A stretch of DNA of 47,198 nucleotides from a virus: the IMG/VR virus record IMGVR_UViG_3300037155_000033, positions 1-47,198 of that record, one strand, 5' to 3'. Of the stretch, positions 1-47,198 are shown in pieces. The position numbers and the translations under genes were made by a program. A model generated the notes under the pieces. It was not told the origin of the DNA, searched no databases, and was given only the letters and a program-made list of their open reading frames with translations. Within the stretch, counting starts at the first letter, position 1. Each line of letters starts with the position of its first letter.

Positions 1-126
1 CAATTACTCATAATTACAATGTATCATATGTATTAAAATAATGCAAGTCCATTTTCTATAAATATGTGGATAACCGAGTGCTTGACACTTTCCTATAATT
101 TGCTAATTCCCTTTGTATCTGGGGAG
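1..126. repeat. Terminal direct repeat, left copy
   Basis: These 126 bases are repeated exactly at 47052-47177, so the window reads as a circle or a molecule with overlapping ends. Bases 62-126 are a mobile-looking sub-element with a third copy at 46468-46532. The sub-element holds a perfect DnaA box (65-73), a TTGACA, and the core CCTTTGTATCTGGGG (110-124). The repeat covers the leader of the leftward gene starting at 47062 and the 3' flank of the gene at 132-521. Confidence 0.9.
65..73 (-). promoter_or_regulatory. DnaA box (TTATCCACA)
   Basis: Perfect match to the consensus DnaA box, inside the repeated element. Identical boxes occur in the other element copies (46471-46479, 47116-47124) and at three single-copy sites (6464-6472, 15753-15761, 18817-18825). 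Function is inferred from the motif only. Confidence 0.5.
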
Positions 127-131
127 GAAGG

Positions 132-521
132 TTATTTTAGTTTTTCATAAATACTTCCTGTAAGATATTCTATTTGATATGCCCAAGTTTCGCCTGACTC
201 TATATTATATTTACTGCCGATTTTTTCCATTAAAAATTCTACTGCGTGAAAAATCTCGTGGGCAAGTAGTGCTTTGAATTTCACGTCATCAACTTCGTTA
301 GTAATCTGTAAAATTGTTTGCCCACCTTTCAGCATTGTGGTTTTTGCTTTTCCGTGTCGGTGTAAAATTTCAAATTCATCATTAGATAGTTTGTAGTTTT
401 TTCGCTTTTCAATAAAGTCGCAAATTTCTTTGTGTGAATGTCCGATAAAAACGGCTACATCAAAAGGGTAAGTTCCATTATCCACAACAAATGATTGCTT
501 CCTAATTTTTCGGCTTTTCAT
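132..521 (-). CDS. Putative HExxH zinc metallopeptidase
   Basis: A 129-residue protein with a gluzincin-type motif HEIFH at residues 88-92, followed by a downstream acidic stretch (E108, E111) that could supply the third zinc ligand. The length and arrangement resemble small phage-encoded zincin-like proteins, but I cannot name a family. There is no signal peptide, so it would act in the cytoplasm. The start ATG follows an extended -10 (TGATAGAAT) by 6 nt, with no Shine-Dalgarno. The gene is flanked on both sides by CCTTTGTATCTGGGG repeats, and the alternative sequence at the right end of the window lacks it, so it looks like a dispensable cargo gene. The substrate is unknown. Confidence 0.65.
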   Translation of the reverse strand: MKSRKIRKQSFVVDNGTYPFDVAVFIGHSHKEICDFIEKRKNYKLSNDEFEILHRHGKAKTTMLKGGQTILQITNEVDDVKFKALLAHEIFHAVEFLMEKIGSKYNIESGETWAYQIEYLTGSIYEKLK

Positions 522-527
522 AAGTTA

Positions 528-561
528 ATTCTATCATAAAACTTATCCTTTGTATCTGGGG
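528..561 (-). promoter_or_regulatory. Repeat-borne extended -10 promoter of the metallopeptidase gene
   Basis: On the minus strand the repeat core CCCCAGATACAAAGG (547-561) is followed by ATAAGTTTTA, then TGATAGAAT (TGn at 534-536, -10 TAGAAT at 528-533). The ATG lies 6 nt further on. The same arrangement precedes the gene starting at 46684. GATACA sits 17 nt upstream as a weak -35. Confidence 0.5.
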
Positions 562-586
562 AGAAAAGTTATTTTCTTGAAGTTAT

Positions 587-751
587 TTAATCTGAAATTT
601 TAATATTATTTTTAATTTCATAGCAACTTTTACATTCTATATGACTAGACAAAAGTAATCTGCGGAAAAAATTAGTTATCGGGCGACCAATTATTTGCTC
701 TAACGGAAATCCATCTTTTGCTATAATAACTTTTCTAATTTTATTTCTCAT
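587..751 (-). CDS. Small protein, DGFPL/CxxC family
   Basis: A 54-residue protein of unknown function. It overlaps the HTH gene upstream by an ATGA stop/start, so the two are translationally coupled. It shares the phrase KDGFPL and a C-terminal CxxC (residues about 40-43) with the 48-residue protein at 46538-46684, so the two look like diverged paralogues from the duplicated end region. A single CxxC could be half of a zinc site completed by dimerisation (inference). Confidence 0.55.
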   Translation of the reverse strand: MRNKIRKVIIAKDGFPLEQIIGRPITNFFRRLLLSSHIECKSCYEIKNNIKISD

Positions 752-993
752 TTTTTAATTGGTGGATTACTTTTAATATCTAAACCATATTTTTTATATA
801 GTTCAGGGCTTAAGAAAATTAAATCTTGGCTAAACCATTCTCTAAATAGATGGGATATTAGATTTAATACTTGTTGATGGCTTATACCTAACTCTTTGGC
901 AGTTTCTCTAGAAGTTTTTTCTTTTTTGATTGCTCTCAAAAGAATTTTTATATGTTCTAGTGTAAAGACATATTCTCTTTTAATTGTTTCCAT
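748..993 (-). CDS. Helix-turn-helix DNA-binding protein
   Basis: An 81-residue basic protein. Residues about 28-50 fit a helix-turn-helix (alternating hydrophobic positions around AKELGISHQQV), like those in small phage regulators and sigma region 4-like domains. It is the first gene after a near-consensus promoter whose -10 ends 6 nt before this ATG, so its mRNA should be leaderless. It is coupled to the downstream 54-residue gene. It probably regulates transcription of this arm, possibly through the CCCCAGATACAAAGG repeats; that link is a guess. Confidence 0.65.
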   Translation of the reverse strand: METIKREYVFTLEHIKILLRAIKKEKTSRETAKELGISHQQVLNLISHLFREWFSQDLIFLSPELYKKYGLDIKSNPPIKK

Positions 994-999
994 ACAACT

Positions 1000-1027
1000 A
1001 TATTAGCAGAATAATTATATTTGTCAA
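1000..1027 (-). promoter_or_regulatory. Sigma-70 promoter, leaderless start
   Basis: TTGACA (1022-1027), 16-nt spacer, TAATAT (1000-1005), then 6 nt to the ATG at 993. It drives the HTH gene leftward. Confidence 0.65.
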
Positions 1028-1060
1028 GGAAGATTGATTAAAACTGGGGATAAAACTTAT

Positions 1061-1075
1061 CCTTTGTATCTGGGG
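1061..1075. repeat. CCTTTGTATCTGGGG repeat core
   Basis: One of six exact copies of this 15-mer in the window (also 110-124, 547-561, 46516-46530, 46711-46725, 47161-47175). This copy and the one at 46711 share a longer flank (GGGGATTTGTAGAGG followed by the end of a leftward gene), which shows that a whole gene-end module was duplicated. The palindrome GGATAAAACTTATCC abuts it at about 1047-1061. Confidence 0.8.
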
Positions 1076-1092
1076 GATTTGTAGAGGGAGGG

Positions 1093-1764
1093 TTAGAGAA
1101 TATGTTCCGGCTTTACATGCATCGACCATGCGATTTCGATTTCACGCGCCACACGGATTGTTTCGGCCATGCAATTAAGTATATCTTTTAATGAAAATGT
1201 AACTTTAAATGTTTCCACATGTCCAGTAGGTTTTATCACCTTTTTGTCTTCCGGGAGCCAATCCGAAGGGCTGTGAGGCTCTATAACGTCTTCCGTTTCG
1301 ATCCAGTTGAGATACGCATCCTTTAAAACTACTCCATAGGCTAAATAAATAAGCATGGCATAAAATATCATTTGCGGATGCCGTTGAGCCTTAGTTTGTG
1401 TCCATTTTCCTTTACCGGTCTTCGTCTCATAAAATTCTTTGGTTTTACTATTTAAATAATCCGGCTTACCGATAATTTTTAACCACCCGGATTTTGTTTT
1501 AGTCTCAACAACTATCTCTTTATCTCGGACATCATACTTAGGAAGTAAAAGCATAGCGGCATCGGTTAAAAGATCGCCGGTGGATTCTTCGTTCTCCAGC
1601 GCCGTGGCGACCACTTTCCCAAAATCCATACCACTATTATTAAGACGATAGGCCTGATTGCCATCCATATATAACTTTTTATATCTCTCAGAATCATGTT
1701 TCCAAAGTTCACATTGACTGTAAGAAATATATTGGCGCGGTAATTGTATATATTTTTTTTTCAT
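1093..1764 (-). CDS. RecB/Cas4-like PD-(D/E)XK nuclease
   Basis: A 223-residue protein with the RecB-nuclease signature: an N-terminal YSQCELW segment (residues about 15-21), motif II D102 in GKPDYL, motif III E113 and K115 in FYETKTG, and a QxxxY-type motif (Q131 onwards). This family cuts DNA as a 5' or 3' exonuclease in recombination and repair; phage versions often work beside an ssDNA-binding or annealing protein. I see no cysteine quartet for the iron-sulphur cluster of Cas4, so AddB/RecB-like is the safer call. It overlaps the preceding zinc-finger gene by ATGA. Confidence 0.8.
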   Translation of the reverse strand: MKKKYIQLPRQYISYSQCELWKHDSERYKKLYMDGNQAYRLNNSGMDFGKVVATALENEESTGDLLTDAAMLLLPKYDVRDKEIVVETKTKSGWLKIIGKPDYLNSKTKEFYETKTGKGKWTQTKAQRHPQMIFYAMLIYLAYGVVLKDAYLNWIETEDVIEPHSPSDWLPEDKKVIKPTGHVETFKVTFSLKDILNCMAETIRVAREIEIAWSMHVKPEHIL

Positions 1765-1895
1765 CTTTTATCTCTCCAAATTTCTAATATATCTTTTTTA
1801 ATGTTACGATCTTCCCGGCACTTTGAACAGAAACAACATCTTTCCTCTTGCTCTTCTATCTCACAATATGCGCATTTTGGTCTTTTATTTTTCAT
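1761..1895 (-). CDS. Zinc-finger mini-protein (44 aa)
   Basis: A short protein with CAYC and a cysteine-rich CCFCSKC segment, a probable single zinc ribbon. It overlaps the RecB-like gene downstream by 4 nt (ATGA) and the 43-aa zinc protein upstream by 11 nt, so it belongs to a tightly coupled operon. Function unknown; small zinc ribbons in phage early regions are often host-takeover or DNA-binding factors. Confidence 0.6.
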   Translation of the reverse strand: MKNKRPKCAYCEIEEQEERCCFCSKCREDRNIKKDILEIWRDKR

Positions 1896-2016
1896 TTTTC
1901 TTATGCTTTTCATAATATTCTTTCATTTGTAATTTCCTACAAGGGAAGCATCTGGCATCTGACCTTCTCATAGACCTTACTTCTTCTATTCCGCAGATTT
2001 TACATTTTACTAACAT
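1885..2016 (-). CDS. Zinc-finger mini-protein (43 aa)
   Basis: It contains CKIC near the N-terminus and CFPC about 17 residues later, a classic two-knuckle zinc ribbon, followed by a basic helical tail. Its start overlaps the stop of the 111-aa gene upstream (ATGTTAG). The next gene downstream has a similar cysteine layout, so the two may be distant paralogues. Function unknown. Confidence 0.6.
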   Translation of the reverse strand: MLVKCKICGIEEVRSMRRSDARCFPCRKLQMKEYYEKHKKNEK

Positions 2017-2345
2017 ATCTTTTGCCACCATTTTAAGTTTTCGTTGTATCGTAAGTTGAAGTCGTGTTCATAAGGATTATCACAGATTTGGCAATCTTCT
2101 ATGTTAGCCGAGCAAGTATTAGGCGGATAGACTTCATAAGGAAAATAACCTTGTAAGCCAGACTCTCCACAAGCTCCATCGCCTAAATAACCTGTGAGAT
2201 AAATAAAGAACGGATAAAGTATAATTCCTATCCAGTTAAGTATCCCATAAAATAAGATAAAAGCCAAGATATAAAAGCATATTTCGTCCCATTTAATGAG
2301 TTCAAGAAATTCGCTAAATTCTACTTTGAAGATGTATTTATACAT
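2010..2345 (-). CDS. Membrane protein with cysteine-rich C-terminal domain
   Basis: A 111-residue protein. Residues about 20-55 form one or two hydrophobic segments rich in I, L, F and Y. They are followed by a C-terminal domain with five or six cysteines (CGESG, CSANIEDCQIC) that would suit disulphides or a metal site. It could alter the host envelope, for example superinfection exclusion (inference). It lies a few bases downstream of the 169-aa gene. Confidence 0.6.
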   Translation of the reverse strand: MYKYIFKVEFSEFLELIKWDEICFYILAFILFYGILNWIGIILYPFFIYLTGYLGDGACGESGLQGYFPYEVYPPNTCSANIEDCQICDNPYEHDFNLRYNENLKWWQKIC

Positions 2346-2349
2346 TTCT

Positions 2350-2859
2350 TTACTCCTTGTTAGGAGAGATGATTAAATTTATAAAATCTTCACTTATGTG
2401 TTCGCCCATTGTGCCTACTATTTCTGCCGTTTTTTCTCCTACAACAGTATCTAGCATTGGTCTAGTCCATTTTTGTTTTATCTTCAATGCCTTCAATCGT
2501 AACTCCGCTTTATATTCCGCCACCGCTTCGTTGCGAACGAGGGAGATTTTATTTAGCCACCAATCGGCGATAACACTTTCAGGAGTTTCCCCTACACGGC
2601 TTGGTAATGTTTTTACAAATACTGTAAACTCTTCCTCTATAGACTGTGAAGAATGTATACACCCCTTTTCACACATTTTATCTAGTTCCTCTATTCGTGA
2701 AGCCAAATTGAGTTCGGCAGGTTTTATTTTTCCACAATGACAGCAAAAAGTATATCCGTCTTTAAATAAATGTTTACATTCTTCTTCGGCAGGAGAATGA
2801 ATAGGACACCTCTGTGATTTATCTAAACAATAATAGCAGTTTTCTTTTTTGTTTTTCAT
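2350..2859 (-). CDS. Cysteine-rich phage protein, 169 aa
   Basis: The N-terminal third holds several CxxC/CxxH-type pairs (CYYC, CPIH, FCCHCG) typical of tandem zinc ribbons. The rest is charged and helical, with a KALKIKQKW segment. It resembles small phage zinc proteins but no family is recognised. It sits between two membrane-protein genes in the leftward operon. Confidence 0.6.
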   Translation of the reverse strand: MKNKKENCYYCLDKSQRCPIHSPAEEECKHLFKDGYTFCCHCGKIKPAELNLASRIEELDKMCEKGCIHSSQSIEEEFTVFVKTLPSRVGETPESVIADWWLNKISLVRNEAVAEYKAELRLKALKIKQKWTRPMLDTVVGEKTAEIVGTMGEHISEDFINLIISPNKE

Positions 2860-2904
2860 ATCTTTATCTTCTCTCTATCCCATTGTGGACTAAAAATGGG
2901 GGTG

Positions 2905-3072
2905 TTAATCAAATTTTCTTCTTAATAATATCATTCCTGCAAATACCAGAGGGTGAATTGCTAATAAGATAAAAAATACTTTAAGCGGATTCGTTACAGC
3001 AAGTAAGCAAAAAGGTGTGCTAATTAAAACTCCCCATAAATAACCTTGATTTTTTATTATTTCTTTCAACAT
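2905..3072 (-). CDS. Small two-helix membrane protein (55 aa)
   Basis: Two hydrophobic stretches (residues about 11-28 and 32-49) separated by a short turn, ending in a basic RRKF tail. This is a helical hairpin in the membrane with the positive end expected in the cytoplasm. Its start overlaps the stop of the 44-aa gene upstream (ATGTTGA). It could be an early membrane-active protein or an extra holin-like peptide; no family is recognised. Confidence 0.6.
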   Translation of the reverse strand: MLKEIIKNQGYLWGVLISTPFCLLAVTNPLKVFFILLAIHPLVFAGMILLRRKFD

Positions 3073-3200
3073 ATCTTATTTCTCCTCCAAAGAGGGGTGG
3101 CTAGTAAATCAAGTTCTAATACTGGACAATTTAAGTAATGACTTCCTTCTTCTATGAAATCTCTTTTACAAGTGCAAATTTTTTCTTTTAATTTTTCCAT
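3066..3200 (-). CDS. Small CxC/HxxxxC protein (44 aa)
   Basis: A short protein with CTC at residues 9-11, then H21 and C25, consistent with a small zinc knuckle. It is coupled to the membrane hairpin gene by a 7-nt overlap. Function unknown. Confidence 0.5.
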   Translation of the reverse strand: MEKLKEKICTCKRDFIEEGSHYLNCPVLELDLLATPLWRRNKIC

Positions 3201-3218
3201 CTTGTTTTATATTAAGAG

Positions 3219-3428
3219 CTACCAAAGTTTTAATGGTTTCTTAAATAATTGATAATCTTTGCCAAGTTGTTCGTGATAGGCGATTTCTTCACTCTTTGGC
3301 ATTATCGACCCGATTGTTTTGTTTGCGTGCATTATTTCATCATTCAACCTCATATTTTCTTGGATATAGAAACTATAAGGCATTAGGGGAATCGGATATA
3401 CTTCATTTAATGATTTTGTTTGTTTCAT
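3219..3428 (-). CDS. Hypothetical protein (69 aa)
   Basis: A small soluble protein with no recognised motif. Its start overlaps the stop of the 73-aa gene upstream by ATGA, so it is very likely translated in the same operon. Confidence 0.5.
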   Translation of the reverse strand: MKQTKSLNEVYPIPLMPYSFYIQENMRLNDEIMHANKTIGSIMPKSEEIAYHEQLGKDYQLFKKPLKLW

Positions 3429-3646
3429 AAAGTTTCTACAAAATTTCCTATCTCTAATAATGCGTTTGCAACTTTAATTATAGTTTCTGGTTTTGAACGA
3501 TTAAAGATAAACGCAGTTTCTTTGTTACCACTGATAACTAAATTACTGCCATTTATAATGCGGACTTTTTTCTTTTCGCCATCGTATTGAATGTCAAAAG
3601 TTATTCCTGTTGATTCGTGTAAATATGTTTCGTTTAGTTTTTTCAT
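3425..3646 (-). CDS. Hypothetical protein (73 aa)
   Basis: A compact alpha/beta-looking protein with alternating hydrophobic strands in the first 50 residues and a C-terminal helix. It overlaps both neighbours by 4 nt (ATGA). No family recognised. Confidence 0.5.
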   Translation of the reverse strand: MKKLNETYLHESTGITFDIQYDGEKKKVRIINGSNLVISGNKETAFIFNRSKPETIIKVANALLEIGNFVETL

Positions 3647-3813
3647 TTTATTTCTTTAGTATAGTTATAAATAATAGTGGCTGGGAAGACTTTATAATTA
3701 AATTCGTGGCAGTTTTTAAGTTCCCGTTTAGTGGGCTTTGTATTCCAAATAGTAGGAGTGCAACCTTTTGACCCGCAGTAACATATTTCTACGAAACATT
3801 TAATTTTTTTCAT
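3643..3813 (-). CDS. Cysteine-containing small protein (56 aa)
   Basis: It carries C6, CYC at about 11-13, C18 and C35, which could form one metal site. It is coupled to the downstream gene by ATGA. No family recognised. Confidence 0.5.
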   Translation of the reverse strand: MKKIKCFVEICYCGSKGCTPTIWNTKPTKRELKNCHEFNYKVFPATIIYNYTKEIK

Positions 3814-3854
3814 TTTATATACTTACTTACTATATCTCTTGTTAAATGTGGGGA

Positions 3855-3983
3855 TTAGTTAATTTTGCCTAATTCTTTTAATACCCATGATAATGTCTTA
3901 TCCGGATTAGCGAGCCAGAACTTTAGGATCTCAAAGCAAATGTCTATTATTTGCTCTTTGCGTTTATTTTGACCTAATAACAA
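3855..3983 (-). CDS. Small helical protein, probable TTG start (42 aa)
   Basis: An open frame beginning with TTG inside the last 20 nt of the 198-aa gene. The product would be one amphipathic helix bearing two tryptophans. It has no ATG in frame, so the start is inferred from the overlap style of this operon. It could be non-coding. Confidence 0.35.
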   Translation of the reverse strand: MLLGQNKRKEQIIDICFEILKFWLANPDKTLSWVLKELGKIN

Positions 3984-4560
3984 CTTGTTTTTCATCATAT
4001 AATTCCCATCCAGCTACTAATAATCTTTTTTGTAATAAGGCCTCGGTAATTAAAGGGACATTTGGAATTAAATATTTTCTAGGTGTTAAAGTTTCATCTA
4101 TACATCTTGGTTTAGTAACTGTTCGGATTAAGGACTTGCCGACTTCCCCCTGCGAACCAGCGTTCACTTCTCCTAATGTTTCGAGTTTACCGGCGGCGGT
4201 TTCGGCTTTCATTGTGCCTTTTAAAACTCTTTTTTCAAGTCGCGACTGTTCTTTGGCAATTCTATCATCTTCTTCTATTTGCCAAGCAAGCATTTTACTT
4301 TTAATGGTCTTGTTAGCGTCTGCGAGATTTAACTCCATAGGTTTAAAGAGATCCCGGATAGCGCTTAACGACTTCATTAAAGGCGATGTAATATTCTTTT
4401 TCTTTTCCTCGATAAACTTCTCCGCTTGTCTAACATTGTGTAGAGCGTCCGTAGCCTTTGCCATATCTTCTTTATTTTCCACAACAAGCGACATGGCGGA
4501 TTGTTGGACGGTGGAGACTTGTTGTTTGATTTCAGTTAGTTCTTTTGGTTTTATTTCCAT
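3964..4560 (-). CDS. Coiled-coil recombination-associated phage protein
   Basis: A 198-residue protein. Residues 1-120 are almost wholly helical and highly charged (EKFIEEKKKNI, then a second long helix). The C-terminal 70 residues look folded (PRKYLIPN, WELYDEKQ). The layout matches a widespread phage protein encoded next to ERF/RecT-type annealing proteins and SSBs; its exact role is not established. Here it lies two genes below the SSB gene, and no obvious annealing protein is present, so it may help the SSB or the RecB-like nuclease. Confidence 0.55.
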   Translation of the reverse strand: MEIKPKELTEIKQQVSTVQQSAMSLVVENKEDMAKATDALHNVRQAEKFIEEKKKNITSPLMKSLSAIRDLFKPMELNLADANKTIKSKMLAWQIEEDDRIAKEQSRLEKRVLKGTMKAETAAGKLETLGEVNAGSQGEVGKSLIRTVTKPRCIDETLTPRKYLIPNVPLITEALLQKRLLVAGWELYDEKQVVIRSK

Positions 4561-4733
4561 TTGATTTCTATAAATCCTAATAATTGCATGATTCTTATTC
4601 CAATTCTAGCTCTCAATGTATAAGTTTCTTTCCATGCGGATTTTGTAAATTCGGCAGAATACAAAGCGTTGTATTTAATAGGAGCAATTCCTACTTTGCC
4701 ATCGTTTTCTATTTTTAGAATATTATCGTTCAT
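4551..4733 (-). CDS. Hypothetical protein (60 aa)
   Basis: I chose the ATG at 4733. An upstream in-frame extension would run into the structured RNA segment. The product is a small soluble protein with a C-terminal amphipathic helix and no known motif. It overlaps the coiled-coil gene by about 10 nt. Confidence 0.5.
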   Translation of the reverse strand: MNDNILKIENDGKVGIAPIKYNALYSAEFTKSAWKETYTLRARIGIRIMQLLGFIEIKWK

Positions 4734-4755
4734 ACAATTTTTAATTCCACAAGAG

Positions 4756-4870
4756 CCTAAAGGGGGAAACAAGGACTAACTTTACTCGGCATATTTTAAT
4801 CCCTTGTTTCCATCAGGGCTTTTGTATTCCCTTGCCGAGCCTGCGCCCCTTTAGACCCTCGTGGGGTCTA
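4756..4870 (-). ncRNA. Pseudoknotted intergenic RNA element downstream of ssb
   Basis: Four long complementary pairs interlock here: CTAAAGGGG (4757-4765) with CCCCTTTAG (4846-4854); GGAAACAAGG (4765-4774) with CCTTGTTTCC (4802-4811); CTCGGCA (4785-4791) with TGCCGAG (4833-4839); TAGACCC (4852-4858) with GGGTCTA (4864-4870). The second and third pairs cross, which defines a pseudoknot. The element lies in the leftward transcript between the SSB gene and the 60-aa gene. It has no U-run, so it is not a simple terminator. Regulation, RNA processing or stability are possible roles. Confidence 0.5.
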
Positions 4871-4879
4871 GGTTAGTTA

Positions 4880-5404
4880 TTAAACTTTAAACGGATCTCC
4901 TGAAGAAAATAATGCTTCGAGGTTTACGGGACGGGCGACTAGGGCTTTCTTAATCTCAGCACTAACTTCAGCGGCTGGATTTGGCATCGCAGCATATTCA
5001 GTGTCATTCATTGTCGTACCTTTACGAGTAATCGAAAGATCATAATTCTTTGGAGAACCCCATTTTGGATTATCAATAAGAGCTTTTATAGCTGTCATAA
5101 TTGATTTCTGTGTAATCTCAAGAATCTGTATTCTCTCTGCTTCATAATTCCAGATAACACACGCCCAGAAATGGCGAACACTAGCATCTTTTTTTATATC
5201 ATCTGGTGTACCTTCAAATTGTTCTTTTTGTCTAATGGGTTTGTTATCTTGGTTAAAATATTCGTAACCTACAATTGCAGGAGATAACACCCTAAAAGTA
5301 GTTTCACCTTGGGGAAATTTATTCAAGTAATCGCTTGTTACGGGAACTTTATAATCAGAATCTGGAAAGAAGTCGTTTGCATTGTTTGTTGTTTGTTTTT
5401 TCAT
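4880..5404 (-). CDS. ssb: Phage single-stranded DNA-binding protein
   Basis: A 174-residue protein that looks like a gp32/gp2.5-type OB-fold SSB of phages. Landmarks are the strand FRVLSPAIVGYEYF, an aromatic core segment RHFWACVIWNYE (about residues 77-88), ILEITQKSI, and the motif YDLSITRKGT shared by this group. The C-terminus is short and ends in GDPFKV rather than a long acidic tail. It would coat ssDNA during replication and support the primase-helicase and nuclease of this arm. A small hairpin (5448-5467) lies in the leader, and a pseudoknotted element follows the stop. Confidence 0.75.
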   Translation of the reverse strand: MKKQTTNNANDFFPDSDYKVPVTSDYLNKFPQGETTFRVLSPAIVGYEYFNQDNKPIRQKEQFEGTPDDIKKDASVRHFWACVIWNYEAERIQILEITQKSIMTAIKALIDNPKWGSPKNYDLSITRKGTTMNDTEYAAMPNPAAEVSAEIKKALVARPVNLEALFSSGDPFKV

Positions 5405-5447
5405 TTGTTTAATTTGTGTTAATTGTTTTTAATGTTTGTTTTCATAT

Positions 5448-5467
5448 CCACTAATCGATCGTAGTGG
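5448..5467 (-). promoter_or_regulatory. Hairpin in the ssb leader
   Basis: CCACTA / TAGTGG (6 bp) around an 8-nt loop that is itself the palindrome ATCGATCG. It lies 44 nt upstream of the ssb ATG on the leftward transcript and has no U-run. It may be an SSB autoregulatory site or a processing site (inference). Confidence 0.35.
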
Positions 5468-5477
5468 GGTTATGACT

Positions 5478-5660
5478 TTATATATTCACCACCGTTGGCA
5501 TGTAATGTGTATATTCAACTCCTGACTGACTTTTGGTTTTAATTTCGGCGTACGCGATGGCTTTGGTGGCTTTTAAAACTTTACGTCTTATACGTCTGTC
5601 TGAATTGTTTTTCTTTGGATTAAACGTGGGTTCAAATGTTTTGTTGGTGTAGCCTTTCAT
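5478..5660 (-). CDS. Hypothetical basic protein (60 aa)
   Basis: Rich in K and R, with a central NNSDRRIRRKVLKATKA segment, so it may bind nucleic acid. It is the gene immediately before ssb. No family recognised. Confidence 0.5.
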   Translation of the reverse strand: MKGYTNKTFEPTFNPKKNNSDRRIRRKVLKATKAIAYAEIKTKSQSGVEYTHYMPTVVNI

Positions 5661-5669
5661 ATATATGGT

Positions 5670-5870
5670 TTAAAAAGGAAAATTTCTTTTTGCTTGTTGT
5701 ATTTTTTCCAAGAGCACATGAGCTCTTTCTAATTTATAAGCCTTTCTTTCTTCTGGCGTACAATCCACCATAATTTTATCTATAGCATTTTGTTCTAAAT
5801 CAAATGCATCAATCATACTCATTGGTTTATGTTTTTCTAAAAAGTCTTTTATTTTGGTAAAAAATTTCAT
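5670..5870 (-). CDS. Hypothetical helical protein (66 aa)
   Basis: Predicted mostly helical (KDFLEKHKP, then two further helices). It overlaps the 86-aa gene by 4 nt (ATGA), which supports translation. No function recognised. Confidence 0.5.
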   Translation of the reverse strand: MKFFTKIKDFLEKHKPMSMIDAFDLEQNAIDKIMVDCTPEERKAYKLERAHVLLEKIQQAKRNFPF

Positions 5871-6127
5871 TTTATTATTACTTTAAGTCTATCATCTAGT
5901 AATACTATATATCCGTTTGCAATTTGAAAATTTCCATTAACTATTTTAACTTTAAACTTACTTTTCTTTTCATTGTATCCAATCGCAGATACAATATCGG
6001 CAAGTATAAAACTATCAGCTGAATCTTTTCCTAATTCAATAACTACTGGATATTTATAATCATCCCTTTTACTGGCCTTTTTCATCACTTTTTTTATTGA
6101 ATTAAAACTTAATTTTTCTTTTTTCAT
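5867..6127 (-). CDS. Hypothetical protein (86 aa)
   Basis: The N-terminal 25 residues are basic, followed by an alternating beta pattern (YPVVIELG, FKVKIVNGNFQIANGYIVLL) that looks like a small beta-barrel. It overlaps the RHH gene upstream by ATGA. Possibly an accessory DNA-binding protein. Confidence 0.5.
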   Translation of the reverse strand: MKKEKLSFNSIKKVMKKASKRDDYKYPVVIELGKDSADSFILADIVSAIGYNEKKSKFKVKIVNGNFQIANGYIVLLDDRLKVIIK

Positions 6128-6300
6128 TTTACTTCTTTTAACATATTCGCCACTTGATCACTTATACTTTCACTCGGGCTATCTAAATCTCTTACTAAAT
6201 CGTCAATTATATCGGTTATTTTTCTATTTTGTTGCCGGGAAACATGAAGGAGTTTCTGATGCGCGGACCTTGAGAGACGGATGAGGGTGGAGGGTTTCAT
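6124..6300 (-). CDS. Ribbon-helix-helix DNA-binding protein (second of pair)
   Basis: A 58-residue protein starting MKPSTLIRLS, a short strand followed by two helices, as in the Arc/MetJ/CopG ribbon-helix-helix fold. It is coupled by ATGA to the 41-aa paralogue upstream, which also begins MKPS. Probable dimeric repressor. Its likely operator is the promoter at 6429-6456. Confidence 0.6.
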   Translation of the reverse strand: MKPSTLIRLSRSAHQKLLHVSRQQNRKITDIIDDLVRDLDSPSESISDQVANMLKEVK

Positions 6301-6422
6301 GACTTGTTAATAAGTTCTGTAATAAATTCTATAATTGTTTTCTTTTTCTTAGTAGCCAAGAGTTTAATTTTCTCTTGAAGTTCTGCAGGTAACATTATTG
6401 ATTTATATATTGATGGTTTCAT
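6297..6422 (-). CDS. Ribbon-helix-helix DNA-binding protein (first of pair)
   Basis: 41 residues with the pattern of a minimal RHH domain: a strand (IYKSIML), then helix A (AELQEKIKLLATKK) and helix B (TIIEFITELINKS). It closely parallels the 37-aa protein at 44283-44396. It is the first gene behind a promoter whose -10 ends 6 nt before this ATG. Confidence 0.65.
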   Translation of the reverse strand: MKPSIYKSIMLPAELQEKIKLLATKKKKTIIEFITELINKS

Positions 6423-6428
6423 AAGATA

Positions 6429-6456
6429 ACAATATCACAATATAAATTTATTGCAA
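6429..6456 (-). promoter_or_regulatory. Promoter of the RHH gene pair, leaderless start
   Basis: TTGCAA (6451-6456), 16-nt spacer, TATTGT (6429-6434), then 6 nt to the ATG at 6422. A DnaA box (6464-6472) lies just upstream, overlapping the end of the resolvase-like gene. Both hexamers are weaker than consensus. Confidence 0.5.
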
Positions 6457-6852
6457 GGTAATATGTGGATAACTTTCGTCATATCTTACACCATGCCATT
6501 CTTCTACTGGAATGATCAAGCAATATCCGTAAGTGCTAAAACAAGCAATCACAAAAGCATCAGCATTTTTAAGCATAAATGCGTCATAAGGTTGCTGGCG
6601 GCGGGATTCATCTGAAATTTTATGGATAAGTCCACGGGGGGATTTGCTGTCTTTGAGCGCAAGTAATTGGTGAGGTTCTAATGCTCTTTCAGAAATAGTA
6701 TTTTTAGTAGTATTTTTTATTTCTATTGCGCAAGAGTTAAAATGGTTCGCCTTGAAATATGCGAGAACCTTTGGAGTCACTTCCGCCTCCCGTTTCTTCT
6801 TCAGTTGCGGGAGCTGAGGTAACGTAGTCGTCTGTGTGTTCGGGGTTAGCAT
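6448..6852 (-). CDS. PD-(D/E)XK nuclease, resolvase/RecU-like
   Basis: A 134-residue protein. The nuclease core begins at about residue 22 (EVTPKVLAYFKAN). It has a candidate catalytic EIK (about 43-45) with downstream EPHQLLAL and a conserved-looking GLIHKIS strand, as in RecU/Hjc-type Holliday junction resolvases and related phage endonucleases. A first Asp is not obvious, so family assignment is tentative. It would resolve recombination or replication intermediates. Its first 116 nt overlap the helicase gene in another frame. Confidence 0.55.
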   Translation of the reverse strand: MLTPNTQTTTLPQLPQLKKKREAEVTPKVLAYFKANHFNSCAIEIKNTTKNTISERALEPHQLLALKDSKSPRGLIHKISDESRRQQPYDAFMLKNADAFVIACFSTYGYCLIIPVEEWHGVRYDESYPHITLQ

Positions 6853-8002
6853 TTCTATTATTATAATACGCTGGGGGATGAAAATCCATACCTAGGTCCA
6901 GTTGTTTTTTTACATCACGATCACAACGTCCACCCAATAAATAAATGTACTGGTTTTTATGGAGATTGTGTATACGATTAATTCTTGCTTGCATCTGGAC
7001 CAGGTGAACAAAAGCAAACGACATACTTGCAAATACCATAATACTAAATTTATCTAAATCCACCCCGGCTCCGAGGCCAGCTTGGATAAGTAGAATGGCA
7101 TCATCCGCTTCATTAGTTTCTTTAAATACTTGCCCTTGATCCTTAGTTGATCCAGTAAGTACAAATACTTCCCGGTCTTGCCCTATTCTATTTTTATAAT
7201 CTTCTATTTGCTCTAGGTAATAACAAACTACTACCACCTTTCTGTGTCCATCCAAAATCTTTTGTAATTCTTTAAATTTTTCTTCACCTTGTTCCAAGCG
7301 GTGTCTTGTATGCCACTCCTTTGCAGGTTCCATATATTCTTGTTTTAATTGTTCCTCTTGCTTCTTAGTCCACTTTATATTTACCACAGAATGTTCGTGG
7401 ACCGGAACATCAATACAATCCCGCATATTTACGATTTCACTAATACTTTCAAGATACGGACGAATATCTTTACGCCATGTCTTGTTGGGTTCTAGGTGAA
7501 ATATCCCAAACTTGTCGGTTAAATGACAAAATTTTTCTCTAAACTTTTTAATATCCCAGTAAATACCAAGGTAGCAAGCAAGTGTGTGTAAATTTTCAGG
7601 ATGTGATCTTATTGGTGTTGCAGTTGTGAGTAAGATATGCGCATCAGGATTTTTCTTTACAAAATTATACATCACAGTGGCCCTTTGGCTTCTTTGTTTT
7701 GAAAACAGCGGCGCGCATAGATTTTGAGCTTCATCCACCACTACGGCTTTATATGAATTAAGGTCAATCTTTTTTATTTCATCAGTAGTCACCACATCAG
7801 CTTTACAATTCCATTCTTTTAATTCTGTACGCCACATAAGTTGCACCCCTTTAGGAGCAATAATCAAGGCTTTTAGTTGTGGTCTAAGTTTTAACCATGA
7901 AATAGCAGTAATTGTCTTACCTGTGCCAGCCTCGAAACAGAGTAGTGCTTTATTTGGGTTTTTATTTATGAATTCCTGTTGGTGAAGATATAATTTTTTC
8001 AT
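6737..8002 (-). CDS. SNF2-type superfamily 2 DNA helicase
   Basis: A 421-residue helicase with every SF2 landmark in order: Walker A FEAGTGKT (about 22-29), Walker B DEAQ (about 91-94), motif III TTATPIR, a second RecA lobe with motif V QAGLGAGVDL and motif VI QMQARINRIH. The pattern after motif V and the DEAQ box point to the SNF2/DEAD-like phage helicases. The last 40 residues are polar and Gly/Ser-rich, probably disordered; they share DNA with the start of the resolvase-like gene. It lies in the operon primase-helicase, 74-aa protein, helicase, nuclease, so it probably remodels forks or joints. Confidence 0.85.
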   Translation of the reverse strand: MKKLYLHQQEFINKNPNKALLCFEAGTGKTITAISWLKLRPQLKALIIAPKGVQLMWRTELKEWNCKADVVTTDEIKKIDLNSYKAVVVDEAQNLCAPLFSKQRSQRATVMYNFVKKNPDAHILLTTATPIRSHPENLHTLACYLGIYWDIKKFREKFCHLTDKFGIFHLEPNKTWRKDIRPYLESISEIVNMRDCIDVPVHEHSVVNIKWTKKQEEQLKQEYMEPAKEWHTRHRLEQGEEKFKELQKILDGHRKVVVVCYYLEQIEDYKNRIGQDREVFVLTGSTKDQGQVFKETNEADDAILLIQAGLGAGVDLDKFSIMVFASMSFAFVHLVQMQARINRIHNLHKNQYIYLLGGRCDRDVKKQLDLGMDFHPPAYYNNRNANPEHTDDYVTSAPATEEETGGGSDSKGSRIFQGEPF

Positions 8003-8223
8003 ATACTATGATTTTGGCACCAATTTTTCCAAATTTCTTTATCTTTATAAACCTTCCATCTTTTCTTTTTTACTTCATCCATTATTCCCTGCATATCTTC
8101 ACTTGGTCCAAGATTAGAATCACATCCGTTTTCGTCACACCACATAAAAAATTCTTTTATTTCATCTACTTTTTCTCCATCAATCCATACCCCGGGTTCT
8201 ATTATGTTTATTGTTATTGACAT
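7999..8223 (-). CDS. Hypothetical protein (74 aa)
   Basis: A small acidic protein with an N-terminal beta segment (MSITINIIEPGVWIDG) and a helical, tryptophan-rich C-terminal half. It is squeezed between the primase-helicase (1-nt gap) and the SNF2 helicase (4-nt overlap), so it is almost certainly co-translated with them. No family recognised. Confidence 0.6.
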   Translation of the reverse strand: MSITINIIEPGVWIDGEKVDEIKEFFMWCDENGCDSNLGPSEDMQGIMDEVKKKRWKVYKDKEIWKNWCQNHSI

Positions 8224-8224
8224 A

Positions 8225-10381
8225 TCAAAATTCCAAAGTTGGAGGATTTTCTTTTAATTCATCGATCATTTTTTCAACTTCCGGTAATGCTTTTTCTTTT
8301 GGTTCAACCCCTAAATAACCTACAATGAAATCATCTAAATTTGGATAATAAACTTGAGTACCATTATCTTCTTTTTTCTCAACAACTTTTTCTTCTTTAT
8401 TATTTTTAGATTGCAATTCTTTAAGTTTCTTCTCAGAGATATACCAACGATTTTTTTGTTCTCCATCTACCATTTTTCTTATTTTAACTAAACCTAGCTC
8501 TTTCTTAAAAATGCTGGCAATACGCATTTCTTGCGCTCTACCTAATCTTTCTAAAGGAGAATCTTTAAATATGACTTTATAAACTTCAATTATAGTTGTG
8601 GAATAATTTTCATCACCTCTACAATAATCATAGGATCTTCTAATTTCATCTGCCACTAATTCAGTCCACGAGTCATCTGGTAAATGAGCCTCCTGTGTAG
8701 CCTTAGCCTCTTCATTTGGAACTTCTGAGATATTTATCTTATTTTTAAAATAATAATATGTTTCAGCAAAAAGCTGGTCCCGATTATCTTCCAACCATTT
8801 AAAATTAACACCTTGTTTTATATCTACCGGCCAGTAACGTCTATTGCCAGTCATATCTCTAAAAGGTTCTAAATCATTTGTTGACATAGAAAATACAAAA
8901 CGTCTAGGATATTTTTTCATTACACGGTCATATGGCGCCCTAAATTCATCACTGGTCTCTGTAATGACGCTCTTAATCTTAATTGCTTCAGAACGATACA
9001 ATGTGGCACCTTCGTCTAAATCTATTATTATGGCGCCTCTGAGTGCTAAATAGAAGTCTTTATTACTTATATCTCCAGTAAAACACTTATACCACTTTCC
9101 TCCAATAATACGGAATAATGACGTTTTACCTAATCCTTGATCTCCCGTAATAACTAAAAGAAAATCAAAAATACATCCCGGGACCATAATTCTCTTTACT
9201 ATTCCCATAAACCACTGAGAACCAACGCCTTGATGATATTTATCATTAGTAACGTTTGTCGCGCTTGTAAGCCATGTTTGTAAGCGTGGTACTTTGTCCC
9301 ATATTAACGAAGTTAACCAATCTTGCGCTTCATCATATTTATTTTTATAAGCGTAATGAATTATCGCGCTATAAACCGAATCTTTTGATATTCCATGAAG
9401 ACCAGTTTCCATTTGCATGAAAAATTGAATCTTAATTATATCTGAATCTTCTAAAGGTTTTCCATTGTATTCAATTTCTTGTTTAAATGTGTTATATTTT
9501 ATAGTATCTTTATAATATGGATGCGCTTCTAAAACTAACAAAACATTAGCCATATCTTTAAAAGCTACATTTGCATTGTTCTTTCTTATTTTTATTTTTA
9601 CGTCTTTAATAACTTCACCATTATCCATTTGAATAGGTGAAAGAATAAGACCACTTCGTCTTTCTTTTTCTTTCTTAACTATACTTTCAAAAACTGTTCT
9701 TACTTCACTGTCCGGAAGCATTGGGGTATATGTTTTATTTGCGCGTTCTACCGCAGGCCATACTTCTGATTCCCATTCTTCCTCTTTTGACGCTTGAAGA
9801 AGTTTACCGGCGAAACTAGCAAGAGTATCATTACGCGCGCCTTTACTTGCCGTTGTCATTTCGGTCAGTGACTTCTTTGGCTTCTTTACTGGAAACATAT
9901 GGACCGGAAATGGTGCTTGGTTTTCGCGCGAGATAACTTTGTATTCTCCGTTAGTGAGAACGGATGGTGGCGCTACAACATATCCAGCGTCTGATCGTAT
10001 ATCAACATTAGGTAAATCCGGATAAGCATTTGCGCTTACTGTAAATCCTTCAGCATATAAATAATATAAATGGTATCCCCTGGATGGAGTCTTAACTGTG
10101 TATGTTGCTGGAAACTTTTTCAACATCTCATCGGCTTGCTCTTGTCCGCTTTTGTTATCTATATCAACAACTGTAACATTACTTATTTTTCCGGTGATGA
10201 TCGCCACATTGGCACCATCCTTAAACCACTCTATAACTTGATCATCTGTCTGTTCTTCTGTTTGCCAGCGTTTCCATTCTTTAACAACCGGGCGCTTATC
10301 TTTTCCAACGGGTAAAACATTATATCCTTGAACATGATATGCAAACGCTTGCTCTGCGATTGTCATTATTTTATCTGACAT
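8225..10381 (-). CDS. Prim-pol / VapE-type primase-helicase
   Basis: 718 residues from the ATG at 10381. Residues about 10-190 form a bifunctional primase-polymerase domain (VVDIDNKSG acidic motif, GYHLYY histidine motif). A linker follows, then a VirE/VapE-like SF3-type helicase domain with Walker A GDQGLGKTS (about 410-418), Walker B-like IIIDLDE, and a sensor region FVFSMSTND followed by GNRRYWP. Such proteins prime and unwind DNA at the phage origin. A longer ATG start at 10429 would add 16 residues but lies inside a terminator-like hairpin, so I prefer 10381. A C-terminal EKKEDN-type linker precedes a short tail. Confidence 0.88.
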   Translation of the reverse strand: MSDKIMTIAEQAFAYHVQGYNVLPVGKDKRPVVKEWKRWQTEEQTDDQVIEWFKDGANVAIITGKISNVTVVDIDNKSGQEQADEMLKKFPATYTVKTPSRGYHLYYLYAEGFTVSANAYPDLPNVDIRSDAGYVVAPPSVLTNGEYKVISRENQAPFPVHMFPVKKPKKSLTEMTTASKGARNDTLASFAGKLLQASKEEEWESEVWPAVERANKTYTPMLPDSEVRTVFESIVKKEKERRSGLILSPIQMDNGEVIKDVKIKIRKNNANVAFKDMANVLLVLEAHPYYKDTIKYNTFKQEIEYNGKPLEDSDIIKIQFFMQMETGLHGISKDSVYSAIIHYAYKNKYDEAQDWLTSLIWDKVPRLQTWLTSATNVTNDKYHQGVGSQWFMGIVKRIMVPGCIFDFLLVITGDQGLGKTSLFRIIGGKWYKCFTGDISNKDFYLALRGAIIIDLDEGATLYRSEAIKIKSVITETSDEFRAPYDRVMKKYPRRFVFSMSTNDLEPFRDMTGNRRYWPVDIKQGVNFKWLEDNRDQLFAETYYYFKNKINISEVPNEEAKATQEAHLPDDSWTELVADEIRRSYDYCRGDENYSTTIIEVYKVIFKDSPLERLGRAQEMRIASIFKKELGLVKIRKMVDGEQKNRWYISEKKLKELQSKNNKEEKVVEKKEDNGTQVYYPNLDDFIVGYLGVEPKEKALPEVEKMIDELKENPPTLEF

Positions 10382-10404
10382 ATATTTTGTTTCTAACGCA
10401 CAAA

Positions 10405-10467
10405 AGCCCAGAGACTTGAACGGGGACATTACTACCCGTGCTTTTTACAGCAAAATCTCTGGGCTGT
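10405..10467 (-). promoter_or_regulatory. Attenuator-like leader of the primase-helicase gene
   Basis: On the leftward RNA, AGCCCAGAGA (10456-10465) can pair perfectly with TCTCTGGGCT (10405-10414), followed by UUUU: a rho-independent terminator placed 24 nt before the primase ATG. An internal ACGGG/CCCGT stem lies in its loop. A competing stem, ACAGC (10463-10467) with GCTGT (10447-10451), uses part of the same 5' arm, so the two folds exclude each other. The signal sensed is unknown. Confidence 0.5.
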
Positions 10468-10530
10468 TGAGAATTAAAACTTATTAAATTTGTAATGTCA
10501 TTTATCATAATGTAAATATATTATATGCTT

Positions 10531-10704
10531 CTATATTTTCTCCGCAAGTCCGGATGTGTATAACTCCAACGATGACTCTTTGACCATATACCGCCTACCT
10601 ATTTTTATGCTTTTAATCTTGCCAGCGCCACAAAAACGCCTAACCGTTTGCTTGTTAAGATGTAATACTTCCGCCAATTGCTCCATTGTATATAATTTTT
10701 CCAT
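10531..10704 (-). CDS. Excisionase-like HTH DNA-binding protein (57 aa)
   Basis: A winged-HTH/excisionase-type protein: MEQLAEVLHLNKQTVRRF forms the helix-turn-helix, followed by the wing IKIGRRYMVKESSLELY. This is the MerR-like HTH_17 pattern of small phage regulators and excisionases. There is no integrase here, so regulation is more likely than excision. Two 25-bp direct repeats start 4 nt upstream of its ATG and are likely its operator. It precedes the primase-helicase leader. Confidence 0.75.
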   Translation of the reverse strand: MEKLYTMEQLAEVLHLNKQTVRRFCGAGKIKSIKIGRRYMVKESSLELYTSGLAEKI

Positions 10705-10707
10705 AAT

Positions 10708-10761
10708 TTATCGTTCCTCGCGTCAATTGCTTATAATTATCGACCCTCGCGCCAATTGCTT
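10708..10761. repeat. 25-bp tandem direct repeats (probable operator)
   Basis: Two near-identical 25-mers at 10708-10732 and 10737-10761, each TTATCGnnCCTCGCGnCAATTGCTT. They are separated by 4 nt, so they repeat every 29 bp (nearly three helical turns). They lie directly upstream of the HTH gene, and each contains the palindrome CAATTG. The best explanation is an autoregulatory operator. Confidence 0.65.
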
Positions 10762-10853
10762 CTTACGCTTGTTCTGCTTCCAGAATATCGCAAGAATATA
10801 ATCACCGATCATATTTCTGCGTGTATCCCAGAAGCAAGACAAAAATAAGAAAC

Positions 10854-10894
10854 AAAAAAAGACTAACCCGTGCTATTTTCGGTTTAGTCTTTTA
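10854..10894 (-). terminator. Rho-independent terminator, leftward
   Basis: The leftward RNA forms AAAAGACTAA(A)CC / GG(G)TTAGTCTTTT with a 10-nt loop and a run of seven U. It closes the first early block (genes 12916 down to 10925). A second small hairpin, ACGCT/AGCGT, lies just before it at 10900-10912. Confidence 0.85.
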
Positions 10895-10924
10895 GTTTTA
10901 CGCTTTGAGCGTTTTACTTTTAGA

Positions 10925-11180
10925 TTATATATTCCCTTGTGCTATGATATCCCAGTCCGGCTTGTCCTCTTCTTCTTGTCCGTTGTGTGCCGGACGGTAT
11001 TTTAATAACCATTCTCCAGCTTTGCAATTTTTCGGATCGTCTACACTATCATTAAAATAATATAGCTCTATCTCGCCCACCTTTTGCTTTTTAACTGTTA
11101 TCTCTTGAAAGATAAACTCATTCGCGGTTTTGGTGATCTCTTTGCCTTTTTCGCTTTGGATTTTTGTTGCTAATATCATT
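10925..11180 (-). CDS. Hypothetical protein (84 aa)
   Basis: I take the ATG at 11180, which sits one base after the stop of the upstream gene (TAAAATG), rather than a longer start inside that gene. Predicted mixed alpha/beta (EFIFQEITVKKQKVGEIELYYF) with an acidic tail (EEEDKPDWD). Last gene before the terminator. No family recognised. Confidence 0.6.
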
Positions 11181-11513
11181 TTATTGTATGTAGTGTATAT
11201 CGTTTCTAAATCCAAAAGCTGGATATATTGCGACCTTTGCATCTGCATAACCTTGTTTGTAACGATCTATAGTGTCTACGGATAGGTTTATGCCTTTCTT
11301 TTTGTTTCCCCATACAAGTGATTGACCCTCGCTGTCGTATTCTTCCATAGTGAACAGAATATCTTTAACGGCAATACAATCTAAACTTTTCTTATATGTT
11401 TTGAAACCTACACACCAATAGTTTTGATATTCATTCCGTAACCACTTTTCAAAACTTTGCTCGTCTTTGAAATTGTGAAAAGCGTGTTTTTTGATCAGTT
11501 CTTTGTTTGTCAT
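11181..11513 (-). CDS. Hypothetical protein (110 aa)
   Basis: Start taken at the ATG 11513; a TTG at 11570 would add 19 residues. The protein has a helical N-terminus and an aromatic-rich core (NYWCVGFKTYKKS). The C-terminus ends in DIHYIQ. It abuts the 84-aa gene. No family recognised. Confidence 0.55.
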   Translation of the reverse strand: MTNKELIKKHAFHNFKDEQSFEKWLRNEYQNYWCVGFKTYKKSLDCIAVKDILFTMEEYDSEGQSLVWGNKKKGINLSVDTIDRYKQGYADAKVAIYPAFGFRNDIHYIQ

Positions 11514-11644
11514 ATTTTGTTGTAAAGAACAGTCAATAGCAAACTGTCTTATTTGCCGTTCGGGTATCAACGGCTTATGTTTTTAATCTACCCATTTTGC
11601 CTACCAATAGCTTTAGTGTTGATAGGCAATAGGGGGGATTAAAT

Positions 11645-11812
11645 CTATTTTAATGGTGTAACTGGTAAACATTTTTGACAATACATATGATCGTCAATAC
11701 CATAAAATAGTATGTCTTCTTTTTCTTCTCCTGTTTGTATAACTTCACAATTTTCCCCTTCGCAAAAATAAGTCCCCGATCCTACTACTGGCGTTTTTGT
11801 ATTGTTTTTCAT
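11645..11812 (-). CDS. Cysteine-pair mini-protein (55 aa)
   Basis: It has C17 and C22 near the N-terminus and CQKC at 45-48, preceded by H42: a plausible small zinc-binding fold. It sits alone between the 51-aa and 110-aa genes. The 11514-11644 gap above the 110-aa gene shows no other frame I would defend. Confidence 0.5.
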   Translation of the reverse strand: MKNNTKTPVVGSGTYFCEGENCEVIQTGEEKEDILFYGIDDHMYCQKCLPVTPLK

Positions 11813-11854
11813 AATTTTGTAGCGATTAAATCGCTGTTAAGCACCTTGTAATTT

Positions 11855-12010
11855 TTATAATGATATAATCCCCGCGCGGTTTTGTAGTTTTCCGGCTTTC
11901 CATTTTTCAAAACCCCGAGAAGAAAAGGCGCGCGTTATATAGAATACTCCGCCGGTAGTCTTTTTTAATTGATAGGTATAATTGCCTAGTGTTAGTTTTT
12001 TGTTAAGCAT
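11855..12010 (-). CDS. Hypothetical protein (51 aa)
   Basis: A beta-rich small protein (LTLGNYTYQLKKTTGGVFYITRAF) with a basic C-terminus. Its ATG overlaps the stop of the 146-aa gene by 8 nt, supporting translation. The run of sequence resembles a small OB/SH3-like fragment; no family recognised. Confidence 0.5.
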   Translation of the reverse strand: MLNKKLTLGNYTYQLKKTTGGVFYITRAFSSRGFEKWKAGKLQNRAGIISL

Positions 12011-12443
12011 ATTTTTGTTTTAGTTCTTGCATTGATAATCCACGACTTCTGTTTTTTGCCTTGTAGTCTTTATATATTGCTTCTACTTCCTCGCTTGTGT
12101 AATCCTCGCCAAGAGCTTCTAGGGTGCTTTCTATCGTGCCAGTATAAAATGCTTCGTGATTATTAAGTTCGTATAGTATATGTTCGGTTCTTGCTTTTGC
12201 TTCTTTTATCTGTGCCTTGAAAGTATCTTCAATTGCTTTCATTCCGTCTATAAGTGCCTGTGCGTTTTGCTTTAGTATAAAACCACCAGCACCGATACTG
12301 ACTAGCTTTTCGCCTTCTTGTAGTTTTGTTTTTGCTAGTCCTTCCTTAAATTGACTATCCGAGAAAGCCCAGAAAACTTTTAAATCACTAAAAAGCTTGT
12401 CGTGATCGTCTTGTCTTTTTTTCTTTATTTCTTGGTATTGCAT
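12003..12443 (-). CDS. Conserved phage protein, DUF7659-like
   Basis: A 146-residue helical protein. The segment FWAFSDSQFKEGL followed by a Gly-rich KLVSIGAGGFILK matches the pattern I associate with the DUF7659 phage family, whose function is unknown. The C-terminal half is a long charged helix and ends in a small EEVEAIYKDY motif. It is the largest gene in the first early block. Confidence 0.55.
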   Translation of the reverse strand: MQYQEIKKKRQDDHDKLFSDLKVFWAFSDSQFKEGLAKTKLQEGEKLVSIGAGGFILKQNAQALIDGMKAIEDTFKAQIKEAKARTEHILYELNNHEAFYTGTIESTLEALGEDYTSEEVEAIYKDYKAKNRSRGLSMQELKQKYA

Positions 12444-12489
12444 ATTTCATTCGCCAGACTATTTTGTGCCGTCCGGCGGGGCGGGATAG

Positions 12490-12666
12490 TTATATAATTC
12501 TAATAATTTGACCTGCTTCTGCTTTTCGTTCTAATTCTTTTACTGTTTCTAGTTTTCCGTGTTTTATCGCTTCATAAAGACTTAAAGAATGTTTAGCACA
12601 AAATCCGTCTATTGATCTAATTTCTTTACAACCTGATAACCAACCGCAATGATTTTTATTTTCCAT
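12490..12666 (-). CDS. Zinc-knuckle mini-protein (58 aa)
   Basis: HCGWLSGC and CAKH give four possible zinc ligands in the first 26 residues, followed by two amphipathic helices (LYEAIKHGKLETVKELERK). This resembles small phage zinc proteins. The leftward block is dense here and the gene is flanked by short gaps. Confidence 0.55.
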   Translation of the reverse strand: MENKNHCGWLSGCKEIRSIDGFCAKHSLSLYEAIKHGKLETVKELERKAEAGQIIRII

Positions 12667-12676
12667 AGTTTTATTG

Positions 12677-12784
12677 TTATCTTACTTTTAATGTTGCTAT
12701 ATACAGGGCATCGGCTAGGGCTTGGGCTAGGTTTTCGCCTACCGCTAGGGCTTTGCCATGATAGCTGACTAGGTATCTTTGCAT
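12677..12784 (-). CDS. Micro-protein (35 aa)
   Basis: A short frame encoding an alanine/leucine-rich amphipathic helix (GENLAQALADALYIA) after a beta segment (RYLVSYHGKALAV). The DNA shows repeated CTAGGGCT units that come from the repeated Ala-Leu codons. It is in register with its neighbours, but a length of 35 residues keeps confidence modest. Confidence 0.4.
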   Translation of the reverse strand: MQRYLVSYHGKALAVGENLAQALADALYIATLKVR

Positions 12785-12826
12785 AAACTTCAACCAGATT
12801 ATTTGCATATGTATGTTTTGTGCTTC

Positions 12827-12916
12827 TTAAGAAAAAAGCACAGCTAATACGAACCCACCGACTAATAGGATCGTGGCTAGTAATAAATCTTTTTTGCTTC
12901 GTTGTGTATTTTCCAT
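12827..12916 (-). CDS. Single-pass membrane micro-protein (29 aa)
   Basis: Charged N-terminus (ENTQRSKKD) followed by a continuous hydrophobic helix LLLATILLVGGFVLAVLF: a minimal membrane peptide. It is the first gene behind the strongest leftward promoter, with the -10 ending 7 nt before its ATG. It would therefore be the earliest and most expressed leftward product. It could disturb the host membrane or block superinfection (inference). Confidence 0.55.
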   Translation of the reverse strand: MENTQRSKKDLLLATILLVGGFVLAVLFS

Positions 12917-12923
12917 ATACTCT

Positions 12924-12953
12924 ATTATATTCTAAAGCATTGTATAATGTCAA
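12924..12953 (-). promoter_or_regulatory. Consensus early leftward promoter
   Basis: TTGACA (12948-12953), 18-nt spacer and TATAAT (12924-12929), both perfect, followed 7 nt later by ATG. The -35 lies in the palindrome GTCAATTGAC (12949-12958), which also offers TTGACT to a rightward promoter, so the two directions may compete. Confidence 0.8.
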
Positions 12954-13010
12954 TTGACTTGCATATTCTATTGTGTTGTATTGTATTTTAATATATTGTA
13001 GTAAAAAAAT

Positions 13011-13287
13011 TTGCAGACCTATGCAAAAAGAGGTGTGCTAGTGTTTTGGGCTTATGGTATATGGGTAAAAAGTGTGTTTGCATACCTTTTGAAAAACATC
13101 AAAAGACTTTGCCAACCCCATAGCATACGGTGTGTGTAGCATACGGTGGCGTACCTATATATATAATATATATATTATTTATAAGGATATAGGTATGCAA
13201 GGTATGTGAAAAAGCTGTGCAATACCCATTATATTTGGCTTGAAAAAAATTTGCATACTTCGCTAGTATACCTTTTGTTGCATACCT
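13011..13287. other. Iteron cluster and AT-rich block, candidate replication origin
   Basis: Sites of the form TTGCATACCT occur at 13011-13020 (one mismatch), 13078-13087, 13251-13260 (one mismatch) and 13278-13287, with an inverted copy at 13191-13200. Two GCATACGG half-repeats lie at 13123-13130 and 13139-13146. Between them lies a 30-bp stretch of almost pure A and T (13155-13184) bounded by ACCTATAT and ATATAGGT. No credible gene exists here. Repeated sites beside a meltable block are the usual form of a replication origin, though a repressor operator array is an alternative. Confidence 0.55.
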
Positions 13288-13323
13288 ATGGTGTGCAAGT
13301 GAAATTTTATATAATCCTCCCCG

Positions 13324-13425
13324 ATTATGGACTAGATTCTCCCCGACTTATATGCTTGCGAAGCAAGCGAACGCCGGACTTTGCCAATTTTCGCCCGCCA
13401 CTTCTGGTGCGTAGCACTCCATAAT
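13324..13425. other. Structured non-coding segment in the divergent hub
   Basis: ATTATGGA (13324-13331) pairs with TCCATAAT (13418-13425), enclosing the hairpins GCTTGC/GCAAGC (13354-13368) and GTGC/GCAC (13407-13417). CTCCCCGA occurs twice just before (13317 and 13340 region). The segment is GC-richer than its surroundings. It may be a small RNA, a leader, or part of the origin. Confidence 0.35.
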
Positions 13426-13469
13426 TGTATTCACTTCAACCTTCTCCCCCTTTCCTTTCCATAATACGC

Positions 13470-13497
13470 TTGACATACTTCAACATAGTAATATAAT
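13470..13497 (+). promoter_or_regulatory. Main rightward promoter
   Basis: TTGACA (13470-13475), 16-nt spacer, TATAAT (13492-13497), both perfect. It is followed by about 200 nt of AT-rich leader containing further TATAAT strings and no convincing gene before 13704. It would transcribe the packaging and head genes. Confidence 0.75.
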
Positions 13498-13703
13498 TAT
13501 ATTTATAGTATAGACATATAATATATTTATGTTATAATATATTTATATCTTTATTCCTTTATTCTTTTATTATTTTATTTTATATGCTATTCTGATACAT
13601 AATTTCAAAATGAAAACAAAATCTAAATACTTATATATTAAATATACCTCACCCACAGAATTTTTAAGACGATTTAGACTTGTTAACAAAACTATTGATT
13701 TAT

Positions 13704-14186
13704 ATGATAGATGATGTTGTAATAAAAAAAATTCCTCCTCCACTTCCACCGTATAAAGAATACGTTTCACCAAACACGCCTTCAAGTAAAATGATTTTAA
13801 GTCCTGAACACAAAGCAAAATTAAAAGCCGGTCGTGAAGCGTTTATTCTTAAACGTAGAGGTGAGAAGGCTTTAGCACTTGCACTTGAAAAAGAAAAAGC
13901 AATTAAATTAACTCCACAAGAAGCTCTATTACTTGCTGTTGAAGAAAATAAATTAGAAAATTCTCGTAGTCATGTTTTAAAAGTAATACATAAAAATAAA
14001 AAACAAATTCTTGACGCGCAGATTGAATCAGCTACAGGATTAAGTTATGTTGGTGGTGATGGTGCTACTGTTTATAAAAAAATTCCTGATGTAAGAACTG
14101 GCGAATATCTCCTCAACCAACTCATAGGGAAACCCGTCGAATCCCTTGAGGTAAAACAAGTTACAAAATTAATTATGGATATATAA
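13704..14186 (+). CDS. terS: Putative terminase small subunit
   Basis: 160 residues from the ATG at 13704. A proline-rich N-terminus (PPPLPPYKEY) is followed by a charged helical region that could hold a DNA-binding HTH (SPEHKAKLKAGREAF). The C-terminal domain (YLLNQLIGKPVESLEVKQV) resembles a small-terminase end that contacts the large subunit. The call rests mainly on position: first gene of the morphogenesis arm, one small gene ahead of the large terminase. Confidence 0.55.
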   Translation: MIDDVVIKKIPPPLPPYKEYVSPNTPSSKMILSPEHKAKLKAGREAFILKRRGEKALALALEKEKAIKLTPQEALLLAVEENKLENSRSHVLKVIHKNKKQILDAQIESATGLSYVGGDGATVYKKIPDVRTGEYLLNQLIGKPVESLEVKQVTKLIMDI

Positions 14187-14190
14187 TAAA

Positions 14191-14343
14191 ATGCCAATCT
14201 ACACCGACTCAAAAGGAAATCAAAAGGACACGAGTACAATGGTTATAGAATATTTACAGCGCGCTCTCGCTAAAGCTAAACAAAACAACGATCAAGAAAA
14301 TATCGATGCTCTTGAGTGGGAAATAAATAAACGTCAAAGCTAA
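14191..14343 (+). CDS. Small protein between terminase genes (50 aa)
   Basis: A short protein with a short N-terminal strand (PIYTDSKGNQ) and a helical hairpin (YLQRALAKAKQNNDQENIDALEWEI). It overlaps the large-terminase ATG by one base (TAATG). Genes of this size and shape occur beside terminase genes in other phages, but the role is unknown. Confidence 0.6.
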   Translation: MPIYTDSKGNQKDTSTMVIEYLQRALAKAKQNNDQENIDALEWEINKRQS

Positions 14344-15752
14344 TGCCAACTAACGAAAAAAAAGTTTCCTTCAAGGATTTAATCCACTTCACTCCTAAAC
14401 AAGTGGAAGCTACTACTGTAGCGGACGCGCATAAATATACTCTCTTCGGTGGTTCCGCTGGTCCTGGAAAAAGCTACTGGCTCCGTTGGTATATGGTCCG
14501 CACTTTAATTAAATGGGGACAACAGTATAACCTCACAGGGATCCGCGCGGCTATGTTCTGCGAGGATTATCCTACATTAAAGGATAGACAGATAAGCAAG
14601 ATGGAGGTTGAGTTTCCCCAATGGTTAGGACAGATAAAGGACACCAAGACGGATGGTTTAGCTTTTTATATTGCCAAAGAATATGGAGGGCATGTCCTTA
14701 TGCTTAGGAATCTTGATGATCCGTCTAAGTATCTTTCTTCGGAATTCGCTATGATAGGCATTGAGGAAATGACCCAGAATGAGGAAATGAAATTCCATAG
14801 ATTACGTTCTCGTTTGCGATGGACGGGAATACCGGAACCAAAACTTGTCGCTGCAACTAACCCGGGCGGTATAGGACACGAGTGGGTAAAGAAGTATTTT
14901 GTGGATAGGGATTTCCCGGATCATGAGAAGGAAGCGGAGAAGTTTGCTTATGTCCCGGCGCTTCCTACGGATAATCCATACTTGGCGGCTAGTTATATCC
15001 TTACCCTTCAATCACTCCCGGAAAAACTCAGGCAAGCTTATTTAGAGGGACGATGGGATATATTCGAAGGAATGTTCTTCACGGAATGGGACCCAAAGGT
15101 GCATATTGTGGAACCATTCGAAGTGCCGGATACATGGCCTAGAGCTAGGTCTATTGATCCTTCTGGTCGTTCCGGAACTACGGCCTGTTATATTTATGCT
15201 TTAGCAGACGATGGAACGGTTTATGTAACACATGAGTGGTTTAAAAGTGGATTAGATACGGACGAACATGCCCGTGGTATTTGTAAAATGTCCGAGGGAC
15301 TAAACATAAAGTACACGGTTATCGATAGTGCGGCGTTCTCAAAATTGGGTATGCCAGAGTCTCAGGCGGAGATTTTTGAGCGTTATGGCGTAACGGACTT
15401 GATTGCGGCGGATAAACATAGGATTCCCGGGTGGAATGTGATGCACACTTACCTTCGTCCTGATCCAGCAACGGGACAACCTAGGTTGAAAATATTCAGT
15501 AATTGTATAGGTTTAATCAAGGGAATACCTCGCGCGCAACACCCGCCTTTGGATAGTGATAAGGACCCCCAGGATGTTATGTCCTTTTGGGACGGAGCTG
15601 ATCATGGTGATTCTATTGATTCTTGTAGATATTTTTTACAGACTGTCCGTGAACAAGTGGCTGTTAAACCGATGGGGCGGATGGAAAAAATAATGTCGGA
15701 TTTAAAAAGACAAAAGGAAGGGAATTTTGATTTTAATTATCACAATAGATAG
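14343..15752 (+). CDS. terL: Terminase large subunit
   Basis: A 469-residue packaging motor. The N-terminal ATPase has Walker A GGSAGPGKS (about 36-44), the adenine-side segment FCEDYPTLKD, Walker B-like MIGIEEM and the coupling motif VAATNPGG. The C-terminal RNase H-like nuclease shows acidic sites in SIDPSGRSG, YTVIDSAAF and DGADHGDSID. It cuts concatemers and drives DNA into the prohead. Full length for the family. Its stop is followed at once by a DnaA box and a promoter for the portal gene. Confidence 0.93.
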   Translation: MPTNEKKVSFKDLIHFTPKQVEATTVADAHKYTLFGGSAGPGKSYWLRWYMVRTLIKWGQQYNLTGIRAAMFCEDYPTLKDRQISKMEVEFPQWLGQIKDTKTDGLAFYIAKEYGGHVLMLRNLDDPSKYLSSEFAMIGIEEMTQNEEMKFHRLRSRLRWTGIPEPKLVAATNPGGIGHEWVKKYFVDRDFPDHEKEAEKFAYVPALPTDNPYLAASYILTLQSLPEKLRQAYLEGRWDIFEGMFFTEWDPKVHIVEPFEVPDTWPRARSIDPSGRSGTTACYIYALADDGTVYVTHEWFKSGLDTDEHARGICKMSEGLNIKYTVIDSAAFSKLGMPESQAEIFERYGVTDLIAADKHRIPGWNVMHTYLRPDPATGQPRLKIFSNCIGLIKGIPRAQHPPLDSDKDPQDVMSFWDGADHGDSIDSCRYFLQTVREQVAVKPMGRMEKIMSDLKRQKEGNFDFNYHNR

Positions 15753-15802
15753 TTATCCACATACGATATTGACTTTGATTTTATTTTAATGAGGTATATA
15801 AT
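15753..15802 (+). promoter_or_regulatory. DnaA box and promoter ahead of the portal gene
   Basis: TTATCCACA at 15753-15761 directly abuts the terL stop. TTGATT (15775-15780), 16 nt, TATAAT (15797-15802) form a promoter; an alternative TTGACT at 15769 is too far away. The portal ATG is 28 nt further on, with no Shine-Dalgarno. A DnaA protein bound there could modulate late transcription (inference). Confidence 0.55.
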
Positions 15803-15829
15803 AAAGACAATTATTTTTAACCAACTAAA

Positions 15830-18223
15830 ATGATAGACATAAAAACTTTAGAAGAGAAACCAAAAGAAGTAACTTTTACCCCCGATACGGAAGAAAAGAT
15901 TTTACAGACTTTTATAAAACAACGTGTTGACGAATTACAGAAGCATCGTAAGGAATTAAAAATTGAAGACAAATGGAAAGAAGCGGATAGGGAATATGTT
16001 CCTCGGGAGATGGAATTTTCTTCTCAAGGAAAAAGATTCGAGACGGATCAGACAGATGGTTATAGAACAAGACTTGTTCCTATTGGCGATAATACTCAGA
16101 ACTGGAGAAGTTCTAATAGTGCGCCAACTCTTTTACAAAAAATTCAGACAGCAATATCTTTGATTATTGATAATAATCCCGAAGCGGTTTTTACGGCGCT
16201 TCAAAAAAAATATGAATCAACATCTGATTTGGCTAATAGTCTTTGGAAGCGTAATTGGCAAATTACTGGCGGAAAGGAGGTTCTCAAACTCTTCGTTTTT
16301 AATCTTGTAAAATATGGAACGGCTTTTGCTCGAAGTTATCCAAGGGTAGTGAAATATAATAAAGAAGTTTTAACGGAATACGATTCGGAACATCCGGAGA
16401 AAAATAAATACGAAAGTAAAGAAGTGGTTTGGTTTAATGATGTGGCTAAACAAAATCTTGATCCTTATCGCACATGGATTGATGAACAGACAAGACCTTA
16501 TGATACTTATTCTATGAATGATTGTTATTATGAATTGGATTTTGCTTATGATGCGGCGGAGATTGAATTTGGACAATATAAAAACTGGCAGTATGTAAAA
16601 AAAGATTCAAAGAGTATTCCGAATGACGATATAAAAGATAAAGACAACGATAAGCAAATCAGAAAGGATATTGTTACTATCGGGTTCTACGAAAATCGCC
16701 TTAAAGACTTATACGTTTGTAAGGCCGTTAAGGATGACATAATACTCCACTCATGCCCTCTGCCAAATGATGACGGGTTGCTCTCGCTTTGGTATGGCAT
16801 GTGGGTATTACGCTCGGCGGATAGACCGGATGGAATTTCTCTATGGGAAATTATTTGTCAGGACAAACACATGTATGATAAATGGAATAATATGGGAAGC
16901 GATCAACTTACATTAAGTATCATGAAGTTCGGTTATTATACGGGAACACAGGCCCTTACTGGCGATGGAAGAATGGATATTGTCCCTGGAATGGCTAAGC
17001 AGATTACTAATGGTAAAATTGATTGGATGGAAATTCCTGGACCAGGAAAAGATTGGATTGGTGGATTGGAAAAATTACAGAAAGATATGGAAGATAGTTC
17101 TGGTATTACACCTACAATGGAAGGAGCAGTGACAGGTAAAACTCTTGGAGAAATACAAATGGCGCGTGAAAGTTCTTTGAAAAGATTAAGAATACCTTTG
17201 GAAAATATCGCATGGGCGATTGAACAAGATGCTTATCTTACCCTTTCTTGGATGTCACAGATTTATTCTACGCCGGAGGTGAAACAATTTGCGAACGAGA
17301 GAGAGATGATTCTTTATGAACAGCAAAATGATGTGCAGCATGATCAAAAAGAATATCAGGAGACAGACCCAGATACTCTATTAAAAACCGATCCCCTAAC
17401 TGGTCAGCCAATCGGCGGGACAGATGATTTTTCTTCTGCGGAAAATGTAGTCATGGATCCGACTACTAACCCTCCTTCAGTTCCGGGAGCAAAAGATAAA
17501 AAAATTACGGCGACATATTTACCAAAACTTGCTCTACATTTAGAAGATAGAAACGGGCAATTATTTGAATCAAAGGAATCACGATATTTCCAAGTTGGAA
17601 AAGATATTCAGGTGACTTCTATGAAATGGCGAGGAATGATTAAGGTTATTCCAAAATCTCTGGTTGGAAACTCGGAAATAATATTAAAACAGACAAAACA
17701 AGAAATGATTAATCTTCTTTCTCCTATGTTTGCCGGAAGTCCACTTACTCATAAGAAACTTGCAGTTGAACTTCTTAAAGTTAATGAAGAAGATCCTCTT
17801 GATTGGTTGCCAGATATGCCCGGATGGAATGATGAACCTTATCAGATTATCCCTCCACAACCTGTACCACCTTCTGTAAGATTTACTATTCCTTGGGCTG
17901 ATTTGGTGTCTGATCCTGATATGAAGATTGAAATGGCTAAGAAAATTGGTATTACTCTTCCTCCGCCACCTGTTACTCCTCCTCCATTATTTATTCCTAG
18001 AGGTGGGACTGAAGTAGGAACTGGAACTGAAGATTCATCTGGAACTGGAACACCGCCAGCGCCAGCGCCAACACATGGAACGGGTGGTGGACCTGCGCAA
18101 CCAGGGACTGGAAATAATAATGCGGTAGCACCTACTTTAATACCTAGGGCAAATATCAGTCGCCCATTTCCTCAAGGTAAATCATCGGTTGGAGGATCAG
18201 GGCAGTTATTTATAAAGCATTAA
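15830..18223 (+). CDS. Portal protein
   Basis: A 797-residue portal of the P22/podovirus type. Residues 1-600 form the ring body, with the crown/stem region recognised by DSSGITPTMEG followed by TGKTLGEIQMARESS, a typical portal phrase. The last 80 residues are Pro/Gly/Thr-rich and low-complexity (TPPPLFIPRGG, GTGTEDSSGTGTPPAP), longer than in most relatives. It forms the dodecameric DNA gate and docks the terminase and adaptor. Confidence 0.88.
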   Translation: MIDIKTLEEKPKEVTFTPDTEEKILQTFIKQRVDELQKHRKELKIEDKWKEADREYVPREMEFSSQGKRFETDQTDGYRTRLVPIGDNTQNWRSSNSAPTLLQKIQTAISLIIDNNPEAVFTALQKKYESTSDLANSLWKRNWQITGGKEVLKLFVFNLVKYGTAFARSYPRVVKYNKEVLTEYDSEHPEKNKYESKEVVWFNDVAKQNLDPYRTWIDEQTRPYDTYSMNDCYYELDFAYDAAEIEFGQYKNWQYVKKDSKSIPNDDIKDKDNDKQIRKDIVTIGFYENRLKDLYVCKAVKDDIILHSCPLPNDDGLLSLWYGMWVLRSADRPDGISLWEIICQDKHMYDKWNNMGSDQLTLSIMKFGYYTGTQALTGDGRMDIVPGMAKQITNGKIDWMEIPGPGKDWIGGLEKLQKDMEDSSGITPTMEGAVTGKTLGEIQMARESSLKRLRIPLENIAWAIEQDAYLTLSWMSQIYSTPEVKQFANEREMILYEQQNDVQHDQKEYQETDPDTLLKTDPLTGQPIGGTDDFSSAENVVMDPTTNPPSVPGAKDKKITATYLPKLALHLEDRNGQLFESKESRYFQVGKDIQVTSMKWRGMIKVIPKSLVGNSEIILKQTKQEMINLLSPMFAGSPLTHKKLAVELLKVNEEDPLDWLPDMPGWNDEPYQIIPPQPVPPSVRFTIPWADLVSDPDMKIEMAKKIGITLPPPPVTPPPLFIPRGGTEVGTGTEDSSGTGTPPAPAPTHGTGGGPAQPGTGNNNAVAPTLIPRANISRPFPQGKSSVGGSGQLFIKH

Positions 18224-18224
18224 A

Positions 18225-18461
18225 ATGGATAAATTGACAAAACCACAGAGACAAGCAATTCGTTCTTTAATGCAGGATGGGCGTTTTACAGCTGTGGAAT
18301 TGCTAAAAAAGATATTAATTAATGAAATTTCTGGGTATCAAGTAAAGGCGGATACGGAATTTGAAACAGTGTGGAGAGTGGCAAAAAAAGAGGCCGGAAT
18401 GGAGGTTTTAGAAGACTTTTTTAAACGTATGATATTAGAAGCAAGTAAGTCTGATGAATAA
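18225..18461 (+). CDS. Hypothetical head-region protein (78 aa)
   Basis: A small, helical, charged protein starting one base after the portal stop and overlapping the next gene by 8 nt. Similar small genes sit between portal and scaffold in many podoviruses. No motif recognised. Confidence 0.6.
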   Translation: MDKLTKPQRQAIRSLMQDGRFTAVELLKKILINEISGYQVKADTEFETVWRVAKKEAGMEVLEDFFKRMILEASKSDE

Positions 18462-18870
18462 AATGTTAAAAACACACGCAAAGGCTACAATAAAAGATAT
18501 TTCAGGCATCAATGATGTAGATTTTGAGGTTGGTTTTGATCCACACAACAAAAATAGCATAAAAGTTACCCTAGCTGGTAAAGTTTCCTTTATTTCTAAG
18601 GATGATTTATGGAATTTTGTATTTTCCGTGGTTCAGGTTAGCCAACAACAGCGTATGATTCCGGTAACTAAGACTGATTTCGAACAGTACAAGAAACAAC
18701 ATGAGATAAAGTTACAAAAAGACATGAAAGCCGGAGAAACTGTAATTGCGCACTGTGTTGTAAATGTTCGTCAGGAAGTGGTCGATGCAATTAAGAGGGA
18801 AGAAGAGGAAAAAAAGTTATCCACAGAGGGTGTAAAATCTCCCTATTTACAAAATGGATTAAAGTTGTGA
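18454..18870 (+). CDS. Hypothetical protein (138 aa)
   Basis: A beta-rich start (KATIKDISGINDVDFEVGFDP, KVTLAGKVSFI) is followed by a helical, lysine-rich C-terminus. A perfect DnaA box (18817-18825) lies within the coding sequence near its 3' end. Function unknown. Confidence 0.55.
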   Translation: MNKMLKTHAKATIKDISGINDVDFEVGFDPHNKNSIKVTLAGKVSFISKDDLWNFVFSVVQVSQQQRMIPVTKTDFEQYKKQHEIKLQKDMKAGETVIAHCVVNVRQEVVDAIKREEEEKKLSTEGVKSPYLQNGLKL

Positions 18871-18876
18871 TATACT
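18868..18876 (+). promoter_or_regulatory. Extended -10 promoter before the 158-aa gene
   Basis: TGATATACT: a TGn extension plus TATACT, with a weak TTTACA 19 nt upstream of the hexamer. It overlaps the preceding stop codon. The next ATG is 33 nt away. Confidence 0.4.
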
Positions 18877-18909
18877 AAAGTTAATTATTAGCCTTATCTT
18901 CCTATCTTC

Positions 18910-19386
18910 ATGGAAGTAAAAAAAAGAAGTAAAAAATATATGGCAGAAGAAAAAGTAGTTTCGCGAGAAGAGTTTGATAGTTTGAAAAAAGAAATGAGTA
19001 ATTCTTTTTCTCAAATCATTAATTTAATAAAAGAAAAGCCAAAGACAGAAGCGGAATCAAAAAAGGTCGAGGCGAAAAAGGCGGTTGATAAAACCGCAGA
19101 AGCTAATGATGCTTATTTAGAACCGGTGCATCCTGATTGGATAGCGGATGCGAAGTTGAAAATCGGTGAATCATTGGAACGTTGTGAAGTTGATTATCCC
19201 AAGAATGGAACTCCAAGATATACGGTAGTTATCAAGAATGATCATAGCAACGCATCGTCCTCGCATTTACAATTTTATAAAATAGATAGACGTACAGTTG
19301 CGGTAATTAATGGATTCGAAACAGTAAAAGCGTTTAATTCATTAGTAGCGCAGAATTTAAAACTTAATCCTAAGAAATTAGATTAA
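18910..19386 (+). CDS. Hypothetical protein (158 aa)
   Basis: A charged coiled-coil N-terminal half (VSREEFDSLKKEMSNSF) and a folded C-terminal domain (RYTVVIKNDHSNASSS, RRTVAVINGFETV). A second ATG at residue 11 gives a plausible shorter start. Possibly a head-associated or scaffold-like accessory protein. Confidence 0.55.
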   Translation: MEVKKRSKKYMAEEKVVSREEFDSLKKEMSNSFSQIINLIKEKPKTEAESKKVEAKKAVDKTAEANDAYLEPVHPDWIADAKLKIGESLERCEVDYPKNGTPRYTVVIKNDHSNASSSHLQFYKIDRRTVAVINGFETVKAFNSLVAQNLKLNPKKLD

Positions 19387-19390
19387 ATTT

Positions 19391-19621
19391 ATGAAAGAAA
19401 CATTAACACCAACTAAAAAAGGACAAAAGAAGATTACTTTTAATAAAGGTGGCCTTCATAAATCTACTGGAACTCCTATGGGAGAAAAAATTCCAGAGAC
19501 AAAGATGGAAGATGCAATGGAAGGAAAGATGGGAATGAAAGCGGAAAAAGAAGCTCAATTTGCAAAAAATGTATTGACGGGTCCAAAGAAAAAGTTTAAG
19601 TATGGGATACAAAAAAAATAA
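19391..19621 (+). CDS. Basic small protein (76 aa)
   Basis: Lysine-rich with GGLHKSTGTP and a C-terminal KKFKYGIQKK. The 49-aa protein that follows ends with a very similar KKKFKYGMRK, so the pair may be related or share a binding partner. No ordered domain is obvious. Such tails could bind DNA in the virion. Confidence 0.5.
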   Translation: MKETLTPTKKGQKKITFNKGGLHKSTGTPMGEKIPETKMEDAMEGKMGMKAEKEAQFAKNVLTGPKKKFKYGIQKK

Positions 19622-19622
19622 C

Positions 19623-19772
19623 ATGCCATTATTAAAAGGAAAAAAGAATATCGGAAAAAACATAGCCACAGAAATGCACGCTGGAAAACCACAGAAACAG
19701 GCAATTGCTATTGTAGAAAGCGCGGCCGGTAATTCAAAAAAAAAATTCAAATACGGAATGAGAAAAAGTTAG
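19623..19772 (+). CDS. DUF6496-like small protein (49 aa)
   Basis: The phrase EMHAGKPQKQAIAIVESAAG matches the helical motif of DUF6496-type phage proteins (MxAGKPxKQAVAI), usually found among structural genes. The function of that family is unknown. Starts one base after the 76-aa gene. Confidence 0.6.
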   Translation: MPLLKGKKNIGKNIATEMHAGKPQKQAIAIVESAAGNSKKKFKYGMRKS

Positions 19773-19810
19773 AACCATTATTAAGTAGTTATTATAATCA
19801 ATTAAAACCT

Positions 19811-20224
19811 ATGAGTATTAAATTAATAGAACTTATAAATAGTGTGGAAGCATTAAATAAATTATCAGAAACTAAACTTCCAGCCAGTGTTGGATTTTCT
19901 CTTGGAAAATTTTTAAAGCAAGTTACTCCAGAAATTGAAACTTATAATAAAGTGAGAGGTGAAAAAGTTGTAGAGTATGGAACACTAATGTTAGATGCTG
20001 AAGGGAAAGAAGTTACTGACGCACAAGGTAATAAAAGATATTCTTTTGTTGATAAAGGTAGCACTGAACTAAGTGAAAATGGTAAAAAGTTTGTGGCAGA
20101 AATGACTGAAATGGAAAATAAAGAATTGGATATAAAAATTCCTGATATAAAAATTTCTGATTTAGGTTCGGCTGTTATTGAACCTAAGTATTTATTAATC
20201 CTTGCTTGGTTGATCAAGGAATAA
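19811..20224 (+). CDS. Hypothetical protein (137 aa)
   Basis: Helical N-terminus with KLPASVGFSLGKFLK, a polar beta segment (KVVEYGTLMLDAEGKEV), and a C-terminal IKIPDIKISDLG repeat-like stretch. Resembles small head-morphogenesis proteins by position only. Confidence 0.5.
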   Translation: MSIKLIELINSVEALNKLSETKLPASVGFSLGKFLKQVTPEIETYNKVRGEKVVEYGTLMLDAEGKEVTDAQGNKRYSFVDKGSTELSENGKKFVAEMTEMENKELDIKIPDIKISDLGSAVIEPKYLLILAWLIKE

Positions 20225-20238
20225 TTAACTATAATAAA

Positions 20239-20346
20239 ATGGCAACAGTAAAATGTCCGGATTGTAAAGATGGTTTAGTTCTTCAAGGAGAAAGTATCAA
20301 GAAAGTTTGTGAGACGTGTAAAGGAAAAGGAGTAGTAGAAGAGTAA
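20239..20346 (+). CDS. DnaJ-type zinc-ribbon micro-protein (35 aa)
   Basis: Two cysteine pairs, CPDCKDG and CETCKGKG, 15 residues apart: the CxxCxGxG motif of DnaJ zinc fingers. The ATG follows TATAATAAA. A free-standing zinc knuckle in a head gene block might act as a small chaperone-like or RNA-binding factor (inference). Confidence 0.6.
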   Translation: MATVKCPDCKDGLVLQGESIKKVCETCKGKGVVEE

Positions 20347-20370
20347 ATTGACAATTTAATTTATTAGTAA

Positions 20371-20479
20371 ATGCTGTTTATCGGACAGCATTGAGTGGAC
20401 CACTACACAGCTCTACCAAGAGTCGTTGAGTCCACTCACCACTGTCTGATAAAACTTAAATCCCGCGATCTTCAGCGGG
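20371..20479 (+). promoter_or_regulatory. Nested stem-loop leader of the scaffold gene
   Basis: TTTATCGGACAG (20377-20388) pairs with CTGTCTGATAAA (20442-20453). Inside it, GAGTGGAC (20393-20400) pairs with GTCCACTC (20430-20437), and CTCT (20411) with AGAG (20419). An alternative hairpin ATGCTG/CAGCAT (20371-20376 / 20386-20391) would break the outer stem. CCCGC/GCGGG (20462-20479) follows just before the ATG at 20503. It looks like a regulatory leader or a small RNA. Confidence 0.5.
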
Positions 20480-20502
20480 TTATAAAAAGAAGTAAAAATC
20501 TT

Positions 20503-21354
20503 ATGGAAAACAGCGAAGAAAAGGAAGTAAAAGAATTTAACGAGGTGAAAGTTATGCAACCATCTGCTGATAAGGCAGATGATGAAATAATAGAACCAGT
20601 CGTTAAGGAGACGGAAACTCCAGCCCCCTCTTCCGAGGAAGATAAACCAGCGCCGGAACCAGAACCTGAGCCAACGCCTGAAAAGGATACAGAAAAGACG
20701 GATCAGGAACCAGTACCGGAAGCAGAAGTAGCACCTGAAGTAGTTAAAGAACCAAAACCAGTTGAAGGTGAAACTCCTCGAGAAAAAGCGCTCCGTTTGG
20801 AAGCAACCCGTTTAAAAGGATTACTTCGAAAGGAGCGTCAAGATGAACTGTTTGTTAAACAACCAACAGTAAAATCTAAAGAGGAAGATTTATCTGAATA
20901 TGATCCTGAAGAACTAAAGCGTTTTGAGAAATTGGCAAAAAGTTTAGGATTTGCAAAGAGAGATGAGATAGTTCGTGATAGTGTTCAAGATAAGAACAAC
21001 AACGAGTTTGAAACATTTATTGAAGCGCATCCTGAATATTCTGCTGAAAACGATAAAGACGGAGTTCTATGGAATCAATTTAAAACTGAGTTTGCATTAT
21101 ATAATCCTCCCCAAGATCCAAAAACTCTTAGGAAGGTTTTAAATAAAGTTCATAACGAAATCTATGGTGTTAAGCCTGCGGTGAACCTTAATAAAATTAA
21201 CGCCCAACAGCAAAAGCTAAAAGTAGCTTCGCATGCGGGCACAATGGGTTCCAAGGCTTCAATCTCTTCACCTAAAACAATTATTAATTCTAATATTAGA
21301 AGGGATATGCTAAAAGGATTTTCCGAAGAGGACTTGGTAGAAATGGGACTCTAA
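20503..21354 (+). CDS. Scaffold protein
   Basis: 283 residues from the ATG at 20503. The N-terminal 100 residues are Glu/Pro-rich and disordered (PAPEPEPEPTPEKD). The middle is a long charged helix, and the C-terminus is basic (RRDMLKGFSEEDLVEMGL). This composition and the position just ahead of the decoration and major capsid genes fit a head-assembly scaffold that is expelled on DNA entry. Confidence 0.75.
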   Translation: MENSEEKEVKEFNEVKVMQPSADKADDEIIEPVVKETETPAPSSEEDKPAPEPEPEPTPEKDTEKTDQEPVPEAEVAPEVVKEPKPVEGETPREKALRLEATRLKGLLRKERQDELFVKQPTVKSKEEDLSEYDPEELKRFEKLAKSLGFAKRDEIVRDSVQDKNNNEFETFIEAHPEYSAENDKDGVLWNQFKTEFALYNPPQDPKTLRKVLNKVHNEIYGVKPAVNLNKINAQQQKLKVASHAGTMGSKASISSPKTIINSNIRRDMLKGFSEEDLVEMGL

Positions 21355-21362
21355 AATAATAA

Positions 21363-21806
21363 ATGGCTTTTAAATTAGTAAAAGACACTCAGGAAACTGA
21401 GTTTATCAAAGTTCGCACTTCTGGTGCGCAAGCTTATACTATTGATGATGCAGTCTATCTTGATAGAACAGCGGATGGTACTGATGTACTTCCTGTTTCT
21501 GTTGGAAATGGTACACCTAATAGTATCTTTGGAGTAGCAATGGAAACAATTGCCGCTACAGCAACTTCAATGTTAGTTGCGGTTATTCAACCATGGCAAG
21601 TCTGGCAAGTAGCGACTACAAACAACTCTGTAGTAAATGATAAATATCAGAGAATGATTATTGGTGCCACAGCTGGTACGATTAATAATTCCCATACTGA
21701 TGTTTCAGATTCAACTGCTATCTTCCAGCAAACTGGAGTTGTAGGAGCATTGTCTGATAAGCAAATTGTTGGTAACTTCCTAAAGATTAGTGGTATTTCG
21801 GTCTAG
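21363..21806 (+). CDS. Head decoration/stabilisation protein
   Basis: A 147-residue beta-rich protein with many Gly, Thr and Val (AYTIDDAVYLDRTADG, TGVVGALSDKQIVGN), the look of a small beta-barrel capsid decoration protein. It lies between scaffold and major capsid genes, the usual place. A-rich leader, no Shine-Dalgarno. Confidence 0.6.
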   Translation: MAFKLVKDTQETEFIKVRTSGAQAYTIDDAVYLDRTADGTDVLPVSVGNGTPNSIFGVAMETIAATATSMLVAVIQPWQVWQVATTNNSVVNDKYQRMIIGATAGTINNSHTDVSDSTAIFQQTGVVGALSDKQIVGNFLKISGISV

Positions 21807-21836
21807 TATTATAAATTTAATTAATAGAATTACAAA

Positions 21837-22141
21837 ATGAGCGCACCAATGAACATAGCTCAAGCCGCAGATACAGTTGATCTAAGCATCCAAAAGATGT
21901 GGATCAAATCATCTGACCCTGAGCCATTATACAAAAAGTATTTTAATTACAGGACAACGGAAGACCTTTATGAAAAGGATTCTTCTATCACAGGTCTCGG
22001 CGTTGCAGATTTCACAGCAGAAAATGCCGTGATTGTTGCAGACGTTCCTGTGCAGGGCTATAAGAAAACCTACACTCAAAACCAAGTAGGTTTGATTACA
22101 ACCTATACGGCTATGATGTTACCTTTTTCGGCATCACTTAT
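21837..22141 (+). CDS. Major capsid protein, exon 1
   Basis: It encodes residues 1-101 and two bases of codon 102. Unspliced, the frame runs two codons into the intron and stops at 22148, giving a truncated 103-aa product. The sequence (AMNIAQAADTVDL-like start, ATYTQNQVG-like strand) matches the N-arm and start of an HK97-fold coat protein. The last bases ACTTAT pair with GTAAGT in the intron (P1) with a closing U-G pair, which places the 5' splice site after 22141. Joined to 23029-23746 it gives 340 residues. Confidence 0.85.
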
Positions 22142-22331
22142 GGCGTAAGTCATTTGAACAAACTTCGTAAATTCGGGGAACACCTCATAAATGAGACAAT
22201 CCCGAGCCAAGCCCGAAAGGGAAGGTGTAGAGACTAGAGACGAGGCTCCTCAGAAAGAGGATGATAGGATAGTCCGAACTCTATGGCGACATAGAGAATA
22301 TAATCGAAAGGTTATATCGTTCGTTGAAAAT

Positions 22332-22359
22332 TTGACACTGTGGAAGTTTGGTATATAAT
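22332..22359 (+). promoter_or_regulatory. Intron-internal promoter of the HNH gene
   Basis: TTGACA (22332-22337), 16-nt spacer, TATAAT (22354-22359), both perfect, then 6 nt to the ATG at 22366. The endonuclease can therefore be made from a leaderless mRNA, independently of capsid transcription. Confidence 0.75.
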
Positions 22360-22365
22360 AGATAT

Positions 22366-23019
22366 ATGTCAAAAATTTTACAGGTTCCATCTGAATATAG
22401 AACTTACAAGTGGTTATATCAAAAGTATATAATTGAAAAACTACCTTCACAGAAAATTGCAGATATTGTTGGAGCAGACAGAAAGACAATAGACCAATGG
22501 CTCGCTAAAGTTAAAATCTTTAAAAGAGGATTTGGAGGAAGTTTAGGAAAGCCTACAAAAGAATGGCTCATTAATGAATATATAGAGAATAAAAAATCTC
22601 TTAATGATATAGCAAAAATAGTTAATCAAGATAGAAAAACAGTACATCGTTGGTTAGCATACTATAAAATAAAATCTCACAAAGTTGGAGAAACTAGAAT
22701 GGGTAAAGATAATCAATTTTGGAGAGAAGGTAAACACATATATACGAGTAAGAGTAGGGGGTATAGGTATATTTATAAACCTGGACATCCTATGGCTCGT
22801 AAAAGTGGATATGTACCAGAACATAGATTTATAGTATCAGAATTACTTGGGAGAAATTTAGAAAGGAATGAAGAAGTACATCATATAAATTTTAATGAAG
22901 GAGATAATAGATTAGAAAATTTATATTTATTTTCAAGCAAATCAGATCATATGTTGTATCATAGAAAACTTGCGAGAAAAGAAGTTGGATTCTTAAAGTC
23001 AAATTTAATCGAAAAGTAA
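22366..23019 (+). CDS. Intron-encoded HNH homing endonuclease
   Basis: 217 residues. The N-terminal half holds two HTH-like repeats (SQKIADIVGADRKTIDQW and LNDIAKIVNQDRKTVHRW, about 28-45 and 79-96), likely target-binding. The C-terminal HNH domain has EHRFIVSELLGR, the paired HH at 172-173, N181 in GDNRLENL and the final H195/H199. HNH enzymes of this kind nick or cut the intronless capsid gene and let the intron spread. The stop lies 9 nt before the predicted 3' splice site. Confidence 0.9.
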   Translation: MSKILQVPSEYRTYKWLYQKYIIEKLPSQKIADIVGADRKTIDQWLAKVKIFKRGFGGSLGKPTKEWLINEYIENKKSLNDIAKIVNQDRKTVHRWLAYYKIKSHKVGETRMGKDNQFWREGKHIYTSKSRGYRYIYKPGHPMARKSGYVPEHRFIVSELLGRNLERNEEVHHINFNEGDNRLENLYLFSSKSDHMLYHRKLARKEVGFLKSNLIEK

Positions 23020-23028
23020 CATTAATGG

Positions 23029-23746
23029 GAAATTTGGTATCAAAAAGAGAGACTTGCAAAATATTGTTGACGAGTTACGAACGTCTATCGCTCGTATGCG
23101 CGAACAACTTTGTGCTGAGAGGCTCGATAACTGTACAGCAGTTTCATATACACACACAGGTCCTAGTGGAAATACCACTATCGCTACTGTTGGTGGAGAT
23201 GGATTGCAATGGTTGACATCCGCACATACGCGTGAGGATGGTGGCACAAATATGAATAATGGTGTCTATGATGGCACTACTTATAATCTTCCTTTTGATT
23301 ATGCTGGTATGAAAGCCGCTTATCGAACAGCGAGTTTGTTTGTAGATGGTCGTGGAAATCCACGTCCGGCTAATCTAGATACACTTGTTTGTAAATTAGG
23401 TTCAGCTGTCCATTTGAAAGCTAAGGAAATTAAAAGAGCTATTGCGAATAACAAAATTCCAGAGTCCTTCGATAATGATGGTTCTGGTGTTGAGGATTTC
23501 ACAATTATTGCTCTTCCTTATCTCCAGAATGGTTCACAATGGTACATGTTTGATTCAACTCGAGCACTGACCGACAAAGAAGGATTCCAATTTGTTGAGG
23601 CACAACCTACAACTTTGGCTCCTCAAAACATTGTTTTCAAGACTGATGAAATTCAGTACAAGGCTACTGCAATTTTTGATCTCGGATTTAACGATGTAAC
23701 ACGTTCTTGGGTTGGTTCTCTTGGTACGAGTGCAGTATTAGCTTAA
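23029..23746 (+). CDS. Major capsid protein, exon 2
   Basis: Base 23029 completes codon 102 and 238 more residues follow, starting KFGIKKRDLQNIVDEL. This is the spine-helix region and A/P domains of an HK97-fold coat protein; the C-terminus ends in an ATAIFDLGFNDVTRSWVG strand and a small Ala-rich tail. A TTG start at 23054 could give a shorter frame if unspliced, but it would lack the N-arm. Together with exon 1 the protein is of normal podovirus coat length. Confidence 0.85.
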
Positions 23747-23759
23747 TAGTTTAATCGTG

Positions 23760-23811
23760 AGAGAAGGAGAATAGAATAAAGCAATTCGGCTGATAATCCA
23801 TACCCTTCTCT
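23760..23811 (+). promoter_or_regulatory. Long hairpin after the capsid gene
   Basis: AGAGAAGG (23760-23767) pairs with CCTTCTCT (23804-23811) around a 36-nt loop, between the capsid stop and the next ATG. No U-run follows, so termination is unlikely. It may cap the 3' end of processed capsid mRNA. Confidence 0.35.
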
Positions 23812-23822
23812 TGCTTAAAAAA

Positions 23823-26135
23823 ATGTCTATTTATAACGGTGATAGTTACGTTGACCCACGAAATATAAATCTTAGAGGTGGTGCTTCAGGAAGTGGATTA
23901 ATCCGTTGGCATCCGGTTCCAACTGGTTCTAATGGAAACTGGGCTACAAATCCATTTGGTACTACTGACTATGGTTTATACGTTAATTCTTCGGGACAAC
24001 TTGTCTTCTCTTCAACAGGGTCGACAACAGTTCTTGGAACTCCTGGAGGTGGTGGAAGTATTCCATCATTTAACGCAGTTTATTCAGTTGCTCAAAAATT
24101 GACTGTAGCAGGAACTACATTCACGATCGATAACGCTACCAACGATGCTACGAATGTTTTAACACTTACTAATACTGGAACTGGATCAGGTGTAGTCCTT
24201 CAGATTACAAACGTTGGTACAGGTTCTGATATTAGTGGAACAGGTGCTACTTGGAGTTTTAGTAAAGCAGGCGCGGGAACAGCTTTAACTCTTGCTTTGG
24301 CAGGAACAGCTGGATCAACATCTCTTTCTTTAACTCTTGGTAATATAGTTACATCTGCCGGTGGACTTTCACTTACGAAAGCCGCTGATAATGCAACTTT
24401 GAGTGTTACTAACAATTCAAACGCAACAGCTACTCAAGTTGCTTTTGCGGGTTCTGGTACATTCTCAGGTACGACTACAGCTTCATTCTTTACGATTACT
24501 CCCTCTGGACTTACATCCGGAACGGCGGTATATCTTCCTGTACTCGCTATTACTTCAGGTAAAGGATTACAAATAAACTACGCTGGTACAACTTCACATA
24601 CTAGTGGAAAATTATTTGAAATTGATTCTTCTGCAACAGCTATGACCTCAACGGGTCGTATGTTTCTTGTAAATCATACTGGAGTAACCGGAGTATCAAC
24701 TGTTCTATCTGAATTTATTTCAGCTGCAACAGACGAAACTATCATTACTCAAATAACAGCTTCTGGTGTATTAGCACTCGGAGTAGCTCTAAATATCGCA
24801 GTAGGGTCAATGACTACAGGTAATGCAATTAGCATTCCTAATCTGGACTCTTTGACTACTGGGGTCGGTGTTTATCTTGCTTCTTCAGCTACTGCAATTA
24901 CTACAACAGGTCACTTGTTTTATTCGCACCACACTGGAGCAACTGGAACTAGTGCAATTCTAAACTTGTTTGACTCAGCAGCCACAGATGAAACTGTTGT
25001 TGTTGAAGTTGATACTGTTGCAATGATTAATGGAGTTGCTTTAAAACTCACTGGAACTACTGGAATGACAACTGGTTCGCTTCTTTTAGCAACGTCTACA
25101 ACAGCTGCTGCGGTAGCAACAAATGGAATCTTCTCCTTTGTTGGATCAGGCGCATTTACTACTACTGCTTCGACTCTTGGATTCTTCCATATTGCAGGTG
25201 CAGCAACAGTTTCAGGAACGATTGTCAGTATCTTGGGTGGCGCGCAAACAACCGGTATTGCTCTTAACGTAACCGATCCTTCAACTGGAATGACATCCGG
25301 TTCTTTGATTCGTGCGATTACAGCAACAACTGGCGCAGTTGCGACAAATGGTATAGTTTCTATCCAGGCTTCTGGAGCATACACTTCAACTGCTAATGCT
25401 GGGTTACTCAATGTTTCAGCATCGGCTTTGGTTGGCGCTGGTACAGTCGTAAATATTGCGATGACAGCTGCTTCACAAACAGCTTCTAATGCTTTAAACG
25501 TAGTTCAATCTGGAGCTACAATTACGGCGTTTACCGGAAGTGTAGTTTCATTCACAGGGGCAGGTACAACTGGTTCAGGAAATACTTTGCTTGTAACGAG
25601 TGTTAATACCACAGCAGGTGATGGGGTAAAACTTGTTTCAAATGCTCTAACAGTAGGTACTGCAACAGCATTAAATGTTAGTCATACAACTTCAGTCTTA
25701 GGCGCAGGAACTTCATTGGTTAGAATCACTTCAACCAGCGCAGACACAGGTTCTACAACTGGAACTTTGCTTGACTTGGCTCAAACAGGTGTTGCGGCAG
25801 GTAACGTAGCCGTATTACTTACAGATAACTCTTCAAGTGTTGTTGCAAGAACGGGTGTTAAAATTAACTTTACCAACGCATCAGCGGTTCTCGCTACACC
25901 TCTGGTTATTGCAAATGCTGGTGTAACGGGTACAGGTAGTAAATTCAAAATAATAGCTACTTTGGGTGGTTATAGTATTTGGGTATCAACTGATGGAACT
26001 TCTCCAAACGGAGCATTAGGACAAACTCAAAATACTAATGTTACAGCGGGAGATATTTGTCTTGGTACTACCGGAGGAAAAATGGCATATTGCACAAGCG
26101 CCGCTACAAACGGATCTTGGTCAATATTGACTTAA
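23823..26135 (+). CDS. Long repetitive fibre-like virion protein
   Basis: 770 residues from the ATG at 23823. After a short N-terminal head-like segment, almost the whole chain is Gly/Thr/Ala/Ser with an alternating pattern (GTALTLA, GTGSGVVL) that fits a beta-solenoid or trimeric beta-fibre. Two 60-70-residue units with the phrase FxxxHTGxTGxSxxLxxFxSAATDET recur near the middle. It has the look of a head fibre or tail fibre shaft. Placed straight after the capsid gene, a capsid-attached fibre is likely (inference). Confidence 0.6.
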   Translation: MSIYNGDSYVDPRNINLRGGASGSGLIRWHPVPTGSNGNWATNPFGTTDYGLYVNSSGQLVFSSTGSTTVLGTPGGGGSIPSFNAVYSVAQKLTVAGTTFTIDNATNDATNVLTLTNTGTGSGVVLQITNVGTGSDISGTGATWSFSKAGAGTALTLALAGTAGSTSLSLTLGNIVTSAGGLSLTKAADNATLSVTNNSNATATQVAFAGSGTFSGTTTASFFTITPSGLTSGTAVYLPVLAITSGKGLQINYAGTTSHTSGKLFEIDSSATAMTSTGRMFLVNHTGVTGVSTVLSEFISAATDETIITQITASGVLALGVALNIAVGSMTTGNAISIPNLDSLTTGVGVYLASSATAITTTGHLFYSHHTGATGTSAILNLFDSAATDETVVVEVDTVAMINGVALKLTGTTGMTTGSLLLATSTTAAAVATNGIFSFVGSGAFTTTASTLGFFHIAGAATVSGTIVSILGGAQTTGIALNVTDPSTGMTSGSLIRAITATTGAVATNGIVSIQASGAYTSTANAGLLNVSASALVGAGTVVNIAMTAASQTASNALNVVQSGATITAFTGSVVSFTGAGTTGSGNTLLVTSVNTTAGDGVKLVSNALTVGTATALNVSHTTSVLGAGTSLVRITSTSADTGSTTGTLLDLAQTGVAAGNVAVLLTDNSSSVVARTGVKINFTNASAVLATPLVIANAGVTGTGSKFKIIATLGGYSIWVSTDGTSPNGALGQTQNTNVTAGDICLGTTGGKMAYCTSAATNGSWSILT

Positions 26136-26150
26136 TTATTAATTAACTTG

Positions 26151-26203
26151 GTTTCTCTTTCAATCGGTCTGTCTTTCGACACAGGCCGGTTGGGGTGAGA
26201 AAC
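26151..26203 (+). promoter_or_regulatory. Stable intergenic hairpin
   Basis: GTTTCTC/GAGAAAC (26151 / 26197) encloses a 12-bp stem (about 26161-26172 / 26179-26192) with a small loop. It lies 12 nt before the next ATG and lacks a U-run. A processing or transcript-stability site is more likely than a terminator. Confidence 0.4.
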
Positions 26204-26214
26204 TAATAACTAAA

Positions 26215-26550
26215 ATGTTTGTACTAGATGAAGCGCTTAAAAAACAAGATATAAACATTTCTACAAGCGGAAATAATACTCTTATTGCTGCTCAAGGAGT
26301 AGGAACTTATATCGCTATTGATTTTATTAGTTTACTTCCAACGACAGCAGTGACTGTTCAATTTGTTAGTGGTTCTACAAACTATGGTGGTCCACTTCCA
26401 TTGGCGGCGCAACAAGCATTGACATGGGAAAATTCTTCAAGAAATCAATATGGAGTAATAACTTGTGGAGATAATGAAGCGTTCGTGATTAATCTTGGAG
26501 GAAATGTGCAGGTGGGGGGTCTTGTAAGATATAGAATTGTAAATAAATAA
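26215..26550 (+). CDS. Small beta-sandwich virion protein (111 aa)
   Basis: A beta-rich protein (AVTVQFVSGSTNYGGPLPL, EAFVINLGGNVQVGGLVRYRIV) that looks like a small jelly-roll or Ig-like structural protein. Probably a minor capsid or fibre-tip accessory given its position. No family recognised. Confidence 0.55.
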   Translation: MFVLDEALKKQDINISTSGNNTLIAAQGVGTYIAIDFISLLPTTAVTVQFVSGSTNYGGPLPLAAQQALTWENSSRNQYGVITCGDNEAFVINLGGNVQVGGLVRYRIVNK

Positions 26551-26560
26551 TAAAAAATAT

Positions 26561-27442
26561 ATGGATCCAGAAAAAATAAAAAAAGAAGTTAAAAAGTTAT
26601 CTGATCAACTTGAATTTCTGAATGGTGAAGTTGGAAAAACAAAGACAACTCTGGAAAATATAAAATCAGAAATTACTGAAACTGAAGTAAAAAAAGCCAC
26701 GGCTCAAGTTGAGTTTGATAAAGATTCTGTTTTTAAGGAAGGACAAATAAAAAGGTTAGAAAATCAAATTGAAACCAAAAATAGTGATTTAGAAAAATTA
26801 GAAATTGAGATAGGTAAAAGTAAGTCAATGGTTGAAGAACAAAAAGTAGCGATGGAAGTTCACGTTAAAAAAATATCAGAAAATGAAAATAAGTACCAAT
26901 TATTTTCTAAGTCACTTGAAGATAAAAGTATAACTTTACAAAAACTACAAGAAGATTTGAATTTAAGAGAAAAATCTATTATTTCTAAAGAAAAAGAGTT
27001 AAAAACAAAAGAGGATGTTCTTAAAAGTAAGGAAGAAAGTTTGGGTGTGCAAGCAGATACGGTTTCTAATCATGTAAAAGTGTTAGATATTCGTGAAAAA
27101 AAACTTAAAGAAAAAGAAGATAAAGCAGATGAAATAATTCGTACCTATACTGGTAGAAATACCGAAATAGATAAAAGAGAAGCAGTATTGAATATTGAAA
27201 AAACAAACTCAGCGCAAGATAAAATATCTATAGATACTGCTTTCCTTAAAAATTCAAATAAAGAAAAAGATTTAAAAGATAGGGAGGATTCTTTAGCCTC
27301 TAAAGAGTTAGATTTCCAGAAAAGAGAAACATTGTCTATAAAAAGAGAAACAGATGTTATATTACGAGAAGCCGAATGTCGGGTAAGAGAGAAAGCCCTT
27401 AACATCGCTAATCGAGAGAAGCAACTCGATGGACAAATCTAA
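26561..27442 (+). CDS. Coiled-coil protein (293 aa)
   Basis: Nearly the whole protein is a heptad coiled coil (EKKLKEKEDKADEI, REKALNIANREKQL), with many K and E and no aromatic core. Its ATG lies 11 nt after the previous stop, and its stop overlaps the next ATG by one base. In this position it could be an assembly chaperone or a rod-like component of the neck; the family is unknown. Confidence 0.55.
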   Translation: MDPEKIKKEVKKLSDQLEFLNGEVGKTKTTLENIKSEITETEVKKATAQVEFDKDSVFKEGQIKRLENQIETKNSDLEKLEIEIGKSKSMVEEQKVAMEVHVKKISENENKYQLFSKSLEDKSITLQKLQEDLNLREKSIISKEKELKTKEDVLKSKEESLGVQADTVSNHVKVLDIREKKLKEKEDKADEIIRTYTGRNTEIDKREAVLNIEKTNSAQDKISIDTAFLKNSNKEKDLKDREDSLASKELDFQKRETLSIKRETDVILREAECRVREKALNIANREKQLDGQI

Positions 27443-28866
27443 TGCAAGCACCCGTCATAAGAGTACGTACCAATAGTCCAATAGGTAACGATATATTTTT
27501 CCAATTACCGGAATTACAAGGAAATAATCAATCTTTTCTCGATGCTGATGTAGCTGTTGGAGGAGTAACTTTAACTACTAATGGTTCTTTTTTCTCGGCT
27601 AATCAATATATAATTATTGGTCAACCGGGGCAATTAAAAAGTGAAATAGTAAAAATATCGGTTGCTTCTAATACTGCTTTGACTGTTGGCGCTTGTGTAT
27701 TTTCTCATAATCGTGGGGATTTGATTACTTTTATTGAATATAACCAAATTGAGGCGAAACGTTCTACGGATGCCGGAGCCACTTTTACTCCTTTATCTAT
27801 TGTGGATATTAATCCTCAAGTAGCGGAAACCTATTTACAACGCACAGGTGATGGAACGACTGATGTTTATAAATTTAGATTTTATAATGCGACTTCTGCT
27901 CTTTATTCCGGTTATTCGGATAATGTAACAGCCTCTGGATATGCAGATAATAGTGTTTACGCTATCAAGAAAAAGGCTTTGGATGATATGGGAGAAAAAA
28001 TAACAGAGTTAATTACTAATGACTTTTTAAATAATGCTTTAAATGAAGCGCGAAGGATAGTGGATCAGGATGCTCGGGTGTTCCGATGGTCTTTTAGAAC
28101 CAAATTTAATGCCGATATTGGCGATATAATTCCCGGAAAATATAGCGTAACTGCGCCTACTGATTTACGTGATAGGAATACTAATAAAAATTTACTAAAT
28201 ATTCGTATAGGAAGGCAAAATAGACAAGTATTTTATCAAGATCAAAATAGGTTTAATCAGAATTATTGGAATATAGCGCACTCTAATTTAAATGGAGCCA
28301 TTCTTGCTGGCGCAACTTCTATTGCTTTAGTTTCTTCAGGAAATTTCCCTGCTTCTGGAAGTATAGTGATAAACGCAGAAAGTGTATCGGATACAAAAGA
28401 TACTGCTTCTTATACAGGTAATAACCTTTCAACTAATACTTTAACAGGTGTTACAGGGGTGGGAGTAAATCATGCTACCGGTGGAGATGTATGGAATGAT
28501 GCGAATTTCAATATTGCTACTTGGTATACGATAAGTAATGGAGTTATATATTTTAATCTTCCATTTGACGATCAATATGCCGGACAAAAAATATACGCTG
28601 ATTATTATCAGGCGTTACAACCAGTTAATTCAGATAGTGATTTACTCGATGAACCTTTATGGGATTTTTACTGCAACTACCTAAAGTATAGAATCAAATA
28701 CAAAAAATCTAACGGGGCGATTTCTGCGAAAACTGATACTGATTATATGGAGTTTCAGTTGGGAGTTAGCGCTTTAGTGACATCCGATACAATCGGACAG
28801 TCGATGAGTTTCATTCCAACGATGGGTAGATTAGGAGGAGTAGGAGGAAGTTATTTTAGAGCGTAA
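27442..28866 (+). CDS. Head-tail adaptor-like protein
   Basis: 474 residues. Beta-rich N-terminal half. A helical segment (KKALDDMGEKITELITNDFLNNALNEARRIV) is followed by a FRWSF strand, like the adaptor (P22 gp4 / T7 gp11-like) folds. The C-terminus PLWDFYCNYLKYRIKYKKSNG is a phrase typical of neck proteins that contact the portal. Assignment rests on this pattern and gene order. Confidence 0.5.
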   Translation: MQAPVIRVRTNSPIGNDIFFQLPELQGNNQSFLDADVAVGGVTLTTNGSFFSANQYIIIGQPGQLKSEIVKISVASNTALTVGACVFSHNRGDLITFIEYNQIEAKRSTDAGATFTPLSIVDINPQVAETYLQRTGDGTTDVYKFRFYNATSALYSGYSDNVTASGYADNSVYAIKKKALDDMGEKITELITNDFLNNALNEARRIVDQDARVFRWSFRTKFNADIGDIIPGKYSVTAPTDLRDRNTNKNLLNIRIGRQNRQVFYQDQNRFNQNYWNIAHSNLNGAILAGATSIALVSSGNFPASGSIVINAESVSDTKDTASYTGNNLSTNTLTGVTGVGVNHATGGDVWNDANFNIATWYTISNGVIYFNLPFDDQYAGQKIYADYYQALQPVNSDSDLLDEPLWDFYCNYLKYRIKYKKSNGAISAKTDTDYMEFQLGVSALVTSDTIGQSMSFIPTMGRLGGVGGSYFRA

Positions 28867-28871
28867 AAAAT

Positions 28872-30329
28872 ATGGCAATCACAAACTTTCAACCAACAGC
28901 TAGGAAACAAATTAAGTCAGGCCTCATCACGTATGGGAGTGTGGCAGAAAATGTATATCCTGATGACGCTGTTTTGGAATCCTTAAATTTTAACTTTGAC
29001 ACTATCGGTAAAATGACTTTAAGAAAAGGCATAACACTTCTTGGTAATTCTCTATCGACAGGCGATATTCTTGGTTTATATAACTTTCGTGATAGTGGCG
29101 CAGGAAGTAATAATCAACTTCTAATGGTCAACGGAACGACTGTTTATTATCTTGTAACTAATACGTGGACATCAAAACGAACAGTTACAACAGGATTAAA
29201 AGCACGATTTTCCACGTTTATTGATTTTGTGTTTATGGTAAACGGAACTGATGCCACAGCCGTATGGGATGGAAATCCAGCTAATTCATTTTTAACTACA
29301 GGTAATGCCGCTTCTGCGCCGATAGGAAAATTCATAGAAAACTATCGCGCAAGAATGTGGATAGCTGGAAATTCTACTTATCCGGATAGGCTTTATTATT
29401 CTTCAGTTCCTAGCGCAGTAACAACACCAGTAATTACTTGGGACACATCTGTGACAACTGGTCAATGGATTGACATTTCTCCTAGTGATGGTGAAAATAT
29501 AACCGCTTTACATCGCACCAAAGGCGCGCTTTTAGTGTTTAAAAATAATCATTTGTATCGGGTATATAGTATCGATCAAGCGGACCCTGACCCTCAATTT
29601 AATGTTGGTACTTATTCTCAAGAATCGGTAGTAGAAACAAAAAATGGCGTTTATTTCCATCATCCTACAGGATTTTACCGCTATGATGGTAATGTCACGG
29701 AAGTTTCAAGACCGATTATTGATATTGTGAGAGCGATTACTTTAGCAAATTATTCAAAAATATCTGGTTATGTAGAAGCGGATGGCGATCATGTTTGCTG
29801 GAGTGTTGGTAATTGTACAGTAAATGGGGTTGTATACACTAATTTAGTGGTACGTTATACTATTTCAACGCAGGTTTGGACACACTATAGCTACCCATCT
29901 TTTTTCTTAGTAGGCACTTCTTACAATAATGGTACTAATGTAGTCACTGTCGTTGGGGATAACTCGGGTAATGTGTTCACAACTGAATCAGGATTGACTG
30001 ATAATGGCAGTGAAATAATGTACTCAATTATGCACCCTCTCGATGATATTGATGGCTCTCATGCCACTCTTAAAATAGTAAATAAAATGTTTTTCATGCA
30101 CTCGGGTATGACTGGGGCAAATATTAATTACCAAACACCGGAGGACTTATTAAATGATTTTACTAAAAAAGTAGGACAAATGAAAAGTAGTGAAACAGGG
30201 TTTAGTAATCTGGCATTAAAAGGCAGGAAGATAAGAATTAAAATAAGTGGGTCGAGTAAAGGCGAACCTGTTTCATACGAGGGTATGCAATTTGTTGAGG
30301 GGACTACAGCCCCTATAAATTTTGTGTAG
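28872..30329 (+). CDS. Tail hub beta-propeller (P22 gp10-like)
   Basis: 485 residues with the blade pattern of packaged-DNA stabilisation / tail nozzle proteins: KMTLRKGITLLG near the start, FENYRARMWIAGN-like and ENITALHRTKGALLVFKNNHLYRVYSID blades in the middle, then FHHPTGFYRYDG. These proteins plug the portal and anchor the spikes in podoviruses. Full length for the family. Followed within 12 nt by the homing endonuclease. Confidence 0.75.
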   Translation: MAITNFQPTARKQIKSGLITYGSVAENVYPDDAVLESLNFNFDTIGKMTLRKGITLLGNSLSTGDILGLYNFRDSGAGSNNQLLMVNGTTVYYLVTNTWTSKRTVTTGLKARFSTFIDFVFMVNGTDATAVWDGNPANSFLTTGNAASAPIGKFIENYRARMWIAGNSTYPDRLYYSSVPSAVTTPVITWDTSVTTGQWIDISPSDGENITALHRTKGALLVFKNNHLYRVYSIDQADPDPQFNVGTYSQESVVETKNGVYFHHPTGFYRYDGNVTEVSRPIIDIVRAITLANYSKISGYVEADGDHVCWSVGNCTVNGVVYTNLVVRYTISTQVWTHYSYPSFFLVGTSYNNGTNVVTVVGDNSGNVFTTESGLTDNGSEIMYSIMHPLDDIDGSHATLKIVNKMFFMHSGMTGANINYQTPEDLLNDFTKKVGQMKSSETGFSNLALKGRKIRIKISGSSKGEPVSYEGMQFVEGTTAPINFV

Positions 30330-30335
30330 TATAAT
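30330..30335 (+). promoter_or_regulatory. -10 element of the free-standing endonuclease
   Basis: TATAAT ends 6 nt before the ATG at 30342, the spacing seen at other leaderless starts here. The hexamer overlaps the stop of the tail hub gene. No good -35 is visible. Confidence 0.4.
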
Positions 30336-30341
30336 ATATAT

Positions 30342-30974
30342 ATGCAAGGACATCATGTACCACATTCTAAAGAAGCAAAACTAAAAATGAGATTATCTCA
30401 TTTGGGTAGAAAAGATTCCTTGGAAACAAAAGAAAATAAACGTTTAGCTCAATTGGGAAGAAAAGCGACAAAAGAAACTAAGCAAAAATTAAGACTTTCA
30501 AAATTAGGAGAAAAAAATCCTTGTTTTGGAAAACCAGCTTGGAATAAAGATCTTCCCGCTCCTTGGGCTATTGGAAATCAATTTGGGAAAGGAGTAGCTA
30601 GGACAGAAAAAGAAAAAAAACATCTTAGTGAGTTTCAAATAGCTCATCCTAATAAACATTTTAAAGATACTTCTATAGAAAGAAAAATAGAAGCAGAATT
30701 AAAAAAGAGAGGGTTGAAATATCAAAAACAAATTCCATTATGTAAAGTAGCTATAGTAGATTTTCTTTTAAAAGAAATAAATACAGTGATTCAAGCCGAT
30801 GGTTGTTATTGGCATGGGTGTCCAGAACATTATCCTAATAATATAAAAACCAAAGAAAAAGACAAAAATAAAGATATGATCCTTGGATTAAATGGATATA
30901 AAGTAATTCGTTTCTGGGAACACGAAATAAACAAATCGGTCGAAGAATGTATCGATAAAATTTTAATCACATAA
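30342..30974 (+). CDS. Free-standing homing endonuclease (NUMOD3 + Vsr-like)
   Basis: 210 residues. The N-terminal part has repeated NUMOD3-type DNA-binding motifs (KEAKLKMRLSHLG, KETKQKLRLSKLGEKNP, KKHLSEFQ). The C-terminal domain looks like the Vsr/EDxHD-type nuclease fold, with IVDFLLKEINTVIQADGCYWHGC and KVIRFWEHEI. Such genes copy themselves by cutting intron-free or gene-free alleles. It is inserted between the tail hub and tailspike genes with a tight fit (12 nt before, 1 nt after). Confidence 0.85.
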   Translation: MQGHHVPHSKEAKLKMRLSHLGRKDSLETKENKRLAQLGRKATKETKQKLRLSKLGEKNPCFGKPAWNKDLPAPWAIGNQFGKGVARTEKEKKHLSEFQIAHPNKHFKDTSIERKIEAELKKRGLKYQKQIPLCKVAIVDFLLKEINTVIQADGCYWHGCPEHYPNNIKTKEKDKNKDMILGLNGYKVIRFWEHEINKSVEECIDKILIT

Positions 30975-30975
30975 T

Positions 30976-32685
30976 ATGGCAGATATTTTTGAAACGTTTG
31001 ATAAAAATTTATATAGATTATATACTGCAGTTTACCAAACTGACGCTCTTTCAGATGTAACAGCTGTTCCAGCGACTACTATTCCTGATATTAATTCTAT
31101 AATCGATCCCGGACAAGGAGCTTCTGGTCCTTCGGTTGGAAATGTGGAAATGGTTAATGGTGCATTGCAAAGTGGAGATTTTCAAGCCGGCGTTCAAGGT
31201 TGGCAGATAAAAGCTAATGGTGATGTGGAATTTAATGCAGGAACTTTTAGAGGAACTTTTATAATCGGTGGAGCATTGATTACAGTATCCGATATAGCCA
31301 ACTTACAACCTGCACTAGACGCCCTAGTTTTAATTGGTGGGGGAACTATTGCTCTTGTTCCTGCTACTTACAATGTTACAACTTCTTTTACAATTCCAAG
31401 TAATATAACTATAGATGGTAATGGAGCAACGATAGACTTCGGAGGAGGGGCATATCAATTCTCCGCAGTCGGCACTAACGCTTATTCTACAGGTACACTT
31501 TCAGTAAACTTAAATTCAACTTCTGTAACAGGAAGTGGTACTACTTGGACAGCAGGAATGGTAGGACAATCAATTTTAATAGGAGATTTTTGGTATACAA
31601 TTTCTGCTCGAAGTAGTAATACAGCAATTACTCTATCAAGTCCATTCATAGGTACGAATGTTTCAGGAGTAACTTATGTAATCGCTACGACGGTAAGTGG
31701 TATAAATCTTAAAAATCTAACTTTGCAAAATTCTTCTACTACTTTAATAAATTTTAGATATGTAGATGGTTTTACTATGGATAATATGTTTCTAACTTCT
31801 GCTCCTCTTGCATTAAATGGACAAGATTCAGCAAATGTTAATGGATTTAATAATTCTAGCATAGATACTTGCACTGCGGGAATTGTTTATAATAATGTTC
31901 CTAACTCTCAAATAGTAAACACTGGTATTTCAAATATAACAGGTGGAACAGCAGTTGATTTAACTAAAGTAAGTAATGCTACTTTTAGTGTATTCTTTTT
32001 ACAAAATATCACAGGAGTAGGTCTTAAACTGACGAATTGTTACAATATGGATGTAAGTTCATTCGCTATACAAGGTTGCACTTCTAATGGTGTAGAACTT
32101 ATTTCAGGAAATTCAGATATGGATGTATCGGGAGGTTACATAACTGCTTGTGGAGGAGATGGATTAAAATTGACTGCTTCTTCAAATAGAATTGAAATGC
32201 TTGAAAATAATATAATCAACAATACTGGATATGGAATAAATATCGCAAATGCAAATGACAATAATGATGTAATTGTTGGAAACTCTTTCTCAAACAATAC
32301 CGCAGGAAATTTAAACGATAGTGGCACAAATACTAAAGTAAGAGGAAATCAAAATGTTGCAGACTATAATCAAATCCAAACTTACACTCCGGCAGGAGGC
32401 GCAACAGCAACTATAGATTTATCTTTATCAAATGTTCATCACATTACAATGCCTGCGGGAAATATCACTATCGCTTTAACTAATGGAAGAGTTGGACAAT
32501 GTTTTATTATAAGAATTTTACAAGATGGTGGAGGTTCAAGAACTGTTACTTGGTTCACAACTATAAAATGGGCGGGAGGTTCAGCTCCAACTTTAACAAC
32601 CACAGCTTCAAAGGCAGATACAGTCGGCTTTGAAATAACAGGCAGTTCAACTTACGATGGTTTCGTAGTTGGTACTAATTTATAA
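30976..32685 (+). CDS. Beta-helix tailspike / receptor-binding protein
   Basis: 569 residues. A short N-terminal head-binding part is followed by a right-handed parallel beta-helix (pectate lyase superfamily): GGTIALVPATYNVTTSFTIPSN, GNGATIDFGG, then regular Asn/Gly/Val turns (NNTGYGINIANANDNND). It probably binds or degrades host surface glycans. The C-terminal 100 residues (TITMPAGNITIALTNGR-like) form a small beta-sandwich tip. Confidence 0.75.
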   Translation: MADIFETFDKNLYRLYTAVYQTDALSDVTAVPATTIPDINSIIDPGQGASGPSVGNVEMVNGALQSGDFQAGVQGWQIKANGDVEFNAGTFRGTFIIGGALITVSDIANLQPALDALVLIGGGTIALVPATYNVTTSFTIPSNITIDGNGATIDFGGGAYQFSAVGTNAYSTGTLSVNLNSTSVTGSGTTWTAGMVGQSILIGDFWYTISARSSNTAITLSSPFIGTNVSGVTYVIATTVSGINLKNLTLQNSSTTLINFRYVDGFTMDNMFLTSAPLALNGQDSANVNGFNNSSIDTCTAGIVYNNVPNSQIVNTGISNITGGTAVDLTKVSNATFSVFFLQNITGVGLKLTNCYNMDVSSFAIQGCTSNGVELISGNSDMDVSGGYITACGGDGLKLTASSNRIEMLENNIINNTGYGINIANANDNNDVIVGNSFSNNTAGNLNDSGTNTKVRGNQNVADYNQIQTYTPAGGATATIDLSLSNVHHITMPAGNITIALTNGRVGQCFIIRILQDGGGSRTVTWFTTIKWAGGSAPTLTTTASKADTVGFEITGSSTYDGFVVGTNL

Positions 32686-32686
32686 A

Positions 32687-33796
32687 ATGGCATCGAGATA
32701 TTGGGTTGGCGGAACAGCAACTTGGGATGGAACCGCTGGAGCAAAGTGGTCTCTTACTAGTGGTGGTACTGGAAATCAAGCAGTTCCTGTGTCTGGTGAT
32801 GACGTTTTTTTTGATGCAAATTCTGGAGCAGTTACAGTCAATACCGATGCGACTGGCAACTTTATAAATTGTAAAAATTTAGATTTTAATGGATTTACAG
32901 GAACATTTGCAGGGACAAATGATGGATTTTATTTAAGAATATATGGAACTGTATTTAGACTTGGTTCAGGAATGACATACTCCACAACAAAAACTATTGA
33001 ACTTGAAGCAACTTCTGGGACTGTCGTGATAACTTCTAATGGAAAAACTTGTACTGCTTCAACTATAAATATAGGAGGTTCTGGTAATGGAGCAACATTC
33101 CAGTTAGCAGATGATTTTATTTTGTCTGGTCTTGGAGGTATGCCTATATCAGGTGGAACTCTTGATATGAATAATCATAATTTAAAAGTTAATTCAATAC
33201 AAATTTTTGGAACTCCAACATTAACTATGGGAAGTGGAACTCTTGAAATAACTGGAACGAATTGTACTTTAAATGGATTAACTCTAAATGCAAATACTTC
33301 CACTGTAAAAATGACAGATAGTTCAAATAGCCGAGCAGACTTTAATCCGGGTTCTTTGACTATTTATAAAGTATGGTTCGCCAGAGGAGCAAGCACTGGA
33401 GATATTGTCATTAACCGAAATCTATCAGGAAAAACTCCTTCATTTACTGGTTTTAGAGATACAGGAACGGTGGCTCATACTATAAGATTTGAAACAGATG
33501 GAGGAGCTACATATACATTTTCAGACGCTACACAATTTTTAGTTTCTGGCAGTCTTGGAAATTTGATAAGTATAAATTCTGATACCTCAGGAAATCCATC
33601 AACAAATACTCATACATTATCTTGCGCAAGCGGAACTGTTTCTTGTGATTATTTAGATATTCAACACTCAGTAGCACAAGGTGGAGCAACTTGGAGTGCG
33701 GGACAACATAGCATAAATCATCAAGCAGTCGCAACTGCTGGAAGTGGGTGGATTTTTCCTTCTGCTGGAGGTTCATTTTTATTAAACATGATATAA
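32687..33796 (+). CDS. Adhesin-like beta protein (369 aa)
   Basis: I use the ATG at 32687, giving the N-terminus MASRYWVGGTATWDG, a phrase typical of the start of phage and bacterial surface beta-helix proteins. The rest has many GTLDMNNHNLKVNSI-type turns, again a beta-solenoid. It probably forms a second spike or adhesin next to the tailspike. Confidence 0.65.
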   Translation: MASRYWVGGTATWDGTAGAKWSLTSGGTGNQAVPVSGDDVFFDANSGAVTVNTDATGNFINCKNLDFNGFTGTFAGTNDGFYLRIYGTVFRLGSGMTYSTTKTIELEATSGTVVITSNGKTCTASTINIGGSGNGATFQLADDFILSGLGGMPISGGTLDMNNHNLKVNSIQIFGTPTLTMGSGTLEITGTNCTLNGLTLNANTSTVKMTDSSNSRADFNPGSLTIYKVWFARGASTGDIVINRNLSGKTPSFTGFRDTGTVAHTIRFETDGGATYTFSDATQFLVSGSLGNLISINSDTSGNPSTNTHTLSCASGTVSCDYLDIQHSVAQGGATWSAGQHSINHQAVATAGSGWIFPSAGGSFLLNMI

Positions 33797-33797
33797 T
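33789..33797 (+). promoter_or_regulatory. Extended -10 promoter, leaderless start
   Basis: TGATATAAT (33789-33797), then 6 nt to the ATG at 33804. It overlaps the end of the adhesin gene. It would start a separate mRNA for the late virion proteins. Confidence 0.5.
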
Positions 33798-33803
33798 AAT
33801 TTT

Positions 33804-35291
33804 ATGGCAATATATTTTAATCCAATAGGTAGTATATATTCAACAACAAAAGGAGGTAGCGATGCCAGTTTTCTTCTTTCTCCCGCCCAAGAAGCTGAAT
33901 GGGTATCAAGAGGTTCATATTCAAGTGGGCCTGAACCTTCAAATTACACACCTATCCAAGGTGGAACAGGATTAAATACTACTCCTCCTCCTCCAGCTAG
34001 TTCAAATACTACAGGAACTCAACCAACTATGAATTTATATGGAAATACTACACCACCAAATAATCAAAATCCATACTACAATGCTCAATCAACGGCTGGC
34101 GCGCCAAATCCTGCTTCTTCTGTAACTATCCAAGGCGATACGGCAACTTCTACTTTATCCAGTCATCAATATAATGCGGTGACTGGAGCTAAAAATCCTA
34201 ATTATGTAGCGCCAGTAACGACACCAACACCTACAACTCCAGCGCAAACTTCTTCATCATCGTCTACCACCACTCCCAAACCCACCGGCATAAATACAAT
34301 CAGTTCCACATTAACTTTTGGTTCTCAAGGTGATCAGGTAAAAGCGTTACAAACATATCTTTCCGGTATGGGTTTAGTTGGCGCTGATAGCAAACCATTA
34401 AAAGCTGATGGTATTTACGGCGCTGATACTAAAGCGGCGGTAATGCAATTCCAGCAACAGCATGGACTGACTCAAGATGGAATCTTTGGACCTAAATCTT
34501 TGGCGGCTATGCAAAATGTTACTAATACTAGCGCGCAGTATCAAACAATAGCGCCGGCAACTACGACTACACCACCTGCAACGACTTCATCCGATACTTC
34601 TACAACTACACCACCATCTATAACCGGTAATCCAGCACAAGATGCTTTATTGCAAGAACTTCAAACTTATATAACTAATCAACAAAACCAAGGTTTAACA
34701 ATTAATCCCGCCCTTAATTTTGATCAGGCGACTTTGGATAAGTTTTTAACCACCGCGCAGAATCAGGTACATCCGTATTATGCTAGCCAAATCGCGGGAA
34801 TTAAGGCAGATGTGCTACAAGCGCTCCCGGGAGTAATGCAAGATTATAATAATAAAATTGCCGATACTACCCAGACTTTTCAAAATGATTTAAGTAACTC
34901 TCGAGAAAGTAATGCAAATGCCGGGTTAGCATTTTCAGGTTCACGCGCGAAAGGAGAACTTGGTATGGCAGATACACAAAATAGAAACTTGCAATCTTTA
35001 AGCACAACTTATGGTAATCAATTATATAATCTAGGCAGTACTGCCGAACAGAAATTAGGCGCTGCGAATACTCCTTCATTGGGTTCTCTTAATACTTATT
35101 CAGCAAATCTTGGTGGTAATGGTTCAATAGATAGCACAGGAAGCACAACACCTTATACGCCGGGGCAATATCAAATAGGATCATTAACAAATGAAGAGCA
35201 GGCGGCAATAACCGCACGCAATCAAGCCCTAAAGTCGACGGCTTCTGCGGACGTTGTGGCTGGTAGATCGTATAACGATCTTTTCCAATGA
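33804..35291 (+). CDS. Virion protein with peptidoglycan-binding domain
   Basis: 495 residues. The N-terminal 170 are low-complexity Pro/Thr/Ser. Residues about 172-235 form a PG_binding_1 domain (STLTFGSQGDQVKALQ, DGIYGADTKAAVMQFQ, LTQDGIFGPKSL). A helical C-terminal half ends in YNDLFQ. No catalytic domain is visible, so it probably brings a virion component to the cell wall rather than cutting it. Confidence 0.75.
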   Translation: MAIYFNPIGSIYSTTKGGSDASFLLSPAQEAEWVSRGSYSSGPEPSNYTPIQGGTGLNTTPPPPASSNTTGTQPTMNLYGNTTPPNNQNPYYNAQSTAGAPNPASSVTIQGDTATSTLSSHQYNAVTGAKNPNYVAPVTTPTPTTPAQTSSSSSTTTPKPTGINTISSTLTFGSQGDQVKALQTYLSGMGLVGADSKPLKADGIYGADTKAAVMQFQQQHGLTQDGIFGPKSLAAMQNVTNTSAQYQTIAPATTTTPPATTSSDTSTTTPPSITGNPAQDALLQELQTYITNQQNQGLTINPALNFDQATLDKFLTTAQNQVHPYYASQIAGIKADVLQALPGVMQDYNNKIADTTQTFQNDLSNSRESNANAGLAFSGSRAKGELGMADTQNRNLQSLSTTYGNQLYNLGSTAEQKLGAANTPSLGSLNTYSANLGGNGSIDSTGSTTPYTPGQYQIGSLTNEEQAAITARNQALKSTASADVVAGRSYNDLFQ

Positions 35292-35313
35292 TTATAAAAA
35301 TAATTAAAATAAA

Positions 35314-36243
35314 TTGGCAACATTAATATCAAATGGTTCGGGAGGATTTTCATTACCACAGACTTTAACCCAAGGTCAGTCCTATATGGGCGGTCAAGTT
35401 TTATACGATTCAAATACCGGCAAACCATTATCTCCCGGCCAAACAACCACTTCACGCCCTACTTATGGTGATTTAATTCCTAGCACACAACCCCAACCTA
35501 ATCCTCCTGTTGGCGGCACTCTTCCGCCTGCTCTTGCTCCAACTGCGCCTGTGAATCCGTCCACAGTTTCTTTTACCGCCGCTCTTCTTCAGATATTAAA
35601 AGACGCTCAGAATAGAAATTCTACAGGACAAACTGCATTATCAAATCAAAGTAATCAAATCAAAGGAACAGCTTTAGGTGATGCTGCTTCTACTTTTAAT
35701 AATCCTCTTTTAGCGCCTAACTCTGGAACTTCTCTTGGTAATTCAGCTGTTAATGAATTTGATCCTGCTACAGGAGCAATTAAAACCCAACAAGATCAAG
35801 CGACAAGGAATTTAAGTGATATAAAAGATATTATAAATACCGCTGGAGATAATTATCAGAAAGAGCAGGATAGGATTGCGAAAGCCAAAGCAGATGCAAT
35901 TACTGCCGCAAATCCAAAATTAACAGCAACAGAAAAGTATAATCAAACCCTTGGTTCGTATGCTAACGGTTTTGAATCAGGAAGTATGTTAGCCGATGGA
36001 TATACACCAATCAAAGCTCCAAGTGGTTATCTTACTTTAGCCGCATGGCACTCAGCTCTTAATGACGCAGTTAGTAAAGGAATAAGTAAAAAAGATTTTA
36101 TTCTTCAATATGGTGATCAACTTAATCCAAATATGTTAGCCGATTATGGATTAACCGGTATCGAGCAAGCGTATATTACTAAACCTAAAACAAGTATTCA
36201 ACAACAAGCCGAAGATGCTGCTAATGGCCTCTTTGGTGGTTAA
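35314..36243 (+). CDS. Virion-associated protein (309 aa)
   Basis: Probable TTG start in an A-rich leader; no ATG lies at a suitable position. The N-terminal half is Pro/Gln/Gly-rich. The C-terminal half is helical with a SGYLTLAAWHSALNDAVSKG segment. It lies between the peptidoglycan-binding protein and the huge internal protein and may be ejected with them. No family recognised. Confidence 0.5.
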   Translation: MATLISNGSGGFSLPQTLTQGQSYMGGQVLYDSNTGKPLSPGQTTTSRPTYGDLIPSTQPQPNPPVGGTLPPALAPTAPVNPSTVSFTAALLQILKDAQNRNSTGQTALSNQSNQIKGTALGDAASTFNNPLLAPNSGTSLGNSAVNEFDPATGAIKTQQDQATRNLSDIKDIINTAGDNYQKEQDRIAKAKADAITAANPKLTATEKYNQTLGSYANGFESGSMLADGYTPIKAPSGYLTLAAWHSALNDAVSKGISKKDFILQYGDQLNPNMLADYGLTGIEQAYITKPKTSIQQQAEDAANGLFGG

Positions 36244-36248
36244 AAAAA

Positions 36249-39200
36249 ATGTCATTCTGGGACACAATCAATCAAATAGGAAATGGACCGGTACCACATT
36301 TAAGTACTCCAACCAGTACTCCTGTTCCTAGTCCTTATGTAACTCCAGCACCATTAGGTCCAGTTCCACATATAACTACAACACCTGCACCTGCCACTAA
36401 ACCAGCAGTTTCTTCTTCTAATTTTTGGGATACGATAAATAAAACTACTCCAGCGCCTTTGGGACCGGTGCCACATATAACACCTACTGTACCATCTGCA
36501 ACTCCACCTCCTCAATGGAAAGATACTCTTAATCCTAACAATCCTATTTATGGTCCATTAAAAGATTTAATTCAAGGTCCATCTTTAGGATTGAGTAAAT
36601 TTGTTATTCAACCAGCATATAATTTTGCTTCTTCTGCAACCGAATTAGCTACAGGAAATCCATTACCAAAATTAAATATTCCATCACTTTTTCCAGAAAC
36701 AGGTACTACAAATTTTATAGATGGAAGCAGTTATCAGCAGAAATACGTTGATAATATAACTGCAGCAATAAATGCCAAATATAAAGCTCAAGGATGGGCA
36801 AATATGACTCCTGGCAATGATCCAGAAATAAATTCGGTAATTGCACAAGCGAAACAAATAGTATCAAAAACTGATGACCAAATAATGAAAGATGCCTATA
36901 AACAAACTTTTCTCGGTGGTCTTATGGATGCTATTTCATTAGCTGAACCTATAAAAGGAGGTATAGGTTTTGGAATTAAAAAATTAGCTCCACAAATTTT
37001 GATGGATTCTTCTGTTAATTCTATTTCAAAAGACACTCTTTATGACCTTTTTTCTGGAAGAAAAACTGCTGGACAATTAGGAATTACTCCTGAAATGCAG
37101 GCAAAAATTACCTCAAAATTAGCATCATTAGATACTCAAGGTAAAGCGCAGTTCCTCCAAGGTTTTGATTTATTAAATGCTAAACCATCTTTTATAGGTA
37201 AAATGTTTGGTGTTACAGATGCGCAAGCAAAAGCAATGTTAGACGCTTATGGTGGACAAGTTCGTGAAACTCCTAGTGGCGCACTTCCCGGATATAAAAT
37301 GAATTATCAAGCTGGAGGCGTAAATATAAAAGGTGAACCTGTTGGATTTGGAAAAGAACCCGTCCCCAACGAAACTCCCGCCGAAGCCCTCGCCCGAAGT
37401 GAAGCGTATGCGAAACAGGCGCATCCGACAACAATAGTTCCTGAATCCACATTTTCAACAGATATTCAAGGAAATCAAGTGGAACAGCAATTTATTAGGT
37501 CAGCAACTCAATTAGAAAAAACAAGTCCAACGGCTAAAAGTAAAGGATTCCAATCTATTCCTGATAAAGAAGGATTTCAAAAAGTATTTAAACCTTATGG
37601 AGAACAAGGAGCCGGATATTATTACAATAAAGTGCTTCCTACTCCCGATCAACTTCAATCGCAAATAGATTTAACTAAAGAACTCCTTGCCGAGCATCCG
37701 GGGACTGCTTTAAATAAACTTATACCGGATAAAATAGCAAAAACTAATTACTTAGATAAAGTAAAAGGTGATAATTTAACTTACCAACAGAGAAAAAGTA
37801 ATGCCGCGAAAGATAAAAGATTACAAAAACTTCAAGATATTTTACCTAGTACAGAAAAAGAATCTTCTTCTTTTGATAACTACGATGTAATAGAACAAAA
37901 AAAAGGAGAAGCAAAAGCTTTAAAAGAAAGATTAAAGGCATTACAAGAACAGAAAAAAAACTTACCTAAAGTGAGTCTTAAATCCGACATCCGCACCGGC
38001 AAACCAATAAGACTTACCGCAACCGAGCAAGCGATGGTGGGGACGGGGAAGAGGAGTGTGCCGTTTATGCCTAAAGCAAGTCAACCGCCAGTACCAACCC
38101 CTTCCCCAATAGATACAACAACAGGAGAGGGGAGATCAATAGAAATACAAGGACACCAAGTATCAGAAGAAGCTTCTCAACACACAATTCCACCAAAGGA
38201 TGTTTCATTGATTGATACTATATCAAAAGAAGTGACAAATGTCAAAGATAAAGTAAATATCATTGACTATATTCGTACCCCAGATCGGGTGTTGAAAAAA
38301 ATTGGCCTTGAAAAAGAAGGACAATTTCTACGTACTCAATATGATAAATACTTAAAAGAACTTCCTAAAAATATAGAAAAAATAACAGCATGGTCTAAGC
38401 GTGCTTCTAAGGGAGGTAACGCTGATATATTTAATTATCTTGATGGTAAAGCGATAGACTTAAAACCTCAGGATAAAGTTATTGCTACAGAAATAAAAGC
38501 ATGGTTAAAACAATGGGCTGATAGATTAGGACTTCCAAATGACGATAGAATTACTTATTATATTACTCACATTTTTGATCAAGAATTAATTAAAAAAGAA
38601 TTTCCTGAGGAATTAGCGAAACTTATAGATAACAAACTTCCCAGTGAAGTATATGACCCATTCTTACAAAAACGATTGGGTACTTTAGGTTACCGACAAG
38701 ATACATGGAAAGCTCTTGATGCTTATGTTAAACGTGCAACTCGTAAAGTTAATCTTGATCCGGCTCTTGAGAAAATAAAGGATGCTTCTGGTAAGTTGGA
38801 AAAGTCTCAATATGACTATGCAAAACATTACGTTGCTAATATAAATATGCGTCCAAGTAAAATTGATACGCTTATTGATAACACTTTAAAACAAGTTATC
38901 GGTTATCGTTTAGGACAACGACCACTTTTGACTATTACAAAATTTTTGCGTGATATAACATATAGAGCAATGCTTGGATTAAATCCAGCCTCAGCTCTTA
39001 AAAATATATCACAGGGGATAAATGCTTATGCCATTTTGGGAGAAAAATACACTACAATTGGTTATATTAAATTATTTAATAAAGGAGCGCATGAAGAACT
39101 TTTAAGAGAAGGAGTTTTAAATGGAGGTTTTATTGAAGATCGTGCGTTATCTGCCACCAGTAAAGCAATAGAAACATTTGATAAAGTGTTGTTTTCCTTT

Positions 39201-40289
39201 TTCCAAGGAGCAGAACATATTAACCGTGGAATGACATATTTTGGAGCAAAAACACAATTTTTAGATGGAAAAGCGGCAAAAAGTGATATAAAAGATGCTT
39301 TAGGTTTTAATGATATTAATGGAGAAGGAGTTAATTTTCTTACTGAAAAAAATGCAATAGATTATGCTAAATTTATAGTTCGTAAAACCCAATTCGTATT
39401 CGGTAAAATAGATACACCACTTATTTTATCTTCTGACCTTGGAAAAACTTTATTACAATTTCAATCTTTTACTACTAAACAAGTAGAATTTTTAACTGAG
39501 ATGGCTAAAAAGGCGGCAACTGGAGATGAAAAAGCTAAAAATTTGTTTGGTTTATTACGTTATGCTATTGCGGGAACTATTTTCGTTTATACAGTTGGTC
39601 AAGCGTTTAATATGAAAATGCAGGATCTTCTTCCATTCTGGAGGTTTGGAGTTCCACCATCGTTAAATGTTCCTTATCAAATAGGAAGTGCCACTTTTAA
39701 TGCACCTAACCAATATAATCAACCAAGAACTATTCCACAAAAATTAAAAGATATAGGTAATTCTTTATGGGGAATAGTACCAGCTGGTACACAATTAAAA
39801 AAAACTTTTGAAGGTTATAATGCTCTTAAACAAGGTAAATCCACTGATTCTGCTGGTCGGGTTCAATATGATGTCGGCGGTACCCCACTAAAAAATGCTC
39901 AAGCATTGATTTTTGGCAAATACGCCGGGCAAGGAGCGCAGGATTACTATAATGCCGGAATGACTTATGCCGAGTCAACATTAGCTAACCTGAAAAAATT
40001 ACCCAAAGAAGAGGCAAAAGCAAAATTTGTAAAAATGGCAACAGATAATCCAGCGCTTTATAAATCAGTATTAGAAGTTGCTAAAAAACAGGCGCTCGGG
40101 GTTACTAAAGATGATGAAAAACTTCTAAATCTTGGTGTTGCTAACAAAGCAAGGGCAAAAGAGGTTGCAAAACAATTGAATAAGTTGGATAATAAAGAAG
40201 CAAAGAAAGCACTTTTTGTTGAATACTATACAAAAAAGATATTAACACCAGAAGTCGTCAAACAATTAGCAGAATTTTTAAAGAAATAA
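36249..40289 (+). CDS. Giant internal virion protein (1346 aa)
   Basis: The largest gene. Residues 1-90 contain a duplicated unit ending in APLGPVPHIT (FWDTIN...), probably a flexible tether. The centre is helical with a coiled coil (KALKERLKALQEQKKN). The C-terminal 700 residues form a large helical domain with DRVLKKIGLEKEGQFLR, a YITHIF segment and AMLGLNPASALKNISQG, resembling large ejection proteins of podoviruses and N4-like phages. Ejection into the cell to form a conduit is inferred. GC content changes abruptly within it. Confidence 0.65.
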   Translation: MSFWDTINQIGNGPVPHLSTPTSTPVPSPYVTPAPLGPVPHITTTPAPATKPAVSSSNFWDTINKTTPAPLGPVPHITPTVPSATPPPQWKDTLNPNNPIYGPLKDLIQGPSLGLSKFVIQPAYNFASSATELATGNPLPKLNIPSLFPETGTTNFIDGSSYQQKYVDNITAAINAKYKAQGWANMTPGNDPEINSVIAQAKQIVSKTDDQIMKDAYKQTFLGGLMDAISLAEPIKGGIGFGIKKLAPQILMDSSVNSISKDTLYDLFSGRKTAGQLGITPEMQAKITSKLASLDTQGKAQFLQGFDLLNAKPSFIGKMFGVTDAQAKAMLDAYGGQVRETPSGALPGYKMNYQAGGVNIKGEPVGFGKEPVPNETPAEALARSEAYAKQAHPTTIVPESTFSTDIQGNQVEQQFIRSATQLEKTSPTAKSKGFQSIPDKEGFQKVFKPYGEQGAGYYYNKVLPTPDQLQSQIDLTKELLAEHPGTALNKLIPDKIAKTNYLDKVKGDNLTYQQRKSNAAKDKRLQKLQDILPSTEKESSSFDNYDVIEQKKGEAKALKERLKALQEQKKNLPKVSLKSDIRTGKPIRLTATEQAMVGTGKRSVPFMPKASQPPVPTPSPIDTTTGEGRSIEIQGHQVSEEASQHTIPPKDVSLIDTISKEVTNVKDKVNIIDYIRTPDRVLKKIGLEKEGQFLRTQYDKYLKELPKNIEKITAWSKRASKGGNADIFNYLDGKAIDLKPQDKVIATEIKAWLKQWADRLGLPNDDRITYYITHIFDQELIKKEFPEELAKLIDNKLPSEVYDPFLQKRLGTLGYRQDTWKALDAYVKRATRKVNLDPALEKIKDASGKLEKSQYDYAKHYVANINMRPSKIDTLIDNTLKQVIGYRLGQRPLLTITKFLRDITYRAMLGLNPASALKNISQGINAYAILGEKYTTIGYIKLFNKGAHEELLREGVLNGGFIEDRALSATSKAIETFDKVLFSFFQGAEHINRGMTYFGAKTQFLDGKAAKSDIKDALGFNDINGEGVNFLTEKNAIDYAKFIVRKTQFVFGKIDTPLILSSDLGKTLLQFQSFTTKQVEFLTEMAKKAATGDEKAKNLFGLLRYAIAGTIFVYTVGQAFNMKMQDLLPFWRFGVPPSLNVPYQIGSATFNAPNQYNQPRTIPQKLKDIGNSLWGIVPAGTQLKKTFEGYNALKQGKSTDSAGRVQYDVGGTPLKNAQALIFGKYAGQGAQDYYNAGMTYAESTLANLKKLPKEEAKAKFVKMATDNPALYKSVLEVAKKQALGVTKDDEKLLNLGVANKARAKEVAKQLNKLDNKEAKKALFVEYYTKKILTPEVVKQLAEFLKK

Positions 40290-40292
40290 TTT

Positions 40293-41660
40293 ATGAGCCA
40301 TTGGAGCACCCGTCCAAATAGTCAAGATGAAATAGATTTGCTAACCTCGTTAGAGAATCTTTCAATTTCCGGTCCTAATCAAGGTATTGCTAAAACAGGA
40401 TCAACAACATTTACAAATGTAACTTTAGGAGGTGGCACTGCTCTACTGGCAGGGCGTTCTGGCGGACAGATATTAAATGGCGGAGTAGCCCAGACTGAAA
40501 CTCTCTCCTTAAAAGGAAACGCCGCCACAGCCACAGGCGCTAATATCGCAGGGGGAGAAATGAATTACTACGCTACTCCTGGAACAGGAACAGGCGTGTC
40601 AGGACATCATTTCTTCACAGGCACGACACTTGCAACTGGCTCAACTCTTCAAACATCATCTGAAAAGATGACGATACTAGGTAACGGCAACGTCGGCATC
40701 GGGACGACTAGTCCGGGGTATGCTTTGACTTTGGAAAGTGGACAGCTGGCATTGCCTAACGGTTCAGTTTCTTCGCCAAGCGTGTTTTTCCCAAGCTCAA
40801 ATGTGGGTATATTTGGTTTATCAGAGGCTTTCTATTTTTCTTCGGCGGGTTCTTATATAGCAAAATATACATCTTCAGGATTGGCTTCTCCCGGATATAG
40901 TTTCTTCGGGATTGATGATGCATCGGCAAAAACCATAAAAATGGGACAGTTAGGCAACCTTACTTTTTCTTCGTCAACATCAGTTTCTCCTAACCAAGCA
41001 GCTGACATAAATATTTCTCGTGGTGCTGCTGGAAAACTGTATGTGGGTAACGGGACGCAAGGGGACTTTACGGGAACATTAATAGCAGGCAACGTCGGGA
41101 TAGGCACTACATCACCTACAGCTTACCTACATTTAAAGGCTGGAACGGCTACTGCAGGCACCGCACCGCTTAAATTTAATACAGGAACTCTTTTGACAAG
41201 TGCGGAAGCTGGAGCGATGGAATTTCTGACTGATGCCTATTATGTAACCACTACCACAGGAGCAATTAGAAGAATGTTGACTGCTGGAAATCTTGGACGA
41301 GTAACAGCTCAAACAGCCGCTAATGCTTCGGTAGCAACTTATACTTTAGGAGCAACTGACGCTTCTTATGAAGTTTCTGCCAACGTATTGGTAACAACTT
41401 CTAGTGCGGAAGCATTTACAGTAACTTGCAATTACACAGATGAGGGAAATACTGCCAGAACGATTACATTTAATTTTTCAAATATTGCTGGCACAATAGG
41501 AACAGGGATTGCCTTCGCAAATGGAGCAGTACCTTACGAGGGAATACCTTTACATATTCGTTGCAAAGCAAGCACAGCCATTACAATTAAAACAGCGGCA
41601 GGCGGAACTTATACTGGTTGCACTTATAACTGTGAATCTAGTATTCGCCAAATAGGATAA
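40293..41660 (+). CDS. Tail fibre protein
   Basis: 455 residues with two GNVGIGTTSP motifs (about residues 134 and 268), a hallmark of phage fibre shafts, separated by Gly/Ser-rich beta repeats. A C-terminal beta domain (TYTLGATDASYEVSANVLVTT) would be the tip. No chaperone domain is seen. It probably extends from the tail as a receptor-binding fibre. Confidence 0.75.
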   Translation: MSHWSTRPNSQDEIDLLTSLENLSISGPNQGIAKTGSTTFTNVTLGGGTALLAGRSGGQILNGGVAQTETLSLKGNAATATGANIAGGEMNYYATPGTGTGVSGHHFFTGTTLATGSTLQTSSEKMTILGNGNVGIGTTSPGYALTLESGQLALPNGSVSSPSVFFPSSNVGIFGLSEAFYFSSAGSYIAKYTSSGLASPGYSFFGIDDASAKTIKMGQLGNLTFSSSTSVSPNQAADINISRGAAGKLYVGNGTQGDFTGTLIAGNVGIGTTSPTAYLHLKAGTATAGTAPLKFNTGTLLTSAEAGAMEFLTDAYYVTTTTGAIRRMLTAGNLGRVTAQTAANASVATYTLGATDASYEVSANVLVTTSSAEAFTVTCNYTDEGNTARTITFNFSNIAGTIGTGIAFANGAVPYEGIPLHIRCKASTAITIKTAAGGTYTGCTYNCESSIRQIG

Positions 41661-41680
41661 TTATAAACTAATAAAAATAT

Positions 41681-41953
41681 ATGGACAAAATAGAAAAAAT
41701 AAATGATACAAGCATACAAATTACTACTCAACTAGTTATGCCAGACCCTGTGGTAAAAGTTTATGATAGGACTTTTATAGAAAATCAAATAATTCAGATT
41801 CAAAAACAACTGGACGATTATACTTCCGCCAGACAAGCGGAACTAGATGAATGCAATAATATTTTATCTCAAATGGATAGTCTGGGAATTATTGCTAAAC
41901 CTGTAGAAATAGTCGCAGAACCACCTATTATGACACCACCTATAAAACTATAA
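41681..41953 (+). CDS. Small coiled-coil protein, fibre-linked (90 aa)
   Basis: A helical protein (IENQIIQIQKQLDDYTSARQ) with a proline-rich C-terminus. It lies between the tail fibre and the lysis cassette and overlaps the next ATG by one base. Possibly a fibre-assembly chaperone. Confidence 0.5.
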   Translation: MDKIEKINDTSIQITTQLVMPDPVVKVYDRTFIENQIIQIQKQLDDYTSARQAELDECNNILSQMDSLGIIAKPVEIVAEPPIMTPPIKL

Positions 41954-42333
41954 TGCCAGACACAAAACAACTTAAAAAATTAACAGACGCCATAGAAAAA
42001 TTGATTGCAAATCCAGTTTTACCAGTTGCCCCCGTAGCACCAGTTGCCCCTGTGCTTCCCATAGTTCAAACTAATACAGGCGACCACGACTTACTTCAAC
42101 GACTAGACACCAAAGTAGACTTAATACAGTCTGATATTACAGAACTTAAAAAGCAAAATACAGTTTATGTAAACCAAACAGAACACAATGAAGTTGTAAA
42201 AATACAAGTAGACCACGAACAAAGAATAAGAAATTTGGAAACAAGCAATACTAGAATCTTAACTTGGGGGTCAATGGCAATCATAGCAGTGGGAATCTTG
42301 GAAACTGTATTAACAATTTATTTCAAGAAATAG
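41953..42333 (+). CDS. XhlA-like membrane-anchored lysis protein
   Basis: 126 residues: a Pro/Val linker (PVAPVAPVAPVLP), a coiled coil (LLQRLDTKVDLIQSDITELKKQN), then a C-terminal membrane helix (WGSMAIIAVGILETVLTIYF). This is the topology of haemolysin XhlA-type proteins, which act with a holin during lysis. Its place just before the enzyme and holin genes supports this. Confidence 0.6.
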   Translation: MPDTKQLKKLTDAIEKLIANPVLPVAPVAPVAPVLPIVQTNTGDHDLLQRLDTKVDLIQSDITELKKQNTVYVNQTEHNEVVKIQVDHEQRIRNLETSNTRILTWGSMAIIAVGILETVLTIYFKK

Positions 42334-42339
42334 TATAAT
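42310..42339 (+). promoter_or_regulatory. Lysis-gene promoter, leaderless start
   Basis: TTAACA (42310-42315), 18-nt spacer, TATAAT (42334-42339), then 6 nt to the ATG at 42346. It would let the enzyme and holin be transcribed apart from the fibre genes. Confidence 0.55.
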
Positions 42340-42345
42340 AAATAT

Positions 42346-43284
42346 ATGCGTATTTTATGTTTAAAACAAGGAATAACGGACACAGATACCTTTAATAAAG
42401 GAATTGTTTTAGCTACTCAAAGTTGTGCCACTATCGGACTTACTTTAGAGTTTAACTTCACAGACACCACCAGAGTATTTACCAGTATCCCCGTAGTTAA
42501 TAACATAATCTTAAACGGCTATGTTGTGAATCCTGCGGACATAATGGATGAGGCGAAAAAGATAACTTTACTAAAACCTTTTGACGCACAAATTTTAATT
42601 TACGACTGGACAAAAATAACCCCTCAACCTACAAACCCAAGCGATGGTGGCAGTGCTATCTCCATTCCTTGTCAGTGGTTTAATTCTCCTGAAACTTTTT
42701 GCACAATTTTCTTGCACGAACTCTCTCACTATTTCTCCGCCTATTTTAATGTTTTTGACAATACCCATTTAATGTTTGACCCAAAATGGAATGGGCAATT
42801 TTCACAGAAATCCCAAGATTTTTACTATTTGTTCCTTTTGAAGCCTTTAGTAGAGAGATATAATGCCATTGTAAAGCCCAAGAATGCACCAGACGCTGTT
42901 TTAGTGCGAAACATAGATAATGGCACTGAGACGCTTGGAACTCTTCAGGTTGGGCAAGTATTCCAATGCCGAACTCTTGAGCGTTCCTATAAAAATAATC
43001 TGCCAAACATTTCAAGTATCTTGATTGGAACTTACACTTGCTCTTGGAAATGGATGTGGCGAGAATTAAGATACCGATACCAAGTTATGAATGTGCCAAA
43101 TAGGACAGGTGTATTTTTGCACCAAGGGAACTACTTTTTTGAGTCAGCAGGATGTATAATTCTAGGAAGCCAACCGCAAGACATTAACGGAGACTCTCAA
43201 CTTGACCTCATAAACACAAAAACTATCTTGGATTATTTTGAGCAACTAATGGGACACAAAGACTTTCAGATTTTAATAAAATGA
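42346..43284 (+). CDS. HExxH metalloprotease-like + DUF5675 fusion, lysis cassette
   Basis: 312 residues with two parts. The N-terminal domain (about 1-180) carries the zinc-protease motif HELSH at 124-128 with an upstream strand GGSAISIPCQWF, but I do not see a clear third ligand. The C-terminal domain (about 185-312) matches DUF5675: LERSYKNNLPNISSILIGTY, VPNRTGVFLHQGNYF and SAGCIILG. DUF5675 often occurs in phage lysis regions; its activity is not established. No signal peptide. It may be an endolysin or spanin-like enzyme. Confidence 0.7.
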   Translation: MRILCLKQGITDTDTFNKGIVLATQSCATIGLTLEFNFTDTTRVFTSIPVVNNIILNGYVVNPADIMDEAKKITLLKPFDAQILIYDWTKITPQPTNPSDGGSAISIPCQWFNSPETFCTIFLHELSHYFSAYFNVFDNTHLMFDPKWNGQFSQKSQDFYYLFLLKPLVERYNAIVKPKNAPDAVLVRNIDNGTETLGTLQVGQVFQCRTLERSYKNNLPNISSILIGTYTCSWKWMWRELRYRYQVMNVPNRTGVFLHQGNYFFESAGCIILGSQPQDINGDSQLDLINTKTILDYFEQLMGHKDFQILIK

Positions 43285-43604
43285 TTACATTTAATTCAGA
43301 TAAATATCGAGGGCGTTGGTCGGAACTCGATGACTTTTATAAAGATTATAAATTTAACAAAAAAAATATGCAAAACGGACTACTTAAATTGTCTTGGGGA
43401 AATGTGCGAAGCGCTTTAGTCTATGGTGTAGTAGCTGGTGTAGTAGCAGTAGTGATGTATATGATTAGTGTCGGTGATGTGTTTGCTCTTTCTTGGCACG
43501 CACTTGTTAATGGTTTTGTCTTTGGTTTAATAACTTCACTTGTTAAAAATCTTGGAACTACGAACGATAATAACTTCATAGGGGTTGTTTCAACAGCTCC
43601 GTAG
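43281..43604 (+). CDS. Holin
   Basis: A 107-residue protein with two hydrophobic helices (SALVYGVVAGVVAVVMYMISVG and SWHALVNGFVFGLITSLV-like) after a charged N-terminus. The size and topology fit a class II-type phage holin. It overlaps the enzyme gene by 4 nt, so lysis protein synthesis is coupled. Last gene of the rightward arm. Confidence 0.75.
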   Translation: MITFNSDKYRGRWSELDDFYKDYKFNKKNMQNGLLKLSWGNVRSALVYGVVAGVVAVVMYMISVGDVFALSWHALVNGFVFGLITSLVKNLGTTNDNNFIGVVSTAP

Positions 43605-43660
43605 GTTTATAATATATTCGCCTCCCGATAATAATAAGGGGGACTAATAATAGCAGAATG

Positions 43661-43682
43661 GCTCCTATGCATGGAGCTTTTC
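43661..43682 (+). terminator. Late transcript terminator
   Basis: GCTCC (43661-43665), 7-nt loop TATGCAT, GGAGC (43673-43677), then TTTTCTGTTTT. It ends the rightward arm after the holin gene. Confidence 0.8.
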
Positions 43683-43695
43683 TGTTTTAATATGA

Positions 43696-43943
43696 TATAA
43701 TCTATCTGACAGAAGTTCTTTATGAAAACCAAACAACAAACGGGCTTCCTGAAACGGAAGCGAGTAATGGTAACCTTTCCCAAAGGTCTGCGCCGGAAGA
43801 CGCAAATAAAAATCCTCCAGTTAATGGGGGGCAACTTCGGGTTATACCATATCCGAGACTAACGAGAGGGGGTGCATCTCAAATCTAGCAGTGCTAATCG
43901 CTCTGCAATGGAGGGACAGATTTAATTTGCCCCTCTTTTGTTT
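43696..43943 (+). ncRNA. Hairpin-dense candidate non-coding RNA
   Basis: An extended -10, TGATATAAT (43693-43701), starts a segment with at least six short perfect hairpins: GCTTCC/GGAAGC, ACCTT/AAGGT, TGCG/CGCA, CCTCC/GGGGG, AACTTCGGGTT (UUCG-type tetraloop) and GCAGTGC/GCTCTGC. It closes with a GAGGG/CCCTC + TTTTGTTT terminator (43911-43943). It is far more GC-rich than its surroundings. A 46-codon frame (43722-43862, product starting MKTKQQTGFLKRKR) lies inside, so a small basic protein is an alternative. No known RNA family is recognised. Confidence 0.5.
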
Positions 43944-43961
43944 CACTCAAAAGTTTGAGTG
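43944..43961. repeat. Perfect palindrome CACTCAAA-AG-TTTGAGTG
   Basis: An 18-bp inverted repeat in the gap between the converging arms. With the T-run just before it, it may serve as a second transcription stop. The remainder of the gap (43962-44084) shows no gene I can support. Confidence 0.5.
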
Positions 43962-44084
43962 CCTGTTACTCCACTTGTGTAGTTTATAAATCCCCTTAAA
44001 TACTTGAATATAAAATACTTTGTCCAATTCTTGAACTTGGTGTCAGTTAAGAAATTATCCTCAATAAACTTAAATAGTATTGTG

Positions 44085-44237
44085 TTAAATAGTTTTCTCA
44101 TAAAAGTCTACTAAAATTCTACAAAGTTCTTTTCTAAATGATTCAGCCATTTCTGTTCCATCTACTCTTTTATCATCTTGCATAAAAGTTAGATTTTTAA
44201 CATATTCTTCAGCTAATTTTTCTATATTCTTTATCAT
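44085..44237 (-). CDS. Helical small protein (50 aa)
   Basis: An amphipathic helical protein (IEKLAEEYVKNLTFMQDD), last gene of the leftward arm. No motif. The frame is open with codon usage like its neighbours. Confidence 0.45.
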   Translation of the reverse strand: MIKNIEKLAEEYVKNLTFMQDDKRVDGTEMAESFRKELCRILVDFYEKTI

Positions 44238-44282
44238 TGTATTTACTTTACACTTTACCTTTCATAATACCTTATAGATAGC

Positions 44283-44396
44283 TTACAAAATACTGTCTAT
44301 GAATTGAATTATTGTTAATTTCTTTTTAAGAGCTTTTACTTTGATTTTCTGGTGCGTTTTTTCTCGCACGATTATTGCTTTATATCCTTTACGCAT
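44283..44396 (-). CDS. Ribbon-helix-helix micro-protein (37 aa)
   Basis: A strand YKAIIVR followed by two helices (EKTHQKIKVKALKKK, TIIQFIDSIL): a minimal CopG/Arc-type RHH, parallel to the protein at 6297-6422 (both have TII(E/Q)FI). Probable dimeric DNA-binding protein. It starts just after the 64-aa gene. Confidence 0.55.
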   Translation of the reverse strand: MRKGYKAIIVREKTHQKIKVKALKKKLTIIQFIDSIL

Positions 44397-44397
44397 T

Positions 44398-44592
44398 TTA
44401 TTTTGTAATTTCTTTTAAGGCAATTTTAATTTCGTCTTGCAAGTCAAGTAATTCGTCTATGGACATATAACTCAAAGTTTCTTTTTCGCTTAGCCCCGTT
44501 TGCTCAATCCAAAGTTCGGCATTTCTTCCGTTTTCTTTGCCGTAAATTCTTATTTTTGTTTCTTTTTCATTAAAGCCAGATTTTATTATCAT
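44398..44592 (-). CDS. Hypothetical protein (64 aa)
   Basis: A strand-rich N-terminal half (KETKIRIYGKENGRNAELWIEQ) and a helical, acidic C-terminus (IDELLDLQDEIKIALKE). Overlaps the 62-aa gene by 4 nt. Function unknown. Confidence 0.5.
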   Translation of the reverse strand: MIIKSGFNEKETKIRIYGKENGRNAELWIEQTGLSEKETLSYMSIDELLDLQDEIKIALKEITK

Positions 44593-44777
44593 AGTTCTAT
44601 TTCTATTATCTCATAATCAGGATTTCCTTGCCCGCCACCTTGTAAAGAATAAAGTTTTTGCCTAGCGGTCTTTTTATTCCAAAAAATCGGCAGTTGATCA
44701 TTTATAGTAAGAAACATCATTCTCTTTTTATACTTCCAATAACTCGTTCTAATTATTGCGTAATACTTTTTAGTCAT
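44589..44777 (-). CDS. Hypothetical protein (62 aa)
   Basis: Small basic, aromatic-rich protein (KKYYAIIRTSYWKYKKRM). A copy of the TTCTACTCTATA motif and a GGAGGG site (spacing 12) precede its ATG, one of the few places in this genome with a Shine-Dalgarno-like stretch. Confidence 0.5.
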   Translation of the reverse strand: MTKKYYAIIRTSYWKYKKRMMFLTINDQLPIFWNKKTARQKLYSLQGGGQGNPDYEIIEIEL

Positions 44778-44812
44778 TTTTTTGTTTTCCCTCCATATAG
44801 AGTAGAAAAATG

Positions 44813-44971
44813 TTAAAATAATTTAGTTTCTTTTAATGCACCAAGGATAATTTCTGCTCGTTGGTATGGACTATCTATTTTCATTTTAGAAAGTTCGGCG
44901 TAAATAATATAATGCCGAGCGTCATCTTTACAAAATGCTTTATTGAATCGTTTTACTTGTTTCTTTTTCAT
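44813..44971 (-). CDS. Hypothetical protein (52 aa)
   Basis: Helical, basic N-terminus (KKKQVKRFNKAFCKDD) and an amphipathic second half. The ATG is preceded by GGAGGG at a spacing of 8 and by a TTCTACTCTATA copy. Function unknown. Confidence 0.5.
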   Translation of the reverse strand: MKKKQVKRFNKAFCKDDARHYIIYAELSKMKIDSPYQRAEIILGALKETKLF

Positions 44972-44998
44972 TTGTTTTCCCTCCATATAGAGTAGAAG

Positions 44999-45406
44999 TT
45001 AAAAAATTGCTTTTGTTTCTAATAATTGTGGTTGTTTGGTTTCTATTTTTCTTTGAAAGATTAGTGGAATTGTATTTATTATTTCTTTACATTTTTCTAT
45101 ATCTGCCGAGCCAATATGTATTTCTTCGCCAAATGCTTCATTCAAACGAATATACACAGATTTTCTTTTATATTGTCCACCTTTCCAAAGTGGGTCAATT
45201 ATTCTATGTGCTTTCATTCTCCATTCCATAAGTTCTTTGTCTGCCATAGTACCAAGTGGTCGCCTAGTATTTTCGTGGCAACCAACATAAGTTCCGCAGG
45301 GTTTACAGAAATAACACATAAATGACTTACCGAAGTTTCTGCCGTATTTCTCTTTGTTTTCTACCCACGGGGCAGGTTTATTACATTTTGGACAAATTAT
45401 TCCCAT
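44999..45406 (-). CDS. DUF3268 zinc-finger protein
   Basis: 135 residues matching the DUF3268 pattern: CPKC near the N-terminus, then CYFCKPCGTYVGCHENTRRPLGTMAD, followed by RMKAHRIIDPLW, and IHIGSADIEKC at the C-terminus. The family is found in phages and prophages and is thought to bind zinc; its function is unknown. The start ATG is fused to the TTCTACTCTATA motif. Confidence 0.8.
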   Translation of the reverse strand: MGIICPKCNKPAPWVENKEKYGRNFGKSFMCYFCKPCGTYVGCHENTRRPLGTMADKELMEWRMKAHRIIDPLWKGGQYKRKSVYIRLNEAFGEEIHIGSADIEKCKEIINTIPLIFQRKIETKQPQLLETKAIF

Positions 45407-45420
45407 ATAGAGTAGAAAAA

Positions 45421-45663
45421 TTAGTGATATTTAATAACGTAATGTTCTAATACTATATCTATCGCATAACCGTTTTTAAGTAATTTTCTTATAGTGGCGG
45501 GACTTCTGCTGTGTGAGCTATCATATTGTCCGCCTGTCCATTTTCCGTCTCTATAAAATCTATAATGAAAACTATAATATCGTTTCCCCACTACAATATC
45601 CCAGACCATTACTTGTATTGTTTCTTGCGTTATTTGAGTTCTTTTAAGTTTATCTGTTTCCAT
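45421..45663 (-). CDS. Hypothetical protein (80 aa)
   Basis: A beta-rich protein (QVMVWDIVVGKRYYSFHYRFYRDGKW) with a C-terminal strand. The ATG overlaps the TTCTACTCTATA motif. No family recognised. Confidence 0.5.
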   Translation of the reverse strand: METDKLKRTQITQETIQVMVWDIVVGKRYYSFHYRFYRDGKWTGGQYDSSHSRSPATIRKLLKNGYAIDIVLEHYVIKYH

Positions 45664-45675
45664 ATAGAGTAGAAG

Positions 45676-45948
45676 TTAAACTTTTAATAATTTCTCTACA
45701 CTTTCCATATTTTCAAAGTTAATTTTATATCTTATTTTATCTAACTTGCTAAATTTTCTCGCCCTTTCTATTACTTCCTTGCCTACTTTTTTAGTTACAT
45801 TAAAAGGTTTGAGCCGATAAACTTGCCCTTTGCATTTATCGCAGTCACAAAACAAGTATATTTCTCTGTCAAAAACGCCACTGATTTCTTCCCAGTAATT
45901 TCCATTCGGGCAATATTCGTATTTTGAGCCTATTTGAAATCTTGTCAT
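45676..45948 (-). CDS. Zinc-ribbon-like protein (90 aa)
   Basis: It has C13, CDCDKC at about 34-39 and YRLKPF, then a helical tail. It parallels the next protein (88 aa) in order: an aromatic WEE(I)/WEKI segment, a CDxC pair, a YR(I/L) strand and a lysine-rich end. The two look like duplicated genes. Confidence 0.5.
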   Translation of the reverse strand: MTRFQIGSKYEYCPNGNYWEEISGVFDREIYLFCDCDKCKGQVYRLKPFNVTKKVGKEVIERARKFSKLDKIRYKINFENMESVEKLLKV

Positions 45949-45978
45949 TTTATTGTTTCTGTTTCTATAGAGTAGAAG

Positions 45979-46245
45979 TTAGAGAACCTTTAATAATTCT
46001 TCATCGTTTAGTAATTTTTTCTTTTTAATAGCCCAACTTTTCTTTCCCATTTCGCTGAAGTGTTTTGAGATTTCTTTGAAGTGAGGACACGGACAAATTC
46101 TGTAAAGTTTAGTGCCATTTTCCGTGCATATATCACATATCTGTTTTAGCCCGTGTATTTTTTCCCAATGACCCAAATTAGGTTTTACCCATATCCAAAC
46201 ATTTTTGCCAAACTTTTCCTTAAAAGGATATTTTTGTTTTTTCAT
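45979..46245 (-). CDS. Zinc-ribbon-like protein (88 aa)
   Basis: CDIC and CPCPH give a plausible zinc site at about residues 37-55, with HWEKIHGL before and a basic helical C-terminus. Probable paralogue of the 90-aa protein downstream. No TTCTACTCTATA copy precedes it. Confidence 0.5.
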   Translation of the reverse strand: MKKQKYPFKEKFGKNVWIWVKPNLGHWEKIHGLKQICDICTENGTKLYRICPCPHFKEISKHFSEMGKKSWAIKKKKLLNDEELLKVL

Positions 46246-46246
46246 A

Positions 46247-46435
46247 TTAAAATTTTACTTGATTAACTTCCTTTCTAAATTTATTAAACTTCGCTGGGGT
46301 AAAGACTATACTGCGAGTTTTACCCTCTGTTGTTATAAAAATGCGAATAGTGGTCTTTTCCATTTTTTCGCCCCGAACCTCTTTTATAATAACTTCCTTT
46401 TCAATTACCACTTCATCTTTAGACATATAATCCAT
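46247..46435 (-). CDS. Hypothetical protein (62 aa)
   Basis: Charged N-terminus (SKDEVVIEKEVIIKEV) and a beta C-terminal half (TIRIFITTEGKTRSIVF). An internal ATG at residue 4 is an alternative start. GTTAGT occurs three times just upstream of the ATG. No family recognised. Confidence 0.5.
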   Translation of the reverse strand: MDYMSKDEVVIEKEVIIKEVRGEKMEKTTIRIFITTEGKTRSIVFTPAKFNKFRKEVNQVKF

Positions 46436-46467
46436 ACTAACACACTAACGGACTAACCACAAGCAAG

Positions 46468-46532
46468 ATATGTGGATAACCGAGTGCTTGACACTTTCCT
46501 ATAATTTGCTAATTCCCTTTGTATCTGGGGAG
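46468..46532. repeat. Third copy of the 65-bp DnaA-box/CCTTTGTATCTGGGG element
   Basis: It matches 62-126 and 47113-47177 over 65 bases and contains a DnaA box (46471-46479) and the repeat core. It separates the 48-aa gene from the 62-aa gene. Confidence 0.85.
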
Positions 46533-46537
46533 AAAAG

Positions 46538-46684
46538 TTATTTACTCTTTAAGTTTTTCCACCTTTCTATACAAGTTCGGCAGTGATGTGCATTACCTTT
46601 TATTCTATAACAAAGCGGAAATCCATCTTTTACCATAAGATATTGTTGTCTTGCTAAATCTAAATCTGTTTTTAGTTTCTTCAT
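46538..46684 (-). CDS. Small CxxC protein, DGFPL family (48 aa)
   Basis: It contains VKDGFPL and HHCRTC and resembles the 54-aa protein at 587-751. Its ATG lies 7 nt after an extended -10 (TGATAGAAT), the same repeat-borne promoter type as at 528-561. A likely product of duplication of the end module. Confidence 0.55.
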   Translation of the reverse strand: MKKLKTDLDLARQQYLMVKDGFPLCYRIKGNAHHCRTCIERWKNLKSK

Positions 46685-46691
46685 TTCTATA

Positions 46692-46725
46692 ATTCTATCA
46701 CAAAACTTATCCTTTGTATCTGGGG
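46692..46725 (-). promoter_or_regulatory. Repeat-borne extended -10 promoter
   Basis: CCCCAGATACAAAGG (46711-46725) followed by TGATAGAAT (TGn 46698-46700, -10 46692-46697), with the ATG 7 nt downstream. Confidence 0.5.
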
Positions 46726-46742
46726 GGATTTGTAGAGGGGGG

Positions 46743-46883
46743 TTAGAGGATATCGTTTTTGTGTTCGTTGATAAATTTCAAGAAAAAATTTATTGCTTTA
46801 TAATTATTTGGGTCGCCACATATTTGAGCAAGTTTATAAAGTCGTATCATTGAAAGTGGAACTCGTTTTTGTTTTTTCTTCAT
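46743..46883 (-). CDS. Hypothetical basic protein (46 aa)
   Basis: Starts MKKKQKRVPL and continues as an amphipathic helix; a single C. It overlaps the 60-aa gene by ATGA. Its 3' end and flank resemble the 3' end of the RecB-like gene, evidence of a duplicated module. Confidence 0.5.
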   Translation of the reverse strand: MKKKQKRVPLSMIRLYKLAQICGDPNNYKAINFFLKFINEHKNDIL

Positions 46884-47062
46884 TTAATTGTGGTCGTGTT
46901 ATTTATAATAGAAACTTTAAAATCTTTGTTATCAAAATAATTTAAGTCAGCATATTTTCCATTTATAGGTTTAGTCCCTGTAATATTTCTGCTAAATACC
47001 ATTGCATTATTCGGTAGTTCTTTTCTATTTCTTTTTGACTTTTTCCTAAACCAATTACTCAT
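46880..47062 (-). CDS. Hypothetical basic protein (60 aa)
   Basis: Lys/Arg-rich N-terminus (WFRKKSKRNRKELPN) and a beta-like C-terminus. The ATG at 47062 lies 6 nt after a -10 (AATGTA on the plus strand, 47069-47074) with TTGCAT 17 nt further up. First gene downstream of the terminal repeat. Confidence 0.5.
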   Translation of the reverse strand: MSNWFRKKSKRNRKELPNNAMVFSRNITGTKPINGKYADLNYFDNKDFKVSIINNTTTIK

Positions 47063-47198
47063 AATTACAATGTATCATATGTATTAAAATAATGCAAGTC
47101 CATTTTCTATAAATATGTGGATAACCGAGTGCTTGACACTTTCCTATAATTTGCTAATTCCCTTTGTATCTGGGGAGAAAAGTTATTTTCTTGAAGTT
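47052..47198. repeat. Terminal repeat, right copy, with an alternative junction
   Basis: Bases 47052-47177 equal 1-126 exactly. The last 21 bases (47178-47198) do not match 127 onward but match 564-584, so 47161-47198 equals 547-584. The molecule behind these reads therefore jumps from the first repeat core to the second and lacks 127-563, which removes the metallopeptidase gene. Confidence 0.85.
47069..47097 (-). promoter_or_regulatory. Leftward promoter in the terminal repeat
   Basis: TTGCAT (47092-47097), 17-nt spacer, TACATT (47069-47074), 6 nt before the ATG at 47062. Confidence 0.5.

Follow-up and report, generated by a model that had tools for sequence, protein, structure and literature searches.

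The coat gene of this virus is split by an insertion that carries an endonuclease gene, which raises the question of what the insertion is, where it begins and ends, and how a gene inside it can be expressed. The window, by which we mean the whole stretch of DNA analysed (47,198 bases, the entire IMG/VR virus record), encodes a terminase (14343-15752), a P22-like portal (15830-18223) and, around 21.8-23.7 kb, the split coat gene. The answer that we favour, at a probability of roughly 0.7, is that a mobile group I intron resides in the capsid gene and that expression of its HNH endonuclease would be gated by a start-codon hairpin combined with autorepression through a copy of the homing site. 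The parts of the interrupted gene are as follows.

21837-22119, plus strand: exon 1 of the major capsid (coat) gene, ending ..ATG ATG T, homologous to the intronless genes of L001-L010
22120-23027, plus strand: group I intron of 908 nt with last base G23027, from the empty-site alignment, RF00028, P1/P10 and end rules, and covariation
23028-23746, plus strand: exon 2 of the coat gene, starting GG AAA TTT (GGAAATTT), with 93% identity to L001 over exon 2

L001, the closest of the intronless relatives, has a coat protein that is 91% identical. AlphaFold modelled that protein with limited confidence (pLDDT 57.7, pTM 0.63), but HK97-fold capsids fill the top of both Foldseek lists obtained with the model (best E 4.4e-7), a structural match that identifies the split gene as an HK97-fold major capsid gene. 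The gap 3' of the coat gene (23760-23811) contains a long-range inverted repeat, AGAGAAGG / CCTTCTCT, possibly a transcript structure or a terminator. Further along the window, a 1346-aa ORF (36249-40289) gives a weak, below-cut-off match to the NCBIfam tail-700 PLxRFG domain.

A first-pass annotation of this DNA had proposed that a group I intron interrupts the coat frame, and a covariance-model search agrees: Rfam Intron_gpI (RF00028) matches 22111-22296 with 52.2 bits (E 3.5e-12), above the gathering score of 50. A filtered Rfam search of the whole window did not report the intron, and a search of six loci did not report that of L048, though its core is near-identical to the window's; both were missed because of the search filters. 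The elements of the structure are listed below.

22114-22136, plus strand: P1, exon TGATGT (22114-22119) with IGS GCATCA (22131-22136), closed by a U.G pair (U22119.G22131)
22125-22129, plus strand: P10 partner TTTTC, pairing with exon 2 GGAAA (23028-23032)
22140-22153, plus strand: P2 hairpin ATGGC-GUAA-GTCAT, in which five of five pairs covary and 94.9% are paired
22163-22274, plus strand: catalytic core P3-P8, from covariation in an eight-intron alignment
22163-68/22240-45, plus strand: P3
22173-77/22201-05, plus strand: P4
22184-87/22192-95, plus strand: P5
22206-08/22224-26, plus strand: P6
22232-36/22270-74, plus strand: P7
22247-51/22257-61, plus strand: P8
22279-22296, plus strand: P9 hairpin, from the same alignment
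22298-22317, plus strand: P9.1-type hairpin ATATAATC-GAAA-GGTTATAT, from sequence and fold
22328-22336, plus strand: AAATTTGAC, 5' strand of the helix that closes the HNH loop, overlapping the -35 box of the endonuclease gene, from a duplex fold

Across P1-P9, double (both-side) changes occur in 28 of 48 pairs of the eight-intron alignment, a result reached by 0 of 500 shuffles, and 95.9% of the alignment cells pair, against 34-47% in slid controls. The core helices P3-P8 include the P7/P3 pseudoknot characteristic of group I introns, and the U.G pair that marks the 5' splice site within P1 and the terminal G23027 likewise conform to that class. The capsid gene therefore harbours a group I intron with a complete core, for which self-splicing is predicted. 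The partner of the closing helix, GTCAAATTT (22998-23006), lies within the last codons of the HNH gene, and a version of the strand is kept in L111, which has lost that gene; in the td intron of phage T4, too, the 3' end of the endonuclease gene contributes to the intron structure (PMC2988022). A scan of the viral contigs with an exact intron-core pattern returned none.

The ends of the intron could be placed by comparison with uninterrupted genes. At the junction, the relatives in the L001-L010 coat alignment read MM-W-(K/R)-FGIKK, and their empty site restores the reading frame; the intron splits the codon of the invariant Trp-95 as T|GG. The junction 22119/23028 is the only solution in which this tryptophan is restored, exon 1 ends in U and the intron ends in G. 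It predicts a spliced product of 333 aa with an intact TGG codon. P1 points to the same position, since its pairing covaries: in L135 the exon AGCGT faces the guide GCGCT, a compensated change, and a P1 with U.G is present in 14 of the 15 introns examined, at several coat sites. The exception is L075, where a scripted search gave U.A and a GGGT/GCCC pairing can be drawn by eye. Intronless relatives and P1 covariation thus converge on predicted boundaries at 22120-23027.

The earlier annotation had instead drawn an intron of 887 nt (22142-23028) with its terminal G at 23028, a P1 formed by ACTTAT and GTAAGT, no clear P10, and a junction 22141/23029 that would yield a coat protein of 340 aa. The frame does stay open across that junction, and the two strands are able to pair. 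The resulting protein, however, would read MM-LPFSASLM-KFGIKK, with seven extra residues that occur in no uninterrupted relative, and the bases of the proposed P1 are taken by the conserved, covarying P2, whereas P1 covariation backs 22119. The comparison with intronless relatives contradicts this junction, and we regard its use as almost certainly wrong; the last intron base is G23027, and GGAAA/TTTTC provides a P10. The same helix had served as an initial assignment of P2, with only 59% pairing, until the GUAA-capped hairpin took its place.

The insertion might also have ceased to splice, leaving the coat gene broken or yielding a 103-aa fragment. It is known here from DNA, and the frame of exon 1 would run to a stop at 22148. 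A decayed intron is nevertheless highly improbable, given that P1-P9, P10 and the terminal G are intact, both exons are open, and exon 2 has kept its 93% identity with L001. In L038, which carries an intron at the same site, the 3' end (3221-3232) reads ..GGTA|GGAAATTT and is one G short relative to the others, so that restoring the Trp codon would leave the intron without its terminal G; a sequencing error, an altered end or a broken gene are the alternatives for that contig.

A presumably spliceable intron with a gene in its peripheral loop returns us to the question of expression. The elements that bear on it are these.

22366-23019, plus strand: HNH homing endonuclease gene, 217 aa, with a tandem helix-turn-helix region and a C-terminal HNH
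22332-22359, plus strand: sigma-70-type promoter of the HNH gene, TTGACA (22332-37) and TATAAT (22354-59) with a 16-nt spacer
22339-22354, plus strand: candidate operator TGTGGAAGTTTGGTAT, matching the empty insertion site TGTGGAAATTTGGTAT at 15/16 positions and filling the promoter spacer
22338-22383, plus strand: predicted RNA hairpin burying the HNH start codon, its 5' arm being the operator copy

As the first-pass annotation had recognised, the intron contains an HNH gene: the protein matches Pfam HNH_3 above the cut-off (E 4.7e-7) and PHROG 7545 (E 2e-27), its helix-turn-helix matches fall just below the cut-off, and the HNH motif aligns across relatives. With the Pfam and PHROG profiles only an HNH domain was found in the window's endonuclease, and no GIY-YIG catalytic domain. 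A sequence search of the PDB returned nothing for the HNH protein, and single-protein scans gave one weak match each in the viral contigs and the genome contigs. Sequence comparison thus points to a predicted HNH homing endonuclease encoded inside the intron, and the patchy occupancy of one site among related contigs is consistent with cutting of intronless alleles.

The perfect TTGACA-16-TATAAT promoter within the intron, also correctly noted before, ends 6 nt before the ATG, which puts the predicted transcription start at or next to the start codon; we saw no Shine-Dalgarno sequence in front of it. Shuffling the 60 nt in front of the gene 20,000 times gave a 12/12 promoter in 5 cases, with the reservation that the sigma-70 consensus may not be that of the host. 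The -35 box coincides with the strand needed for the P9-type helix, and its conservation is therefore no proof of promoter use. The only two other perfect TTGACA/TATAAT promoters in the window lie at 12953 (minus strand, 18-nt spacer) and 13470 (plus strand, 16-nt spacer); facing apart between two gene blocks (12926-13497), they are likely the main divergent promoters.

The spacer of the HNH promoter duplicates, at 15 of 16 positions, the site into which the intron itself is inserted. When the empty site is compared with the 60 nt upstream of the ATG, its best match is equalled in 2 of 20,000 dinucleotide shuffles (1 of 6000 in a second shuffle series), whereas random 40-mers of the window, 19,570 in all, never reach it. 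The copy is mostly of the exon-2 side, and the exon-1 side diverges. Each of the seven HNH-bearing introns found at site 95, those of the window, L048, L174, L145, L135, L117 and L148, has a mimic of the insertion site at the equivalent position. Against their own sites, the mimics match at 13/13 (L048), 15/16 (L174), 10/10 (L145), 10/11 (L135 and L117) and 10/12 (L148) positions. The match is individually strong in the window, L048 (2/6000 shuffles) and L174 (1/6000 and 1/20000); the shuffle values for L145 and L135 are about 0.015-0.02, and those of L117 and L148 are weak taken alone.

Conservation adds to the individual matches. In an alignment of six site-95 introns on the motif, a 13-nt operator is 76% pairwise identical, against 31-48% around it, and forms the best conserved block upstream of the HNH gene, above the -35 and -10 regions; the HNH proteins of these introns are only 37-58% identical to that of the window. 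Two introns at other positions also carry copies of their own sites rather than of site 95, at 16/18 in L075 (4/6000) and 15/17 in the second L174 intron, L174b (9/6000). One of about 70 unrelated cross-comparisons (the L148b upstream region, from the second L148 intron, against the L174b site) scored near 20, which makes these two cases only moderate on their own. In L111, a site-95 intron, the HNH gene is gone except for its last codons, and the operator is gone with it. The copy is absent in L038, L148b and L039; the site-95 intron of L038 has another endonuclease, placed in another loop.

Other candidates and ideas were discarded. The LAGLIDADG intron of L145 (L145b) was not significant as another operator case, and a pattern scan for operator plus TATAAT gave three matches, none in an HNH promoter context, which we judged to be chance. 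Exact tracking of its own allele by each operator found no support in the site-95 family, where the site of a relative often matches better; the operator would thus track the family of sites, not the individual allele.

Free-standing endonucleases probably enter introns that lie close to the sites they cut. The copy could accordingly be a relic of the entry of the endonuclease gene, a scrap of flanking exon 2 with no present regulatory role, an idea that such invasion and the predominance of exon-2 sequence in the copy would both fit. We consider this doubtful. The copy is better conserved than everything around it, across HNH genes down to 37% identity, it falls exactly between the -35 and -10 boxes in each case, L075 and L174b have comparable copies of other sites, and it was lost where the HNH gene was lost (L111).

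The same segment also forms the 5' arm of a hairpin with the HNH AUG inside its stem (-13.6 kcal/mol, z -4.0, 0 of 200 shuffles). Depending on the stretch folded, the AUG is unpaired with a probability of 0-0.09 in read-through RNA, against about 0.3-0.97 in RNA from the promoter, which lacks the 5' arm and is predicted to leave the AUG more accessible. Strong start-codon hairpins are also predicted in L148 (z -4.7) and in L148b (z -4.3). Conservation of the segment as RNA, in which case it would resemble the exon junction only by chance, would accommodate the stable hairpins of the window and L148; yet L048, L135 and L145 keep the segment with no strong hairpin in fold predictions, and an incidental likeness to the insertion site is itself improbable (2/20000 shuffles). 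This explanation is, in our estimate, quite unlikely.

We therefore return to the reading that the segment is a homing-site operator as well as a hairpin arm, for which phage T4 offers the precedent. In the td intron with I-TevI (and for I-TevII and I-TevIII), the endonuclease gene likewise lies in a peripheral loop with an internal promoter; the promoter of I-TevI is overlapped by a homing-site-like operator (15/20 nt), and a hairpin hides its translation start only in read-through RNA (PMC2988022). The I-TevI type of arrangement, a homing-site-like operator overlapping the endonuclease promoter, is present here at the level of sequence, and a hidden start is predicted in the window, L148 and L148b but not in L048, L135 or L145. 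Since both features match those described for I-TevI, we infer autorepression plus translational gating of the HNH gene. The present system differs from I-TevI in having an HNH with helix-turn-helix repeats and not a GIY-YIG enzyme (T4 I-TevIII is also HNH), a capsid host gene in an unrelated phage known from sequence alone, a sigma-70-like and not a T4 late promoter, and a transcript predicted to begin at the ATG or beside it, no Shine-Dalgarno sequence having been seen.

The cycle would then run as follows. The pre-mRNA would splice itself through P1 (exon UGAUGU on IGS GCAUCA) and G23027 to give the 333-aa coat protein, and the HNH endonuclease would spread the intron by homing, cutting intronless alleles at the same conserved site. 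On long late transcripts the HNH start codon would be locked in the hairpin, and splicing would be protected: with no translation from the capsid pre-mRNA, ribosomes would stay out of the folding intron. Freely translatable RNA would come only from the internal promoter, whose transcripts, starting at or next to the ATG, lack the 5' arm. As the spacer copies mostly the exon-2 half of the homing site, the HNH protein may bind its own promoter and repress itself; it is a guess that recognition downstream and cleavage upstream of the junction would allow binding without cutting. More generally, we lean towards the view that, among the intron HNH endonucleases of this phage group, the stretch between the -35 and -10 boxes has become a copy of the enzyme's homing site more than once, at different capsid sites and independently of T4. 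The protein would then sense its own level with its target-recognition surface, a trait that selection would have maintained over deep divergence.

In the literature searched, autorepression through a homing-site mimic has been demonstrated for a homing endonuclease only in the case of T4 I-TevI. The predicted homing-site operator in an HNH family, with its comparative support and recurrence at other sites, is new with respect to that literature, as is the number of intron positions, about eleven, in the capsid gene. The seven related HNH introns and the two elsewhere form a natural series for studying whether the operator changes in step with the target, and by what means a nuclease may bind one copy and cut the other. 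The first-pass annotation missed the insertion-site copy in the promoter spacer, the start codon in a hairpin and the coat gene as a recurrent intron target.

The last of these emerged from a scan of viral contigs with the coat alignment and its exon-2 part, which gave about 109 distinct contigs by our own count. Of these, 21 have an interrupted coat gene, as do the window and L174-L176, the latter found through the HNH alignment. The insertions fall at about eleven positions (L001 numbering, approximate).

Position 72/73: L045
Position 79: L103
Position 80/81: L039-L041
Position 95: window, L038, L048, L104, L111, L117, L135-L138, L145, L148/149, L174
Position 96: L170
Position 167: L150, L154
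Position 175: second intron of L145
Position 268: second intron of L148
Position 299: second intron of L174
Position 302: L075
Position 308: L064

A newly built group I model (R1) finds cores at nine of the coat positions with E about 0.005 or better; the intron of L039 and the second one of L148 were assigned by P1 and end rules. The endonucleases of the coat introns vary, comprising HNH_3 and other HNH types, one LAGLIDADG and one antisense HNH.

The first-pass annotation had called a capsid location with an autonomous promoter unusual, which is half right. A capsid-gene intron alone and an intron promoter are already known: capsid-gene introns are documented in LittleE, where RT-PCR and protein sequencing demonstrated one, and in Tuc2009, cited in the same report (PMC3706429), and in T4 a promoter within the intron is standard for I-TevI/II/III (PMC2988022). 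The LittleE intron, which is spliced in vivo, likewise sits in the major capsid gene, carries an endonuclease gene, and has a U before it and a G at its end; it differs in that its endonuclease is antisense and I-CreI-related (LAGLIDADG) and its intron type only inferred, and the cited part of that report describes no operator or hairpin (PMC3706429). Bastillevirinae and Twort-like phages similarly have several group I introns per gene, many with HNH, but almost only in DNA-metabolism and packaging genes, and the Bastillevirinae survey raises the question of what confines phage introns to genes of DNA metabolism (PMC11878797). With its roughly eleven positions, the structural gene described here is a clear exception to that view. 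Because standard Rfam scans missed the introns of the window and L048, introns of this type are probably undercounted.

Single capsid genes in L145, L148/L149 and L174 hold two introns with unrelated endonucleases, HNH_3 being paired with LAGLIDADG in L145 and with other HNH types in L148 and L174. In the intron at codons 80/81 of L039 (3088-4006) the HNH gene is antisense, an orientation shared with the endonuclease gene of LittleE. Outside the coat gene, Rhizobium phage RHph_N3_13 (L014, 2464-2673) contains a closely related group I core, which scores 70 bits with R1, within a gene for ribonucleotide reductase. The annotation shows this gene as two partial ones and labels the ORF between them a sigma-factor decoy (Srd).
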